From Serratia sarumanii (GTDB taxonomy: Bacteria > Pseudomonadota > Gammaproteobacteria > Enterobacterales > Enterobacteriaceae): 64,000 nt of DNA. Position 1 is the stretch's first letter. The number at the start of each line of letters is the position of its first letter. The translations under genes and the position numbers were made by a program. The notes beneath the pieces are model-generated. The model had not been told where the DNA came from, searched no databases, and saw nothing but the letters and a program-made list of their open reading frames with translations. Below are positions 1 through 64,000 of this stretch, in pieces. The DNA lies in NCBI RefSeq assembly GCF_029962605.1, contig NZ_CP124750.1, positions 496,001 through 560,000 on the forward strand, read 5' to 3'.

Positions 1-1291
1 CGTCCTTGATGCCCATCATGCGGTTGACCACCCAGAACATGCTGTCGTTGAAGTAGCTGAAGAACAGCGCGCCCAGGGTGGCCGCCTGCGCCGCCGCCAG
101 CATATTGACGCCGGGCAGCAGGCTGACGATCGGTGCCGAGATAGAGGCGGCGGTGATCATCGCCACCGTGCCGGAGCCCTGTATCACCCGCACCAGCGTG
201 GCGATGACGAACGGGATCAGCACCGGCGAGATCGGCAGCCCGGCGACCTGTTCCGCCAGCTGCGTGCCGGCGCCGCTCTCGCGCAGCACCGCCCCCAACG
301 CGCCGCCTGCGCCGGTAACCAGCAGGATGATGCCGGCGGTCTGCAGGCCTTCTTCCAGCCGCTCCAGCGTGTCGTGCTTGTTGGCGTGCGGCATCAGGGT
401 GTACACCGCCAGCAGCACGCTGATCGCCAGCGCGATCATCGGCGAGCCGAGAAACGCGAAGCTTTGGCCCCACAGGCTCTCCGCCAGCCAGCCCATGCCC
501 TCGCGCTTGGCCAGCATATTGTTGACCGCGTTGACGAAGATCAGCCCGATCGGCGTCAGGATCGGTAGCAGCGACAACATCAGGCTCGGCAGCGTCTTAC
601 CCTCTTTCTCCGCCAGATACTGCTGATGCGCGGCGCGCAGATCCTGCGGCGCTTCCTCTTCCTGCGGCATAAAGTCCGGGTAGCGCGCGCCCAGCCAGCG
701 CGCATACAGTACGATGCCGATCACGCAGGGAATGGCCAGCACCAGCCCGGCCAGCATCATGGCACCGATATCCACGCCGAAGATGCCCGCCACGCCCAGC
801 GGCCCCGGCGTCGGCGGCACCGCGTGGTGGGTGAGGATTAGCCCGCCGGCCAGCGCGACGCCGAGCGTCAGCAGGTTGCGCTTGCCCTTTTTCGCCAGCG
901 CCTTGACCAGCGGATAAAGGATGACGAACGCCGAATCGACGAAGATCGGGATGCTGACGATATAGCCGGTGATGGCCAGCGCCCACTCCTCGCGCCTTTT
1001 GCCCAGCCATTTGATAAAGCTGTAGGCGATTTGCTCGGCGGCGCCGGAGACCTCCAGCACCCGGCCCATCATCACCCCCAGCCCGATGACGATACCGATG
1101 CTGCCGAGCGTAGAGCCGAAGCCCTTGGTGATGGCGTCGACGGTTTGCGTGGCGCCCATGCCGCCGGTAATGCCGGCGATGGAGGCGGCGATCAGCATGG
1201 CGATCAACGCATGCACGCGGGTGCGCAGCACCAGGAAAATCAGCGCAAATACCGCCACCGCCAGCCCGATGATTGGGGTATACATCGCCAT
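1..1291 (-). CDS. GntP-family permease (3' end cut by window edge)
   Basis: About 430 codons are present and the frame is still open at base 1. The family is usually 440-460 residues, so only a short C-terminal tail is missing. The protein starts MAMYTPIIGLAV and is hydrophobic throughout, with the GntP-type segments THHAVPPTPGP and GSGTVAMITAA. The ATG at 1291 lies 2 nt after the stop of the upstream dehydrogenase gene, so the two are almost certainly co-transcribed and translationally coupled. GntP permeases import sugar acids by proton symport across the inner membrane. Next to a DenD-type enzyme the likely substrate is a C4 acid such as D-erythronate (inference). Kinase and decarboxylase genes expected for this pathway would lie beyond the left edge. 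Confidence 0.9.
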   Translation of the reverse strand, partial: MAMYTPIIGLAVAVFALIFLVLRTRVHALIAMLIAASIAGITGGMGATQTVDAITKGFGSTLGSIGIVIGLGVMMGRVLEVSGAAEQIAYSFIKWLGKRREEWALAITGYIVSIPIFVDSAFVILYPLVKALAKKGKRNLLTLGVALAGGLILTHHAVPPTPGPLGVAGIFGVDIGAMMLAGLVLAIPCVIGIVLYARWLGARYPDFMPQEEEAPQDLRAAHQQYLAEKEGKTLPSLMLSLLPILTPIGLIFVNAVNNMLAKREGMGWLAESLWGQSFAFLGSPMIALAISVLLAVYTLMPHANKHDTLERLEEGLQTAGIILLVTGAGGALGAVLRESGAGTQLAEQVAGLPISPVLIPFVIATLVRVIQGSGTVAMITAASISAPIVSLLPGVNMLAAAQAATLGALFFSYFNDSMFWVVNRMMGIKD

Positions 1292-1293
1292 GA

Positions 1294-2259
1294 TCAGCCC
1301 CCGCCTTGCGGCATGTCGTCGCGGATAAAGGCGCGGATAGCCTGCTCGAAGCTTTCATCGGCGATAAAGCCCAACTGCTGCGCCCGCCGGGTGTCGAACT
1401 CGCCCGGCCAACCGGCGACGATGCGGTTGATGGCGGCGTCCGGCTCGAATCGCACCCGTGCGGCGACGGCGTCACCGGCCACCGCGCGCAGCGCTTCGAG
1501 CATCTCCCGCACGCGCACGCTGATGCCGGGCAGGTTGAGCGTGCGCAGCGCGCCGAACGCCGAAGAGGGCAGCGTGGCGGCGTGGATGAAGTTGCTCACC
1601 ACCGCGGCCGGGCTGGAGAGCCACAGCGCCAGCTCGGCGTCTACCGGGCACACCGCCTGCTCGCCGTGCAGCGGCTCGCGGATGATGCCGCTGGCGAACG
1701 ACGAGGCCGCCTTGTTCGGCTTGCCCGGGCGCACGCTGATGGTGGGCAGGCGCAGCACGCGGCCATCGACGAAGCCTTTGCGCGCATAGTCGTTGATCAG
1801 CAGCTCGCACATCGCCTTCTGCGCGCCGTAGGAGGATTGCGGGGTGACCGCGCAGCGATCGTCGATCACCGGCGGCAGCTCGCCGCCGAACACCGCCAGC
1901 GAACTGGTGAAGATAAATTTCATGCCCGGCGCCCGGTGGCGCGCCGCTTCCAGCAGTTGGCGGGTGGCGTCGAAATTGACCTGCATGCCGAGATCGAAAT
2001 CGCTCTCCGCATGGCTGCTGACGATGGCCGCCAGGTGGAACAGCACGCCGCAGTCGGCGTCGATCAGCCGCTCCGCCGCGCCGGGCTGCGCCAGATCGAG
2101 CGCCAGACACTGCAGGCGCGCATCCGGCAGCGGGGCGGGCGGCGGCGTGATGTCCGCCAGGATCAGCGTGTCGAAGGCCAGCGGGCAACGGCCGTGCAGC
2201 AGCGCTTTCGCCAGCCGCTGGCCGAGAAAACCGGCGCCGCCGGTGATGACGATGTTCAT
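1294..2259 (-). CDS. denD: NAD-dependent epimerase/dehydratase family, DenD-like D-erythronate dehydrogenase
   Basis: This is a 321-residue extended SDR protein. The N-terminal Rossmann motif TGGAGFLG is at residues 6-13, and the YxxxK catalytic pair is in SSYGAQK at about residues 142-148. Length and sequence fit DenD, which oxidises D-erythronate to 2-oxo-D-erythronate before kinase (OtnK) and decarboxylase (OtnC) steps; that pathway is established for the family. A GntP permease gene follows 2 nt downstream and a DeoR regulator gene lies 30 nt upstream on the same strand, the usual arrangement for a tetronate operon. A different sugar-acid substrate cannot be excluded. Confidence 0.8.
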   Translation of the reverse strand: MNIVITGGAGFLGQRLAKALLHGRCPLAFDTLILADITPPPAPLPDARLQCLALDLAQPGAAERLIDADCGVLFHLAAIVSSHAESDFDLGMQVNFDATRQLLEAARHRAPGMKFIFTSSLAVFGGELPPVIDDRCAVTPQSSYGAQKAMCELLINDYARKGFVDGRVLRLPTISVRPGKPNKAASSFASGIIREPLHGEQAVCPVDAELALWLSSPAAVVSNFIHAATLPSSAFGALRTLNLPGISVRVREMLEALRAVAGDAVAARVRFEPDAAINRIVAGWPGEFDTRRAQQLGFIADESFEQAIRAFIRDDMPQGGG

Positions 2260-2289
2260 ATGGTGCTCCTTTCCCTAGCGTTGTTGTTA

Positions 2290-3057
2290 TCAGAGTTGGA
2301 CGTTGTGCAGTTGCAGACCGCGCTCGCGCAGCAGCTGCTGCGCCTCCGGCGGCAGCGCGGCGTCGCAGATGATGTCGCTCAGCGCCTCCAGCGGGCAGAC
2401 GCGGAACATGCCGTATTTGCCGTACTTGCTGCTGTCGGAGACCAGCACCCGGCGGCGGGCGACCTCCAGCAGCGCCTGCTTGACCAGCACCTTCTCCTCG
2501 TGCGGCGTGGAGAGGCCGTGTTCCAGATCCCACGAGCTGGTGCTGATGAAGGCCACGTCGATATTCAGGCTGCGCAACAGCATGGCGGCGCTGTTGCCGA
2601 CGCAGGAGTAGTTGCGCTGATCCACTTGGCCGCCGGTGTGGAACAGGCTGAGCTGCGGGCGATTCATCAGGTGCTGGATGATGGAGAAATCGTTGGTGAC
2701 GATCGTTAGATTGAAGCGCTCCGCCAGACTGCGGGCGATCTCGAAGGTGGTGGTGCCGGCGTCTAGATAGACCACCTGGCCGTCTTCCACCAAGCCGGCG
2801 GCGTATTTGCCGATCTCGCGCTTGTGGCGATGGTGCAGCTGCGCCTTCTCGCAATAGGCCAGCTCCTGGCGCAGCGCCTCGCTCAGGCGCACGCCGCCGC
2901 TGACGCTGACCACCTTGCCTTGCTCTTCCAGCACGCGGATATCGCGCCGCACCGTCATGTGGGAGACGCTCATCAGCTCCGACAGCGCGCTGATGCTCGC
3001 CAGCTGATATTCATGCACATAGCGATAGATGTAATCGCGGCGTTCAGACGGGATCAT
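2290..3057 (-). CDS. DeoR/GlpR-family transcriptional regulator
   Basis: The 255-residue protein has an N-terminal DeoR winged helix (about residues 5-57, with LMSVSHMTVRRDIRVLEEQGK). A sugar-phosphate-sensing DeoR C-terminal domain follows, including the DAGTTTFEIA segment near residue 100. It resembles YgbI-type regulators, which sit beside tetronate catabolic genes. It is the first gene of the minus-strand operon that continues into the DenD-like dehydrogenase and the GntP permease, so it probably represses that operon and responds to a phosphorylated intermediate (inference). The upstream stretch 3058-3449 is non-coding, AT-rich around 3100-3260, and must hold its promoter; I could not fix an operator there. 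Confidence 0.88.
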   Translation of the reverse strand: MIPSERRDYIYRYVHEYQLASISALSELMSVSHMTVRRDIRVLEEQGKVVSVSGGVRLSEALRQELAYCEKAQLHHRHKREIGKYAAGLVEDGQVVYLDAGTTTFEIARSLAERFNLTIVTNDFSIIQHLMNRPQLSLFHTGGQVDQRNYSCVGNSAAMLLRSLNIDVAFISTSSWDLEHGLSTPHEEKVLVKQALLEVARRRVLVSDSSKYGKYGMFRVCPLEALSDIICDAALPPEAQQLLRERGLQLHNVQL

Positions 3058-3393
3058 GTTCGCTCCTGTGGCCCCGGCGGCGGCAGGGGCGCCGCGAAGC
3101 TGTTATTTTTTGTTATGGAGGAACATCTTCAACCATCGCGATTAACAAGTAAGCGACAGTTATCACAAATGCCGGCGTGGGGGACGGGGCGTTTTTGTTA
3201 TTTAACTTTATGATTAATTGTTTGTTATTGGATTTTCTCGGCGTTTTGTCGTGCAACACCATGTTGTGATAATTAATGTGACGCGCCACAAGGTTTGTGA
3301 AGCGGTCGGGGCGGGAAAGCGGCGAGGAAGGGCAGGCAAACGTGCGCTGCGGCGCTTTTTTCGACACTTAACTCATTGAACAACGGATAAGTG

Positions 3394-3421
3394 TTGCGTG
3401 ACGATCGCGGGAAGGTATAAT
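3394..3421 (+). promoter_or_regulatory. sigma70 promoter of leuX
   Basis: A perfect -10 TATAAT (3416-3421) is separated by 16 bp from TTGCGT (3394-3399). The -10 is followed by a GC-rich discriminator (GCACCCG), typical of stable-RNA promoters under stringent control. The tRNA begins 28 bp downstream of the -10. Confidence 0.75.
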
Positions 3422-3449
3422 GCACCCGTTTTCCGCATACTACTTCAGT

Positions 3450-3534
3450 GCCGAAGTGGCGAAATCGGTAGACGCAGTTGATTCAAAATCAACCGTAGAG
3501 ATACGTGCCGGTTCGAGTCCGGCCTTCGGCACCA
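3450..3534 (+). tRNA. leuX: tRNA-Leu (anticodon CAA)
   Basis: This 85-nt class II tRNA has encoded CCA. The acceptor stem is GCCGAAG/CTTCGGC, the T loop is GGTTCGAGTCC, and there is a long variable arm. The anticodon arm is GTTGA-TTCAAAA-TCAAC with CAA at 3484-3486. It closely resembles E. coli leuX, a well-known integration hotspot for genomic islands. The accessory block that follows immediately downstream is consistent with that role here. Confidence 0.97.
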
Positions 3535-3557
3535 TTAAGTACCGCGCGAACAAGAAG

Positions 3558-3578
3558 CCACCGAAAGGTGGTTTTTTT
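3558..3578 (+). terminator. Rho-independent terminator of leuX
   Basis: The stem CCACC-GAAA-GGTGG (3558-3571) is followed by seven T residues (3572-3578). The flanking AAG/TTT can extend the stem. Confidence 0.9.
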
Positions 3579-3700
3579 GTGCTTGGAATCTGCCTGCCGC
3601 AATTACCTACCCACTTTACTCTGTATTGACGTATTTCCCATTTCAGTAAAAACCGGATCTTCCTGATGTTTTATGACATCTATCTATTTGATATTAAATA

Positions 3701-3898
3701 TTAAAATTGCATTTTATTGGGATCTGCTGGATCAAGGCATTCCAGGATGGAGGTATGGATCGCGCGGGTATTAACGCGATCTGCGCTGATGAGCACCAGA
3801 GAAGACCGTCGATGCTCGGAGTAAACTTTGCCAGGGCTATCGCATACGGTGTAAACGTCCGCACTCCGTTCCACAGCTAGTTTGCTCTTCAAATTCAC
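3701..3898 (-). CDS. small hypothetical ORF divergent from hipBA (doubtful)
   Basis: This is a 65-codon open frame with a GTG start at 3898, no good Shine-Dalgarno sequence, and no family I recognise. It is soluble in character with no signal or TM segment. Its start overlaps the first HipB-type operator (3897-3912), so if real it would be divergently transcribed under the same operator array. It is the only frame of this size between leuX and hipB. It may be a spurious frame or the remnant of an older island gene. Confidence 0.25.
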   Translation of the reverse strand: MNLKSKLAVERSADVYTVCDSPGKVYSEHRRSSLVLISADRVNTRAIHTSILECLDPADPNKMQF

Positions 3899-3995
3899 AG
3901 CTTATTATCTGTATTGATAATAAAACACCCTATAAGCTGTATTTTGCATTTACACCCTGTAAGGTGTAACGTGGGCAAAACAGCCTATAATCTGT
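3897..3995. promoter_or_regulatory. four-site operator array upstream of hipBA
   Basis: Four 16-bp sites share the form ACA(C/G)-N8-(C/G)TGT and occur at 3897-3912, 3925-3940, 3952-3967 and 3980-3995. Start-to-start spacing is 28, 27 and 28 bp. In three of the four the central eight bases are close to CCTATAAG. The third site is a perfect ACAC/GTGT palindrome. The array ends 30 bp before the hipB ATG. E. coli HipB also binds four operators of half-site-N8-half-site form in the hipBA promoter, so autorepression by this HipB is the natural reading, although the half-sites differ from the E. coli ones. Confidence 0.8.
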
Positions 3996-4025
3996 ACACA
4001 GTGATAAGCCAGCGAGCCGCTATCT

Positions 4026-4322
4026 ATGAATACCGTCTATCCGTTAAAAACACTGAGCCAGTTACGCCCCTTGCTGGTGGGGTTTCGTAAAGCAAAAGGT
4101 CTGACGCAAAAAGACGTTTCGGAGAGGTTGGGCGTCACTCAGCAGACCTATGCGCGCCTGGAGTCAAACCCTGCATCAGCCAGTCTGGATCGCCTTTTTA
4201 GGGTGTTCAATGTGCTGGGGATTGAAATGGTGCTTTCCTCAGAGCTTGCCTCTCCGGGATGTGAAACGGAAGGAACCTCTACAACTCATATAGACTCGCC
4301 TGCAAGACGGGAACAGTGGTGA
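4026..4322 (+). CDS. hipB: HipB-like antitoxin and autorepressor
   Basis: The 98-residue protein has an XRE-type helix-turn-helix at about residues 14-68 (FRKAKGLTQKDVSERLG). It ends in a flexible polar tail that finishes in W, as E. coli HipB does. HipB neutralises HipA and represses the operon. The hipA homologue starts 4 nt after the stop, and the operator array lies directly upstream. No separate Shine-Dalgarno sequence is obvious before the ATG, which follows GCCGCTATCT. Confidence 0.9.
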   Translation: MNTVYPLKTLSQLRPLLVGFRKAKGLTQKDVSERLGVTQQTYARLESNPASASLDRLFRVFNVLGIEMVLSSELASPGCETEGTSTTHIDSPARREQW

Positions 4323-4326
4323 CGAG

Positions 4327-5649
4327 ATGCGTCGTTCGCAACAACGGTTAGCTATCTGGATGAACGGTATTCCGGTGGGATATTGGGAAAAGCGTAGAAG
4401 TGAAGATCGGCTGGAGTATCTGCCTGAGTGGATTGCAGATAGTCAGGGGAGGCCTTTGTCGCTTTCTTTGCCTTTCACGCCGGGGAATCAGCCTTATCGC
4501 GGTAGCGTGGTGCGCGATTATTTCGATAACCTGCTGCCAGATAGCGAGGGGATCCGCCGACGTTTGGCTATACGCTATCATGCCGAAAGTCTGGACCCTT
4601 TCGACTTATTGGCCGAACTGGGCCGCGACTGTGTTGGTGCCATACAGCTTCTCGATATCGGTGAGCAACCTGCGGATATATTTTCCATCAGGCAACGCCC
4701 GCTGGCAGAGGAGCAAATCGCCGAAATGCTCCGCAATACTGCCACGACGTTACCGGGGCGACAGGGTCAGGATGACGATCTGCGTTTATCCATCGCCGGC
4801 GCTCAGGAAAAAACGGCGCTGCTGTGGCATGACAACCAGTGGTGTTTACCTGAAGGAAATACGCCGACCACGCATATTTTCAAATTAGCGCTAGGCATGG
4901 TAGGAAACATGCGGGCTGATATGCGCACTTCCATCGAGAATGAATGGCTCTGCTCCCTGATTGTTGAACACTATGGTGTGCCGGTAGCAAGTACCCATAT
5001 TGCGCAGTTTGAAGATCAAAAGGCACTGATCGTTGAGCGTTTTGACAGAAAACTATCAAGCGATAAACAGTGGTGGATCCGTCTGCCGCAAGAGGATATG
5101 TGTCAGGCTCTGGGCGTTTCGCCGCTGAGGAAGTATCAATCAGATGGTGGCCCCGGTATTACCGATATTATGGAAATTCTGAGTCGCTCGGAACAGGCTG
5201 AAACAGATCGCAGGCATTTCTTTAAAGCGCAGATTATTTTTTGGCTGCTGGCCGCGACAGATGGCCACGCAAAGAATTTCAGTCTTGCGCATTTACCGCA
5301 AAACCGTTACCACCTGACGCCACTGTACGATGTGCTATCGGCCTGGCCGCTGATTGGCCCGGGCAATAACCAGATAGCCTGGCAGAAGTGCAAGCTGGCG
5401 ATGGCCGTTCGCGGGAACAGTAACCATTACCTGCTTAGCCAGATCCGACGCCGCCACTGGATAAAACACGGTGAAATAACCGGGTTAGGCCAACAGGAGG
5501 TTGAATCCATTATTGAAGAGCTGCTGGCGACAACCCCGGGAGTGATTGATCGTGTCATTGGACTGCTACCTAATTCGTTCCCAGCCGAATTAGCGGAATG
5601 CATTTTTGATGGTATCAGGCAGCAGTGCGCACGGTTGGTAGGGGGATGA
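4327..5649 (+). CDS. hipA: HipA-like serine/threonine kinase toxin
   Basis: The 440-residue length matches the family. Couple_hipA occupies roughly residues 1-110 and the HipA kinase fold the rest. S155 in SIAGAQEK corresponds to the autophosphorylated serine of E. coli HipA (S150). D312 in ATDGHAKNF is the catalytic aspartate, followed by the metal-binding DVLSAWP segment. Known HipA kinases phosphorylate glutamyl-tRNA synthetase and induce dormancy; the target here is unproven. The catalytic residues are intact, so it should be an active toxin. It is coupled to hipB and forms the leuX-proximal end of the defense island. Confidence 0.9.
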   Translation: MRRSQQRLAIWMNGIPVGYWEKRRSEDRLEYLPEWIADSQGRPLSLSLPFTPGNQPYRGSVVRDYFDNLLPDSEGIRRRLAIRYHAESLDPFDLLAELGRDCVGAIQLLDIGEQPADIFSIRQRPLAEEQIAEMLRNTATTLPGRQGQDDDLRLSIAGAQEKTALLWHDNQWCLPEGNTPTTHIFKLALGMVGNMRADMRTSIENEWLCSLIVEHYGVPVASTHIAQFEDQKALIVERFDRKLSSDKQWWIRLPQEDMCQALGVSPLRKYQSDGGPGITDIMEILSRSEQAETDRRHFFKAQIIFWLLAATDGHAKNFSLAHLPQNRYHLTPLYDVLSAWPLIGPGNNQIAWQKCKLAMAVRGNSNHYLLSQIRRRHWIKHGEITGLGQQEVESIIEELLATTPGVIDRVIGLLPNSFPAELAECIFDGIRQQCARLVGG

Positions 5650-5859
5650 TGGTAGGAACTGATCACCTATGACGATCAGGTTGCTCAAAATATCACCCTT
5701 TGCCGTGGGTTTTTATTAATAGACAATAGTTTCAGTTCCCACAATGTACGGTTTAAAAAGTAAATAACGTTTACTGCTATAGGTCGTATTCAGCACGTTG
5801 TAGTGTCGCGCAGTAACATCGCATTGAAGCAGATAATTTTTCATAAGGAAAAACCGTTT

Positions 5860-6405
5860 ATGCGCTATTTTTTGACAAGATACAGGGATTCGATCCTCGC
5901 TTTTACAGGCATAGTCATTGCTAGTATCTCACTTGGGTTTGCTATCTGGCAGGGAAAAGAGCAAATCAAGCACAACCATATTTCTGTAGAGCCGAGGATA
6001 AATGCTTATTTTTCCAATGATAGCCGTAAAAAACAGTGGGGAATTTATGTTACCAACAACGGTATGGGCACAGCCTTTGTTAAAGGAATTGCGGTGATAG
6101 TAAATGGTAAGCCCGTCGATGCCGTTGACAACAATATCTTCTTCGGCGCTGTTCTGGCGTTAGGACTTCGCGCAGAATGTTTTGCAATTGGTGGTCCGCG
6201 TCTTAATGATTCTTTCAAGGTAGGAGAGGAAATATTTCTGGTAGAGGCAAGAGATTCAGATAAAAGCTGTGCGGGTGACCTGTTGAACTTGAAATGGGCT
6301 TCACAACAACCACTGCAGCTGGACTTTGTGCTGGATACGGAGTCCATCTATGGCGATCATTTTCGCTATACCTATTCACAGAATCGTCAGGTAAGACTGG
6401 ATTAA
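5860..6405 (+). CDS. unknown membrane-anchored protein in defense island
   Basis: The gene encodes 181 residues if started at the ATG at 5860, which has AAGGA about 10 nt upstream. The frame stays open further upstream but without a comparable ribosome site. There is one N-terminal TM helix (about residues 11-29, LAFTGIVIASISLGFAIWQG). The remainder is a soluble domain rich in beta-strand character containing EPRINAYF and NNGMGTAFVKGIAV segments. I do not recognise the domain. It sits between hipA (210 nt upstream) and the convergent Zorya genes, with AT-rich codon use like its neighbours. The 257 nt after it (6406-6662) show no feature I can support. Confidence 0.7.
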   Translation: MRYFLTRYRDSILAFTGIVIASISLGFAIWQGKEQIKHNHISVEPRINAYFSNDSRKKQWGIYVTNNGMGTAFVKGIAVIVNGKPVDAVDNNIFFGAVLALGLRAECFAIGGPRLNDSFKVGEEIFLVEARDSDKSCAGDLLNLKWASQQPLQLDFVLDTESIYGDHFRYTYSQNRQVRLD

Positions 6406-6662
6406 CGTCTAGAAACATACAATGTGAGACCACTGGCGCTGGTCCAGGCTCTAATCAAGATGCAAAAAGTGTTTCCGGTGAACCACTCAGTAGGAAAAAC
6501 TATTTATCAGGTGATAGTGTTCAGTTTATTATTGGGGTGGTGTTCTCCTGAGTGAATGCTATTAATGCGGCAGTTATTATGCAGAGTTATTTATAGACTC
6601 CACATAATAATTTAAGATCTCATGATTGATATTTACTAGGCATCAATAATGACTTGAGTGAC

Positions 6663-7754
6663 TCAGAAAACAACTCCGGACTGTATGCTTTTTACGAGCT
6701 CACCTACGGTGAATATTTTCCAACCCTCGACTTTTACTTCCGTGAGATTAATTGCGATTTTAAATTTTGGCCAAGCCGCTTCTACGGTTGTAATAGTCTT
6801 ATGTGTGGAGTTTTGTAAATCAAATCTTAGCACCGGAAGTGGGTATCCTTTATGCTGCATAATATTAATATCACCGTGAATAGATGCATCGGTGAGATCA
6901 TAAATATCTTTCCAGGAGTCAACCTTTAATAACCCTTGTTGAGATCGCAAGTGTTGAATAGTTTCCATGTCAGCCTGGCTTATAAACATACCTTCATGGA
7001 AAGGTTGTTTACGATGACAATCTTTGCAAACAACATGGAGGTTTTCTGCTGAGTTGTCGTATTTAACCCCATTTTTATGATGAACGTCGCAGAGATGGCG
7101 TGAGGAAGTTAAATTAACACCGCAATCATTACATTTATAATTTGCATGTTCGCGAATGGAGCGGGAAATATCTTTCCAATTGTCTACATAGCCACTGTTT
7201 GCTTTGTCATAAATACCTTTTGGCATATGGCGAAAGCAAGTGCTATAGTGAGAGAAGAAATCATCCAAGGTGAATTGAGTAAATATTTTTTGTCTGGTAC
7301 GATAATCAATACTTCCTTTATAATTTAATCTTTCTAAACAAAACTTACAGACTTTTAGGTCTGCATCCTGATAGCGTCCAGCACCATCATCTATTTCAAA
7401 AAAACCATCAACGCGGTTTGTCGCATGATAACGCTCAAAACGGTTTTTCTGGCGCATCTCATCCAATTTTCTACACCAGGCAATATGAAATCGCTTCCCA
7501 TTCTCACCATCTTCAATAGCTGCATCATAGCGTCCGGTATGATCCCTGATATATAGAAGGACTTGGCGTCCTTGATAGGAAATTAAACCACTGCCAGGAT
7601 CTAGGTCGTCAATACTGACTTCTTTACCTGCGGATAATTCAATATCAATAGGGTCGAAGACGACAGGTGCTTCAGCAAGAGAAAATTCAGCGCCGGAAGG
7701 AAGCATTTTTTTTCCCAACGCAATCAATTCAGAAAAATCAACAGTTAGCTTCAT
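6663..7754 (-). CDS. zorE: ZorE, HNH endonuclease of type II Zorya
   Basis: In this 363-residue protein the second half (about residues 205-255) is an HNH motif: CNDCG zinc pair, DVHHKNG, then NLHVVCKDCHRKQ with the second zinc pair. The N-terminal region is poorly conserved with no motif I recognise. Type II Zorya is defined by zorA, zorB and zorE, and ZorE is the nuclease effector that damages phage DNA once the ZorAB membrane motor is triggered (established for the family). The gene is last in the zorA-zorB-zorE operon, starting 5 nt after zorB. It is AT-rich like the rest of the system, unlike the GC-rich host genes. Confidence 0.88.
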   Translation of the reverse strand: MKLTVDFSELIALGKKMLPSGAEFSLAEAPVVFDPIDIELSAGKEVSIDDLDPGSGLISYQGRQVLLYIRDHTGRYDAAIEDGENGKRFHIAWCRKLDEMRQKNRFERYHATNRVDGFFEIDDGAGRYQDADLKVCKFCLERLNYKGSIDYRTRQKIFTQFTLDDFFSHYSTCFRHMPKGIYDKANSGYVDNWKDISRSIREHANYKCNDCGVNLTSSRHLCDVHHKNGVKYDNSAENLHVVCKDCHRKQPFHEGMFISQADMETIQHLRSQQGLLKVDSWKDIYDLTDASIHGDINIMQHKGYPLPVLRFDLQNSTHKTITTVEAAWPKFKIAINLTEVKVEGWKIFTVGELVKSIQSGVVF

Positions 7755-7759
7755 TTTAA

Positions 7760-8467
7760 CTATTCCTGAATTATGCGACGAATTTGCAACTCGGCATTTG
7801 TAATTACTTTAAACGTTACTCGACGTGAGCGGTTTTGGTCTTCTTTGCCCATTGCATTAAGAATTGGATGTGAAGACGAATATCCCACTGCAGAAAACTT
7901 ACTTTTCACCCACTTTTGGTGTGCAGAAGACTCTTTCAAACTGTGTACGTATTGCAATACAGCTCGGGTTCGTCCTTGAGACAATTCCATATTATTAAAG
8001 TAGGCTTCATCTTGATTAGCCGCCCCTGTCCAATCTGTACTGGTATGTCCCTCAATTCTAACCTCAGTGATATGTTCTTTATACTGATCTAGTACCTTCA
8101 AGTATCGTGGGAAGAAATTGTTAAGAATCTCTTTAAACTTTGGTTTCAATTCCGAACTACCCAAACCAAAAAGAACATCCGGTGATTTAAATCTTACTTC
8201 GAGAGTTTGTTTATCTATTTCTGCATCCCAATCGGGCAAATCCTTTGAGAACTCAACATTTAATGCATTATAAAGTTGTTGCTGGGCCTGTTCATAGGCG
8301 ACTGCCACTTCCTTTATTTTTTCTTTTTCAATACGGACATAATGCATATAAGCGATGGATATAAACATAAATACCATCATCAGTCCTGCCATTAGATCTG
8401 ACATTGAAACCCAGTGTTCATTATCCTGATTCTGGCTGGATTTTTGCTTACCAATTATTTTATCCAT
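7760..8467 (-). CDS. zorB: ZorB, MotB/OmpA-like peptidoglycan-binding stator subunit
   Basis: The 235-residue protein begins with a cytoplasmic stub, then a MotB-type plug/TM helix (about 22-45, MSDLMAGLMMVFMFISIAYM). D24 sits just at the membrane entry, as in the proton-carrying MotB aspartate. The C-terminal OmpA-like domain (about 85-230) has IEGHTSTD near residue 135 and ELSQGRT, for peptidoglycan anchoring. With ZorA it forms the proton-driven inner-membrane complex of Zorya anti-phage defense. The gene starts 6 nt after zorA and ends 5 nt before zorE, so the three are one transcript. Confidence 0.93.
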   Translation of the reverse strand: MDKIIGKQKSSQNQDNEHWVSMSDLMAGLMMVFMFISIAYMHYVRIEKEKIKEVAVAYEQAQQQLYNALNVEFSKDLPDWDAEIDKQTLEVRFKSPDVLFGLGSSELKPKFKEILNNFFPRYLKVLDQYKEHITEVRIEGHTSTDWTGAANQDEAYFNNMELSQGRTRAVLQYVHSLKESSAHQKWVKSKFSAVGYSSSHPILNAMGKEDQNRSRRVTFKVITNAELQIRRIIQE

Positions 8468-8473
8468 TAATTA

Positions 8474-10126
8474 TTATCCACGGTGTTGTCTTGAGTTAAT
8501 TAATGGCTGCAGTTGCCCAAGAACACTTTGATACTCTTTAATCAAATGGTCGTAGTTCTTGACAAATCCTTGGCTGATTGACAGGAGAGCATTCCCTAGA
8601 GATTGCATTTCCCTATTCATTTCACGCTCAGTCGCTTGTTCAAAGGCATGTAGCTGTTCGTTAATTGCACCACCAAAGCGTTCAACAGACTCTTTAACCT
8701 GTGAGGTTAAACCAGCACTTGCCTTGTCAAAGGACGATTGCATTGTTCCAAACATATTTTCTGCATTACTAGATAATTGTTGATTAAATTTATCGCCAGT
8801 TTTACTAAAGAGCTCGATCACATCGGTTGTATTTTTTTCCATATTACGATGCAGTTCTTTAGAATGTGCCTCCAGAGACTTGAGGAAATCATCACCACTT
8901 TGTTTCATCTCGGTAATAGTTTCACCCAGTGTTGAGGTTAAAGTTTCAGAAGAGTTACTTACATCATGAGCCATTGATGCAAATGCTTGCTGAGTCTGTG
9001 TAACCGACTGCCTGAACCCTTCAGAGCCTTCATCAAGAGCAATCCGCATAGCATTTGCATTGGCGAGTAATTCAGCCCCTGTTTGGTCCAGAGATGAACT
9101 GACACTCAATGCCCCTGCTTTAAGCAATTCGCCTACCTCGTCCAATTTTTCATGGATAACAGGAACCGCATCTGTAGCTTTATCACGTAATAAAACAAAG
9201 GCATCAAGATGTTGAGATAGCTCGTTGATTTGATGTTGGTTAACTTTTAACACATCGTGTAATGTAGCCATTGCAAGTGGAATTTCTTTACATTCCTCCC
9301 AGATACCTGCAACAGCTCCGCGGGTTTCAACTAATGAGTCGACACTTTGTTGATATTGTTCACTCATATTCTCAATTTGGTTCTTGTAATTATCCTGCCA
9401 ATCGACAAGTTTTTTTACCGAAGCATCAAGAGCTTTAAAATTTTCACCAAACTGTTCGGTTAAATTATTGTTAAAATCGATAATAACTTGTTTAAGTGCA
9501 TCAATTATCTGTTCTGTTGCACCCTTTGCCATTAAATCAGCAAACTGTTTCAATTGTTCCCAGAGCTTATTGCTAAACTCAGTGTGATGAGAGAGTTGTG
9601 CACGAGAAGCATCATTTATTTCATTGCGCAATAGTTTCACCTGAGCAACTAAGGACCCTTCTTCATTGCCACTCAAACCTGAAATCATCTTTTCCAAGTA
9701 TTGGTTGTTTTCTTTTAATTCGTGATGAATATGTTCAGGCGTTATGGTTTCAGGCACACTCTCTGTTAAATTATCTCGTTTGTTTGCGAAGAAAAAAGCA
9801 TCAAGTGCGTTAAATAAAATAGCGAAGAACATCCCTATAATACTGGTGATAAATGCTGTTTTTAGACCACCTAATAGAAGTGGGATGCTGGTATCAATAC
9901 TCTCAGTGTTAAAATTAAGCAATCCAATTATTATGCCAATGAATGTGCCTAATATACCTAATGCTCCCATGAGTGTTGGAGCATACTCCCTAAATTTACT
10001 GTGAATGTTTTTGTAGTCACACCACCAGGCAGAAAAAAATATAAATACAACTGCCCAGATAAAAAAATTAGTGACAAACATCGAATCAATAGAACGGAAC
10101 AGATGTTCAAAAAGTTGCGCTAACAT
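8474..10126 (-). CDS. zorA: ZorA, MotA/ExbB-like stator subunit with long coiled-coil tail
   Basis: The protein has 550 residues. A first TM is at about 18-36, and the MotA/ExbB proton-channel core is at about 48-115 (LMGALGILGTFIGIIIGL and LLGGLKTAFITSIIGMFFAIL). About 400 residues of predominantly helical, heptad-rich tail follow. The tail is characteristic of ZorA and projects into the cytoplasm, where it is thought to transmit the infection signal. The start has AGGA seven nt upstream. It is first of the zorA-zorB-zorE operon and is divergent from hsdM across a 452-nt spacer. Confidence 0.93.
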   Translation of the reverse strand: MLAQLFEHLFRSIDSMFVTNFFIWAVVFIFFSAWWCDYKNIHSKFREYAPTLMGALGILGTFIGIIIGLLNFNTESIDTSIPLLLGGLKTAFITSIIGMFFAILFNALDAFFFANKRDNLTESVPETITPEHIHHELKENNQYLEKMISGLSGNEEGSLVAQVKLLRNEINDASRAQLSHHTEFSNKLWEQLKQFADLMAKGATEQIIDALKQVIIDFNNNLTEQFGENFKALDASVKKLVDWQDNYKNQIENMSEQYQQSVDSLVETRGAVAGIWEECKEIPLAMATLHDVLKVNQHQINELSQHLDAFVLLRDKATDAVPVIHEKLDEVGELLKAGALSVSSSLDQTGAELLANANAMRIALDEGSEGFRQSVTQTQQAFASMAHDVSNSSETLTSTLGETITEMKQSGDDFLKSLEAHSKELHRNMEKNTTDVIELFSKTGDKFNQQLSSNAENMFGTMQSSFDKASAGLTSQVKESVERFGGAINEQLHAFEQATEREMNREMQSLGNALLSISQGFVKNYDHLIKEYQSVLGQLQPLINSRQHRG

Positions 10127-10578
10127 GTGTAATCCTACGTTATTTAATTTTTAATTGTTAAATCTAGTACTTTGCAACACAACGAAATCCTTGTTGTAGT
10201 GCTGTCGCTAAACTTGATTTTACGGGCATTGTAACAAAATCAATATAATAATAAATAAAATTAATCGGGCTTTGTCGTGTTTCTGTGGTCCCAGATACTC
10301 TGTTGCACTTGTAGCAAGCAATAATCCACTGTGAACTAAACATTGACATAATACCCAATGTGATTTATTCCCATTAGAATAATAAAAACTGTAATGAAAT
10401 GATCGATGCGATCCTATAAAAGCGTAAAGCGCAAACAGCATATCGGAGCGTGTTTGCATGCTTGTATGGCTTGTACCCTGCTGACAGGTGAAAATCACTA
10501 CGCACCGATGTCACAGCAAGCAGTATTGATTCATGTATAATCTACCCATCTTTACACGTCCCCTTTCAGGTTATTGAT
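10127..10578. promoter_or_regulatory. divergent zorA / hsdM intergenic spacer
   Basis: This 452-nt AT-rich spacer contains no frame I would call a gene. A perfect TATAAT at 10536-10541 on the + strand is a likely -10 for hsdM, placed 37 nt before its ATG; a convincing -35 is not seen. The zorA side has only its Shine-Dalgarno sequence (AGGA) that I can name. Confidence 0.45.
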
Positions 10579-12942
10579 ATGGCTAACACAAATTTCTCTC
10601 AAACGGCTGCTTTCATCTGGGCGGTTGCCGATCTGCTTCGCGGTGATTTTAAACAATCCCAGTACGGGCGGGTGATCCTGCCGTTTACACTGTTGCGTCG
10701 CCTTGAGTGTGTGCTGGCGGGCACCAAAGAAGCGGTGCTGGCAGAGGCGGAGAAACTGAAGGCCAGCCCTCTACCGGAAGAAGGGCGAGAGAAGTTTCTG
10801 TTGCGTGCGACCAAAGGGCTGTCTTTCTTCAACACGTCGCCGATGGATCTCGGCAAGATGGGGCAGAACGACATCAAGGCCAACCTAGAGAACTACGTGC
10901 AGTCGTTCTCGAAGGATGCACGTGAAATCTTTGAACACTTTAAATTCAGTGAGTTTGTTGGCCTGCTGGAAGATGCCAACTTGCTTTACAAAGTCGTTAA
11001 GAAATTTGCCACCACCGACCTGAGCCCTAAAGCGATTTCTAACCATGATATGGGCTTGGTGTTTGAGGAGTTAATCCGTCGTTTTGCGGAGAGCTCTAAC
11101 GAGACGGCAGGGGAGCACTTTACCCCACGCGATATCGTGCGTTTAACCACTTCGTTGGTATTCATGGAAGATGATGAGGCACTCTCTAAAGAGGGCATTA
11201 TCCGCACCATTTACGACCCTACCGCCGGCACGGGGGGCTTCCTCTCATCGGGTATGGAATACGTGCACGAACTGAATCCCAAAGCCGTGATGCGTGCCTT
11301 TGGCCAGGAACTGAACCCCGAATCCTACGCTATCTGTAAAGCCGACATGCTGATCAAAGGGCAGGATGTCAGCCGTATCAAGTTGGGCAATACGCTTTCT
11401 AACGATCAGCTTCCGCAGGAGCAGTTCGACTATATGCTTTCTAACCCCCCCTTTGGCGTGGATTGGAAAAAGATTGAAGGTGAGATTAACGACGAACATC
11501 AGCAGAAAGGTTTTAACGGGCGTTTTGGCCCAGGCCTACCGCGTGTCTCTGATGGTTCGCTACTGTTTCTGATGCACCTGATCAGCAAAATGCGCGACAG
11601 TCATAATGTGGATGGTAGCGTAAACAATGGTGGGCGTATCGGGATCATCCTCAACGGTTCACCGCTATTTACCGGCGGGGCAGGCAGTGGTGAGAGTGAG
11701 ATTCGCCGCTATATTCTGGAAGCCGATTTGCTAGAAGGTATCGTCGCATTGCCTACCGATATGTTCTACAACACCGGCATTGCGACCTACGTCTGGATTT
11801 TGTCGAACAAGAAAGCGCGGGCGCGTAAAGGTAAAGTGCAGCTGATTGATGGCACTAATCTGTGCGGCAAGATGCGAAAATCGCTGGGTTCTAAACGTAA
11901 TCTGATGGGCGAGGACGATATCAAGCTTATCACCCGTACCTTTGGTGATTTTGAGGCGGTGGATGCCACCCCGCTTGAAGAACTTGGGATGGAAAAAGCG
12001 GCAGAACAAAAATCCAACCGTGGGCGCCAATCTACCAGCTCTAAAACCGAAGGGCCGAAAACCTTCGCCAGCAAAATCTTTAACAGCACCGATTTTGGTT
12101 ATCGTCGCCTGACCATTGAGCGCCCTTTGCGCTTATCTGCACAGGTCACCGATGAAGCGATTGCCACGCTGCGCTTTGCACCGAAGCCGTTTAACGCTCC
12201 CATGGAGCGTTTGTACGAAGAGTTTTCGGCACAGTGGCATGACGGAAACTATGGCGATTTCTCCGATATCGAAGCAGAAGCCCGAACGATTATCAAAGCA
12301 GAATTTGCCGAGCTGAAGGAGAAGCAGATTAAAGATCTGCTCGACAGCAAGCTGTGGTTGGCACAACGCGCATTGATGGCTAAAGCTCAGCAAATCCAGA
12401 CAGCGTTAGGAGCTCAGGCAGGTGGAAAAACGCTGGTGAGCAACGATTTCAATCAGTTCCAGCTCACGCTAAAAGGGGCCATCAAAACGGCTGGCGTGAA
12501 GCTGGATGCGAAAGAGAACAAGCAGTTTATCGATGCCATCACCACCAAAAACCCGGATGCCGAGCCGGTGGTGAAGAAGGCGCTGAAAGAAGCCGCTCAG
12601 CCGCTGTACGGTGCGTTTGAATACAAAGGCAAAGTAGTGGAGTTCGAGCAGGATGGTGACCTACGTGACAACGAGAACGTACCGTTAAATCCCGCCGTTT
12701 CCACCAGTGAATTGATTGAGAGCTACTTCACAGCAGAAGTGTTGCCGCACGTGGCCGATGCCTGGATTAATGCCGATAAGCGTGATGCGAAAGACGGTGA
12801 AATTGGTATTGTCGGTTATGAAATTCCGTTTAACCGCCATTTCTACGTTTATCAACCGCCGCGTCCGTTGGAGGAGATTGACGCCGATCTGGACGTCGTT
12901 AGCGCCGAGATTATGAAGCTGCTGCAGGAGGTTCATTCCTGA
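10579..12942 (+). CDS. hsdM: type I restriction-modification DNA methyltransferase subunit
   Basis: The protein has 787 residues, longer than the roughly 500-530 of classical HsdM, because of a C-terminal extension with helical and linker character (about residues 480-787). The N-terminal HsdM helical domain (about 5-140) precedes the N6-adenine methylase fold. The SAM motif is [10 protein letters not shown] near residue 212-221 and the catalytic NPPFG is near residue 290. It methylates adenine at the HsdS-specified site, protecting host DNA. Its stop overlaps the hsdS start (TGATG), indicating translational coupling. The three genes are complete and in M-S-R order. Confidence 0.95.
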
Positions 12943-14333
12943 TGACTAAGTATAAGACATATCCGGAGTATAAGGATTCTGGGGTTGAATGGTTGGGTAA
13001 AGTCCCAAAAGATTGGGACGTTATTAATATTAAATACCTCAGCCAAGTAAAAAGAGGCTCTTCACCAAGACCGATTGATGATCCAAAATTTTTCGACGAG
13101 GATGGAGATTATGCTTGGGTACGCATCGCAGATGTGACGGCTTCGGATACTTATTTATTCGAAACGACGCAAAAAATGTCGGTATTGGGGAGCTCTTTAA
13201 GTGTAAAGCTTGAACCTAATCAGCTTTTCTTAAGTATTGCTGGCACAGTAGGGAAACCATGTATCACTGCAATTAAATCATGTATACATGATGGGTTCGT
13301 ATATTTCCCTTATTTGAAAGTACCGAGCAAATTCCTTTTCTATGTTTTTGCTGGAGAGCAAGCATATAAGGGATTGGGAAAAATGGGCACTCAGTTAAAC
13401 CTTAATACTGATACGGTAGGTGGTATTAAAGTCGCATTGCCATCGAATAATGATTTTATTTCTAACATTGTAAATTTCCTCGATCACGAAACTGCAAAAA
13501 TCGATAAACTGATCGAGAAGCAACAACAACTGATTGAGCTGCTGAAGGAAAAACGTCAGGCAGTGATTAGCCATGCCGTCACCAAAGGGCTAAACCCTGA
13601 TGTGCCGATGAAAGACTCTGGTGTTGAGTGGTTGGGGGAAGTGCCGGAGCATTGGAGAAGATCAACTCCAATTAAATATTTATCATCTCTTAAAGGTCGT
13701 TTGGGGTGGCAGGGCCTTAAAGCTGACGAATATAGAGATGAAGGCCCATATGTAGTCAGTAGTGCTCATTTTAATAACTATGAAATTGATTGGAATAGCT
13801 GTCCGCGGGTTTCATTAGAAAGGTATAAATTAGACTCAAATATCCAGCTTGATATAGGCGATATTTTGCTGATGAAAGATGGCGCGGCAATGGGTAAGCT
13901 TTCATATGTTGACAAATTGCCTGGTGAAGCTTGTCTTAATAGTCACCTTTTGTTATTTAGACCATTAATGGGAGGCGATGAAAAAACATATTATACTAAG
14001 TTCATGTTTTATCTTATGCAGACGAATCATTTCCAGTCTTTTATAAAAAATAATGGTACCGGCTCAACATTTTTAGGTATTTCTCAGCAGGCTATAGGCA
14101 ATCACTCTTTATGTCTTCCTCCTTTTAATGAGCAAGTGGACATATCTGATTATCTCGATGATGAGCTTAGTAAAATTGTTAGATTAGAAACTATGCAATT
14201 GGAGATGAAAAATCTTCTAACTGAACGCCGAACCGCCCTAATCTCCGCTGCCGTCACCGGTAAAATCGACGTACGCGACTGGGTTGCACCTGATATGCAA
14301 GACGCTGAGGAGCCGCAGGAGACCACCGTATGA
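12942..14333 (+). CDS. hsdS: type I restriction-modification specificity subunit
   Basis: The 463-residue protein shows the classic two-fold internal repeat. Each half opens with KDSGVEWLG(K/E)VP at about residues 11 and 224, carries one target recognition domain, and closes with a coiled helix (LLKEKRQAVISHAVT near 195; LLTERRTALISAAVT near 430). The two TRDs differ, so a bipartite recognition sequence is expected; it cannot be read from sequence. The TRD-coding parts are visibly more AT-rich than hsdM and hsdR, in line with frequent TRD exchange. The start overlaps hsdM by one base and the end overlaps hsdR by four (ATGA). Confidence 0.95.
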   Translation: MTKYKTYPEYKDSGVEWLGKVPKDWDVINIKYLSQVKRGSSPRPIDDPKFFDEDGDYAWVRIADVTASDTYLFETTQKMSVLGSSLSVKLEPNQLFLSIAGTVGKPCITAIKSCIHDGFVYFPYLKVPSKFLFYVFAGEQAYKGLGKMGTQLNLNTDTVGGIKVALPSNNDFISNIVNFLDHETAKIDKLIEKQQQLIELLKEKRQAVISHAVTKGLNPDVPMKDSGVEWLGEVPEHWRRSTPIKYLSSLKGRLGWQGLKADEYRDEGPYVVSSAHFNNYEIDWNSCPRVSLERYKLDSNIQLDIGDILLMKDGAAMGKLSYVDKLPGEACLNSHLLLFRPLMGGDEKTYYTKFMFYLMQTNHFQSFIKNNGTGSTFLGISQQAIGNHSLCLPPFNEQVDISDYLDDELSKIVRLETMQLEMKNLLTERRTALISAAVTGKIDVRDWVAPDMQDAEEPQETTV

Positions 14334-17300
14334 GTATGGATACCACCAAAGAGCTGATTTTCCAAAATGAAATGATTGCTCAGATGGTCGAAACGGGTTG
14401 GATTGTTGGCAAAGGCGACGGCTACGACCGCGAACGTGCGCTATATTCGCAGGATGCATTGACCTTTGTGCAAACCACGCAGCCGCAGGAGTGGGAAAAG
14501 TTTTCAAAGATTTATCCTACCGATACCGAACGTCATTTCCTCGATGCGCTAGTCGCTCAGCTGAGAAAAGCGGATATCAACGCTACCGATATGCTGTCGC
14601 GTACTTACGGCACTCTCGGTGTGCTGCGGCACGGGATAAAAAGCCATAACGCCCGGTTTTCCCTGTGTCAGTTTAAGCCGGAGCATAGCCTCAATCCTGA
14701 AACGCTCGCGCGTTATCAGCAGAATATCTGCCGTATTGTGCCGGAACTGGTGTATAGCCCACACGCTGCGAAAGCGGCATTTGAAGAAGCGGGTACAAAA
14801 GCGAAAAAATGGCGTATCGATCTGGTGTTGTTCGTCAACGGTTTGCCGGTGGCAACGTTGGAGCTGAAGTCTGAGTTTAAGCAGGCAGTGCAAAACGCCA
14901 TTACGCAATATAAGAAAACGCGTTTGCCAAAGGATCCCGTTACCAACAAGCCGGAACCGCTGCTTACTTTCAAACGCGGGGCACTCGTGCACTTTGCCGT
15001 CAGTCAGTACGAAGTATTTATGGCGACCAAACTCGACGGTGATAAAACCTTCTTCCTGCCATTTAACAAAGGTACTCATGACGGCGGTGCGGGGAACGAC
15101 ATCCCGGAAGATGCCAACGAATACGCCACCAGCTACCTGTGGAATGAGGTACTGCTCCCGGACAATCTGCTGAAAATTCTTGCTAGTTTTGTGCATCTAC
15201 AAATCGAAGAGAAAGAAGAGTGGAATGGCCTTAAGGGCAAGAAAGAGAGCCTGATCTTCCCGCGTTATCATCAGTGGGATGTCGTGAACAAACTGATTAT
15301 CGCTGCGGCGGTAGAAGGCACTGGCAATAAGTATCTCATTCAGCACAGCGCGGGCTCCGGTAAATCTAACTCCATTGCCTGGACCGCCCACCAACTTTCT
15401 CGGCTGCATGATGAGCAAGGCGAGAAGCAATTCCACTCGGTGATCGTGGTGACGGACCGTACCGTGCTGGATGACCAGCTCCAGGACACCATCTACCAGT
15501 TTGAGCATCAAGATGGGGTGGTCGGCCGTATCAACAATAAAGAAGGTGACGGCTCAAAGTCAGAGAAGCTGGCTAGCGCGCTGGAAAACTCGCAGCCAAT
15601 TATTATCGTTACCATCCAAACCTTCCCGCATGTGCTGAAGGCGATTGAAAGCAGCGTCAGCCTTAAGCAGCGTAAGTATGCGGTGATTGCTGATGAAGCG
15701 CACTCTTCTCAGAGCGGTTCCACGGCGCGTCAGCTGAAAGAAGTACTGATGACGGAGGAGACGGATGACGATGCGGTGATGACCTCGGAAGATATTCTCG
15801 ATGCCACCGTCGCCGCACGTAAAGGCAGCAACAATCTCAACTACTATGCTTTTACCGCCACGCCAAAAGCCAAAACGTTAGAGCTGTTTGGCCGTCGTCC
15901 TAACCCATTTGAACCTGCCTCAAAAACCAATAAGCCGGAAGCATTTCACGTTTACTCCATGCGTCAGGCGATTGAAGAGGGCTTCATTCTCGATGTCCTG
16001 AAGAATTACACCAACTATAAGGTGGCCTATAAGCTTCTGCAGAAGCTGGACGATCCCGATCGGGAAGTCGACAGCAATAAGGCGAAGGTCAAACTGAATC
16101 AGTGGGTTGCGTTGCATGAGCATAATGTTTCGCAGAAGGTAAAGGTGATTGTTGAGCACTACCGTAAGCATGTGATGCATCTGTTGGGGGGGCAGGCTAA
16201 GGCGATGGTAGTCACCAGCTCTCGTAAAGCCGCGGTGCGTTACAAATTGGCCTTTGATAAATACATCGCTGAAAACAACTATCCGAAGATCAATGCCATG
16301 GTGGCATTTTCCGGTGAAGTGGAATTCTATGAAAGTGACCACAATAGCCTTGCGTTGCTGAACCAGAAGTTTACTGAAATCAACATGAACCCTGGGTTGA
16401 AAGGCCGGGACATGCGCAAAGCGTTTGAGACTGATGATTACCAGGTGATGTTGGTCGCGAATAAGTTCCAGACCGGTTTTGACCAACCCAAGCTATGCGC
16501 CATGTATGTGGATAAAGCGCTGGGCGGCGTGGAATGCGTCCAGACACTTTCACGGCTCAACCGCACTTATCCAGGGAAAAAGGAATCGGGAACCTTTGTA
16601 CTCGATTTCTATAATGAGCCGGATGACATTCTGGCGGCATTTCAGCCTTACTACCAAACGGCAGAACTGACTGATGTCAGCGATCCGCAGTTAGTCTTTG
16701 AGTTGTTCGAGAAACTTCGCACTAGCGGCATTTTCCTGTGGAACGAAGTGGAGCAATTCTGCGAGGCGTTCTTCACCAAGAACAAATCCAATGCTGCAAT
16801 AAGCAATATCTGCAAGCCGGCGGTTGAACGCTGGAAGCACCGTTATACCTCAGCGATTGATGCCTATGTGTTGGCTAAAGAGATGTTTGAACGCACCAAG
16901 AAGACCGGCGATGTGGTGCTGATAACTAATGCAGAAAACAGCTTTAAGACGTGCAAACAGGAAAAAGACAAGCTGGATATCTTCAAAAAAGATCTCGGTA
17001 GCTTTGTTCGTTTTTATGAGTTTATGTCGCAGATCGTAGATTACGATGACAAGAGCCTTGAGAAGCTGAGCCTATTTGCTCGGCATCTTCGCCCGTTGCT
17101 GCATGAACAGCGTATTGAAGACGATGAGATTGATTTAAGTAATGTGGATATGAGCCATTACCGCTTATCGAAGCTTCATGAACAACATCTGAAGCTGCAG
17201 GAAGATGCGGAAGAATACCAAATCACACCGGGTAACGATATGGGTACCGCGAAGCCAAAAGACAAGAAAGAAGAGTTTCTGTCCAATATTCTGGCGCGCC

Positions 17301-17578
17301 TGAATGATCTGTTTGTTACGGATAATCTTAGTGATAAAGACATGATCAACTACGCCTTTACCGTGCGTGACAAACTATCGGAAAACCAGGCGGTGATGAC
17401 GCAGATCGCTAACAATACGCGTGAACAGGCGATGCTGGGGGATTTCCCGAAAGCGATCGATGATGCCGTGATGGACAGCAATGAAGCCCAGCATGAGATG
17501 ATGGTGCAGTATCTGTCCAACCCTGAACTTGCCAGGGGATTCGCCCGCGTGGTGTTTGATATGCTCAAAGGTGCTTAA
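14330..17578 (+). CDS. hsdR: type I restriction enzyme endonuclease/translocase subunit
   Basis: The protein has 1082 residues. The N-terminal nuclease core has the PD-(D/E)xK pattern: IDLVLFVNGLPVATLELK around residue 160-185. The SF2 translocase follows with Walker A SAGSGKS near residue 345, DEAH in ADEAHSSQSG near 455, and helicase motif VI-like QTLSRLNRTYPGK near 740. The C-terminal part is helical and binds the methylase. All catalytic elements look intact, so the HsdRMS complex should restrict unmethylated DNA. mcrB begins 48 nt after the stop on the same strand, which may make hsdMSR-mcrBC a single transcript. Confidence 0.95.
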   Translation: MSMDTTKELIFQNEMIAQMVETGWIVGKGDGYDRERALYSQDALTFVQTTQPQEWEKFSKIYPTDTERHFLDALVAQLRKADINATDMLSRTYGTLGVLRHGIKSHNARFSLCQFKPEHSLNPETLARYQQNICRIVPELVYSPHAAKAAFEEAGTKAKKWRIDLVLFVNGLPVATLELKSEFKQAVQNAITQYKKTRLPKDPVTNKPEPLLTFKRGALVHFAVSQYEVFMATKLDGDKTFFLPFNKGTHDGGAGNDIPEDANEYATSYLWNEVLLPDNLLKILASFVHLQIEEKEEWNGLKGKKESLIFPRYHQWDVVNKLIIAAAVEGTGNKYLIQHSAGSGKSNSIAWTAHQLSRLHDEQGEKQFHSVIVVTDRTVLDDQLQDTIYQFEHQDGVVGRINNKEGDGSKSEKLASALENSQPIIIVTIQTFPHVLKAIESSVSLKQRKYAVIADEAHSSQSGSTARQLKEVLMTEETDDDAVMTSEDILDATVAARKGSNNLNYYAFTATPKAKTLELFGRRPNPFEPASKTNKPEAFHVYSMRQAIEEGFILDVLKNYTNYKVAYKLLQKLDDPDREVDSNKAKVKLNQWVALHEHNVSQKVKVIVEHYRKHVMHLLGGQAKAMVVTSSRKAAVRYKLAFDKYIAENNYPKINAMVAFSGEVEFYESDHNSLALLNQKFTEINMNPGLKGRDMRKAFETDDYQVMLVANKFQTGFDQPKLCAMYVDKALGGVECVQTLSRLNRTYPGKKESGTFVLDFYNEPDDILAAFQPYYQTAELTDVSDPQLVFELFEKLRTSGIFLWNEVEQFCEAFFTKNKSNAAISNICKPAVERWKHRYTSAIDAYVLAKEMFERTKKTGDVVLITNAENSFKTCKQEKDKLDIFKKDLGSFVRFYEFMSQIVDYDDKSLEKLSLFARHLRPLLHEQRIEDDEIDLSNVDMSHYRLSKLHEQHLKLQEDAEEYQITPGNDMGTAKPKDKKEEFLSNILARLNDLFVTDNLSDKDMINYAFTVRDKLSENQAVMTQIANNTREQAMLGDFPKAIDDAVMDSNEAQHEMMVQYLSNPELARGFARVVFDMLKGA

Positions 17579-17626
17579 AACGGGAGCCGCTTTGGCTTTA
17601 TTGTTATAGGGGGGCTTCCTCCTAAA

Positions 17627-19717
17627 ATGTCACAGTATAGGAATTTCGTGATGGATATCGTTGCCGATATTGAAGCAGGTAAGCTGACTCTCGATGAAGT
17701 GATCGGTTCTCTGGCCGAATATAAAGACTATTCGCATTCAGAGTGGGATCGTCGTTACCGTGAATTCACGGCGTCACTTCAGCAAACGCCAACATTTTCT
17801 GAGCCCGAAACGGATGATCTGGTTAAACGGCTTTGGTACGAGCGTGACAACGGTATTGCCAGTATCCGGCAGGGCGTTCCATCGCTGGCTGAATTCCAAC
17901 AAAGCCTGCCGTTATTCAGAGAGCTGACTGAGCGCATTCGTCGCCAGCCTGATGAACAAACTTACCAATATGTAGAAGCCGCTTTGCAGCAAGCTAAGGA
18001 GAGCGGGCTGCTAAAGCGCATGTATTGGAGCTTGCGGAATCGTGTCTTTGCGGCGTTTACGCCGGCAACCTGCACCAGCACGGTGGACGAGAATGCATTT
18101 ACCAAAGCGGCGACGTTTCTAAATAATCGATTTTCCCTGGCGCTCACGCTTACCGGAAATTGGCTGCAAAAAAACCATGAACTGAAGAATGCGATTAACG
18201 CACGGTTACCAGATGCGGACCCTTACTATGTCAACATGGCAATCTGGCATCTTTACGAATTGCTGCGTGAGCGCGATGGCGAGCAGAAGCAACAGGAAGT
18301 GGCTAACCATATTGCCGTAGAAAGCCATAAAGTTGTGAGCCCGCAGATACCGCAGCACTCACCTGTTAACGCTATCTACTTTGGTCCACCGGGCACCGGG
18401 AAGACTTTCGTCTTGCAGCAAAAGATGAAGGAGTACACCACCCAAGCGGCCTCCGCTGACTATGATGCTTGGTTAGATTCTCGTCTCGAAACGCTGAACT
18501 GGATGCAGGTGACTGCGTTAGTTTTGTTAGATCTTAATAGAAAGGCCAAAGTTCGTTTGCTGATTGAGCACCCTTGGTTCCAGCGTAAAGCTCTACTGAA
18601 TGGCCGCAGCAGTAATCTATCGCAAACTGCGTGGGCAACGCTGCAATCCTTCACCGTGCCAGAGTCCACTACGGTTGAATATAAAGACCGCCGTGAGCCC
18701 GCGATTTTCAATAAAACGGCAGAGAGTGAGTGGTTCCTGGTTAAGCCGCAGCTAGAACAAGTGGAAGACCTTATCTCGCTTTATGATGAGTTAAAGCGAG
18801 GCCCACAAACCGCAGAGGCGATTCAGCGATTTGCCGCAGTCACCTTCCACCAATCCTATGGTTATGAAGAGTTTATTGAAGGGATGCGAGCCCGTGCAGA
18901 TGACAATGGGAATATTTCTTACCCCATAGAGCCGGGTATTTTCATGCGGCTATGCCAGCGGGCCAAGGCCGATCCGGCGCATCGCTATGCCATTTTTATT
19001 GATGAGATCAATCGTGGCAATATCTCCAAAATTTTCGGCGAGCTGATTTCTCTTATAGAAATCGACAAGCGCGCTGGGATGAGCAATGCAATGAGTTTGC
19101 AGCTGTCTTATAGCGGCCAAGTATTCAGCGTTCCTGGCAACGTAGACATTATTGGTGCAATGAACACTGCGGACCGTTCGTTAGCGCTGATGGATACCGC
19201 ATTGCGTCGCCGATTCGACTTTGTTGAGATGATGCCGGATCTTTCATTGCTCAGCGGGGCGAGAGTAAAGGGCATTGAGCTTGAGTCTTTGTTAGAGAAG
19301 ATTAATAGCCGAATTGAGGCGCTCTACGATCGTGAGCATACCTTAGGGCATGCCTTCTTTATGCCAGTTAAAAAAGCCTGTGATGCGAAGGATGAAGACT
19401 TGGCATTTAAACAGCTGAAAGCGGTCTTCCAGAAGAAGATCATCCCCTTATTGCAGGAATACTTCTTTGACGACTGGAACAAAATCCGTTTGGTATTGGC
19501 GGATAATCAGAAACAAAACGACAGCCTCCAATTCGTGATGGAGCAAAGCGACGATCTGGAGATTCTTTTTGGCGCCGATCATGGTTTACGGCGCCACGAT
19601 CAGCAATCAACCGCCTACGAACTGAAAGCGTTTGAGCATGAAGTCTGGGATTTGCCACAGGCTTACCGTGCGATCTATCAACCTGAAGAAGCCACCCAGG
19701 CTGTACAAAATGGGTAA
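17627..19717 (+). CDS. mcrB: McrB-family AAA+ GTPase of McrBC restriction system
   Basis: The protein has 696 residues. The N-terminal 230 residues are helical with no recognised modified-base-binding fold; in McrB proteins this region reads the DNA. The AAA+ motor starts with Walker A FGPPGTGKT (about residue 251). A long insert of about 150 residues follows before the rest of the domain. Then come Walker B FIDEINRGN (about 465) and GAMNTADRS with LRRRFDF (about 512-535), the signature of McrB GTPases. McrB rings power DNA translocation and activate McrC. The frame ends 8 nt inside the mcrC coding region. Confidence 0.92.
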   Translation: MSQYRNFVMDIVADIEAGKLTLDEVIGSLAEYKDYSHSEWDRRYREFTASLQQTPTFSEPETDDLVKRLWYERDNGIASIRQGVPSLAEFQQSLPLFRELTERIRRQPDEQTYQYVEAALQQAKESGLLKRMYWSLRNRVFAAFTPATCTSTVDENAFTKAATFLNNRFSLALTLTGNWLQKNHELKNAINARLPDADPYYVNMAIWHLYELLRERDGEQKQQEVANHIAVESHKVVSPQIPQHSPVNAIYFGPPGTGKTFVLQQKMKEYTTQAASADYDAWLDSRLETLNWMQVTALVLLDLNRKAKVRLLIEHPWFQRKALLNGRSSNLSQTAWATLQSFTVPESTTVEYKDRREPAIFNKTAESEWFLVKPQLEQVEDLISLYDELKRGPQTAEAIQRFAAVTFHQSYGYEEFIEGMRARADDNGNISYPIEPGIFMRLCQRAKADPAHRYAIFIDEINRGNISKIFGELISLIEIDKRAGMSNAMSLQLSYSGQVFSVPGNVDIIGAMNTADRSLALMDTALRRRFDFVEMMPDLSLLSGARVKGIELESLLEKINSRIEALYDREHTLGHAFFMPVKKACDAKDEDLAFKQLKAVFQKKIIPLLQEYFFDDWNKIRLVLADNQKQNDSLQFVMEQSDDLEILFGADHGLRRHDQQSTAYELKAFEHEVWDLPQAYRAIYQPEEATQAVQNG

Positions 19718-20996
19718 GGTGATCTCTGTTTTTGAGTATGACCTGTTAGGCGTTGAAAAAGAGTCGCCGGTTGGCGCTGTTCCTCTTCCTCCTGAGGTTT
19801 TTGACTATTTAGAATCGCTTAGCCTAACCAGTGAGGAAGGAAGCCAGCTGCTTAAACTCACCTCACGTTCTGGGCGCCGATTGCTACAGGTACAGAATTA
19901 CGCAGGGATACTCTATACCCCCTATGGCCTGCAACTGGAGATCCTGCCAAAGATAGGCAAAAACCTTACGTTGGGGCAAGCGCGCGAAACGCTACTGATT
20001 ATGCTAAGTCATCTGTCTGGATTTAGGCATATTCAAACCCAGCAGGCTTCAGTTCATGCGCAACGAATGCCTTTACTGGAGATCTTTATCAACCAGTTTT
20101 TGCATAGCGTTAGCCAGCTACTTAAGCAGGGACTGCGGTCAGATTACGTGAAAGAACAGGCTAACTTGCCCTTTATGAAAGGCAAGTTGATGCTGTCAGC
20201 GCAGTTACGCCATAACGCAGTGAACCGTCATAAATTCTATCTTGATTACGATGATTATTTACCTGATTGTGCGGCCAATAGGCTATTACGTTCTGCACTT
20301 TATCAGTTGGGTAACCTGAGCCTGTCCTCAGATAATCAACGTTGGTTACAGGAATTACGCTTTGCTTTTGATGGTATCCCGTCGAGTAGAGATATAAAAG
20401 GTGACATATCGAGTTTGCGTTTGGAACGCGGTATGGCTCATTACCATGAGCCTTTGGCGTGGGCGCAGTTGATATTGCAGGGTATGAGCCCCAGCGCTCT
20501 ACAGGGCGATGCTAAAGCGTTGTCACTCTTGTTCCCGATGGAGGCGGTATTTGAGTCCTTTGTCGCGTCAACGCTTGCTGACGAATTGCCGGATGGTTTC
20601 AAGGTGAAGTCGCAGGCTGCAAGCTATTCGTTGGTTAAACATGGTGAGAGGGACTGTTTTAAGCTGCGCCCAGATTTGTTGATTCAATCACGGCATCCGG
20701 TCAGTACCAAAATGGTGCTAGATACCAAATGGAAGCTGATTAATAACAACTCGCAGGAAAAACCTCTCTATGGCATTGCACAATCCGATCTCTACCAAAT
20801 GTTTGCCTATGGCCTAAAGTATCTTGGTGGCTCAGGAGATATGTATTTAATTTATCCTGCGCATGATGATTTCAATCACCCAGTACGCCAGCATTTCGCA
20901 TTTTCAGACACACTCAGGTTATGGGTTGTCCCTTATCAAATCTCCGCAAAGCGTGGGCAGAGAATGATGTGGGGAAAAGATAATCCCTTTATCTAG
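19710..20996 (+). CDS. mcrC: McrC-family nuclease subunit of McrBC
   Basis: I place the start at the ATG at 19710 (MGKVISVFEYD), overlapping the mcrB end by 8 nt. The frame extends back to 19632, but that part merely reads through mcrB. The resulting 428 residues match McrC. The N-terminal segment contacts McrB, and the C-terminal PD-(D/E)xK nuclease carries LRPDLL and VLDTKWK (about residues 330-352). McrBC cleaves DNA with modified cytosines; the modification recognised here depends on the unassigned McrB N-terminus. Confidence 0.92.
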   Translation: MGKVISVFEYDLLGVEKESPVGAVPLPPEVFDYLESLSLTSEEGSQLLKLTSRSGRRLLQVQNYAGILYTPYGLQLEILPKIGKNLTLGQARETLLIMLSHLSGFRHIQTQQASVHAQRMPLLEIFINQFLHSVSQLLKQGLRSDYVKEQANLPFMKGKLMLSAQLRHNAVNRHKFYLDYDDYLPDCAANRLLRSALYQLGNLSLSSDNQRWLQELRFAFDGIPSSRDIKGDISSLRLERGMAHYHEPLAWAQLILQGMSPSALQGDAKALSLLFPMEAVFESFVASTLADELPDGFKVKSQAASYSLVKHGERDCFKLRPDLLIQSRHPVSTKMVLDTKWKLINNNSQEKPLYGIAQSDLYQMFAYGLKYLGGSGDMYLIYPAHDDFNHPVRQHFAFSDTLRLWVVPYQISAKRGQRMMWGKDNPFI

Positions 20997-21057
20997 GATT
21001 ATCTTTTCGAAAGGCAACACGGGGTGTTTCGATCTAGAGGCACTGTAATAAAACTGG

Positions 21058-22182
21058 CTATTTATATGCAGCCTCTTTCAACTCCAGCTTCACCATCAGC
21101 TGCTTATTCACCTCTTTCCCATCCACCCCGCTATGAATCCGCCGATGGCAAGTTGGGCAAATGGCGCCCACCCACTGCGGGTGATCGGGGCCTTCGTCGG
21201 CTAAGCGTTTAGTGTGATGGGGTTCGAGGTAGGGATCGCCGTTCCTTTTCTTGAACGGTGCCGGCTGGTCGCAGGCTTCACAGATGCCGTTGGCGCGCTT
21301 CAGCACGTATTTTTTCACGTCTTCGCTGCGTTTGAACCAGGATTTTTTGCTGTCACTCTGTTGGCGCTGGCCTGATTGCTTTGAGGACTGTAGTGCCTTC
21401 TTGCGCAACTGCTCGAGCGTCTCTGTCTGTGTATCGGCTTCATCGGTGTCTGCATCTTCTTCAACCGCATGCAGTGACGAGACTTTGAAAAGGTTAAAGG
21501 TAATGCCTTGCCGCATATTATTTTCGAAGTCTAAGCACTGAATGTGATCCCAAGAATCGCACTCGAACATGCCAAGATAGCGGACGCCTTTTTCTTTCTT
21601 GTTGTCCTCAAACAGGAAGATGTCTTTGCCATCGTCCTTATGGTCACGGATGGCCTTATTACCTCTAGTAAAGGTCATTGGCCCCTTTTGGCCTTCTCCC
21701 GTATAGGCATAGCGTCCATCCTCTAGCTGACCATCTTTATAGCCGTAGGTTTCGCCGCTTTCTCCGGTGAAGATAAAGATCACCGGAAATTCCCGTGGGG
21801 TCCAGATACCGCCTTGCAGCTGCCCGCCGTAGAGCTCGATAAGCGCTTTGCGTGTGTACAGTTTGCCTTCGGTTAAATAGTCAAAAGGATGCAGTGTTTC
21901 GACGATCTCAAAACCGAGGTCTTTGAGAAATTGGATGGCTTTTTCCGTGCCGCTATCGGCATTGATTCCTTTAAACGGATAGCCATGCTGCTCACGGTAT
22001 GCTCTAGCGGCAATGCCTCGGATGTCGTACTTCTCGCCATTATAATGAAGGGTGTATTTTTTAAATCGTTTTATTTCATGTTGTTTTAAGAATTCATCTC
22101 GGCCAAGTTTTTTATATTCTTCGATGGCTTTTAAAACGGATTCTTTTGAAGATAACGCCTCTATCGCAGTTGCCAAAACCAC
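21058..22182 (-). CDS. SRA-like/HNH endonuclease (type IV restriction-like)
   Basis: The protein has 374 residues. An N-terminal domain of about 90 residues resembles the head found in ScoMcrA-like proteins. The middle (about 105-225) has the SRA/YDG-type segment GRYAYTGEGQKGPMTFTRGN, which in relatives reads 5-methylcytosine or similar bases. An acidic, Q/S-rich linker leads to a C-terminal HNH nuclease with CEACDQP, LEPHHTKRL and AICPTCHRRIHSG (about residues 305-360). Together this suggests a modification-dependent nuclease. It is convergent with mcrC and encoded alone; the 230 nt downstream of its start region show no partner gene. The modified base it targets is unknown. Confidence 0.8.
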   Translation of the reverse strand: MVLATAIEALSSKESVLKAIEEYKKLGRDEFLKQHEIKRFKKYTLHYNGEKYDIRGIAARAYREQHGYPFKGINADSGTEKAIQFLKDLGFEIVETLHPFDYLTEGKLYTRKALIELYGGQLQGGIWTPREFPVIFIFTGESGETYGYKDGQLEDGRYAYTGEGQKGPMTFTRGNKAIRDHKDDGKDIFLFEDNKKEKGVRYLGMFECDSWDHIQCLDFENNMRQGITFNLFKVSSLHAVEEDADTDEADTQTETLEQLRKKALQSSKQSGQRQQSDSKKSWFKRSEDVKKYVLKRANGICEACDQPAPFKKRNGDPYLEPHHTKRLADEGPDHPQWVGAICPTCHRRIHSGVDGKEVNKQLMVKLELKEAAYK

Positions 22183-22412
22183 TCCCTCATATTACCGAGT
22201 AGGCTCTGGGCAATGTGCTTGCTGACGAGTGCAGTATGCATCAATACCCAGCAGTTAACTCATCGATTTACCGAATGCGTTAACTATGCCAGGTAGGGGA
22301 GGAAATGCCTACCTTGATGAATGCTTTTGTTGTGATATGTCAGTCAGATCTATTGGAAAAGCGTGATTGGGAAGGGCGACGAGTACAGGCATCGCCCTGA
22401 TTGTCGCTTACA

Positions 22413-22730
22413 TTAGTTGCAGGCTTCGATCTCACGCAGAGCCCGCCCATACAGGTTACACAGCGCAGGAACCAGATGCGCCGTAGCGTTGAGATAGCGA
22501 TTTAGTTGCTCCCAGTCTTCGATATCCAGCTGCGGGTGCTTTTGCAGCAAATGGCCGAACAGCATCAGGCCGTGGCACAGACCTTCCGCCTGTTCGGCAG
22601 AGAGTGCGGCCAGGTCTAAGAGTTCTGAGGGATTGAAAGCGCTGAGATCGAGGTGGTTAAACAGTTGGCGGTAGAGGGTTAGGGTGTTGGGGATGGTTTC
22701 AGAAGCGTTGGGTAAGTTTGTGTTTTCCAT
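22413..22730 (-). CDS. hypothetical protein, possible P4-type island cargo
   Basis: The gene encodes 105 residues from the ATG at 22730 (MENTNLPNASE). The frame stays open to 22886, adding a stretch with ARAVLPPGRPVSVGAG. That stretch resembles the short A..P.G.PVSV translations seen around the immunity/leader region of P4-like elements (from memory, not searched). The protein body is mostly helical and acidic-leucine rich, with no catalytic motif visible. If the P4 resemblance holds, this is a remnant of the element that brought the island to leuX. Downstream, a GGGCGA/TCGCCC inverted repeat (about 22374-22396) could act as a weak terminator. Confidence 0.5.
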   Translation of the reverse strand: MENTNLPNASETIPNTLTLYRQLFNHLDLSAFNPSELLDLAALSAEQAEGLCHGLMLFGHLLQKHPQLDIEDWEQLNRYLNATAHLVPALCNLYGRALREIEACN

Positions 22731-23266
22731 ATCGGCTATTTCCATTGGGAGAGAAATACCGCTACCAGAAGAGACGCTAAACTCGGGTGGTAGCTCGAAC
22801 GGCGTTAGCGTACCGGCCCCAACGGATACCGGCCTTCCCGGAGGAAGCACCGCCCGAGCCACCATTGTTTGGGTGTGCATCGGCATGCTCGAATTTATAC
22901 CATATTCGAACAGGGTTGGGGGATTCGGAACGCTAACTCCGGCTGTGGGTTTTGCCGCAGCGGAAAAACTATAACGTTATCAGTAAAAGGAAAAAATAAG
23001 CTGTATGGAATTACAGGTTGTTTACTCATGAGATTGGAATGCCGATCGCAGTTTTTAATTTGTAATTCAGACCAATCAATTTGGATAATTCATTTTCTAA
23101 TTGAATTATTAAATGCGTGAATTTAGTTATCATGAAACACATTGAAGTGAATGAATGTAAAAAATATGGTGGGGTATTTATCCTGCGTGCCTAGGGTGCT
23201 ATTATCAACCTCTTTGTTAATGCTTGCGGTAGTGAGTTTTTTAAATAATGACAGGGATGCACCACG
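22731..23266. other. AT-rich intergenic region before the HEXXH effector gene
   Basis: There is no convincing gene here. The part 22980-23260 is strongly AT-rich and should contain the promoter of the downstream effector gene; I could not assign -35/-10 boxes with confidence. The part near 22731-22886 is the possible upstream extension of the hypothetical gene at 22413-22730. Confidence 0.4.
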
Positions 23267-23800
23267 ATGGAAAAGAAAGAGGGCGCTTTAAGACTATTAA
23301 CCTCCGGGGAGATCGGCCTTGCGAAGTCGGTATTTGGTGGTTCAATTATTTATGGGAAAGTCTGGGTTCATCACGATAGCTATTTCCCCTTTGGCTTACA
23401 AAATCGAAATACTGCGATGTCACCCAATGGTGAGCTGTATTTTAGAGACTGGTACGTGCCCGATTTCTCAAAGGAAGGGTATAGTCATAAACATCTTTTC
23501 ATCCATGAAATGGTTCATGTTTGGCAATACCAGCGTGGTATGTGGGTTAAGACCCGAGGCCTCTACAGTTGGTTGGCAAATTACAGTTATGAACTGGATG
23601 GCTCCAAACTCCTAAAGAACTACGCTATGGAGCAACAGGCTCAGATCGTTGCTGATTATCATTTGTTGACCTCTTCAGGTTATGCTGTTTGGAGAAATCG
23701 CTTCGGCAAGGAAGTGACTTACAGCGGTAATGACTATGCCGATGTGAGAAAAGTAAAAGAAAAATATGAGAAAGTGTTAGTCGGTTTTCCTTACAAGTAA
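23267..23800 (+). CDS. HEXXH putative metallopeptidase, T6SS-associated (Vgr-related) effector candidate
   Basis: The 177-residue protein contains the zinc-binding HEMVHVWQ (HEXXH) at about residues 85-92, with a downstream acidic/EQQAQ segment that could give the third ligand. The opening LTSGEIGLAKSVFGGS and the FGLQNRNTAMSPNGELYF region match proteins commonly annotated as Vgr-related or type VI secretion-associated. It has no signal peptide, as expected for a T6SS cargo. Two related lipoprotein genes follow in the same direction, the first 11 nt downstream, fitting an effector-immunity module. The substrate is unknown, and the role is inferred from family and context. Confidence 0.75.
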   Translation: MEKKEGALRLLTSGEIGLAKSVFGGSIIYGKVWVHHDSYFPFGLQNRNTAMSPNGELYFRDWYVPDFSKEGYSHKHLFIHEMVHVWQYQRGMWVKTRGLYSWLANYSYELDGSKLLKNYAMEQQAQIVADYHLLTSSGYAVWRNRFGKEVTYSGNDYADVRKVKEKYEKVLVGFPYK

Positions 23801-23811
23801 GAGGATTGATT

Positions 23812-24237
23812 ATGAAGGCGAGATTGTTCTGTGCCGTTGTTGGTGTGTCCTTGCTAAGCGCCTGTGTAGGCGATCGTCTCGATCAGCGCTATGCGCCGGA
23901 TATCCCTATCACCGCCCATGCTAAAGCGAATGGCGATATTTGCATTTCTCCGTCGCCAAAGGAAAATGAAAGGCAAGATACGCTCTATCTCAGCGGTGAT
24001 ACGGATGAGAAATTGATTGAGGTGGGGAATCAGGATCTTAAAAAGGGCATTTGCGCTACCCAAGAAGATTACCCGTTTCAGGAAAATCATATCTATAGCA
24101 TGAGGCTAAATTTTGTACCGATTGAGAAGCGCAGAAATCTGCAGGATGTTTCCGGCAGGGCCTTTATTGCTCACTTCAAAGTGAAAAAGCTCAACGGCGC
24201 TTATGAAATTGAAAATATCACGCAGGGCAGCAGATAA
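23812..24237 (+). CDS. putative T6SS immunity periplasmic lipoprotein (copy 1)
   Basis: The protein is 141 residues from the ATG at 23812, with AAGAGG about 8 nt upstream. An N-terminal signal peptide ends in the lipobox LLSAC (Cys at about residue 18). Residues after +1 are VGD, so outer-membrane or periplasm-facing anchoring is likely. It shares the layout C-(x)-GDR followed by ICISP/VCITV and a late F.A.F.V segment with the next gene, so the two are paralogues. It probably shields the producer from the HEXXH effector encoded just upstream (inference). Confidence 0.75.
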   Translation: MKARLFCAVVGVSLLSACVGDRLDQRYAPDIPITAHAKANGDICISPSPKENERQDTLYLSGDTDEKLIEVGNQDLKKGICATQEDYPFQENHIYSMRLNFVPIEKRRNLQDVSGRAFIAHFKVKKLNGAYEIENITQGSR

Positions 24238-24249
24238 CGCAGAGACAAA

Positions 24250-24669
24250 ATGAAACGGATTTTCCCCCTCGCATTCCCCTTCCTGCTCGCCGGCTGTCCG
24301 TCGATAGGCGATCGTATCCCCGTAGACTATCCCGCTACCGCCAGCCTGCGTGAGGGCAAAGTATGCATCACCGTCCAGCCGCAGGGAGACGAAAAGCTCG
24401 CGGGCATCTCGATCTACCGATTGGATGAGGCGCAGAGCCGCACGTTCAAATTCTTCGATCCGCTGCGGGATGTCGCCCCCAATCAGTGCGTCCCTGATGA
24501 GGGCTACGCATTTACACAGGGGCAGCAATACCATTTCTCCGCGAAGCTGGTCTCCCACAAGAAACAGCGGGCGGGTGAGTTTCCCTCTGCGCGTGAATTC
24601 GTCGCAGAATTCGTTGTGCATCAGGAAGGTAATCAACTTAGGTTGGAAGCCCTCCGCACCCCACGCTAG
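24250..24669 (+). CDS. putative T6SS immunity periplasmic lipoprotein (copy 2)
   Basis: The 139-residue protein has signal peptide MKRIFPLAFPFLLAGC with lipobox LAGC (Cys16). The body (PSIGDRIPVDYPATASL, CITVQP, C-terminal FVAEFVVHQ) fits the family named putative T6SS immunity periplasmic lipoprotein. It starts 12 nt after the first lipoprotein gene, so the effector and two lipoproteins form one transcript. Copy 2 is more GC-rich than copy 1, suggesting separate origins rather than a recent tandem duplication. It ends 14 nt before the convergent ascB stop and marks the right edge of the accessory island. Confidence 0.78.
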   Translation: MKRIFPLAFPFLLAGCPSIGDRIPVDYPATASLREGKVCITVQPQGDEKLAGISIYRLDEAQSRTFKFFDPLRDVAPNQCVPDEGYAFTQGQQYHFSAKLVSHKKQRAGEFPSAREFVAEFVVHQEGNQLRLEALRTPR

Positions 24670-24683
24670 CCCCAGCCCTAAAC

Positions 24684-27573
<2,890 letters not shown>

Positions 27574-27668
27574 GGCGTGTCGTCTCTCAGATAGCAATTC
27601 GGATAGCCCAAAGGCGCATGTTTACTGCCTGGGCGATCCGTTGTTCCATCCGTATGAAACGCCCACAA

Positions 27669-27680
27669 GAAACCGGTTTC
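27669..27680. promoter_or_regulatory. AscG operator
   Basis: The perfect palindrome GAAACCGGTTTC (27669-27680), within AGAAACCGGTTTCAT, matches the TGAAACCGGTTTCA-type site known for E. coli AscG. It lies 96 nt upstream of ascF and 178 nt upstream of ascG, in the divergent spacer. A half-site TGAAAC at 27655-27660 lies just beside it. Confidence 0.8.
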
Positions 27681-27857
27681 ATAAAATCATGTATTGGTGT
27701 TTTGTTGTTGGCAAGAACTATGATTTTTGGCGTTTCGTTTTCGTGATCTGGATCGTCAGAGGTAAGTGCGCACCGACGCGCTGGGGGGCGAAAGCGTTCC
27801 AAACGCCGGGCGTCTTGGGTAGACTGCGCTGAACCCATGGATTTTGGCGGCGCACAG

Positions 27858-28880
27858 ATGGCAACGATACTCGAGGTGGCGAAAAAGGCCGGCGTTTCAA
27901 AGGCGACGGTGTCACGCGTTTTGTCCGGCAGCGGCTATGTCAGCGAGGAGAAACGCGCGTTGGTGGCTAAAGCCATCGCGGAAACCGGCTATCGGCCCAA
28001 CCTGCTGGCGCGCAGCCTGGCGACCAACACCACCCAAACCCTCGGCCTGGTGGTCACCAACACCCTCTACAGCGGCAACTATTTCAGCGAACTGATGGCG
28101 CAGTCGGCGCGCATCATGGAGGCGAACGGCCGCCAACTGATCCTGGTGGACGGCAAGCACACCGCCGAAGAGGAGCGGGCCGCCATTCAGTTTTTGCTGG
28201 ATCTGCGCTGCGACGGGGTGATCATCTATCCGCGTTTTCTGTCGATTGCGGAAATGGACGAGATCGTCTCCCAACACCGCCAGCCGATTCTGGTGATCAA
28301 CCGGCGGCTACGGCTGAACGACAGCTACTGCATCTTCAGCGATCAGCACGCCGCCGGCGCGGCGGCGGTGGCGCACCTGATCGCGCGTGGGCATCGCGAC
28401 ATCGCCTTTATCACCGGCTCGCTTGATTCCCCCACCGGGCTGGAGCGGCTTTCCGGCTACAAATCCGCGCTGGCTCAGCAGGGCATCGCGGTTAACGAGG
28501 CGTTGATCGTCGAGGGGAAATGGCACGCGCAAAGCGGCGTGGCGGCGGTCGATGCGCTGCTGGCCGGCGGGCAGCCGTTCAGCGCCATCGTCGCCGGCAA
28601 CGACGAGATGGCCATCGGCGCGATGAAGCGGCTGGCGGAGCGCGGCGTGGCGGTGCCGGAGGCGGTATCGGTCATCGGCTTCGACGACATCCCATTGGCG
28701 CCCTATACCGTGCCGTCGCTGTCGAGCATGAAGATGCCGGTCACCGAGATGATCCAGGAGACCATCAACCGCCTGCTGTCGATGCTGGACGGCGGCGAGC
28801 TGAGCAAGCGCCCCAGCTTCCCGGCCTGCCTGATCGAGCGCGAGTCGGTGGCGGCGGGGCCGTATTGGGGTGGTAACTGA
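27858..28880 (+). CDS. ascG: LacI-family repressor of the asc operon
   Basis: The protein is 340 residues from the ATG at 27858 (MATILEVAKKAGVSKATV); an in-frame ATG at 27837 would add seven poorly conserved residues. The LacI helix-turn-helix spans about residues 2-24 and the hinge about 45-58. A periplasmic-binding-like core follows, with strong similarity to E. coli AscG throughout. The last 27 codons (28792 onward) are duplicated 9.65 kb away at 38441-38519, and the gene now ends PYWGGN while the distant copy ends PYWGKT. The C-terminus was therefore probably rewritten when the siderophore locus inserted. Confidence 0.92.
   Translation: MATILEVAKKAGVSKATVSRVLSGSGYVSEEKRALVAKAIAETGYRPNLLARSLATNTTQTLGLVVTNTLYSGNYFSELMAQSARIMEANGRQLILVDGKHTAEEERAAIQFLLDLRCDGVIIYPRFLSIAEMDEIVSQHRQPILVINRRLRLNDSYCIFSDQHAAGAAAVAHLIARGHRDIAFITGSLDSPTGLERLSGYKSALAQQGIAVNEALIVEGKWHAQSGVAAVDALLAGGQPFSAIVAGNDEMAIGAMKRLAERGVAVPEAVSVIGFDDIPLAPYTVPSLSSMKMPVTEMIQETINRLLSMLDGGELSKRPSFPACLIERESVAAGPYWGGN
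28792..28870 (+). repeat. 79-bp direct repeat, copy 1 (3' end of ascG)
   Basis: This is identical to 38441-38519 except for one base (T at 28827 versus A at 38476). The similarity stops sharply at both ends. It encodes the last residues of AscG and bounds the left side of the siderophore-uptake locus. Confidence 0.95.
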
Positions 28881-28925
28881 TCCATCCGCGCCTCAATAGA
28901 CAAACCCGACGGCCGGCCTTATATT

Positions 28926-28944
28926 GCTAATGAGAATCACTATC
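28926..28944. promoter_or_regulatory. Fur box upstream of AraC-type regulator
   Basis: The 19-bp site beginning GCTAATGAGAATCACTATC matches 16 of 19 positions of the Fur consensus GATAATGATAATCATTATC. It lies 48 nt before the regulator's start codon, implying iron repression of the regulator and of the transporter genes downstream of it. Confidence 0.85.
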
Positions 28945-28991
28945 AAAAACCTCGCCGACGGTCGGCGTCATCATTCACAGGCAGGGCGAAC

Positions 28992-29870
28992 ATGTCTACG
29001 TCCCCCCAGCGGTTACTGCAGGAATATCATCAGCAAGCGCAGGACTATGCGCTGTCGGACATGCTGCGTGCGCGGCGCGGCGTGTTGGCCGCCGATGTCG
29101 ACATCGAGCTGGATGAACCCCACCGCGCGGGGCTGAAGATCGTGGTGATCCGCCGCGGGCGTCTGCGCTGTGAAAGCGGAACGGGGCCGCAGGTGGAGCT
29201 GAACGGCCCTTCGCTGTTGCTGGCCGCCGGGCGGGACGACTTCGTGTTGAACAACCTGTTCCAGGCCGGCGAACCGCTCGATTATACCCTGCTGCAGTTC
29301 TCCGCCGCCTGGCTGGAGCAGAACGATGTCCGCCTGCCGCCCGGCCTCGATGGGCGGCGGCATGCGCAGTTGGTGCCGCTGGCGGCGCCGGCAGCGCTGA
29401 TCGGCCAGGCCCGGCAACTGTTCGCCTGCCCGCTGCACGAGTCGCAGCGCGGGCTGTGGTTCAGCGCCAGGGCCAACGAGCTGGCGGCGCATTGCCTGCA
29501 TCAATGCTGGAACCGCAGCGCTGCCGCGCCGTCTGTTGGCGTGCACCTGGCCGCGCGCGATGTGGCGCGCCTGCAGCTGGCGCGCGAAATCCTGTTGGCG
29601 GAGATGGAGCAGCCGCCGAGCCTGGATCAACTGGCTCAGCGCGCCGGGTTGAACACCCGCAAACTCACGCAAGGGTTCCGCCAGCTGTTTGGCGCCAGCG
29701 TATTCGGCCTGCTGCAGGAGCACCGGCTGCAAACCGCTTGGCGCTTGCTGAGCGAGCAGGATCTGCACGTTTCCACCGTCGCCTGGCAGGTGGGTTATAC
29801 GCCGGCGCACTTCTCCGTCGCCTTCCGCAAGCGTTTCGGCGTCATGCCCTGCGACGTCAAAAAGCGTTAG
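28992..29870 (+). CDS. AraC-family regulator of siderophore uptake (YbtA/PchR-like position)
   Basis: The 292-residue protein has a C-terminal AraC helix-turn-helix pair at about residues 195-290 (LDQLAQRAGLNTRKLTQGF and STVAWQVGYTPAHFSVAFRKRFG). The N-terminal half (about 1-170) is a sensing domain as in PchR/YbtA-type regulators, which bind the ferric siderophore and activate the receptor and transporter genes. A Fur box precedes it. The first ABC gene starts 100 nt downstream. It probably activates both that operon and the receptor gene (inference). Confidence 0.87.
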   Translation: MSTSPQRLLQEYHQQAQDYALSDMLRARRGVLAADVDIELDEPHRAGLKIVVIRRGRLRCESGTGPQVELNGPSLLLAAGRDDFVLNNLFQAGEPLDYTLLQFSAAWLEQNDVRLPPGLDGRRHAQLVPLAAPAALIGQARQLFACPLHESQRGLWFSARANELAAHCLHQCWNRSAAAPSVGVHLAARDVARLQLAREILLAEMEQPPSLDQLAQRAGLNTRKLTQGFRQLFGASVFGLLQEHRLQTAWRLLSEQDLHVSTVAWQVGYTPAHFSVAFRKRFGVMPCDVKKR

Positions 29871-29970
29871 CCACGCAATCGAAAGAAAAAGTCTCGCCGG
29901 CGAAAGCCTTTACGGATGAGGACGTCCGCCGCTTTTGGCTACAGTAAGCGCCTTTGCCGTGGAGGATCTC

Positions 29971-31647
29971 ATGCTGAGTGACCTGCGGGCGCTGACGCGT
30001 CCTTTCCGCATCATGCTGTATTCCGCGCTGGCGCTGCAGGCGCTGGCCGGCGTCAGTTCGCTGTTTCCATGGCTGGCGATAGCCCGGCTGGTGGACGCCG
30101 ATCCGGCGGCCTATCCCTTCTGGCTTGGCGTCGCCGCCGGTGGCCTGGCGCTGTGGCTGTTCGCCCAAACGCTGGCGCTGCACCTCACTCATCTGCTCGA
30201 CGCGCGTTTGTGTCATCGGCTGCGCAGCCAATTGGCCGCCAAGCTGGTGCGTCTGCCGCTGAACTGGTTTGTGCGGCAGGGCGAGAGCGGCGCCGCCCGG
30301 GCGCTGTCGCAGGACATTCAGGCGCTGCATCAGCTGGTGGCCCATGCGCCGGCGGAGTTGGTGCAGCTGGCCGTGGTACCCGGCTGCGCGCTGGCGCTGC
30401 TGGCGGCGGTGCAGTGGCCGCTGCTGCTGTTCGCGCTGATACCTTTGCTGGCGGCCGCGCTGCTGTTTCACGTCATCCGTTCGCCGCACCTGCGGCCGGC
30501 GTTTGAACAACGCGATCGGGCGTTTCGGCAGTTGAACGACGATTATCGGCAGCTGGCGGCGCATCCGCTGTTGGCGCGCCAGTTTCCCGGTGCGGGCATC
30601 GAAGCGCGTGCGCGGCAGAGCCTGCGGGGCTTTCTCGCCGCCTTTCACCGTTGGCTGCGGCGTATCGGCGCGCTCGGCGCCGTGACCCAATTACTGCTCA
30701 GCGCCGCGCTGTCGGCCGGTTGGCTGTTGCTCGGCGCCCGCTGGCTGGTGCCCAATCTCACGCTGGCGGAGCTGGCGCTGTTCGTGTTGCTGTTGCGCAG
30801 CGTGGCGCAACCGGTGATGGCGATGGGGCACGGCGGCGATGCATTGCGTGCGGCGACGCTGGCCGCCGGCCGCATTCGGGCGCTGCTGGCGCATCCCGAA
30901 ATACGCTGGGGAGGGCGCTCGACGATCGCTTCGGCGCCGCAGGGGGCGGCGCTGCAGCTGAGCGATCTCGGTTGCCGGCACGACGAACGCTGGTTGCTGC
31001 AGGGCGTCAATCTGGCCGTCGAACCGGGAGAATGGCTGGCGATTGTCGGGGCGTCGGGCAGCGGTAAAAGCACGCTGCTGCGGTTGATCGCCCGTTATAG
31101 CGAGCCGGATAGCGGAACGGTATCGCTCGACGGCGTGCTCGCCGACGCGTTCTCGGCGCAGGCATTCAATCAGATGGTGGCCGTGGTGCCGCAGGAGAAT
31201 ACGCCGCCGGCGATGTCGCTGCGCGACAACCTGACGCTGTTCGTCGGCGGGGCCGACGATGCGCAGCTGCGGCGCGTGCTGGCCGTGCTGGGGCTGGCGG
31301 CGCGTTTGCAGGATAGGTTGGACGATACGCCTTCGCTTTCCGGCGGGGAGGCGCAGCGTCTCGCCATCGCCCGGGCGTTGCTGGCGCGGCGGCCGCTGCT
31401 GTTGGCCGACGAACCGACTTCGGCGCAGGATCGGCAAAATCGCGAACGCATTCTGACGGCGCTGGCGCAGCTGCCCGCCACCCGGCTGGTGGCAACGCAC
31501 GACGCGGAACTGTGCCGCCGCGCCGATCGGGTGGCGGTGCTGGCGGAGGGGCGGTTGCTGGCGGTCGGCACGCCCGCCGAGCTGGCGGATCATCCGGCAT
31601 TGTTGGCGGCGTTGGCCGAGCGCCAGGAGGCGGACGATGAAGTTTGA
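29971..31647 (+). CDS. ABC half-transporter (TM + ATPase), YbtP-like siderophore importer
   Basis: The protein is 558 residues from the ATG at 29971, with GGAGG five nt upstream; the frame reaches back to a TTG at 29935 without a ribosome site. The type I exporter-fold TM domain spans about residues 1-300. The ATPase has Walker A GASGSGKST (about 358-366), signature LSGGEAQRL (about 459) and Walker B LLLADEPTS (about 479). Pairs of such half-transporters next to AraC, TonB receptor and MFS genes import ferric siderophores in the yersiniabactin system (YbtP/YbtQ). The stop overlaps the next gene by 11 nt. Confidence 0.87.
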   Translation: MLSDLRALTRPFRIMLYSALALQALAGVSSLFPWLAIARLVDADPAAYPFWLGVAAGGLALWLFAQTLALHLTHLLDARLCHRLRSQLAAKLVRLPLNWFVRQGESGAARALSQDIQALHQLVAHAPAELVQLAVVPGCALALLAAVQWPLLLFALIPLLAAALLFHVIRSPHLRPAFEQRDRAFRQLNDDYRQLAAHPLLARQFPGAGIEARARQSLRGFLAAFHRWLRRIGALGAVTQLLLSAALSAGWLLLGARWLVPNLTLAELALFVLLLRSVAQPVMAMGHGGDALRAATLAAGRIRALLAHPEIRWGGRSTIASAPQGAALQLSDLGCRHDERWLLQGVNLAVEPGEWLAIVGASGSGKSTLLRLIARYSEPDSGTVSLDGVLADAFSAQAFNQMVAVVPQENTPPAMSLRDNLTLFVGGADDAQLRRVLAVLGLAARLQDRLDDTPSLSGGEAQRLAIARALLARRPLLLADEPTSAQDRQNRERILTALAQLPATRLVATHDAELCRRADRVAVLAEGRLLAVGTPAELADHPALLAALAERQEADDEV

Positions 31648-33274
31648 GTTGGTGAAAGCGTTGGCCCCGGCGCTGTTGCTGATGGCGCTGGCCGCCGCGT
31701 TGGATGGCGTCTGCGCCTTGCTGCTGGCGGCAGCGGTGGCGAACTGGCAGCAAAATCCCGGCCATTGGCTAGGGCTGCTGGCGCTGGCTACGCCTCTCTT
31801 GCTGGCGGTGCAGTATGCGGCGGCCTCCCGCGGTTTCTTCGCCGGCGGCGCGGTGATGAGCGCGTTGCTGCGGGCGCTGTTCCGCCGTCTGCCGCGCGCG
31901 CTGTCGCCGCAGGAGCAGGCACCGGGTCTGTTGGCCGGGGCCATCGGTCAGACGATGTCGGCACCCGCGCACCTGCTGGCGCCGTTGGTTGGCGCGGTCG
32001 TCACGCCGCTGGCGCTGATCGCCGGGCTGGCCTGCCTGAGCCCGGGAGTGGCGCTGATGCTGCTGGCGGCCTGCGTGCTGTTGATGCTGGTGTTGCGCGG
32101 TTCGGCGGCCCGGCTGCACCGGCGAGAGCGAGAGCTTGGGGAGGCCAATCAGAGTATTGAAGGGGCGCTGATGCAGTTTGCCCGTCATCAGGCATTGCTG
32201 CGCTTCGGCTACGGGCAGGCGGCCGCCGCCGAGGCGTTGACGCAACGGTTGGATGACCATCATCGGGCGCACGCCGCGCTGCTGCGCCAAAGCTTGCCAT
32301 ATCACCTGTTGTTCAGCGCCGGGCTGCAGCTGACGCTGTTGGCGGCATTGTGGTTCGGTGCCCATGAGGTGCTGGCGCAGCGCCTGAACGTCGCCCAATG
32401 GCTGGCGCTGATGATTGTCCTGGCCCGCTTGTTGGAGCCGTTGCTTCAGCTTTCTCACCTCGATCAGGCGCTGCGTCAGTTGAAGAGCGCGTGGGCGCAA
32501 CTGCGGCAGGCGCTGGCGTCGCCCACGTTGCCGCTGCCGGAACGGGACGGCGCCGCGCCGCAGGACGACGGCATCGCGCTTGAGGCGCTGAGCCTGGCGG
32601 CGGCGCACGGCGGCTGGCGGCTGCGGGAAATAGGCGGAGCCTGCGCCGCCGGAGAGATGTTGGCGATCGTCGGCCCTTCGGGCGCCGGCAAAAGCAGCCT
32701 GCTGAGCCTGATGGCGCGCACGCAGGATCCGACGGCGGGGCGGGTGTTCTACGGCGGCCGTGACGTGCGCGCGTTGTCGGCGCGGCAATTGGCGGGCGGT
32801 CGCGGCGTGATGTGGCAAGACAATCGCCTGCTGCGCGGCAGCGTGCGCTGGAATCTGACCCAGGGGCGAACGGATATCGGCGATGAGCGTCTGCTGGCGC
32901 TGTTGGCGGCGCTGGATCTGCCGCCCGACGTGCTGGAAGAAGAGGTCGGCAGCGACGGCGATCGTTTCTCCGGCGGGCAGAAGCAACGGCTGTGCCTGGC
33001 GCGCACGCTGCTGCAGGGGGCGCCACGATTGTTGTTGGACGAACCGGGCGCCAGTCTGGATCTGCGCAACGCCGAGCGCGTGGCGGCCCTGCTGGCCGGC
33101 TGGCCCGGCACGCGGGTCGTCGTCACCCACGATCCCGCGTTGGCCTGTCGGGCGGATCGAGTGTGGGTGCTGGAAGGCGGGCGGCTGACGGCGGCGGGCA
33201 GCCCGGATGCGCTGCGCGAGGCGGGGGGCTGGTTCGCCCGTTTCTGCCAGGCGAAAATGACCGGCGATCGATAG
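31637..33274 (+). CDS. ABC half-transporter (TM + ATPase), YbtQ-like siderophore importer
   Basis: The 545-residue partner of the preceding gene overlaps it by 11 nt. The TM domain is about residues 1-290. The ATPase carries Walker A GPSGAGKSS (about 346), signature FSGGQKQRL (about 442) and Walker B LLLDEPGAS (about 464). A heterodimer with the upstream product is likely, spanning the inner membrane and using ATP to move or strip ferric siderophore. By fold alone, export cannot be ruled out, but no siderophore biosynthesis genes are present. Confidence 0.87.
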   Translation: MKFELVKALAPALLLMALAAALDGVCALLLAAAVANWQQNPGHWLGLLALATPLLLAVQYAAASRGFFAGGAVMSALLRALFRRLPRALSPQEQAPGLLAGAIGQTMSAPAHLLAPLVGAVVTPLALIAGLACLSPGVALMLLAACVLLMLVLRGSAARLHRRERELGEANQSIEGALMQFARHQALLRFGYGQAAAAEALTQRLDDHHRAHAALLRQSLPYHLLFSAGLQLTLLAALWFGAHEVLAQRLNVAQWLALMIVLARLLEPLLQLSHLDQALRQLKSAWAQLRQALASPTLPLPERDGAAPQDDGIALEALSLAAAHGGWRLREIGGACAAGEMLAIVGPSGAGKSSLLSLMARTQDPTAGRVFYGGRDVRALSARQLAGGRGVMWQDNRLLRGSVRWNLTQGRTDIGDERLLALLAALDLPPDVLEEEVGSDGDRFSGGQKQRLCLARTLLQGAPRLLLDEPGASLDLRNAERVAALLAGWPGTRVVVTHDPALACRADRVWVLEGGRLTAAGSPDALREAGGWFARFCQAKMTGDR

Positions 33275-33321
33275 AGAAACTCCGGCAATCGAAAAAGTCG
33301 CGGCGGCCGTTTTGTTAGATT

Positions 33322-33340
33322 GATAACGATTATCATTTAA
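33322..33340. promoter_or_regulatory. Fur box upstream of TonB-dependent receptor
   Basis: The site GATAACGATTATCATTTAA matches 14 of 19 Fur consensus positions, including the ATCATT core. It lies 22 nt before the receptor start codon, so it overlaps the likely promoter or start of transcription. Confidence 0.8.
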
Positions 33341-33361
33341 CAATAACAACCAGGGAAAAAC

Positions 33362-35500
33362 ATGCGACTCATTCACCTCTCACCAGTGGCGGCCGCGATG
33401 CGCCACGGCGCGTTGCTGTGCGCGCTGTGCGGCACCGGGGCGCTGGCGCAGGATGCGCCGGCCAAAACGGACGTAAAAGAAGATACCCTCACCGTGACCG
33501 CCGGCGCGGCGGCGCGGGATGACTATGTGGCTCCCGGCGTCACCACGCTGGGGAAAATCCCGCTGAAACCGCGTGAAGTGGCCCAGTCGGTCAGCGTGAT
33601 CGATCGACAGCAGATGGAGCAGCAGAATCTCACATCGCTGGATGCGGTGATGACGCGCGCCACCGGCGTCACCAGCGCCCCCTTCGTGTTGCTGACCACC
33701 GCGTGGTATGCGCGCGGCTTCAAGATCGATTCGTTCGAACTGGACGGCGTGCCGACGCTGCTGGGCAATACCGCCAGCTCGCCGCAGGACATGGCGGTGT
33801 ATGAGCGGGTGGAGATCCTGCGCGGCTCCAACGGCCTGCTGCACGGGCTCGGCAACCCGGCGGCCACGGTCAACATGGTGCGCAAGCACGGACTGGCGCA
33901 AAACCGCGCGCAGTTTACCGCCAGCGCCGGGAGCTGGAATCAGTATCGCGGCGAAGCGGACGTGGGCGGCCCGCTGAACGCGTCGGGCAGCGTGCGCGGC
34001 CGTGCGGTGATGGCATGGGAAGATCGCGATTATTTCTATCGCGTCTCGGATCAGAAAACCCGTTTGCTGTATGCCACCGTCGACGCCGATCTGACGCCGG
34101 ATACCCTGCTGCGTGTCGGCGCGCAGTACCAAACCATCGATTCCGTCACCAATATGGCCGGGGTGCCGATGGGGAAAGACGGCAGCGATCTGCACCTGCC
34201 GCGCAGCACCTATCTGGACGTGGACTGGGATCGCTTCAAATGGGACACCACGCGGCTGTTCGCTGCGGTGGAGCATCGGCTGAACGACGACTGGCAGGTC
34301 AAGCTGAGCGGCGACTATCTGCACGCCAAGTCTCGCCTGCTGTATGCCGGCGCCTGGGGCAACGTCGATCCGGCCACCGGCGACGGCGCGGCGCTGATGG
34401 GCGGCGCCTATCGTTTTCGCAATCAGCAGCTGGGGCTGGACGCCAGCCTGAACGGCAAGATCGACGCCTGGGGGTTGCGGCACGAGCTGGTCGTCGGCGC
34501 CAGCTACACCCATGCCGAAGAAGAACAGTTCACTGCACGGTTTGATTCTGTGTTTCAGGTGCCGGTGAACGTCTACCGCTGGGATCCGCACGGCGTGCCG
34601 AAGCCAGCGATCGGCGCTTACAGCTCGCCGGGGTCGACCAAAACCGTTCAGCGCGGGGTGTACGGCATGGGCCGCATTAAACTGGCGGAGCCGCTGACGC
34701 TGGTGGCCGGCGCGCGCGAAAGCTGGTGGCAACTGCGTTCGCCCAGCGACACTCTGGAAGAGAACGCGCGTCTGACCCCCTACGGCGGCCTGATCTGGGA
34801 TTTCGCCAAAGACTGGTCGTGGTATGCCAGCTACGCCACGGTGTTTCAGCCGCAGAGCGGCAAAACCTGGAGCGGGCAGATGCTTAAGCCGGTGGAGGGC
34901 CGCACGCTGGAAAGCGGGGTGAAGGCGTCGCTGATGAATGGCGCGCTCAACCTCTCGGCCGCGGCGTTCCGCATCGATCTGGAGAACAACCCGCAGGTGG
35001 ATCCCGATCACCCGGGCGGCGGTTTCGATACCTGGTATATCAGCGGCGGCAAGGCTCGCAGTGAAGGCTTCGAGCTGGAAGGGCGCGGATACCTCACGCC
35101 ATGGTGGGACGTCACGCTCGGCTACACCTATACCGACACGCGCTACACCCGCGACGCCGGCAACCAGGGGCGCGCCTACAACAGCCTGACGCCGCGTCAT
35201 ATGCTGCGGCTGTGGAGCGATTACGACCTGCCGTGGGATCAGCGCAAGTGGAGCATCGGCGGCGGCATCCAGGCGCAGAGCGCGTTCAGCAGCGCCAATG
35301 GCGCGACGACGCTGCGCCAGGGCGGCTATGCGCTGGTCAACGCACGGCTGGGGTATCGCATCGACGAGACCTGGTCGGCGGCGCTCAACGTCAACAATCT
35401 GTTCGATCGCCGCTACTACGCAGGGCTTTTCTCGCCGCAGTGGAACAACCGTTACGGTGAACCGCGCAACCTGATGTTCACCGTCAAGGCCGAGTTTTGA
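33362..35500 (+). CDS. TonB-dependent siderophore receptor (FhuA/FoxA/FpvA type)
   Basis: The 712-residue protein has a signal peptide of about 29 residues ending GALA-Q. A TonB-box-like EDTLTVTAG lies near the mature N-terminus. The plug domain (about 60-170) has [16 protein letters not shown] and [19 protein letters not shown] 22-strand beta-barrel follows and ends in F (AEF), the usual outer-membrane terminus. It takes up ferric siderophore across the outer membrane with TonB-ExbBD energy. It has its own Fur box and begins a second transcription unit that runs through the next three overlapping genes. The ligand is not evident; a xenosiderophore is likely because no synthetase genes are nearby. 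Confidence 0.92.
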
Positions 35501-35748
35501 TGAATATGCGCGTATGGGCGGCGTGCCTCGGCAGCGCCATGGGGGGCGTTACCCTGGCGCTGCTTTTGGCGCGCGGCTATCCCTCGGCCGACCCGCTCGA
35601 TCGGCTTTACGGCGCGCTGTTTCTGGCGTTGTTCGGCGGCATCGCGTTGCTGACGTATAGCCTGCTGGCGCCGGACTGGCGTCGCACGCTGCTGCGCGCC
35701 TGGTTGTGGTGGCCGCTGCCGCTGGCGCTGCTGGAGGCGTGGCGATGA
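35500..35748 (+). CDS. small iron-uptake-associated membrane protein
   Basis: The protein has 82 residues, with two hydrophobic helices (about 4-24 and 37-56) and a third weak one at the end. The ATG overlaps the receptor stop (TGATG) and its own stop overlaps the next start (ATGA), so it is translationally coupled on both sides. Similar small two- or three-TM proteins (DUF3649-like) occur between TonB receptors and PepSY proteins in iron operons. That comparison is from memory, and the function is unknown. Confidence 0.75.
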   Translation: MNMRVWAACLGSAMGGVTLALLLARGYPSADPLDRLYGALFLALFGGIALLTYSLLAPDWRRTLLRAWLWWPLPLALLEAWR

Positions 35749-37166
35749 ACGCCGTCGCGCGACGGGCTTTGGCGGCGCTGCATCGGGGCTGCGGCGCGTT
35801 GTTCGGCTGCGCGCTGTTCGTGGTCCTGTTCACCGGCTGCTGGAGCCTGGCCGGCGACAGTTTCACGCTGTGGTGGAACGGCGTGACGATGAGCGGCGAG
35901 CAACGGCCGTTGGCGCAGCTGCTGGACGACGCGAAAGCCTACGGTGAAGACGGCGCGGCGCCTTACGTCATGCTGCCGAGCGCGCGTTATCCGGTGATTC
36001 GCTTTTGCCGCGCCCCGGACGACTGCGCCCTCGCGTTGAGCGCCGTCAGCGGGCGGCTGGTCAGCCTGACGGCGCCGACCACGCTGTTGGTGACGCTGCA
36101 CAAGAACCTGTTTCTCGGCTTTCCCGGTCGGGTGTTTCTCAGTTTGTTCGGCATCGCGTTCGCTTTGCTGCTGATCAGCGGGATTGCGCTGCATGGTCGA
36201 CGGCTGCGCCAGCTGTTGCAGCTGCGGCGGCGTCAGGGGCTGCGGGTGCTGCTGTTCGATCTGCACAATCTGTTGGGGCTTTGGTGCTATCCGTGGCTGG
36301 TGATGTTCGCTTTGACCGGCGCGTTATCCGGCCTCGGCGCGCTCGGTACTGTGCTGCTGGCCGACCGCGTCAGCCCCGGTGCGCCGCAGCGGGTGATGGC
36401 GCAGCTGATGGGCGGTGCGCAACCTGCACCGCCCTTGCCTGACGCCGGGCGTACTCTTGCGCAGACGATGGCGGCGCTGCGGCGCCAGGCACCGGAATTT
36501 ACGCCGCAAACCCTGCAGCGCGCGCCGGATGGTGCATTGCTGGCGGTGGGCGGCGTCACTCGCGGTATTCCCAGCAGCGCGCTGTTCGAGCAATTTCGTT
36601 TCGGCAGCGGCGAGCAGCCGGCGCTGATGCGGCGCAGCGCCGCTCATCAGGGGCCATGGACGCGCGCGTTCATCGCCGTTCAGCCGCTGCACTATGGCCA
36701 ATACGCCTGGTTGCCGCGGGCGGCGGCGGCGGTGAGCGCGCTGCATTTTTTGGCCGGGTTCGGCGCGGCGACGCTGGCGCTGAGCGGGCTGGGATTGTGG
36801 TGCCTACGGCAGCCGCAGCGCCGTGCCGCGCGCTTTATCACCGGCGTCTGCTGTGGTCTGACGGTGGCGGGAAGTCTGCTGTTGGCCGCCCGGCCGCTGG
36901 CGGCGTTCCCTGCCGCCTGGCTGTTTTGGGGAATGTGGGGCGCGGTGGCGCTGTTGGCGTGGCGAGTTTGGCCGGGGTGGTTATTGTTCCTCAGCGGAAT
37001 GGCCAGCGGTACGGCGCTGCTGGTGGCGGCGCTCGGCCATATGCTCAGCGCCGGCCCCGGCCTGTACTGGCTGGACAGCGCTTTACTGTTAGTCAGCGCG
37101 GCTCTGTTCGCCGCCGGCTCCTTGTTATGGCAATCGCGCGGCGCCTGGCCGCGCCAATTGGAGTAA
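35745..37166 (+). CDS. PepSY-domain membrane protein, putative ferrisiderophore reductase-type
   Basis: The protein is 473 residues from the ATG at 35745, which overlaps the previous stop by 4 nt; the longer frame back to 35706 lacks a ribosome site. It has a PepSY-associated TM architecture. The first TM is about 18-38, followed by a periplasmic PepSY segment, with further TMs near 130-150, 185-205, 330-350 and a cluster of four at the C-terminus. FoxB/FsqB/PiuB-type members of this family act at the inner membrane in releasing or reducing iron from imported siderophores. Its place between receptor and MFS genes fits that role (inference). Confidence 0.83.
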   Translation: MNAVARRALAALHRGCGALFGCALFVVLFTGCWSLAGDSFTLWWNGVTMSGEQRPLAQLLDDAKAYGEDGAAPYVMLPSARYPVIRFCRAPDDCALALSAVSGRLVSLTAPTTLLVTLHKNLFLGFPGRVFLSLFGIAFALLLISGIALHGRRLRQLLQLRRRQGLRVLLFDLHNLLGLWCYPWLVMFALTGALSGLGALGTVLLADRVSPGAPQRVMAQLMGGAQPAPPLPDAGRTLAQTMAALRRQAPEFTPQTLQRAPDGALLAVGGVTRGIPSSALFEQFRFGSGEQPALMRRSAAHQGPWTRAFIAVQPLHYGQYAWLPRAAAAVSALHFLAGFGAATLALSGLGLWCLRQPQRRAARFITGVCCGLTVAGSLLLAARPLAAFPAAWLFWGMWGAVALLAWRVWPGWLLFLSGMASGTALLVAALGHMLSAGPGLYWLDSALLLVSAALFAAGSLLWQSRGAWPRQLE

Positions 37167-37169
37167 AAC

Positions 37170-38396
37170 ATGCGACAACTATTGCAACATCGGCATCTGG
37201 TGCTGACCCTGGGGCTGCTCTATTTTAGTCAGGGCATCCCGATCGGCATCGCCATGGATGCGTTGCCGACCCTGCTGCGCCATGACGGCGCCAGCCTGCA
37301 GGCGCTGGCGTTTTTGCCGCTGGTGGGGTTGCCCTGGGTGGTGAAGTTTCTTTGGGCGCCGCTGGTGGATAATCACTGGTCGCCACGCTTCGGACGCCGC
37401 CGCAGTTGGATTATTCCGCTGCAGTGCGTGGTGACGCTGTGCCTGATCCTGCTCAGCGCGGTCGGCATTTCCGCGGCGGCGGCAGGGCTGTGCGTCGCGC
37501 TGCTGGCCGTCGCGTCGCTGGCCAGCGCTACGCAGGATATCGCCACTGATGGCATGGCGGCGGAACACGTCAGCGGTGAGTTGCTGTCGCGCGTCAATGC
37601 CATTCAAATCGCCGGGGTGATGAGCGGCTTCTTCGTCGGCGGGGCGGGCATGATGATGCTGAGTGCCCGGGTAGGCGTGCAGGGTGCGCTGCTGGCGATG
37701 GCGATCTTCCCTGCCGTCAGCCTGCTGGCGATTGGCCGCTTCCGACAACACGCCGATCTGCCGCCCGAACGCGCCGATTCGCGTCCGGCCAGCCTGCTGC
37801 GCACGCTGCGCCGTCGCGGCGCGGCGCGGTTGCTGACGCTCACGCTGCTGTCGGCGGTGACCGCGGTATCCGGCTTCGGGTTGGCCAAGCTGTTTTTAAC
37901 CGATCACGGTTGGACGCCGGCGCAGGTCGGCCAGATCGGCATGGCCGGCGGCATGGTGACGCTGGTGCTCGGGTGCGGTGGCGGCGCCTGGCTGGTGAGC
38001 CTGCTCGGGGTGTGGAAGGCGTTCGCGGTTGGCCTGGGTTGTGCGCTGTGCGCCTCGCTGTGCTGGCTGGCGATGGCCAACTGGGGTCTGCAATCCGGCG
38101 GCGTGATCGCCGCGGTGATGGGAGGCGCGCTGGCTTCCGGAGTGACCTCGGTCGCTATCATGACTGCCGGCATGCAGTTCGCTGCGCAGGGCGATCAGGC
38201 GGGCACAGACATGACCATGGTGCAAAGCTCGCGCGATATCGGGGAAATGGTCAGCAATATGCTGATGGTGGGGATGACCGCCAGCCTGGGCTACCGTTTT
38301 TCCTTCGCGTTGGCGGCCGCGCTGGCCGTGCTGCTGCTGGGCATCAATCTGGCCAGCAACCGGCACCCTGCGGCGGTGCGGCGGCAAGAAGAGTAG
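37170..38396 (+). CDS. MFS siderophore transporter, RhtX/FptX/YbtX type
   Basis: The 408-residue protein has about 12 TM helices. The MFS loop motif is HWSPRFGRRR (about residues 68-77), and the helix with QDIATDGMAAEH (about 116-127) is typical of RhtX/FptX/AmpG-like carriers. Family members import rhizobactin 1021 or ferric-pyochelin across the inner membrane. The start is 3 nt after the PepSY stop, with GGAG just upstream. It is the last gene of the siderophore locus, ending 44 nt before the second copy of the ascG-derived repeat. Confidence 0.87.
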   Translation: MRQLLQHRHLVLTLGLLYFSQGIPIGIAMDALPTLLRHDGASLQALAFLPLVGLPWVVKFLWAPLVDNHWSPRFGRRRSWIIPLQCVVTLCLILLSAVGISAAAAGLCVALLAVASLASATQDIATDGMAAEHVSGELLSRVNAIQIAGVMSGFFVGGAGMMMLSARVGVQGALLAMAIFPAVSLLAIGRFRQHADLPPERADSRPASLLRTLRRRGAARLLTLTLLSAVTAVSGFGLAKLFLTDHGWTPAQVGQIGMAGGMVTLVLGCGGGAWLVSLLGVWKAFAVGLGCALCASLCWLAMANWGLQSGGVIAAVMGGALASGVTSVAIMTAGMQFAAQGDQAGTDMTMVQSSRDIGEMVSNMLMVGMTASLGYRFSFALAAALAVLLLGINLASNRHPAAVRRQEE

Positions 38397-38413
38397 AGGA
38401 GATAGTTGGGGCC

Positions 38414-38440
38414 GGTTAAACCAGCTATCGATGTTTAACC
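38414..38440 (+). terminator. inverted repeat after the siderophore locus (possible terminator or insertion junction)
   Basis: The perfect 8-bp inverted repeat GGTTAAAC (38414-38421) / GTTTAACC (38433-38440) has an 11-nt loop. It starts 18 nt after the MFS stop and abuts exactly the first base of the 79-bp repeat copy 2. There is no T-tract, so a terminator role is uncertain; it may be part of the element end. Confidence 0.45.
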
Positions 38441-38519
38441 GCGGCGAGCTGAGCAAGCGCCCCAGCTTCCCGGCCAGCCTGATCGAGCGCGAGTCGGTGG
38501 CGGCGGGGCCGTATTGGGG
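38441..38519 (+). repeat. 79-bp direct repeat, copy 2 (displaced 3' end of ascG)
   Basis: It matches 28792-28870 at 78 of 79 bases. Read in the ascG frame it continues past the repeat to encode PYWGKT and then TAA, giving a natural C-terminus for AscG. It has no start of its own and is a stranded gene end, probably the ancestral one. Confidence 0.95.
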
Positions 38520-38553
38520 AAAGACATAATCGCGTACCCGCCTTTTTCAGGTG

Positions 38554-38976
38554 CTACAACGCTTGAACCCGTCTCTTCGACAAAGCAAAAATCCCCAGCG
38601 CGCTGCCCAACGCCAGGGCGCTGGCGGCTGCCGTGGATAGCGCGAACTCGCGCGTGTAGGGCAACAGCAGGCCAGCCGCAGAGATGCTGCCCAGCAGCAG
38701 GCTAAAGAACAGCGCTTTTTTACGATAGGGCGCCTTTAGGTTGAGATAGGCGGCGACGGCGCAGACGATAAGTGTTCCGCCGACGACGACCAACAGCGGC
38801 AGGATAATGAATGCCCCGGCGAGGAGATTGGACAGCCCAACGTCCCCCACGCCGGCGTAAGAGACAATAAGGAACATGATGCCGATGGCTAATACCGTGC
38901 TCAGTTTGATGACGATATAAGTGCTCGCGCACAGGTTAAGCGCCTTTAATGCTACTAGCATCACGTTGTTTGCCAT
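38554..38976 (-). CDS. hypothetical small membrane protein
   Basis: The 140-residue protein has four predicted TM helices (about 22-40, 50-72, 85-102 and 108-128) and short polar loops including NLKAPYRKK. I recognise no family. The start region MANNVMLVALKALNL follows AAGGATGAACG. It is transcribed convergently toward the ascG-end remnant, 56 nt downstream of the yjiA stop on the same strand. Confidence 0.7.
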   Translation of the reverse strand: MANNVMLVALKALNLCASTYIVIKLSTVLAIGIMFLIVSYAGVGDVGLSNLLAGAFIILPLLVVVGGTLIVCAVAAYLNLKAPYRKKALFFSLLLGSISAAGLLLPYTREFALSTAAASALALGSALGIFALSKRRVQAL

Positions 38977-39032
38977 CGTTCATCCTTGAGTTTGTCGGAT
39001 AGGGGCCGCGTTGGTCTGGGGAATGGTTTATC

Positions 39033-39995
39033 TTACCCCAACCCCCCAATCCTTCCACGAATCTCCTCCTCCGGCAGATCCACACCAATAAATACCAAAG
39101 TGCTCCGACGTTCCTCACCAGGCAGCCACTCCCGATCCCAGTCGGCGTTATACAGCCGCTGCACGCCCTGGAACAGCAGGCGGCGCGGCTCGTCTTCGAT
39201 GGACAGAATGCCTTTGTAGCGCAGCAGGTTGTCGGCGTATTCCAGCAGCAGGCCTTCCATCACTTCGGAGATTTGCATCAGCGGCAGCGGCCGTTCCAGC
39301 GTCACCACGATCGAGCGGATGTCGCTCTGCGGCTGCGGGATGCGGTGGAACAGCGGGGCGGGCGGCGTCAGATTCAGCTTGTCGTTCAGCGTAAAGCCTT
39401 CGATGTCGAACAGCACGCTCAGATCGATATCGCCGTGCGTCACCTGGTAGAGCGGCGCGCGGGCGTTCATCCGCTGCAGCCGTTGGATCAGCGCCTCGCA
39501 GTCCGGCGCCACGTCGGTTTTGGTCAACAGGATGCGGTCGGCGTAGCCCACCTGCGCCTGGGCGATGCTGAACTGGCTCAGCTGCTGCTCGGCGTGCGCC
39601 GCGTCCACCAGGGTGATGATGCCGTCCAGCAGGAAGCGCTCGCACAGGATCTCGTGCGAGAAAAAGGTCTGGGTAATCGGGCCGGGATCGGCCATGCCGG
39701 TGCATTCGATGATCAGCCGATCGAACGTCAGCTGGCCGCTGTCGACGCCGTCCAGCAGATCCAGCAGCGCGTCCGCCAATTCGTTGGACTTGCTGCAGCA
39801 GATGCAGCCGTTGCTCAACGTGGTGATGCGGCTGGCGCGATCGCCGATCAGCGCGTCGTCGATCGGCACTTCGCCGAACTCGTTCTCGATGACCGCGATT
39901 TTATAGCCGTGTTCGGCGTTCAGGATGTGGCGCAGTAGGGTGGTTTTGCCGGCGCCCAAAAAGCCGGTCAGGATGGTGACTGCAATGGGTTTCAT
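39033..39995 (-). CDS. yjiA: COG0523-family GTPase YjiA (putative metallochaperone)
   Basis: The 320-residue protein is closely similar to E. coli YjiA over its whole length. The Walker A loop is GFLGAGKTT (residues 11-19), the metal-binding CxCC motif is C64-I-C66-C67, and the guanine-specificity TKTD lies near residue 155. COG0523 GTPases bind zinc or other metals and are thought to deliver them to client enzymes. It is last in a btsT-yjiX-yjiA order, 21 nt after yjiX, as in E. coli. This places a metal-related GTPase with a carbon-starvation pyruvate transporter, although the functional link is unknown. Confidence 0.94.
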   Translation of the reverse strand: MKPIAVTILTGFLGAGKTTLLRHILNAEHGYKIAVIENEFGEVPIDDALIGDRASRITTLSNGCICCSKSNELADALLDLLDGVDSGQLTFDRLIIECTGMADPGPITQTFFSHEILCERFLLDGIITLVDAAHAEQQLSQFSIAQAQVGYADRILLTKTDVAPDCEALIQRLQRMNARAPLYQVTHGDIDLSVLFDIEGFTLNDKLNLTPPAPLFHRIPQPQSDIRSIVVTLERPLPLMQISEVMEGLLLEYADNLLRYKGILSIEDEPRRLLFQGVQRLYNADWDREWLPGEERRSTLVFIGVDLPEEEIRGRIGGLG

Positions 39996-40016
39996 ACGGG
40001 TCCTTGTGACTGCGGG

Positions 40017-40220
40017 TTAACAGCAGCGCATGCCGCCTTTGCCGTCGCCGCCGTAGCGCGCTTGCTGGCGCTCGCGGAAAAATTCTTTATAGGTCATCAC
40101 CGGCTTGTCCGGGTGGTTGTCTTTCATGTGCTGGACGTAGGTATCGTAGTCAGGCACGCCCACCAACATGCGCGCCGCCTGCCCGAGGTACTTTCCCGCC
40201 TGGCCAAGATTTCCGAACAT
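40017..40220 (-). CDS. yjiX: YbdD/YjiX family small protein
   Basis: The 67-residue protein carries the family core [20 protein letters not shown] and ends in GGMRCC. YbdD/YjiX proteins accompany CstA/BtsT-type transporters and are needed for full transport activity in some systems. It lies between btsT and yjiA. A 288-nt gap with an ERIC element separates it from btsT. Confidence 0.93.
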
Positions 40221-40240
40221 AGTTTCTTACTCCCAAATAC

Positions 40241-40446
40241 CCTGCTTACCCTTCGTCTTTCGAACCGCAGCGGTGTTGGCTGCACTCCCGAACCCCAGTC
40301 ACTTACTTGAGTAAGCTCCTGGGGATTAATGAGCCTCATCCCTGAGGCTCACCCTTTGGGCCAGCGTAAACGCTGTTCAAATCGGTTCCCTACCGATTTG
40401 TCGCTCACTTGCCGCCTTGCTGCGGCCCGAAATCCTTTGGGTACCG
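40241..40446 (-). repeat. ERIC element with internal insertion, between btsT and yjiX
   Basis: The core palindrome CCCCAGTCACTTACTTGAGTAAGCTCCTGGGG lies at 40293-40324 and is flanked by CTTCGTCTTTCGAACCGCAG (40251-40270) and TGCCGCCTTGCTGC. These are the ends of the 127-bp enterobacterial repetitive intergenic consensus. About 75 extra bases (roughly 40331-40400) interrupt it beside the core. The insert holds two small inverted repeats of its own (GAGCCTCATCCCTGAGGCTC and AATCGGTTCCCTACCGATTT). ERICs with such inserts are known in enterobacteria. Confidence 0.9.
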
Positions 40447-40508
40447 GTTAACTTTCATGTCGGTACTGCATAACTGATTTTATTATGCAGGGTATCCGTT
40501 AAATCACA

Positions 40509-42689
40509 TCAATGCTGGGTCGAAACTTTGACCTCCCCCTCAGTTACGCCGTCGGCGGGCGCGGCCTGCGGCACCGGCACGTAAGGCGTTTCCTGGTCGG
40601 TGCGTTTCGGGTTCTTGTGCGCCGCCATCGCGGTTTTCACCCCGTAGAAGATGATGCTGTACACCACCAGCAGGAACAGAATGCTCAGCCCGGCGTTGGT
40701 GTAGTTGTTCACCACGATGTGGTTCATGTTGGCGATCTGCTGGGCGCTCAGCTCGGCGCCGCCTTCGGCGATTTTGCGTTTGTATTCGCCGGCCAGGAAG
40801 AAGAAGCCTTCCAGCTGCGGGTTGTCGCTGAACAGCTTCAGGCCCAGCGCGTAGGTGGTGCAGATCAGCAGCCACACCGCCGGCAGCACGGTCACCCAGA
40901 TGTATTGGGTGCGCTTCATCTTAATCAGCACCACGGTGCCCAGCACCAGCGCCACGGCGGCCAGCATCTGGTTGGAGATGCCGAACAGCGGCCACAGGCT
41001 CTTCACGCCGCCGAGCGGATCCACCACGCCCTGATACAGCAGGTAGCCCCACAGCCCAACGCAGCCGGCGGTGCCGACGATGCCGGCCACCAGCGAGTCG
41101 GTTTTCTTCAGGAACGGCACGAAGTTGCCCAGCAGATCCTGCAGCATAAAGCGGCCGGAACGGGTGCCGGCGTCGAGCGCGGTCAGGATGAACAGCGCCT
41201 CGAACAGAATGCCGAAGTGATACCAGAAGCCCATGTTGGCGCCCGGAATGATCTGGTGGAACACGTGGGCGATGCCCACCGCCAGCGTTGGCGCGCCGCC
41301 GGCGCGGTTCAGCACCGAAGGTTCGCCGATGTCGGTGGCGGTCTGCAGGATCTGTTCCGGGCTGATGACGAAGCCCCAGGAGCTGACCGCCGCCGCCGCG
41401 TGCACGGTGACGTCTTTCAGCGAAGCCATGATCATCGGCGCGTCTTCGGTGCCCAGGCGGTGCAGATCCGGCATGGTGATGCCCAGCGCCGCCGGCGGGG
41501 TGTTCATGGCGAAGTACAGGCCCGGCTCGATGATAGAAGCCGCCACCAGCGCCATGATGGCGACGAAGGACTCCATCAGCATCGCGCCGTAGCCGATAAA
41601 GCGCGCGTCGGTCTCATTGGCCAACAGCTTCGGCGTGGTGCCGGAGGCGATCAGCGCATGGAAGCCGGAGACCGCGCCGCAGGCGATGGTGATGAACAGG
41701 AACGGGAACAGGGTACCTTTCCACACCGGGCCGGTGCCGTCGACGAACTGGGTGACCGCCGGCATTTTCAGCTCAGGGTTGAGGATTACGATGCCGATCG
41801 CCAGCCCGACGATCACGCCGATTTTCAGGAAGGTGGCCAAGTAGTCGCGCGGCGCCAGAATCAGCCACACCGGCAGCAGGGCGGAGACAAAGGCGTAGCC
41901 GATCAGCGTGAAGGTGATGGTGGTGTCTTTAAAGGTCAGCGCCGGGCCCCAGTACGGGTCGTGCGCCACCACGCCGCCGAACCAGATGGCGGCCACCAGC
42001 AGCACGATGCCGATGACTGACACTTCACCCACGCGGCCGGGGCGCAGGTAGCGCATGTAGATGCCCATAAACAGCGCGATTGGCACGGTGGAGCAGACGG
42101 TGAACACGCCCCACGGGCTTTCCGCCAGCGCTTTCACCACGATCAGCGCCAGCACCGCCAGGATGATGATCATGATCAGGAAGCAGCCGAACAGCGCGAT
42201 GGTGCCCGGTATCGGCCCCATCTCTTTTTTGATGATCTCACCGAGCGAGGCGCCGTTGCGGCGCGAGGAGATGAACAGCACCATAAAGTCCTGCACCGCC
42301 CCCGCCAGCACCACGCCGCCCAGCAGCCACAGCGTGCCGGGCAGGTAGCCGACCTGCGCGGCCAGCACCGGCCCCACCAACGGCCCGGCGCCGGCGATGG
42401 CGGCGAAGTGGTGGCCGAACAGCACGTTCTTGTTGGTCGGCACGTAGTTCAGGCCGTCGTTGTTGACTACCGCCGGGGTGGCGCGGCCGGCGTCCAGCTT
42501 CATCACCTTGGTGGCGATGTACAGGCTGTAGTAGCGGTAGGCCACCAGATACACCGCCACCGAAGCGACGACGATCCACAGCGCGCTGATGTGTTCACCG
42601 CGGCGCAGCGCCACCACGCCGAGGCAGGCTGCGCCGAGTATCCCCAGCAGCATCCACGGAATGTGCTTTAAAATCCCCTCTCGTTTCAT
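40509..42689 (-). CDS. btsT: BtsT/CstA-family pyruvate transporter
   Basis: The 726-residue protein has about 18 TM helices and near-complete similarity to E. coli BtsT (YjiY), including LRRGEHISALWIVVASV, GHHFAAIAGAGPLVGP and GGVKSLWPLFGISNQMLAA. BtsT is a high-affinity pyruvate/H+ symporter of the inner membrane, induced via BtsSR and by carbon starvation in E. coli. It starts after AGGATACCTC. The 261 nt upstream (42690-42950) contain no gene, and I did not find a recognisable BtsR or CRP site there. yjiX and yjiA follow. Confidence 0.95.
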   Translation of the reverse strand: MKREGILKHIPWMLLGILGAACLGVVALRRGEHISALWIVVASVAVYLVAYRYYSLYIATKVMKLDAGRATPAVVNNDGLNYVPTNKNVLFGHHFAAIAGAGPLVGPVLAAQVGYLPGTLWLLGGVVLAGAVQDFMVLFISSRRNGASLGEIIKKEMGPIPGTIALFGCFLIMIIILAVLALIVVKALAESPWGVFTVCSTVPIALFMGIYMRYLRPGRVGEVSVIGIVLLVAAIWFGGVVAHDPYWGPALTFKDTTITFTLIGYAFVSALLPVWLILAPRDYLATFLKIGVIVGLAIGIVILNPELKMPAVTQFVDGTGPVWKGTLFPFLFITIACGAVSGFHALIASGTTPKLLANETDARFIGYGAMLMESFVAIMALVAASIIEPGLYFAMNTPPAALGITMPDLHRLGTEDAPMIMASLKDVTVHAAAAVSSWGFVISPEQILQTATDIGEPSVLNRAGGAPTLAVGIAHVFHQIIPGANMGFWYHFGILFEALFILTALDAGTRSGRFMLQDLLGNFVPFLKKTDSLVAGIVGTAGCVGLWGYLLYQGVVDPLGGVKSLWPLFGISNQMLAAVALVLGTVVLIKMKRTQYIWVTVLPAVWLLICTTYALGLKLFSDNPQLEGFFFLAGEYKRKIAEGGAELSAQQIANMNHIVVNNYTNAGLSILFLLVVYSIIFYGVKTAMAAHKNPKRTDQETPYVPVPQAAPADGVTEGEVKVSTQH

Positions 42690-42950
42690 GAGGTATCCTT
42701 AATTCCAGTCTGCAAAATATGAATGAACTCATCCGCTTGTAAGAGATGTCAGAGTGGCGCGGTGAGCCGTAGCGTCTTTCCCGAGGTAAGGCGGGTTTAG
42801 GAACAGCTCATCATCGCCGGGGGTAAGGGGGGAAGACAGGCGTATTTCGGTCAGCGGTCAGATCCGCCGGGTGAACGGTTGGATTGGCGGGGTAAGCGGT
42901 TGGCGGCCTGGAGAAGAGATTCGGCCGCCGGCGGGCGACGGCCTGTCTCC

Positions 42951-43835
42951 TCAGGCCGTCTGCATGGCCTGCAGCAGGTGGATAAACGCGGCGCTGAGCG
43001 GCGGCGTCGCCGGCTCATGGCGGGTAAAGACGTAAAAGCGCGCGCTGATGTCGATCTCTTGCGTCGGGATTTTCTGCAGGTGCAGCTGCGGGGCGTAATG
43101 TGCGACCACCCGATCGCTCAGCAGCGCGATATAGCCCTGCTGCCTGACCAGGCACCAGGTCGCCAGAAAGGAGTCGGTCTCGACGATCTGGCCGTGCGGC
43201 GTGTAGCGTTCGGCGATCTCGCGGATGGCGGCATGCCCCACCGAGCAGGAGCGCGGCACCACCCATTTGGCCTCGGCCGGCGGCTGCCCGGCTGCGGTAA
43301 GATCGCCTCCCTGATAGAGCGAGAAGCGCTCGCTTTTCAGCGCCTGCATGGCCAGATCGGCGCCGCCCGCCGCGCCGTTCAGGCTGCTGACCGCCAAATC
43401 CAGCTCGCAGTTTCGCAGCCGGGCCAGCAGGCCTTCCGGGCCGTCCTCCACCACCGTCACCCGGGTATGCGGGTAGCGGCGGTTGAAGCCTTCGAGCACC
43501 TGAGGCAGATAGCAAAGCAGCGGATCGACGCTCATCCCCACCCGCAGGCGCTTCTCGCCGTCAGCGCTCAGGCCGCGCAGTTCGTCAAACGCGTTGAGCA
43601 ACTGATTGGTGGCGGCGTCTATCCGCCGGTAAAACAGCTCGCCGACCGCCGTCAGGCGCACGCCGCGGTTGCTGCGCTCCAGCAGCCGCGCACCGATGGT
43701 CATTTCCAGCTCTTTCAGCACCCGGCTGAGCGTCGGCTGCGAGATGGCCAGCTTTTTCGCGGCCTCGTGCAAGCTTCCACAGTGGACAATGTCCTTGAAC
43801 ATCGTCAGATGCGCCAGCTTTGGCATGGTTTTCAT
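42951..43835 (-). CDS. LysR-family transcriptional regulator
   Basis: The 294-residue protein has a winged helix-turn-helix at about residues 8-67 (GSLHEAAKKLAISQPTLSRV), then a LysR substrate-binding domain to the end. It starts 27 nt after the stop of the MgtC-like gene on the same strand with GGGAG upstream, so it is probably the last gene of the ATPase-MgtC transcription unit. It may regulate this block rather than the downstream btsT. No ligand can be inferred. Confidence 0.88.
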   Translation of the reverse strand: MKTMPKLAHLTMFKDIVHCGSLHEAAKKLAISQPTLSRVLKELEMTIGARLLERSNRGVRLTAVGELFYRRIDAATNQLLNAFDELRGLSADGEKRLRVGMSVDPLLCYLPQVLEGFNRRYPHTRVTVVEDGPEGLLARLRNCELDLAVSSLNGAAGGADLAMQALKSERFSLYQGGDLTAAGQPPAEAKWVVPRSCSVGHAAIREIAERYTPHGQIVETDSFLATWCLVRQQGYIALLSDRVVAHYAPQLHLQKIPTQEIDISARFYVFTRHEPATPPLSAAFIHLLQAMQTA

Positions 43836-43862
43836 GGTTGATCTCCCTGGAAGTGAAAGGCA

Positions 43863-44555
43863 TCAGCCGGAGCCGGCGATGCGGCTGTAATAGGCCTGCT
43901 TCATCATGCTGTCGTTCAGCAATTTATTGATGGTCTGGTCGAGCACCGGCGTGGTGACGGAGGCCGGCATCAGCGTGGCGGTGATCTCCACGTCGTCGTC
44001 GCCGAAGGGTTCGATATCCAGATGCGAGATAAAGCAGTTTTCCCCTTGCAGCACCTGTTTGAATTTGGCCAGCGCCTCACGCTGCTCATGCTCGAAGGCA
44101 ATGACGCAAATCTGGTAGGTAGACTCGCCGTTAACGTCATTGAAGGGCTGTTTGTTGACCATATTGACCAGCGGGCGCAACAGGGTGTTGGCGGCGAGCA
44201 CAAACAGCGTGGCAGCCAGCGCATCACCGTACAGGCCGCAGCCGGCGCAGGCGCCGACCGCTGCGGAGCCCCAGAGCGTGGCGGCGGTATTCAGGCCGCG
44301 GATGTTCATCCCTTCCTTCATGATGGCCCCAGCGCCGAGAAAGCCGACGCCGGAGACCACGTAGGAGATGACGCGCACCGCGCCGCCGCTGCCGTCGATG
44401 GTCATGGCCAGATGGACGAAGATCGCCGCGCTGGTGGCCACCAGCGTGTTGGTGCACAGCCCGGCGGTGCGCTGGCGGAACTGTCTTTCGTAGCCGATGG
44501 CGGCGCCCAGGACGGACGCGGTCAGCAGCGTCAGCAGTGTATGAATGAAATGCAT
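43863..44555 (-). CDS. MgtC/SapB-family membrane protein
   Basis: The protein is 230 residues from the ATG at 44555 (MHFIHTLLT); the frame extends 13 codons further but without ribosome site or conservation. The family signature ASVLGAAIGYERQFRQRTAGLCTNTL is at residues 9-34. Four or five TM helices fill the first 130 residues, followed by a soluble ACT-like C-terminal domain (about 150-230). Named MgtC proteins inhibit ATP synthase or act in magnesium and virulence physiology, but many SapB-type relatives are uncharacterised. It follows an ABC ATPase gene by 112 nt. Co-occurrence with an anion-type ABC system is unusual. Confidence 0.87.
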   Translation of the reverse strand: MHFIHTLLTLLTASVLGAAIGYERQFRQRTAGLCTNTLVATSAAIFVHLAMTIDGSGGAVRVISYVVSGVGFLGAGAIMKEGMNIRGLNTAATLWGSAAVGACAGCGLYGDALAATLFVLAANTLLRPLVNMVNKQPFNDVNGESTYQICVIAFEHEQREALAKFKQVLQGENCFISHLDIEPFGDDDVEITATLMPASVTTPVLDQTINKLLNDSMMKQAYYSRIAGSG

Positions 44556-44667
44556 GATAATAACTCGATGTATTATCCGCTTATCATGAGCCACCCGTGG
44601 CGGGGTAACTCTTGATAAACAGGTAGTTAAGTTGGCGGGGTTCCGTCCCGCCAGGCCAGGGCGGCGC

Positions 44668-45447
44668 TCAGTGCGCGGCGGCGATCTGCCGGCTGAGCGT
44701 CTCGCTGATTTTGTCCGTCAGCGGCTGCATCCCCTCGCGGGTGCGCGCCTCGCGGCGCTGCGTGATGTGATAGCAGCCGTCGAGGGTGCCGGCGCCCAGC
44801 AGGAGGATGCGGTCAGACATCATCACCGCCTCCTCTACGCTGTGGGTGACCAGCACGATGGAGCGGGTTTTGATTTGGCGCGTGCTCCAGATGCGCAGCA
44901 GATCGCTGCGCAGGTGTTCGCCGGTATAGACGTCCAGCGCGGAAAAGGGCTCGTCCAGCAACAGCAGCATCGGTTCTACCGCCAGCGCGCGCGCGAAGCC
45001 GACCCGCTGGCGCATGCCGCCGGAAAGCTCGCGCGGGTAAGCGTCGCGGTAGGGCGTGAGCCCGACCAGATCGAGCATTTTCAGCGTCTGGGCTTCGACC
45101 ACCTGAGGCGGCAGATCCTGCGCCTGCAGCCCGAAGGCGATATTTTGGTAAACGTTCAGCCACGGGAAAATGGCGAAGGTCTGGAACACCATGTTGATCT
45201 GCGGATTCGGCCCCGAGACTTTTTTATCCCCCAGCATCACGGTGCCCAGATCCGGCGCGATCAGGCCGGAAAGCATGCGCAGCAGGGTGGATTTACCCGA
45301 GCCGGACTGCCCCAAAATGCTGACGACCTCGTTGTCGTAAAGGCGCAAATTGATTTCATTCAGCAACAGACGTTTTTCTTTACCGGTAGGCTGAACGCTT
45401 TTGCTGACGTTATTGACCGTCAGCAGCGTGGTTTTTTTTACCAACAT
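44668..45447 (-). CDS. NitT/TauT-type ABC transporter ATPase (second)
   Basis: The protein is 259 residues from the ATG at 45447 (MLVKKTTLLTVNNVS) with GGAGA upstream. Further in-frame starts up to 45534 are less likely. Walker A is GQSGSGKST, signature LSGGMRQRVGFARAL and Walker B LLLLDEPFSALD. It belongs with SsuB/TauB/NrtD ATPases. No permease is encoded beside it, so it probably pairs with the duplicated permease upstream, giving a heterodimeric motor with the other ATPase. It is preceded by its own leader ORF and hairpins. Confidence 0.87.
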   Translation of the reverse strand: MLVKKTTLLTVNNVSKSVQPTGKEKRLLLNEINLRLYDNEVVSILGQSGSGKSTLLRMLSGLIAPDLGTVMLGDKKVSGPNPQINMVFQTFAIFPWLNVYQNIAFGLQAQDLPPQVVEAQTLKMLDLVGLTPYRDAYPRELSGGMRQRVGFARALAVEPMLLLLDEPFSALDVYTGEHLRSDLLRIWSTRQIKTRSIVLVTHSVEEAVMMSDRILLLGAGTLDGCYHITQRREARTREGMQPLTDKISETLSRQIAAAH

Positions 45448-45664
45448 GATCTGTCTCCACCCAATTAAAAATATGAGCATGGAAAAAGGGCCGATATTTA
45501 TCGCCGGACAGGCGTAAAATAAATGCGGGTGCAAATAAGCCTGACCGTTATCGGACTGTTAATACGCTTATGCTGGAGGGGTTAGCCCATCGGGCGTGCC
45601 GGTGCGGCATGCGCGCAGGCCAGAGGCTGAAGGGTAAAGCGAAGGGATGCTATAACTGACTCAT

Positions 45665-45707
45665 ATCCTGACACTTTCAGGATGCAATGGGATGACTATT
45701 GCTCCTG
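45665..45707 (-). ncRNA. leader RNA 2: competing stem-loops over the micro-ORF stop
   Basis: Stem A pairs 45678-45682 with 45703-45707 and, after a 1-nt bulge, 45684-45688 with 45698-45702, a 10-bp stem with a 9-nt loop. It covers the micro-ORF stop codon (45696-45698). Stem B pairs 45665-45670 with 45678-45683 (6 bp, 7-nt loop) and shares an arm with stem A, so the two exclude each other. The loop of stem A carries CATCC on the transcribed strand. The same layout occurs in leader 1 with different bases. Confidence 0.65.
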
Positions 45708-45758
45708 TGACCTCAGCGATTCCAACAATAAAATAAACAACCAACTGTCGCCGTCCAT
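45696..45758 (-). CDS. micro-ORF, 20-residue leader peptide 2
   Basis: The peptide MDGDSWLFILLLESLRSQEQ starts at an ATG (45758) with GGGAGA about 5 nt upstream and a good sigma70 promoter 30 nt further. It resembles leader peptide 1 (17 residues): an acidic N-terminus, then S-aromatic-x-F-x-L-x-L. The stop codon falls inside a stem-loop. The next gene, the second ABC ATPase, starts 248 nt downstream, so this is a leader rather than a fused start. A regulatory role by ribosome position on the leader is inferred. It is too short for family assignment. Confidence 0.6.
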   Translation of the reverse strand: MDGDSWLFILLLESLRSQEQ

Positions 45759-45787
45759 ATCATTCTCCCGTTATTTTTCGTGTGGCC

Positions 45788-45817
45788 ATAATACGCGTGC
45801 CATAGCCTGTTATTCAA
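45788..45817 (-). promoter_or_regulatory. sigma70 promoter of leader 2 / ATPase-MgtC unit
   Basis: On the minus strand, TTGAAT (45817-45812) is separated by 18 bp from TATTAT (45793-45788). Transcription would begin near 45781, leaving about 22 nt before the micro-ORF ATG, which fits a tight leader. Confidence 0.65.
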
Positions 45818-45998
45818 TGTGGTTACGCCGAATTATGGCGGCAAAATGTAATTTAATATGAATGCGGGAAAGATTTTCTTTATTCATTAAACGGGGCGTA
45901 AACGGAAGGCGCGAGAATGAATATAGGCATCATTTTATGGAAATATAAACCTGAATTAAACGAGAGAATAAGAGGCCAGCGGAAAGTCACATAATAAA

Positions 45999-46024
45999 CC
46001 GGCCGGAGAGCGCCCTCCGGCCGG
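45999..46024 (-). terminator. Rho-independent terminator after the porin gene
   Basis: A perfect 10-bp stem CCGGCCGGAG / CTCCGGCCGG (45999-46008, 46015-46024) with a 6-nt loop is followed on the minus strand by TTTATTAT. It starts 9 nt after the porin stop and separates the two ABC transcription units. Confidence 0.85.
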
Positions 46025-46032
46025 GATGAGGA

Positions 46033-47115
46033 TCAGAACTGATACATGATGCCGGTTTCGACGATGTCGTCGGCGCCGGCGCCGACGGCGTTCTGCCGTT
46101 GCAGCAGGTTGAGTTTGTACTCTACGTAGGTCGACATGTTGGCGTTGAAGCTGTAATTCAGCGCCAGATCCAGGTATTTGACCAGATCGGCGTTGCCAAT
46201 GCCGGGCAGGTTGCGGCCGCGCGTTTGCAGGTAGGCCACCGAGGGCGTGACGCCGGAATCGAAGTGATACTGCGCGACCGCCTCAATAGCGTCCGCGCGG
46301 GGGGCGAAGCCGGCGTAGCGATCGCCGTCGACGTAGGTCATGTTCTCGGTGCGCGCGTAGCTTGCCGCCAGGTAGAGGTTGTCCTGGTCGTATTTCAGCC
46401 CCAGCGTCCAGGCCCGGGCGCGATCGCCGTCAGCCAGGCCGAAGCGCTGTTGCGCCAGCGTGCGCGCAGAGTTGGCGTAAGCGGCGCCAACGTTGAGCCC
46501 CACGCCGGTGTCGTAGGTGGCGGAAAAGGCGTAGCCATCGCCGTTTTGCGTCTGGATATCCTTCGCCCGTTGAGCGTCGTCCCCCCGATTCTTCCCCTGA
46601 TATTGCAGGCCGAGATCCAGGCCGTCGACCAGACCACCCAGGCTGCGGCTGTGGTAGGTCAGCAGGCCGTTGGCGCGGCCGGTCATAAAGTTGTCGGCCG
46701 CTTCGTAGCTGTCGTTGCCGAATTCAGGCAGCACGTCCGTCCAGCCGGCCACGTCATACAGCAGGCCGTAGTTGCGGCCGTAATCCAGGCTGCCCCAGTG
46801 GCCGAACGTCAATCCGGCGAAGCCCAGGCGGGTATAGCTGTCGCCCGGCCCGGCGCTTTCCGGCTGATTAAGCCCTGCCTGATATTCCCATTGGCCATAC
46901 CCCGTCAGCGCGTCGCCGATCTGCGTCTCGCCTTTGAAACCGAAGCGGGTATAGGAGCGGTCGCCGTTATTGCCGGCGTCGCTGCTGAAGTAATGCACGC
47001 CGTTCAGTTGGCCGTACAGATCCAGTTTATTGCCGTCTTTATTGACGATTTCCGCGCCGGTGGCGGCCGCCGGCAGCAGGATGACCAGCGTCATCAGCAC
47101 GCTTTTATGGTTCAT
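46033..47115 (-). CDS. OmpC/OmpF-type general porin
   Basis: The protein is 360 residues from the ATG at 47115 (MNHKSVLMTL) with GGGGAA upstream. The frame runs on to 47385, but that part overlaps the ATPase gene. The signal peptide ends near ATGA-EIVNKDG. The trimeric-porin start EIVNKDGNKLDLYGQLNGVHYFS and the loop-3 region with GRNYGLLYDVAGWTDVLPEFG are present, and it ends in the C-terminal YQF aromatic terminus. It follows the ABC ATPase by 32 nt, so it is probably a dedicated outer-membrane entry for the transporter's substrate. Confidence 0.9.
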   Translation of the reverse strand: MNHKSVLMTLVILLPAAATGAEIVNKDGNKLDLYGQLNGVHYFSSDAGNNGDRSYTRFGFKGETQIGDALTGYGQWEYQAGLNQPESAGPGDSYTRLGFAGLTFGHWGSLDYGRNYGLLYDVAGWTDVLPEFGNDSYEAADNFMTGRANGLLTYHSRSLGGLVDGLDLGLQYQGKNRGDDAQRAKDIQTQNGDGYAFSATYDTGVGLNVGAAYANSARTLAQQRFGLADGDRARAWTLGLKYDQDNLYLAASYARTENMTYVDGDRYAGFAPRADAIEAVAQYHFDSGVTPSVAYLQTRGRNLPGIGNADLVKYLDLALNYSFNANMSTYVEYKLNLLQRQNAVGAGADDIVETGIMYQF

Positions 47116-47147
47116 TTCAGTTCCCCAAGTGGATGAAAACAGGGCCG

Positions 47148-47939
47148 TTAACCGGCCGATTGCGCTTGCGCGATTTTTTTGTACAGGCAGCTGCGGATCC
47201 GATCGGTGAGGTGCCGCAGGCTGTCCCGGCTGCGCGCCGCACGCGGGATATTGACGCTGAACTCGTCGTCGATCCGTTTGCTGGTCGCGTCCAGGATCAG
47301 CACCCGATCGGACATCAGCACCGCTTCTTCGACGTCGTGTGTCACCATCACCATGGCGCGCGTGCGCAGCCGGTTGTCTCCCCACAGCGCCAGCAGGTCG
47401 CCCCGCAGTTTTTGCGCGGTAAAGATATCGAGGGCGGAGAAGGGTTCGTCCAGCAGCAAGAGATCGGGCTCTACCGCCAACGCCCGGGCGAAGCCCACCC
47501 GTTGACGCATGCCGCCCGAGAGCTCGCGCGGCCAGGCGTGCTCATAGCCGGTCAGGCCCACCAGGCGCAGCAGCGCTCCCAGCCGCTCGGCGATCGTCTG
47601 CGGCGGCAGCCGTTGCGCCAGCAGGCCGAAGGCGATGTTGTCGTACACCGTTAGCCAGGGATAGAGCGCGTAGGACTGAAACACCATGCCGACGTTGGCG
47701 CTCGGGCCGTCGACCGGTTTGCCCGCCAGCGTGAGCGTGCCGCTGTCCGGTGGGATCAGCCCGGCCAGCATGCGCAGCAGCGTGGACTTGCCCGAGCCGG
47801 ATTGCCCCAGAATGGTGACGAACTCGCCGGCGTGCACGGTCAGCGTCACGTCGCGCAGCACGGGTTTGGGGCGCTTGTTTTCGCCGATAAACGTCTTGTT
47901 CAGCCGGCTGGCGCTGATAATTACCTCTTGAGTCAGCAT
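47148..47939 (-). CDS. NitT/TauT-type ABC transporter ATPase (first)
   Basis: The 263-residue protein has Walker A GQSGSGKST near residue 46, signature LSGGMRQRVGFARAL and Walker B DLLLLDEPFSALD. Its ATG has AAGGGGG upstream and lies 15 nt after the stop of the duplicated permease, so the two make one transporter. It is similar to, but clearly diverged from, the second ATPase in this block. The family serves nitrate, sulfonates, taurine, bicarbonate or thiamine-precursor uptake; the substrate is not evident. Confidence 0.9.
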   Translation of the reverse strand: MLTQEVIISASRLNKTFIGENKRPKPVLRDVTLTVHAGEFVTILGQSGSGKSTLLRMLAGLIPPDSGTLTLAGKPVDGPSANVGMVFQSYALYPWLTVYDNIAFGLLAQRLPPQTIAERLGALLRLVGLTGYEHAWPRELSGGMRQRVGFARALAVEPDLLLLDEPFSALDIFTAQKLRGDLLALWGDNRLRTRAMVMVTHDVEEAVLMSDRVLILDATSKRIDDEFSVNIPRAARSRDSLRHLTDRIRSCLYKKIAQAQSAG

Positions 47940-47954
47940 GTTGTTCCCCCTTGC

Positions 47955-49676
47955 TCAGTCATATTTGAATTTGGTTTCCGCGATGCGATACAGCGGTTGC
48001 CAGACGAAGATGATGCACAGCGCCACCAGCGCGCACATGGCGGCGCAGCCCAGCGCGGACTCCGGGTTCTTGCCGGCGTCGGTGACGACGGAAATAAACG
48101 CGCCCAGCCCGGTGGCGCTGAGGGTGGTGCTGCCCCACTGGATCACCTCGGCGGCGATGGCGCTGTTCCAGGCGCCGCCGGCGGCGGAGATGATGCCCGT
48201 CACGATGTAGGGGAAAATCGCCGGCAGCATGTAGTAGCGCCACCAGCGGAAGCGGCGCAGCCCGAAGGTTTCGCTGACCTCGGTGATCTGCGTTGGAATG
48301 GCGGATACGCCGGCGATCACGTTAAACAACACGTACCACTGGGTGCCCAGCATGATCATCGGGATGGCCCACCAGCCGAGATCCTGATGATAAATGGCGA
48401 TGAAGGCGGCGATCAGCGGGTAGAAAATGTTGGGCGGAATGGCCGCCAGGATCTGGATGATCGGCTGGAAGATCTTCACCAGCCGCGGATTCATGCCGAT
48501 CCACACCCCCAGCGGCGTGAAGATCGCCACGCTGAGCAGCATGGCCGCGGCCACGCGCGCGGTGGTGAGCAGCATCCATTCCGGCAGCATGGCGAAGTAC
48601 TGTTTGGGGAAGTATTCCCACAGCCGGTAACCGAACCAGACGCAGGCCAGCACCACGCCGAGATACCACAGGCTGCGCCACAGCCAGTTCCCCTTGGCGG
48701 CGAGCCTGAACAGGCGGTGCAGGCCGAGGGCGTACCACAGCCGCGGCAGCTTGAACAGCCACAGGTCAGCCAGCGCGCGCAGCGTGTGGCCCAGCGCCGC
48801 GCCGACGTGCGAAAAGGCCAGACTGTTGTAGAACCACGGATTGCCGAGCGGCCGGCTGGCGGTGACGTCTTCGTATTTGAAGCGCGCGGTATAGCGCACC
48901 AGCGGGCGGAAAACCAGCTGATCGAGCAGCACGATGTTCGCGGCCAGCGCGACGATCGCATACAGGATCGCCGGCACGTTCTGCTGCGCCAGCGCTTCGG
49001 CGATGTAGGAGCCGACGCCGGGCAGTTCGACCGAGCGATCGCCGACCGGAATGGCTTCGGAGGCCACCAGGGCGAACCAGGCGGCGGATTGCGACACCAT
49101 GGCGTTCCACAGCAGGCCCGGCACCGAATAGATGAACTCCAGCCGCCAGAAGCGTTGCCACGGGTTGTAATTGAAGCTGCGGGCGGCTTCATCCAGCTCC
49201 TTGGGCACGATGCGCAGCGTCTGATACAGCGTCAGCATCATGTTCCAGGCCTGGCCGGTAAACACCGCGAAGATGGCGGTGCACTCCAGCCCCATCACGC
49301 TGTGCGGGTAGAGGTTGAGAAAATACACGGTCGTGAAGGTCAGGAACCCTACCAGCGGCACCGACTCCATAAAGTTGACGAAGGGCAGGATCACCCGGCG
49401 CAGTGGCGTATAGCGTGCGGCCAGCACGGCGAATACTACAGAAAACAGCAGCGACCAGGCCATGCCGAGGAGAAAGCGCATGCTGGTTCTGAGCGAATAA
49501 TAAAGCAGGTTCCAGGCATCAAGACTAATGGCAGAGACGTTTTGTTCATTGAAGTCACCGTGCATGTCACCCCAGGCACGAATAAAAAAGGCAATGAAAA
49601 AAACACCGATGGCGATAACGATAAAGTCATTTAAATAAGACTTTCTGAAAACAGATGTACCCCGGTTATTTTGCAT
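47955..49676 (-). CDS. ABC permease with two fused BPD domains (duplicated anion-type permease)
   Basis: The protein is 573 residues from the ATG at 49676 (MQNNRGTSVF), with AAGG 9 nt upstream; an ATG at 49700 would add eight residues. There are two permease modules. Module 1 spans about 70-290, with EAA-type loop ELDEAARSFNYNPWQRFWRL. Module 2 spans about 370-570, with EAA loop ITEVSETFGLRRFRWWRYY. A cytoplasmic linker joins them. This matches COG4986-like duplicated permeases of the NitT/TauT class, so one polypeptide supplies both channel halves. No periplasmic binding protein is encoded in the block. Confidence 0.88.
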   Translation of the reverse strand: MQNNRGTSVFRKSYLNDFIVIAIGVFFIAFFIRAWGDMHGDFNEQNVSAISLDAWNLLYYSLRTSMRFLLGMAWSLLFSVVFAVLAARYTPLRRVILPFVNFMESVPLVGFLTFTTVYFLNLYPHSVMGLECTAIFAVFTGQAWNMMLTLYQTLRIVPKELDEAARSFNYNPWQRFWRLEFIYSVPGLLWNAMVSQSAAWFALVASEAIPVGDRSVELPGVGSYIAEALAQQNVPAILYAIVALAANIVLLDQLVFRPLVRYTARFKYEDVTASRPLGNPWFYNSLAFSHVGAALGHTLRALADLWLFKLPRLWYALGLHRLFRLAAKGNWLWRSLWYLGVVLACVWFGYRLWEYFPKQYFAMLPEWMLLTTARVAAAMLLSVAIFTPLGVWIGMNPRLVKIFQPIIQILAAIPPNIFYPLIAAFIAIYHQDLGWWAIPMIMLGTQWYVLFNVIAGVSAIPTQITEVSETFGLRRFRWWRYYMLPAIFPYIVTGIISAAGGAWNSAIAAEVIQWGSTTLSATGLGAFISVVTDAGKNPESALGCAAMCALVALCIIFVWQPLYRIAETKFKYD

Positions 49677-49836
49677 AACGCAATACCTTATTTTTCCCAT
49701 AAGAAATCCGTCGGCGCTCGGGGAATATGCCCGGCGACACCAGATAAATACCGCCGTAGCGGTTGAGACAGACGTTGTTTTCGCAGCGGGGCGATGGGTG
49801 GGCCGGCAGAGTGGGAAAGGCCGTCAGAAGGGGAGC

Positions 49837-49891
49837 GGTTGCCGCATTCCGTGTCTTTCAGAATGCAACCTGGATGGCATTACTGAAAGAC
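49837..49891 (-). ncRNA. leader RNA 1: competing stem-loops over the micro-ORF stop
   Basis: Stem A pairs 49853-49861 with 49883-49891 (9 bp). After one bulged base, it continues as 49862-49866 with 49877-49881 (5 bp) around a 10-nt loop. It covers the last codons and stop of the micro-ORF. Stem B pairs 49844-49849 with 49861-49866, extended by 49837-49840 with 49867-49870. B reuses an arm of A, so only one can form. The transcribed loop of A contains CATCC, as in leader 2. There is no T-tract, so translation or processing control is as likely as transcription attenuation. Confidence 0.7.
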
Positions 49892-49933
49892 GCCCAATAG
49901 CATTAGCGTAAAACTAAAACTTTCATCGCCCAT
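49880..49933 (-). CDS. micro-ORF, 17-residue leader peptide 1
   Basis: The peptide MGDESFSFTLMLLGVFQ starts at the ATG at 49933. A strong AGGAGG lies five nt upstream, better than those of most genes around it, which argues that it is translated. Its last three codons and stop lie in the 5' arm of stem A. It is related to leader peptide 2 upstream of the second ATPase. The duplicated-permease gene starts about 200 nt downstream. No function is known. Confidence 0.65.
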   Translation of the reverse strand: MGDESFSFTLMLLGVFQ

Positions 49934-50123
49934 GGGGCCCTCCTCGGTTTAAATATGGCAGGGAAAGGGTAATGTTTTTCGCCAATAAAAAGCAATTGGC
50001 GCCGCGCGGTTTTTACGGTTGATGTGTAACAGGATAAATATTCATTTTTTAATCGCTATATCCGGAAAATAAAATAACGCATTGTGGTGGCGATAAAGAC
50101 GGAAAAAATAAATCGCGGCGAAA

Positions 50124-50157
50124 TAAAACGGCGCGCCTGAAGGGTGCGCGCCGCCGT
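50124..50157 (-). terminator. Rho-independent terminator after the half-OtsA gene
   Basis: The GC-rich inverted repeat ACGGCGCGC (50128-50136) pairs with GCGCGC (50146-50151) and CGT (50155-50157), with a small bulge. On the minus strand it is followed by TTTTATTT. It begins directly after the stop codon at 50161, closing the GS-GNAT-OtsA-like operon. Confidence 0.75.
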
Positions 50158-50160
50158 AAA

Positions 50161-50850
50161 TCAATAAACCTGCCTGCCGTTGATGCCGGCGGGGAAAATG
50201 CCGGTGGCGAAAATATGCCCGTTGGCCTGGATCTGGTCGTCGGGCAGCATCTCCAGCGGGAACTCGCCCGCCAGGCAGTTGAGAAAGGCATTGCGATCGT
50301 CGGTGGTGGTAAAGCCAATCAGATCGTAGAACAGCAGCGACGCGATCAGCTGGCGATGTTCCGGGATGCGCCGCAGCAGCGCCGCCGACGGGAACGGCAG
50401 GTGGAAGAAAAACGCGCAGGCGTTAAGCAGCCCTTGCTCCTTCAGCGCCTGGGCGCAGGGCAGCAGCTGGTAGTCGTCGATGCAGACGATGTCGCCGGGG
50501 CACAGGTGCTCGCAGGCGATATCGGCAAACCGGCGGTTCAGCTGCCGATAGGCGCGGTAGTTTTCCGGCGTGAAGTGCGCCTTCTCCGGCTGGTTGTGGA
50601 ACACCGGCCACAGGCCGTCGTGGTAATAGCCCTGATAGTGGCGGCGAAACTCCTCGATCGACAGCGGAAAGGTCACCTGATCGTAACCGGCGCGCTGCCG
50701 GCAGCTGATCGGGCGCTGCGCGAAATTCTGCACGTCGCCGTTCCAGCCGAGCCACAGCCCCGGTTCGGCATCGGTCGCCAGCGTCTGGCCGGCGCAGGCC
50801 AGATCCTTACCGTCGCACTGCTTGTTGGAAATCAGCACTAAACGAGACAT
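50161..50850 (-). CDS. stand-alone N-terminal half of a GT20 trehalose-6-phosphate synthase-like protein
   Basis: The protein has 229 residues, against about 470 for OtsA. It aligns with the OtsA N-terminal Rossmann domain from the first residue (MSRLVLISNKQ) and includes GLWLGWNG, GLWPVFH, DDYQLLP and FFFHLPFPSAALL. It stops at the point where the UDP-glucose-binding C-terminal domain should begin (FPAGINGRQVY). A terminator follows at once, and no downstream frame continues the homology, so this is not a recent frameshift. OtsA SNR reads SNK here and HDYH reads DDYQ, so normal catalysis is unlikely. It is coupled to GNAT and glutamine-synthetase-like genes. Function unknown. Confidence 0.75.
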   Translation of the reverse strand: MSRLVLISNKQCDGKDLACAGQTLATDAEPGLWLGWNGDVQNFAQRPISCRQRAGYDQVTFPLSIEEFRRHYQGYYHDGLWPVFHNQPEKAHFTPENYRAYRQLNRRFADIACEHLCPGDIVCIDDYQLLPCAQALKEQGLLNACAFFFHLPFPSAALLRRIPEHRQLIASLLFYDLIGFTTTDDRNAFLNCLAGEFPLEMLPDDQIQANGHIFATGIFPAGINGRQVY

Positions 50851-50862
50851 GGGGTCTCCTCA

Positions 50863-51273
50863 TCAGTGAAGGGCGCGCAGGGCGTGTGCCGAACTATCGG
50901 CGCGCCAGGGTGCTTGCAGGGCGGGCAGCGTGACGCGCAGGCCGCGCAAGGCCGGATGCGCCAGGCAGCAGCGCGTCAGCCAGCTTCCCAACCCGACGCC
51001 GCGGTATTCGGCGCTGACGAACAGTTCGCTCACCGAGGCGAAGGTGGCGTAATCGGTCACCATGCGGGCGAAGCCGAGCAGGTGGCGCTTGCGGTACAGG
51101 CCAAAGCACAGGCCGTGGTGCACCAGGCGCTCGGCCGCCGCCCGATCCGGCAAGCTGAGAAAACGTTGGATCGCATCGATATCCAACAACTGCCGATCGG
51201 TGCTGATATGAAAAACGCCTTTGCGCCAGCAGAGCAGCGGCTGCACGGGCGCCCGTTGCGGTTGCATATTCAT
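50863..51273 (-). CDS. GNAT-family acetyltransferase
   Basis: The protein is 136 residues from the ATG at 51273 (MNMQPQRAP) with AAGGA upstream; the frame extends further but reads through the synthetase gene. GNAT motif A is visible as SELFVSAEYRGVGLGSWLTRCCL (about residues 84-106), preceded by the beta-strand LLGFARMVTDYA. It shows the FVS.EYRG.G pattern of small-molecule acetyltransferases. It lies 28 nt after the glutamine-synthetase-like gene and 12 nt before the half-OtsA gene. It may acetylate an amine made or used by the same pathway (inference). Confidence 0.85.
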   Translation of the reverse strand: MNMQPQRAPVQPLLCWRKGVFHISTDRQLLDIDAIQRFLSLPDRAAAERLVHHGLCFGLYRKRHLLGFARMVTDYATFASVSELFVSAEYRGVGLGSWLTRCCLAHPALRGLRVTLPALQAPWRADSSAHALRALH

Positions 51274-51301
51274 GATTATCCTTAGGTTAATGAACCGGGG
51301 G

Positions 51302-52672
51302 TTACAGCATCCAGCCGAGTTCGGCGGCGGTGACCTGTTCCTCGAAGCGGCGCAGTTCGGCGCTTTTGCAGGTGTGCCATAGGGTGCAGAACGCCGGGCC
51401 GAGCAGCTCACGCAGCGGATCGCTGTGGCGGAACAGCGCCAGCGCCTCCTGCTGGCCGAGCGGCAAGGGCGCGGCGTTGTCGCTCTCGCAGCCGTTGGCG
51501 GCGGGCGGCAGCGGCAGCGGGTGTTCCAGCCCGTGCAGCAGGCCGCCGAGCATCACCGCCAGCGCCAGATAAGGGTTGGCGTCGGCGCCGGCCAGGCGGT
51601 ATTCGATGCGCTGGTTGGCGCTGTCGGCGCAGGGCAGGCGCAGCGCCACCGTGCGGTTGTTGTGGCCCCAGGAGGCGCGCAGCGGCACGTGCATGCCGGG
51701 GCGGAAACGGCGAAACGCGTTGATGTTGGGCGCCAGGATCGCCATCGACGCCGGCATCAGCGCCAGCATGCCCGCCATCGCCTGCTGCATGTTGTCGCTC
51801 AGTTCGCCCGGCGCGCCGGTCAGCAGGTTCTCGCCGTGCTCGTTCTGCAGGCTGATGTGAAAGTGCAGCCCGCTGCCGGCGGCGTGGGCGCAGGGCTTGG
51901 CCATAAAGCAGGCGTGCTGGTGATGTTGCTCGGCAATCTGCCGCGTCAGGCGTTTCAGCGCCATGATCTGGTCGCAGGCTTCCAGCACGCGCCGGCTGTG
52001 ATGCAGATTCAGCTCATATTGGCCGGAGGCGGCTTCGGCCACCACGCCGGTCAACGGCAGGTTTTGCAGGCGGGCGTGCCGTTCGATGTCGCTCAGCAGC
52101 GCATGGTGGCGCTCGGGCGCATCCACCGCGAAGCTCTGCGTCGGGCAGGCTTCCGCCTCGGCGGGGTGCTGCGGATCCTGCAGGTAGAACTCCAGTTCGG
52201 CCGCCACCACCGGGAAGCAGTTGCGCTCGTGCAGGCGCTTCAGCACCCGTTGCAGCACCACGCGCGGCTCCAGCTCGCAGGCGCCGCCGTCGGCATTTTG
52301 CATCGTCAGCAGCAGCTGGGCGTGGCGTTCGGGATCGCGCGCGCAGGGGCGCAGCGTGCCGGGCACCGGCAGGCACAGACGGTCCGGCTCGCCCGCCCGC
52401 TGCCCCAGCCCGCTTTCTTCAATCACCCGGCCGTGCAGATCCAGGGCGTAGATCGACAGCGGGAAGTAGCAGCCTTTCTCCAGCCCAAAGGCTTCGGCGA
52501 TCGGCAGCCGCTTGCCGCGCAGCTGGCCGTTCAGATCGTGCAGATAAATATCCAGCTGTTCGGTCTGCGGATAGCGCTGCAGGTAGTGTTCCAGCTCTTT
52601 GTGGAAGGCGCGCGTTGGCGAAGCGGGCAGCTCCGCCAGCAGCGGATTGAAGCCGATGATATTAGAATGCAT
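51302..52672 (-). CDS. glutamine-synthetase family, gamma-glutamylpolyamine synthetase (PuuA)-like
   Basis: The 456-residue protein has a short N-terminal beta-grasp region with LYLHDLNGQLRGKR-type sequence. The catalytic barrel carries ELEFYL, GQYELNL, GSGLHFHISL and RIEYRLAGADANPYLALA, which include the metal and ATP ligands. It lacks the adenylylation loop of GlnA and matches PuuA-like enzymes that join glutamate to an amine. It begins the operon GS-GNAT-half-OtsA. Its ATG overlaps the end of a 20-codon upstream ORF, and its amine substrate is not evident. Confidence 0.88.
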   Translation of the reverse strand: MHSNIIGFNPLLAELPASPTRAFHKELEHYLQRYPQTEQLDIYLHDLNGQLRGKRLPIAEAFGLEKGCYFPLSIYALDLHGRVIEESGLGQRAGEPDRLCLPVPGTLRPCARDPERHAQLLLTMQNADGGACELEPRVVLQRVLKRLHERNCFPVVAAELEFYLQDPQHPAEAEACPTQSFAVDAPERHHALLSDIERHARLQNLPLTGVVAEAASGQYELNLHHSRRVLEACDQIMALKRLTRQIAEQHHQHACFMAKPCAHAAGSGLHFHISLQNEHGENLLTGAPGELSDNMQQAMAGMLALMPASMAILAPNINAFRRFRPGMHVPLRASWGHNNRTVALRLPCADSANQRIEYRLAGADANPYLALAVMLGGLLHGLEHPLPLPPAANGCESDNAAPLPLGQQEALALFRHSDPLRELLGPAFCTLWHTCKSAELRRFEEQVTAAELGWML

Positions 52673-52724
52673 GGCGTGCTCCAGAACGACGACCGGTCAC
52701 GGCCAGAGGCAGGGATAAACGCAT
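52662..52724 (-). CDS. short upstream ORF overlapping the glutamine-synthetase-like start
   Basis: The ATG at 52724 (AAGAGAG about 7 nt upstream) opens a 20-residue frame, MRLSLPLAVTGRRSGARHAF. Its stop lies 11 nt inside the synthetase gene in another frame. Such an overlap would allow translational coupling. It does not resemble the two leader peptides near the ABC genes. It could also be chance. Confidence 0.35.
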   Translation of the reverse strand: MRLSLPLAVTGRRSGARHAF

Positions 52725-52917
52725 GGGACAACTCTCTTGTGAGGCCATAGCGGCGATGTGAAAAGGGTATCTGCGGCGGCAAAAACTGTCTGTAAAAACG
52801 CCGTAACGTTAACGGGGCGCGGAATAAAAATGCCGTAAAGAGCGTGGCGGCGTTGGCGGGTTGGCCGCGCCGGCACGGTCTATACTGGCGAGACGGGCCG
52901 TTGAAGGAGAGATAACG

Positions 52918-53235
52918 ATGAAGAGAATAGGGCTGCTTATCGCCGCGCTGGCCGCGTTCAACGCCACCGCGTCTTCCCCACAGGCGTGGGCCGAGAGCGA
53001 AAGGGCGATGCGAGCCGCCTGCCTGAAAGCCAGCGGGCTAAAAAACGCCAGGGTGGAAGGGGCGATCGTTCACTACGGTGATGACGTCGGCTATTCGGCG
53101 CTGTTTATCGGCGGGCGCTACCCGCAGCCGTTTATGAAAAACAAGCCGGGCAGGGAGCTGTGCTTATATCAGCGCGCCACGCAGAAGGCGGCGGTGCAGG
53201 CGGTGGAGGGGAGCAACGCGTCTGCTCAACCTTGA
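52918..53235 (+). CDS. small exported protein of unknown function
   Basis: The protein is 105 residues from the ATG at 52918, with AAGGAGA seven nt upstream; the frame is open back to 52861 without a ribosome site. A signal peptide (MKRIGLLIAALAAFNATASS...AWA) is followed by a short mature domain with two cysteines (about residues 38 and 82) that could form a disulfide. A TATACT -10 lies at 52881-52886. It resembles small enterobacterial periplasmic proteins but I cannot name a family. Its end overlaps the convergent immunity candidate by 10 nt. Confidence 0.75.
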   Translation: MKRIGLLIAALAAFNATASSPQAWAESERAMRAACLKASGLKNARVEGAIVHYGDDVGYSALFIGGRYPQPFMKNKPGRELCLYQRATQKAAVQAVEGSNASAQP

Positions 53236-53624
53236 TGCTTGATGAGGTAAATAAAAATACAGCCCACGGTGGTAATAATGGCCTCTACGAGTAAAAGTAT
53301 AAAATCCATCGCCAGCCATTTCTGTAGCTCAGGAGAGGCGGTTTTTTGCACGAAATCATAGGTTTTCGCATCGAGCCAAACCTGACCCCTAATCTTGATT
53401 TTTTTCCTCTTCAGGATCCAAAGAAACCACTGTGCCTTCAATGAGGTACCTAGCATGCCGAGGCTATCGGCAAAGGCGACGTAGGGCGGAATAAAATGTC
53501 CGCTGCCGGCGTAACGTTGATAGAAAGCATCAAACTCTTTTTTATAGCGACGGTAACCAATGAATTGGATGAAGGCGCTTAAAACCAGCAATATCAAACA
53601 CGATATGACGATAAATTTCATCAT
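53226..53624 (-). CDS. membrane protein, candidate immunity to the adjacent toxin
   Basis: The 132-residue protein has TM helices at about residues 4-24 and 104-127 and a basic cytoplasmic-type loop between (RRYKK, KRKKIKIRG). Its start overlaps the stop of the upstream toxin-like gene (ATGA), so it is translated with it. Small inner-membrane proteins paired in this way with pore-forming effectors usually act as immunity proteins, which is the inference here. The family is not recognised. Confidence 0.7.
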   Translation of the reverse strand: MMKFIVISCLILLVLSAFIQFIGYRRYKKEFDAFYQRYAGSGHFIPPYVAFADSLGMLGTSLKAQWFLWILKRKKIKIRGQVWLDAKTYDFVQKTASPELQKWLAMDFILLLVEAIITTVGCIFIYLIKHQG

Positions 53625-54625
53625 TCACCTACCACTAACGTCGTCAAATAATCGGAACCCATGCCACCCAGTGTGGATCCTGCGGCGCCTCCTATAGCGG
53701 CTCCAGCGATACCACAAACGATCACTCCTGTTCCTGCTGTTGCTGCACCTAACACAATTGAACAGGCTGCAATCGCAAGACCTGCACCTGCATTTCCCAC
53801 CCAAATCCCCGCCGCAGTACTTGCCGCAAAATGACTGTATCCCTTCACCGCGATCTTGGCGCACTCCTGTTCACGGCCGGTGGTGCAGGCGTTGTAGACG
53901 TCGTTGGTGGTGTTCAGCCCACTCAATCCGATGCCTATCCAGCCGCCGGCTTTCATAAACTTGGCCGCACGGCTGGCGCTGTCGACGTAGTTCGAATAGC
54001 CCTTGATGGCACCGACGCCGGCGGTGCTCCATTCATGCACCAGCGATTTACTGGAGAGCCCCAGCGCGTGTTTGATTTGCGCATATTCTTTCATATTGAG
54101 TTGAGCACGAGTAAGGCGATTCAGTAACGGTTTTAATGTACCGAACAGCCGCGCTCGTTCCACCTGAAACTGCGTGCCAATCAAAGCGCCACTCGTGCGG
54201 AACTGATTTTGGTAGGTTTTTTCAATCTCGACCAGGATATTTTTGATCTGGCTGAAGTAGCGTTCTCCGGCATCCGAAGCCAGCCCGACGACCGTTTCCC
54301 CATAGCTGGTGAAGGCGGCGATAGCGGCGTAATTGCGGTGCAAGAAGGTGGAGAAATCGCTGTCACCGGCTTTCACCGCTTTGCTGGTGCGGCTCTTGGC
54401 CTGCATCAGGGCGGCGATCGGCGTAGATTGATGATGATTGCGCGGATCGGCGACGATCAGCATTTGCCCCGGTTGAACCAGAGGCGTATCGGCATTGAGC
54501 TGCATAAAAAAGCGTGCCGCTTCCGATGGCTTGCCACCGAACAGGTAGTTGGCGTGGAAGGCGAGCGGGCCGGTTTGTTGGGCGATGCAATAACCCGGTG
54601 CGATGTTGCTGGACTTCTGTTCCAT
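53621..54625 (-). CDS. putative membrane-active toxin with LysM-like N-terminus
   Basis: The protein has 334 residues. At about residues 28-62 a LysM-like segment (LNADTPLVQPGQMLIVADP) resembles the delivery-associated region of some T6SS cargo proteins. The middle (90-190) is helical. The C-terminal 90 residues are glycine/alanine-rich hydrophobic helices (AAGIWVGNAGAGLAIAAC and VIVCGIAGAAIGGAAGS), glycine-zipper-like and typical of pore-forming toxins. There is no Sec signal. A small membrane protein overlaps its end. I infer an effector-immunity pair; a specific named family was not recognised. Confidence 0.68.
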   Translation of the reverse strand: MEQKSSNIAPGYCIAQQTGPLAFHANYLFGGKPSEAARFFMQLNADTPLVQPGQMLIVADPRNHHQSTPIAALMQAKSRTSKAVKAGDSDFSTFLHRNYAAIAAFTSYGETVVGLASDAGERYFSQIKNILVEIEKTYQNQFRTSGALIGTQFQVERARLFGTLKPLLNRLTRAQLNMKEYAQIKHALGLSSKSLVHEWSTAGVGAIKGYSNYVDSASRAAKFMKAGGWIGIGLSGLNTTNDVYNACTTGREQECAKIAVKGYSHFAASTAAGIWVGNAGAGLAIAACSIVLGAATAGTGVIVCGIAGAAIGGAAGSTLGGMGSDYLTTLVVGE

Positions 54626-54895
54626 GTCGAAAGCCTCCTTATTTTTAGGAAACTTAACATTTTCTACAGGGTGGTAACAGGTTCTGGCTCACGCTCTCGA
54701 TCGGAGAATCATCTGAAAACATCGACATTTCGCTAAATTTGCCTCTCCTTTCCTTATTTGGTTGAACTGATAGGCGATGGTCCTATCGGTTACTTTTTCG
54801 AGCTGCCAGGCAAAACGCCAATGGCGGTCTGGAGAAAATTATACATTCCGGTCTATCGTCTTGTCATAGATTGTACTCTATAATCAGGAGATGCC

Positions 54896-55246
54896 ATGTG
54901 GACGGTAATGACAACGGAAGAGTTTGATCGGTGGCTCTGTGAACAGGATGAATCGACGCAGGAAAAGGTGTTGGCCGCGCTGGTGATGCTCGAGCGTGCA
55001 GGGCCTTCTCTTCGGCGGCCTTTTGTCGACGTGCTGAAAGGCTCGTTGCATTCCAACATGAAAGAGCTGCGTATTCAGCACAAAGGGCGGCCGATTCGCG
55101 CTTTTTTCGCCTTTGATCCGGCGCGGCAGGCGATTGTGCTGTGTGCGGGCGACAAAACGGGTAATGAGAAGCGGTTTTATAAAGTGATGCTGTCCATCGC
55201 GGATGCGCAGTTCACCCAATATTTGATGTGTTATTTCAAGGAGTAA
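54896..55246 (+). CDS. higB: RelE/HigB-type toxin
   Basis: The 116-residue protein is a RelE/ParE-superfamily toxin of the Gp49/HigB type, with LKGSLHSNMKELRIQHKGRPIRAFFAFDP and KTGNEKRFYKVML. These are mRNA interferases or related inhibitors. Toxin precedes antitoxin, as is normal for hig loci. CAGGAG lies ahead of the ATG, and a TATAAT -10 lies at 54879-54884. The antitoxin gene starts 3 nt after the stop. Confidence 0.85.
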   Translation: MWTVMTTEEFDRWLCEQDESTQEKVLAALVMLERAGPSLRRPFVDVLKGSLHSNMKELRIQHKGRPIRAFFAFDPARQAIVLCAGDKTGNEKRFYKVMLSIADAQFTQYLMCYFKE

Positions 55247-55249
55247 CCC

Positions 55250-55549
55250 ATGAGCACCTTAAAGCAACTGCTGGCCTCCCGCACCCCGGAGAGCCGCCGG
55301 CGCATCGAGGAAATGGCCGAAGAGATGCTGTTTGAAGCGCACCTGCACCAGCTGCGGGAAGCGCTGAATATTTCCCAACAGGAACTGGCGAAAACGCTGG
55401 GTATTTCCCAGCCTTCTGTCGCGGCCATTGAAGGGCGCGGCAATGAGCTGAAGATTTCGACCCTGAAACGCTACGTGGAAGCGATGGGCGGCACGCTGCG
55501 CCTGGACGTTGAGCTGCCGGGCGGCAAGCACGTCGGGTTTACGGTTTAA
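55250..55549 (+). CDS. higA: HigA-type XRE antitoxin
   Basis: The 99-residue protein has an XRE helix-turn-helix at about residues 36-90 (LREALNISQQELAKTLGISQPSVAAIEGRG), preceded by the RRIEEMAEEM helix. It neutralises the preceding HigB-type toxin and probably represses the operon. GGAG lies upstream of the ATG. Its last 11 nt overlap the 3' end of the convergent LysR gene. Confidence 0.87.
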   Translation: MSTLKQLLASRTPESRRRIEEMAEEMLFEAHLHQLREALNISQQELAKTLGISQPSVAAIEGRGNELKISTLKRYVEAMGGTLRLDVELPGGKHVGFTV

Positions 55550-56456
55550 GTGCAGGCTGTGCGCCACTCCCCGCCATTTCCCGTTCGATCACCGTCGCCA
55601 GCGCCTGCGCGGCGGAAGAGAGTTGGTGCTGCGCCAGGCGGATCAGGCCCACGCGCCGTTCGATGATCGGGCCGATCAGCGGCACGCAGATCGCCCCCAG
55701 CTCATCCATCTGTTTCTCGCACAGCGCCGGCACCGCGCTGGCGCCGAGGCCGTTGGCCACCATGCGCCCGACCGTCACCAGCTGGTGGCTTTCAAACGCC
55801 ACCTCCAGCGTTCGCCCGCTGCGGGCCAGCTCCTGCTCCAGCAGCAGCCGCACCGCCGATGGCCGCTGCAGGGTGATGAAATCCAGCGTCAGCAGCTCCT
55901 TCCAGCTTACCTGCGCCTTGCGCGCCAGCGCCGAATCCTTCGGCACCACCGCCAGAAAGCGATCGCGGCACAGCGGGGTGAAGTGCAGGGTGTCGCTCGG
56001 CTCCGGCTCGAAGGCGATGCCCATCTCCACCCGCCCTTCGCGGATCATTTCAAACACCTGCTCGTTGATGACGTCGTGCACCGCCACGTTGATGCCGGCG
56101 TAGCGATCGCGAAACGCCTTGAGGATCGGCGGCAGCGGGTTGCCGGCGAACGACGGCATGGCGGCGATCGCCACCTTGCCCATCTGCAGGGTGAAGCGCT
56201 GGCGCATTGCCTCTTCTGCGTTGTCCCAGTCCGCCAGCAGCTGGCGCGCCATCGGAAAGAAGGTTTCCCCCTCCGGCGTCAGCGTCACCCGGCGGGTGGT
56301 GCGCAGCAGCAGCGGCCCGCCCAGCGCGTCTTCCAGCCCACGGATCGCCAGGCTGAGCGCCGGCTGAGAAATATTCAGCCGCTCGCTGGCCTGGGCGAAG
56401 TTCAGAGTGTGAGCTACCGCTAAAAACGCGCGTAACTGTTTGATGCTCATTTTCAT
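55539..56456 (-). CDS. LysR-family regulator of the ketone-body operon
   Basis: The 305-residue protein has an N-terminal helix-turn-helix (LRAFLAVAHTLNFAQASERLNISQPALSLAI) and a standard LysR effector domain. It is divergent from the CoA-transferase operon across a 168-nt spacer. Repeated GTTAAC-type elements stand there at 56467-56495 (GCGTTAACTCTTTGTTAA and CGGTTAACG), a plausible binding region. It most likely controls acetoacetate/3-hydroxybutyrate use (inference from position). Confidence 0.87.
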   Translation of the reverse strand: MKMSIKQLRAFLAVAHTLNFAQASERLNISQPALSLAIRGLEDALGGPLLLRTTRRVTLTPEGETFFPMARQLLADWDNAEEAMRQRFTLQMGKVAIAAMPSFAGNPLPPILKAFRDRYAGINVAVHDVINEQVFEMIREGRVEMGIAFEPEPSDTLHFTPLCRDRFLAVVPKDSALARKAQVSWKELLTLDFITLQRPSAVRLLLEQELARSGRTLEVAFESHQLVTVGRMVANGLGASAVPALCEKQMDELGAICVPLIGPIIERRVGLIRLAQHQLSSAAQALATVIEREMAGSGAQPALKP

Positions 56457-56624
56457 TTTGGCTGGCGTTAACTCTTTGTTAATTTTCGGTTAACGAATGA
56501 TTGATAAAAATTCTAAATGAATGCGGCATAAAAACAAAATTAACAAATCATTTTTGTGACCTGAAGATGCCCTCACGCAAGCCAGGGCATTTCGCCCTGC
56601 GCCGCAACATGCAGGGGCAACGAT

Positions 56625-57323
56625 ATGGCAGGGCTCGACAAACGCGTCGGCAGCTACCAGGAAGCGCTGGCAGGCCTGACGGACAACATGACGGTGCTGG
56701 CGGGCGGCTTTGGCCTGTGCGGCATCCCGGAAAATCTGATCGAAGAGATCCGCTGGCGCGGCGTGCGCGGATTGACGGTGGTCTCCAACAACTGCGGCGT
56801 CGATGGGTTCGGCCTCGGGCGGCTGCTGGAAACCCATCAGATCCGCAAGGTGGTGGGATCTTACGTCGGCGAAAACGCGCTGTTCGAGCAGCAGGCGCTC
56901 AGCGGCGAGCTGGAGGTGGATCTCACGCCGCAGGGCACGCTGGCGGAGAAGATCCGCGCCGGCGGCGCCGGTATCCCGGCGTTCTTCACCGCCACCGGTT
57001 ACGGCACGCCGATCGCCGAAGGCAAAGAGGTGCGCGAGTTCAACGGCCGCCCTTACATCATGGAAACCGCCATCACCGGCGATTTCGCCATCGTTAAAGG
57101 CTGGAAGGCCGATCACTTCGGTAACGTCATCTACCGCCACACCGCACAGAACTTCAATCCGCTGATGGCGACTGCCGGGCGCATCACGGTGGTGGAAGTG
57201 GAAGAGATCGTGGCGCCGGGCGAGCTGGATCCGGCGGCGATCCACACCCCCGGCATCTACGTCGATCGGCTGATCCAGGGCACCTTCGAGAAGCGTATCG
57301 AACAACGCACCCTGCGGGCATAA
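56625..57323 (+). CDS. 3-oxoacid/acetoacetate CoA-transferase subunit A
   Basis: The 232-residue protein has the glycine loop [14 protein letters not shown] (about residues 25-38) and GYVGEN-like segments of the SCOT/AtoD alpha subunit. With the next gene it moves CoA from succinyl-CoA or acetyl-CoA to acetoacetate. It is the first gene of the operon, with AGGGGC upstream of the ATG. The close 11-nt spacing to subunit B fits a heteromeric enzyme. ScoA/AtoD naming cannot be separated by sequence reading alone. Confidence 0.92.
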
Positions 57324-57334
57324 GGAGAATTCGC

Positions 57335-57988
57335 ATGCTTACCCGTGAACAAATGGCGCAGCGCGTGGCGCAAGAGCTGAGGGACGGTTACTACGTCAAC
57401 CTGGGCATCGGCATCCCGACGCTGGTGGCCAACTACGTGCCGGCGGGCATGGACGTGATGCTGCAGTCGGAAAACGGCCTGCTGGGGATGGGCGAGTTCC
57501 CGACCGAGCAGCAGCTGGACGCCGACATGATCAACGCCGGCAAGCAGACGGTCACCGCGCGCCTCGGCGCGTCGATCTTCGATTCGGCGCAGTCGTTCGC
57601 CATGATCCGCGGCGGCCACGTCGATCTGACCGTGCTGGGGGCGTTTGAAGTGGACGTCGAGGGCAACATCGCCTCGTGGATGATCCCCGGCAAGATGGTC
57701 AAGGGTATGGGCGGCGCGATGGATCTGGTGGCGGGGGCGGAGAACATCATCGTGGTGATGACCCACGCCTCGAAGGGCGGCGAGTCCAAGCTGCTGCCGC
57801 GCTGCACGCTGCCGCTGACCGGCGCCAACTGCATCCGCAAGGTATTGACCGATCTGGCCTACCTGGAAATTGAAGACGGCGCCTTCGTGCTGCGCGAACG
57901 CGCGCCCGGCGTCAGCGTGGCGGAGATTGTCGCCAAAACCGCCGGCCAGCTGATCGTGCCGGATCAAGTACCGGAAATGCGTTTCTGA
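57335..57988 (+). CDS. 3-oxoacid/acetoacetate CoA-transferase subunit B
   Basis: The 217-residue protein carries the catalytic glutamate E46 in [10 protein letters not shown], which forms the covalent glutamyl-CoA thioester. The [10 protein letters not shown] and GAMDLV segments are conserved. It completes the CoA-transferase and activates acetoacetate to acetoacetyl-CoA for the thiolase encoded next, 13 nt downstream. AAGGAG stands before the ATG. Confidence 0.93.
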
Positions 57989-58001
57989 GACGGAGGTGAA
58001 T

Positions 58002-59186
58002 GTGCAACAACGTGAAGTGGTGATCGTGGCGGCGACGCGCACGCCGGTCGGCAGTTTTCACGGCGCGCTGGCGCCGTTGACGGCGGTGGAACTGGGCACG
58101 GTGGCGGTGCAAAGGCTGCTGGCGCAAAGCGGCGTGGCGCCGCAGCAGATTGATGAAGTGATCCTCGGCCAGGTGCTGACCGCCGGCTGCGGGCAGAATC
58201 CGGCGCGCCAGACCGCGCTGAATGCCGGGCTGCCCGTTACGACGCCGGCGCTGACCATCAACAAGGTGTGCGGCTCTGGTTTGAAGGCGGTGCATCTGGC
58301 GGTGCAGGCGATCCGCAGCGGCGACGCCGACGCGGTGATCGCCGGCGGCCAGGAGAGCATGAGCCAGTCGCCTTACCTGATGGCCGGCGCGCGCGCCGGT
58401 CTGCGCCTCGGCCACGCGCAGATGGTGGACAGCGTGATCCACGATGGCCTGTGGGACGCGTTCAACGACTACCACATGGGCATCACCGCCGAGAACCTGG
58501 CGGAGAGATACGCCATCAGCCGTGCCGAGCAGGACAGCTTTGCGCTGCGCTCGCAGCAGAAGGCGCAGGCGGCGCAGCAGGCCGGGCGTTTCGCGCAGGA
58601 GATCACGCCGGTGACGGTGCCGAAGCCGAAGGGCGAAGCGTTGCTTGTTAAGCACGACGAACAGCCGCGCGACACCAGCCTGGAGGCGCTGGCGCGGCTG
58701 CGCCCGGCGTTTCGCAAGGAGGGCACGGTGACCGCCGGCAACGCCTCTTCGCTCAACGACGGCGCCGCCGTGGTGTTGCTGATGAGCGCGGAAAAAGCCG
58801 CTGAATTGCGTTTGCCGGTGCTGGCGCGCATTGCCGGTTACGCCTCGTCGGGCGTCGATCCGGCGATCATGGGCATCGGCCCGGTGCCGGCCGCGCGCCG
58901 CTGCCTGGAGAAAGCCGGCTGGCGGCTGGAGGAAGTCGATCTGATCGAAGCCAACGAAGCCTTTGCAGCGCAGGCGCTGGCGGTGGGCAAAGAACTGGGC
59001 TGGGAGGCGGAGCGGGTCAACGTCAACGGCGGGGCGATCGCGCTGGGGCATCCGATCGGCGCGTCCGGCTGCCGCATTTTGGTGTCGTTGCTGTTCGAAA
59101 TGCAGCGCCGCGGGGTGAACAAGGGGCTGGCGATGCTGTGCATCGGCGGCGGGCAGGGCGTGGCGCTGGCGGTAGAGCGCCCGTAA
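58002..59186 (+). CDS. acetyl-CoA C-acetyltransferase (thiolase)
   Basis: The protein is 394 residues from the GTG at 58002, with GGAGG five nt upstream; the ATG at 58000 is out of frame. The acyl-accepting cysteine is C90 in [11 protein letters not shown]. The histidine is in [16 protein letters not shown] and the second cysteine in CIGGGQG near the C-terminus. It splits acetoacetyl-CoA into two acetyl-CoA, the last step of ketone-body breakdown in this operon. Confidence 0.93.
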
Positions 59187-59204
59187 ACAACCGAGGAGGG
59201 CACG

Positions 59205-60128
59205 ATGCAGTCATCTGACTATGCGGTACTGGGCGCCGGATTGATGGGGGTGGGCATCGCCACCCACTTTATTCGCCACGGCCATGAGGTGCTGCTGTAC
59301 GACCCGGATCCGCAGCGCCTGGCGGAAGCGCCGGCGGTGGCGAGCGGCATTTTGGCCGAGCTGAGCAGCGTCGGGCAGTTTGATAACGATGAGCGCGACG
59401 CGGCGCTGGCGCGGCTGCGCGTGACCGGCGATCTGAACGACGTGGCGCGCGCCCGGCTGCTTATCGAGGCGATCCCGGAACGGCTCGAGCTGAAGCATGC
59501 GCTGTATGAGCAGTTGGAAGGGCTGATCGCCGACGACGCGGTGATTGCCAGCAACACCAGCGGCCTGCCGCCGGACGAGCTGGCGGCGCGCATGACCCAC
59601 CCGCAGCGCCTGCTGATCGCCCACTTCTGGCACCCGCCGCACCTGATCCCGCTGGTGGAGATCGTGCCCGGTCGCGCCACCGATCCGCGCCATCTGGCGG
59701 CGGTGCAGGCGCTGCTCGGCGGGATGGCGCTGGAGGCTGTGCTGCTGGAGCGCGCCGCGCCGGGGTTTGTCGGCAACCGGCTGCAGTTTGCGGTGCTGCG
59801 CGAGGCGCTGCACATCGTCCACAGCGGCATCGCCAGCGCCGAGGTGGTGGATCAGGTGATGCGCGCTTCGCTCGGGCGGCGCTACGCCATGGTCGGCCCG
59901 CTGGAGGCCGCCGACATGACCGGGCTGCCGACGGTGGCGGACATCGCTCGCCACCTGTTCCCGGAACTGGCGACCGGCGACGAAATGATGGCGCTGGTGG
60001 AACAGCGGCTGCAGCGCGGCGATACCGGCCAGCGCAGCGGCCGGGGATTTTATCTTTGGGATGACGCACGCAGGGAACGCATTCAACGGCGACGGGCGCA
60101 TCAGCTGCGCTTTGCGCTGAAACCGTAA
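59205..60128 (+). CDS. 3-hydroxyacyl-CoA dehydrogenase family protein
   Basis: The 307-residue protein has an N-terminal NAD-binding GAGLMGVGIA (residues 9-18), then NTSGLPPDEL, AHFWHPPHLIPLVEIVPG and GFVGNRLQ, the markers of the 3HCDH family. The HxPP segment and length recall carnitine/3-hydroxyadipyl-type dehydrogenases rather than FadB. GAGGAGG precedes the ATG, 18 nt after the thiolase stop. It would oxidise a 3-hydroxyacyl-CoA or a related hydroxy acid to feed the thiolase; substrate uncertain. An ERIC element separates it from the permease gene. Confidence 0.88.
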   Translation: MQSSDYAVLGAGLMGVGIATHFIRHGHEVLLYDPDPQRLAEAPAVASGILAELSSVGQFDNDERDAALARLRVTGDLNDVARARLLIEAIPERLELKHALYEQLEGLIADDAVIASNTSGLPPDELAARMTHPQRLLIAHFWHPPHLIPLVEIVPGRATDPRHLAAVQALLGGMALEAVLLERAAPGFVGNRLQFAVLREALHIVHSGIASAEVVDQVMRASLGRRYAMVGPLEAADMTGLPTVADIARHLFPELATGDEMMALVEQRLQRGDTGQRSGRGFYLWDDARRERIQRRRAHQLRFALKP

Positions 60129-60164
60129 TTTCGCACTCCGTACCTGACAATAACAACAACCACC

Positions 60165-60283
60165 CCAATGGATTTCGGGTTGCAGCCAGGCGGCAAGCGC
60201 GTGAATTCCCAGGCGCTTACTTAAGTAAGTGACTGGGGAGAACGCACGCGGGCAACAACGCTGCGGCACGAAAGACGCAGGGG
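60165..60283 (+). repeat. ERIC element inside the 3-hydroxybutyrate operon
   Basis: The core CCCAGGCGCTTACTTAAGTAAGTGACTGGGG (60208-60238) is flanked by GATTTCGGGTTGCAGCCAGG and by AACGCTGCGGCACGAAAGAC, the two ends of the 127-bp ERIC consensus. It is full-length without insertion. It fills most of the 168-nt gap between the dehydrogenase and permease genes. Confidence 0.9.
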
Positions 60284-60296
60284 AAAGAGGTGACCG

Positions 60297-61688
60297 ATGA
60301 GCGTTTTGATTGCCCTGGCAGCACTGGGATTACTGATGCTGGCCGCCTACCGCGGCTACAGCGTGATTTTGTTCGCCCCGATCGCCGCGCTGGGCGCGGT
60401 GCTGTTGACCGATCCCGGCGCGGTGGCGCCGACCTTCACCGGGCTGTTTATGGAGAAGATGGTCGGCTTCGTGAAGCTCTACTTCCCGGTGTTCCTGCTG
60501 GGGGCGGTGTTCGGCAAGCTGATCGAGCTGTCCGGCTTCTCCCGTTCGATCGTCGCGGCGGCGATCCGCATTCTCGGCCGGCGTCACGCCATTCCGGTGA
60601 TCGTGCTGGTGTGCGCGCTGCTGACCTACGGCGGGGTGTCGCTGTTCGTGGTGGCGTTCGCGGTCTATCCGTTCGCCGCCGAGCTGTTCCGCCAGAGCGG
60701 TATCCCCAAGCGGCTGATCCCGGCCACCGTGGCGCTCGGCGCTTTCTCCTTCACCATGGACGCCCTGCCGGGCACGCCGCAGATCCAAAACATCATCCCG
60801 ACCAGCTTCTTCGGCACCAATGCCTGGGCCGCGCCCTGGCTGGGGCTGATCGGCTCGCTGTTCATCATCGCGGTCGGTCTGCTGTATCTTGAACGCCAGC
60901 GGCGCAAGGCGCAGCTGAAGGGAGAAGGGTACGGCACCGATCTGCTGAACGAGCCGGAAACCCCGGACGACATCAACCTGCCAAACCCGCTGATCGCCAT
61001 CCTGCCGCTGATTTTGGTCGGGGTATTCAACCTTGGCTTCACCCATTGGATCCCGCAGTGGTACGGCGCCAGCCACGAGCTGACGCTGCCGGGGCTGGCC
61101 AAGCCGATCGCCACCGACGTGGCGAAGATCACCGCCATCTGGGCGGTGGAAGCGGCGCTGGTGTCGGGTATTCTGCTGGTGGTGGTGTTCGGTTTTCGCA
61201 ATATTCGTGGCCGGCTGGCGGAAGGCAGCAAGACGGCGGTCGGCGGGGCGATTCTGGCGGCGATGAACACCGCCTCCGAATACGGCTTCGGCGCGGTGAT
61301 CGCCGCGCTGCCGGGCTTTTTGGTGCTGTCGCAGGCGCTGTCGGCGATCCCCAATCCGCTGCTGAACGAAGCGATCAGCGTCACCCTGCTGGCCGGCATC
61401 ACCGGATCGGCCTCCGGCGGCATGAGCATCGCGCTGGCGGCGATGGCCGATAATTTCGTGGCCGCCGCCCACGCCGCGCATATCCCGCTGGAAGTGCTGC
61501 ACCGCGTGGCCTCGATGGCCAGCGGCGGCATGGACACCTTGCCGCACAACGGCGCGGTGATCACCCTACTGGCGATCACCGGCCTCAGCCACCGGCAGGC
61601 CTATGGCGGCATCTTCGCCATCACCCTGATCAAGAGCGCCGCGGTGCTGTTCGTGATCGGCGTGTTCTACCTGACCGGCATTGTTTAA
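60297..61688 (+). CDS. GntP-family permease, likely 3-hydroxybutyrate/acetoacetate transporter
   Basis: The 463-residue protein has about 12-14 TM helices. Conserved segments are FPVFLLGAVFGKLIELSG, LTYGGVSLFVVAFAVYPFA, DALPGTPQIQNIIPTSFFGT and ASGGMDTLPHNGAVITLL, typical of the GntP branch next to bdh and ato genes. It imports an organic acid by proton symport. The ATG (AAAGAGG upstream) lies 14 nt after the ERIC element, and the 3-hydroxybutyrate dehydrogenase gene starts 12 nt after its stop. Confidence 0.9.
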   Translation: MSVLIALAALGLLMLAAYRGYSVILFAPIAALGAVLLTDPGAVAPTFTGLFMEKMVGFVKLYFPVFLLGAVFGKLIELSGFSRSIVAAAIRILGRRHAIPVIVLVCALLTYGGVSLFVVAFAVYPFAAELFRQSGIPKRLIPATVALGAFSFTMDALPGTPQIQNIIPTSFFGTNAWAAPWLGLIGSLFIIAVGLLYLERQRRKAQLKGEGYGTDLLNEPETPDDINLPNPLIAILPLILVGVFNLGFTHWIPQWYGASHELTLPGLAKPIATDVAKITAIWAVEAALVSGILLVVVFGFRNIRGRLAEGSKTAVGGAILAAMNTASEYGFGAVIAALPGFLVLSQALSAIPNPLLNEAISVTLLAGITGSASGGMSIALAAMADNFVAAAHAAHIPLEVLHRVASMASGGMDTLPHNGAVITLLAITGLSHRQAYGGIFAITLIKSAAVLFVIGVFYLTGIV

Positions 61689-61700
61689 AGGAGCGATACC

Positions 61701-62471
61701 ATGAGTGTACAAGGCAAAACCGCGCTGGTGACCGGCTCGACCAGCGGCATCGGCCTCGGGATAGCGTCCGTGTTGGCCGCCGCCGGCGCGCGCGTGATCC
61801 TCAACGGCTTCGGCGACGTGGCGCAGGCGCAAGCGCAGGTCGCGCAGCTGGGCGCCGCGCCGGGCTATCACGGCGCCGATCTCGGCGATGCGGCCCAGAT
61901 AGCGGACATGATGCAGTATGCCGAAAGCGAGTTCGGCGGCGTGGACATTCTGGTGAACAACGCCGGCATTCAGCACGTGGCGCCGCTGGATCAGTTCCCG
62001 GTGGAGAAATGGAACGCCATCCTCGCCATCAACCTGTCGGCGGTGTTCCACACCTGCCGATTGGCGCTGCCGGGGATGCGCGAGCGCAACTGGGGGCGCA
62101 TCATCAACGTGGCGTCGGTGCACGGGCTGGTGGCGTCGAAAGACAAGTCGGCCTATGTGGCGGCCAAGCACGGCGTGGTGGGGCTGACCAAGACGCTGGC
62201 GCTGGAGACCGCGCGCACGCCCGTCACCTGCAACGCCATTTGCCCCGGCTGGGTGCTGACGCCGCTGGTGCAACAGCAGATCGACAAGCGCATTGCCGCC
62301 GGGACCGACCCGCAGCGGGCGCGCGATGAGCTGTTGGCGGAGAAGCAGCCTTCGCAAGAGTTCGTCACGCCAGAGCAGCTCGGCGAGCTGGCGCTGTTCC
62401 TGTGCAGCGATGCGGCGGCGCAGGTGCGCGGCGCCGCCTGGAACATGGACGGCGGCTGGCTGGCGCAGTAG
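61701..62471 (+). CDS. 3-hydroxybutyrate dehydrogenase (SDR family)
   Basis: The 256-residue classical SDR has cofactor motif TGSTSGIG (residues 11-18), NNAG, catalytic serine in NVASVHGL, and YVAAK. The AICPGWVLTPLV and QPSQEFV segments match D-3-hydroxybutyrate dehydrogenases, which convert D-3-hydroxybutyrate to acetoacetate with NAD. AAAGGAG stands before the ATG. Together with the CoA-transferase and thiolase it completes a route from 3-hydroxybutyrate to acetyl-CoA. Confidence 0.92.
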   Translation: MSVQGKTALVTGSTSGIGLGIASVLAAAGARVILNGFGDVAQAQAQVAQLGAAPGYHGADLGDAAQIADMMQYAESEFGGVDILVNNAGIQHVAPLDQFPVEKWNAILAINLSAVFHTCRLALPGMRERNWGRIINVASVHGLVASKDKSAYVAAKHGVVGLTKTLALETARTPVTCNAICPGWVLTPLVQQQIDKRIAAGTDPQRARDELLAEKQPSQEFVTPEQLGELALFLCSDAAAQVRGAAWNMDGGWLAQ

Positions 62472-62486
62472 TGAATTCTTTTTCCC

Positions 62487-62505
62487 GGAGCGCGCAACGC
62501 GCTCC
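62487..62505 (+). terminator. likely terminator of the 3-hydroxybutyrate operon
   Basis: The 8-bp stem GGAGCGCG/CGCGCTCC with a CAA loop lies 16 nt after the stop. It is followed by GTCGTTATTTCC, a weak T-rich tail, so termination efficiency is uncertain. Confidence 0.6.
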
Positions 62506-62843
62506 GTCGTTATTTCCCGCCATGAGTTAATTCCCCTGCGTGACGGTTTACCTGCGGCAATAATATTTATTTGTTATTTGCTATCTTTATTCCCAGATAA
62601 TCACGCCGGTTTATTTTGGGTGAAACGTGCGGATTGGTTTATTTTGTGCTGCGGTTATTACATTATTTTTCTCTGCGTTACAGATGAACACGTTTTTGCT
62701 GAAATTAAATTCAACCTGAAATAATGGCAGGTTATGGCGTGAATTTTTATATCTTGCGTGCGCTGTTCACATCGGGTAATTATTTCCGCGTGGCTTAAGA
62801 CCACCGTGTTTATAACAATAATTTTTTTCGGGCAGGGGTAATA
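62506..62843 (+). promoter_or_regulatory. AT-rich spacer and promoter region of the downstream porin gene
   Basis: No gene is seen in this 338-nt stretch. It is markedly AT-rich from about 62550, as is usual upstream of porin genes. I could not pick a single promoter or operator with confidence. AGGGGT at 62834-62839 is the porin Shine-Dalgarno sequence. Confidence 0.45.
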
Positions 62844-63980
62844 ATGAGAAAAAATACAACGCCAATATTCATTGGCGGCGTCTTGCTGTCGGCGTTATCC
62901 GCCGGCGCACAGGCCGAGATCACCATTCTGGATAAAAACCCGCAGAGCAATGTGTTGCTGGCGCCGCTCAGTTTAAAGGTGGGCGGCAGCATTCGCCCCG
63001 AGTGGATCTTCAATAACGGCCCGGAGCCGGGCTATGACAAAAACGGCCACGACGGCGGCACGCGTTTTCGCTTCAGCGGCGACTATGCGCTGACGCAGAA
63101 CACCTCGATCATCGGCTATTACGAGTGGGGCGTCGATCTGGCGCACGCGCTCAGCTGGGACGGGCACTATAACGAAGACGGCAAGCGCGACTATCAGCGC
63201 CAGCTGTACGCCGGTTTCAAAGACGATCGTTACGGCACCCTGACCTACGGCCATCAATACGGCATCTATTATTCGGTGGTCGGCATCAAAAGCGACGTCT
63301 GGGATAACGATGGCCACGCGGGCGGCACCGGCATCGGTATTTCCGGCGACTACGACGGCGGCAATAAACCGAAAAACAGCATCAAGTACACCAATGATTT
63401 CGGGCCGGTAACGCTGTACGCCAACTATTTATTGCCGGAAGACGATCTGCACACCGCGGATAACCTGATTTATCGCCGCAAGGGCGGGGGCGGGCTGGGC
63501 TTCGATTACAAGGTGACGAAGGATTTAACCTTCAGCGCGGCCTACAGTTATACCGAAGCGAAGATCAAAGACAATCTGTACAACGAAAAGGATTATCACC
63601 AGCAGCTGTCCGGCACCGCGTTGACCTGGCAGCCGAACAACTGGTACATCGTCGGCACCGCCAGCTACTATAAAGACTATGTGCCGAGCACCCGCCAGCG
63701 CACGCTGTCGCACTTCTTCGCCGGTGACGGCTACGGGTTGGAAGGCTTCGTCGGTTACACCTTCAATATCGACAAGCCGTTCCTCAAATCGATCCAGCCT
63801 TACGTGGCGGCGGACTCGCTGCGGCTGAAGGGGGACGAGGCGTATCACGCCAACCACGTTTACCTCGGCGCGGGCACCACCATCGGTTACGGTCTGTCGG
63901 TGTATGTGGAACGCACGCTGGCCAACAGCAGCGACAACGAGCCGGACTCCACCTGGATTACGGTGTTCTACGACTTCTGA
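62844..63980 (+). CDS. outer-membrane porin, probably for the 3-hydroxybutyrate operon substrate
   Basis: The 378-residue protein has a signal peptide of 24 residues ending SAGAQA-EITILDKNPQ. A 16-strand-type porin barrel follows, with LKVGGSIRPEWIFNN, YAGFKDDRYGTLTYGHQYGIYYSVVG (an Omp_C-like loop-3 entry) and the terminal ITVFYDF ending in F. It is transcribed from its own spacer after the operon terminator but in the same direction. Supplying the GntP permease with substrate is an inference from position. The last 20 bases of the window contain nothing assignable. Confidence 0.88.
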   Translation: MRKNTTPIFIGGVLLSALSAGAQAEITILDKNPQSNVLLAPLSLKVGGSIRPEWIFNNGPEPGYDKNGHDGGTRFRFSGDYALTQNTSIIGYYEWGVDLAHALSWDGHYNEDGKRDYQRQLYAGFKDDRYGTLTYGHQYGIYYSVVGIKSDVWDNDGHAGGTGIGISGDYDGGNKPKNSIKYTNDFGPVTLYANYLLPEDDLHTADNLIYRRKGGGGLGFDYKVTKDLTFSAAYSYTEAKIKDNLYNEKDYHQQLSGTALTWQPNNWYIVGTASYYKDYVPSTRQRTLSHFFAGDGYGLEGFVGYTFNIDKPFLKSIQPYVAADSLRLKGDEAYHANHVYLGAGTTIGYGLSVYVERTLANSSDNEPDSTWITVFYDF

Positions 63981-64000
63981 TTTTCACCTGCTCCAAGCCG

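Follow-up and report, generated by a model that had tools for sequence, protein, structure and literature searches.

Short upstream open reading frames (uORFs) linked to Mg2+ are known, in the published accounts considered here, before mgtA, mgtB, mgtC and corA. Acidic residues placed early in a nascent peptide are described as causing ribosome pausing or dissociation, more strongly at low Mg2+ in the case of mgtL, and full reading of mgtL is described as allowing Rho to act (PMC11282234); E. coli mgtA is reported to show no Rho effect (PMC11552253). mgtQ is stated to require its Asp2 and Glu5, and its loss lowers expression, a direction opposite to that of mgtL (PMC8092293). As to mgtM, stop codons that shorten the uORF below seven codons lead, according to the account given, to derepression (PMC3641672). 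Finally, corL, the leader of corA, combines a uORF with exclusive structures that set Rho termination; it is likened to the present leaders from its description and guards another class of gene.

The window analysed here, the whole stretch of 64 kb, contains two leaders on its (-) strand: leader 1, which precedes a fused ABC permease, and leader 2, which is followed by the genes of a second ABC ATPase (ATPase 2) and of an MgtC-family protein. Our preferred reading, held with moderate confidence, is that leader 1 would be a translation-coupled, Mg2+-sensing switch of the MgtL/MgtQ kind, and that leader 2 would play the same part for ATPase 2 and MgtC.

Reading frame and competing stems of leader 1

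The initial annotation had described a 17-codon uORF with an AGGAGG site, ending in a 14-bp stem with one bulge, and translation of 49960-49830 (-) agrees with this description. The uORF, MGDESFSFTLMLLGVFQ followed by its stop codon (49880..49933, -), carries acidic residues at positions 3 and 4; its ATG is at 49933-49931 and its TAA at 49882-49880. The ribosome binding site AGGAGG (49939..49944, -), seen in the sequence and in an alignment over 11 genomes, is separated from the ATG by 5 bases. The 5' arm of stem 1 (49877..49891, -), made up of the end of the uORF, the stop codon and the next 3 bases, pairs with a 3' arm at 49853..49866 (-), giving 14 pairs with U49882 bulged. A second stem sharing an arm with the first had also been proposed, and it is indeed present: the 5' arm of stem 2 (49859..49869, -) forms 11 pairs with its 3' arm (49841..49851, -), 49869-49859 facing 49851-49841, and bases 49866-49859 are common to both stems. 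As the 3' arm of stem 1 is for the most part the 5' arm of stem 2, the two stems are mutually exclusive.

Stem 2 alone has a folding energy of -14.3 kcal/mol (z -5.75, 0/200 shuffles as good) and the 55-nt stretch containing stem 1 has a z of -2.51 (4/200 shuffles as good), both stretches having been cut by choice around the stems. When folding is unconstrained, leader 1 of the window adopts stem 1, and those of PL17 and of G409, a genome of another genus, adopt stem 2. Since the latter two already favour stem 2, their stem 1 would need to arise co-transcriptionally, before stem 2. When the stop codon is covered together with the 12 bases that follow it, mimicking a ribosome positioned there, all three versions (window, PL17 and G409) adopt stem 2. 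In a duplex-energy test against shuffles, made on 16 rows of which two, G409 leader 2 and Rickettsiella, were excluded, stem 1 beats chance for PL17 leader 1 (1/300), for the mgtA leader of the same genome as the window (3/300) and for window leader 1 (21/300); it does not for Rahnella (103/300 and 70/300) or for window leader 2 (121/300).

Leader 1 has neither the run of control codons nor the U-tailed terminator of a classical amino-acid attenuator. No U run follows stem 2, and the end of this stem lies ~165 nt before the permease start codon, which makes an intrinsic terminator less likely, and likewise a direct masking of the ribosome site. A promoter scan near leader 1 gives no promoter-like site, and a terminator scan gives one weak terminator-like site, away from stem 2 and within chance. 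Neither leader has a relevant match among the Rfam covariance models (two chance matches fall elsewhere), and RF02887 (mgtC_leader) matches neither of them. Behind stem 2 extends a C-rich, G-poor stretch (49761..49838, -; C 49%, G 17%), a possible Rho loading site judging from its composition. Across the permease-porin genes, none of the 78-nt windows matches its bias of C over G; in G409 leader 1 the bias is weak, 6.5% of 78-nt windows being as biased.

Conservation of the leaders and of their relatives

Of 30 same-genus genomes, 11 contain leader 1 DNA, and exactly these 11 contain leader 2 DNA as well; they are the genomes whose permease shows an identity of 88% or more. In G409, both leaders accompany a permease 84% identical. 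The uORF is open in 12/12 leader 1 loci and in 12/12 leader 2 loci.

Covariation pair counts were made on leader 1, with 8 distinct rows, four of the 12 loci being duplicates in that stretch. In stem 1, 3/14 pairs are changed on both sides and the covariation score of the 8 rows is above that of 500/500 shuffles; one outer pair is broken in 4/8 rows and another in 2/8. In stem 2, 98.9% of cells are paired over the 8 rows, and the one pair changed on both sides is, taken alone, within chance (66/500 shuffles). In leader 1 of G409, the base of the shared arm at column 68 has changed from G to A, its partner in stem 1 (column 57) from C to U, and its partner in stem 2 (column 90) also from C to U. 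This triple change is telling, as it is just what two real, exclusive stems demand, albeit in one lineage. The initial annotation had named, as evidence against a regulatory role, a lack of compensatory changes and the loss of the frame and ribosome site; neither is seen, compensatory changes being present in leader 1 and the uORF frame and ribosome site being kept.

It could be argued that the ORF and stems are functionless and arose by chance, as the folding energy of the whole 274-nt leader 1 is unremarkable (z -1.73, 11/200 shuffles) and 10 of the 12 leader 1 loci come from close relatives. The joint changes in G409, the conserved frame and site, the existence of a second leader and the recurrence of the same scheme in other genera nevertheless make this explanation very improbable.

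The conservation of the leader 1 peptide bears on another explanation, namely an arrest peptide of TnaC-like kind, in which a small molecule, possibly the substrate of the transporter, would be sensed and make the ribosome stall close to the stop codon, its position there selecting the stem. The stop codon does lie inside a stem arm, covering it together with the next 12 bases leads to stem 2 in 3/3 leader 1 versions, and the peptide end, FQ before the stop codon, is kept in 12/12 leader 1 loci. However, the TTTCAG codons are invariant precisely where they form the stem arm, so that RNA pairing explains the conserved end; moreover, leader 2 peptides end in EQ or EA, and the feature that is kept is the start of the peptide. 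We thus consider an arrest peptide improbable. The proposal of the initial annotation that the ribosome decides which stem forms is supported as far as the competing stems are coupled to the uORF, but nothing points to stalling at the peptide end.

Leader 2 had been presented as a partner keeping the same architecture with different bases. The layout is indeed similar and the bases are different, but its fold alone is not beyond chance (z -0.67, 46/200). Its uORF, MDGDSWLFILLLESLRSQEQ followed by its stop codon (45696..45758, -), has acidic residues at positions 2 and 4. The 5' arm of its stem 1 (45698..45707, -) touches the stop codon, and the last six bases of the 3' arm (45678..45688, -) also belong to a hairpin, or stem 2 (45665..45683, -). 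This hairpin is compatible with the inner half of stem 1, so that the stems are only partly exclusive; in the fold of G409 leader 2, stem 1 is present and no clear hairpin is seen. An acidic start and a middle LL are common to the leader 1 and leader 2 peptides, and TGCAT(T/C)CTGAAAG is common to both RNAs in the window. A leader 1 covariance model, built on stem 2 only from 8 of the 12 loci (the rest being identical there), matches leader 2 of PL17 with an E of 0.014 and that of the window with an E of 0.83, and gives no match to G409 leader 2 up to an E of 10. As these matches are weak, layout and peptide count for more than the model in relating the two leaders. Leader 2 nevertheless looks like a diverged copy of leader 1, and the two are taken here as old duplicates serving one transport system.

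Many matches of such a covariance model had been predicted; this expectation fails, since 4 of 392 family genomes are matched, at this locus only. These four are among the nine permease-bearing genomes of the 392-genome family sample, and the other five have other leaders.

Permeases 58-64% identical are found in Rahnella, Izhakiella, Erwinia, a Rickettsiella-labelled MAG, Burkholderia and Neisseriales, and also in G227, G245, G296 and G328; a partial permease is present in a Pantoea locus (L072). In the group formed by Rahnella, Erwinia, Izhakiella and G227, a DEPPS uORF is found in 12/12 loci searched, with six distinct peptides, and its stop codon lies in a stem. In six aligned DEPPS leaders, the stem around UGA has 96.7% of cells paired, and a single pair has changed in both its bases, a level often attained by shuffles. 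When four of these leaders are folded with the stop codon covered, the 3' arm re-pairs downstream in Rahnella, ErVv1 and G227, but not in Izhakiella. In the Rickettsiella-labelled MAG, MDSDCSSRQQNIALQSVSSH precedes a strong hairpin, which is not kept in the fold with the stop codon covered. No acidic-pair uORF was seen by eye in the stretches upstream of the Burkholderia and Neisseriales orthologues.

Two other kinds of short ORFs are observed in these relatives. In Rahnella, Izhakiella, Erwinia and G227 (L062:4640, L064, L066, L068 and L083), the DEPPS uORF is separated from the permease by a second ORF of ~67-77 residues; this second ORF is variable, ends in (I/V)D(S/T/A)(L/I)(L/I)P before its stop codon, and its Rahnella copy has no Pfam match. 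Before the permease of the Neisseriales orthologues (L070:4645 and L071), short ORFs ending in PPSVS and PPSRS at the stop codon are seen by eye, and are perhaps polyproline leaders.

Acidic starts, PhoP boxes and guarded genes

Residues 2-4 of the uORF read GDE, DDD or DDG in leader 1 and DGD, EGD or DTD in leader 2; at least two of them are acidic in 24/24 loci (12 leader 1 and 12 leader 2), and the PL17 leader 1 peptide starts MDDDI. These starts were compared with a background of 48 micro-ORFs (ATG, 12-25 residues, GGAG or GAGG site) drawn from the window and 11 further loci, 12 sources in all. An acidic pair, adjacent or one apart, occurs within the first five residues in 6/48 micro-ORFs, all six being leaders of this module, and in 0/70 longer ORFs; within the first ten residues, the counts are 12/48 micro-ORFs versus 3/70 longer ORFs. 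As the sources were chosen for holding the module, this count is a specificity check and gives no genome-wide rate.

The genome's own Mg2+ leaders provide a further comparison. Its two Mg2+ P-type ATPase genes have the uORFs MDPDPTALDTHSVHR and MDDDPGREMILAWLTG; the second gene is directly behind mgtC, and we interpret it as mgtB and the other as mgtA. The leader peptide had been said to match no known one. This is not supported, as its acidic start is the mgtL/mgtQ motif, and the own mgtA-type and mgtB-type uORFs start MDPDP and MDDDP, respectively. The own mgtC leader matches RF02887 weakly (34.6 bits, for a gathering score of 48) and has a TTG uORF, MDSCSCNKTNKAS, with one early acidic residue only. 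A stem arm covers the uORF stop codon for the own mgtA and mgtC, but not for mgtB.

The acidic residues would be incidental if leader 1 responded to a loss of coupling between transcription and translation, as mgtM does with ATP, or to certain codons being read slowly. mgtM, as far as it is described, does follow the same scheme with a peptide that is not conserved. In leaders 1 and 2, however, the start remains acidic although its residues vary, and we regard this explanation as unlikely.

The PhoP box is given as (C/T/G)GTTTA-N5-(C/T/G)GTTTA in PMC3335776. A core pattern scan finds two exact cores in the 64-kb window, for 0.04 expected, the PhoP-box-like repeats GTTTAATTCAGGTTTA (45946..45961, -) and GTTTACGCCCCGTTTA (45888..45903, -), both between the terminator-like hairpin of the porin gene and leader 2. 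At the same place, PL17 has two exact copies and G409 one at 9/10. Over the whole genome, 14 exact cores are counted versus 8 for a reversed control, so that the pattern alone is weak; two of them precede phoP, one precedes mgtC and one a Kdo hydroxylase gene. The genes for the Kdo hydroxylase, a PAP2-like phosphatase and a TerC-like membrane protein, which are all preceded by exact cores, are candidate PhoP targets. In the other genera, six uORFs were scanned, the Rickettsiella row being left out, and five of them, all but that of G227, have a PhoP-like repeat (8-9/10) at a distance of 53-55 nt upstream. Taken one by one, most of these scores do not exceed chance (5 to 103 of 300 resamples), and it is only the common position of the repeats that is suggestive. 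No PhoP box is found at leader 1, where the best site (7/10) is at chance level; we therefore infer its link to Mg2+ from its acidic uORF and from its kinship with leader 2.

The gene behind leader 1 encodes a fused ABC permease (47955..49676, -) with two BPD_transp_1 stretches. The "duplicated ABC permease" of the initial annotation is right as to the doubling of the permease domain, but both stretches belong to one protein. Its ORF is listed from 49700; the ATG at 49676 is probably the actual start, because PL17 has an in-frame stop codon between the two starts and the proteins of other genera start MQK. Then come ABC ATPase 1 (47148..47939, -) and an OmpC/PhoE-type porin (46033..47118, -) followed by the terminator-like hairpin (46024-45999). 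Behind leader 2 are ABC ATPase 2 (44668..45447, -), ~52% identical to ATPase 1, and the MgtC-family gene (43863..44594, -), which has the PF02308 domain and scores 160 bits with NF011912, below the cut-off of 255. ATPase 2 and the MgtC-family gene are also present in PL17 and G409.

Some variation and neighbouring genes may be recorded here. The porin gene between ATPase 1 and leader 2 is missing in the PL17 cluster and present in G409, and several genomes (G023:C1, G059:C54 and others) have a second fused permease, 38-43% identical. At 50161-50850 (-), a 229-residue protein matches trehalose-phosphate synthase (GT20) over the first half of that enzyme only, and its gene adjoins a glutamine-synthetase-like gene and a GNAT gene.

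A possible Mg2+ switch and its known counterparts

In the preferred reading of leader 1 as an Mg2+-sensing switch, the ribosome would, at high Mg2+, read the uORF to its stop codon and melt stem 1, allowing stem 2 to form. The C-rich RNA behind stem 2 would then stay open, and Rho would probably stop transcription before the permease gene. At low cytosolic Mg2+, the acidic start residues would destabilise the ribosome and lead to early drop-off; stem 1, the presumed ON structure, would form and block stem 2, and transcription would proceed into the transporter genes. Leader 2 could act in the same way for ATPase 2 and MgtC, behind its PhoP boxes. The uORFs, the stems of leader 1 with their shared conservation, the acidic pairs and the PhoP-box-like repeats of leader 2 are observed in the sequences; Mg2+ as the signal, Rho as the effector and the assignment of the ON stem are proposed by analogy with the described leaders.

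A broader proposal, which we put forward tentatively as possible rather than probable, is that the fused permease, the two ATPases, the porin and the MgtC homologue could form an unrecognised arm of the response to Mg2+ starvation, with paralogous translation-abort uORF switches on both units. Orthologous modules elsewhere would then keep the acidic-pair uORF and the stop codon in a stem despite the loss of sequence similarity. The same logic found twice before an ABC transporter would tie this transporter to Mg2+ starvation and offer a route to its function. The natural variants (GDE, DDD, DGD and DEPP) offer tests of which nascent peptides destabilise ribosomes. As a sequence model reaches only near relatives, such leaders could rather be sought by their acidic pair and the presence of the stop codon in a stem.

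No report of these leaders or of their operon was found among the open-access papers searched. Among the described systems, mgtL, the leader of mgtA in Salmonella and E. coli, shares with leader 1 a short uORF, early acidic residues, alternative RNA structures and a role in Mg2+ homeostasis (PMC11282234; PMC11552253), but guards a P-type Mg2+ ATPase gene, whereas leader 1 precedes an ABC transporter. mgtM, in the mgtCBR leader (RF02887), is a uORF before mgtC, an early stop in which derepresses; it is reported to read ATP through adenines (PMC3641672), and leaders 1 and 2 have no RF02887 match. The closest uORF is that of mgtQ, between mgtC and mgtB of Salmonella, which is described with AGGAGG, Asp2, Glu5 and stems 1:2 and 2:3 overlapping the uORF (PMC8092293), and whose counterpart in the present genome starts MDDDP, to be compared with the MDDDI of PL17 leader 1. 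According to the same description, mgtQ regulates translation, masking the ribosome site of mgtB (PMC8092293), whereas stem 2 of leader 1 ends far ahead of the start codon. The kind of leader is thus known, being Mg2+-linked and controlled by a uORF with alternative stems; what is new is these members, their pairing and the gene that they guard.
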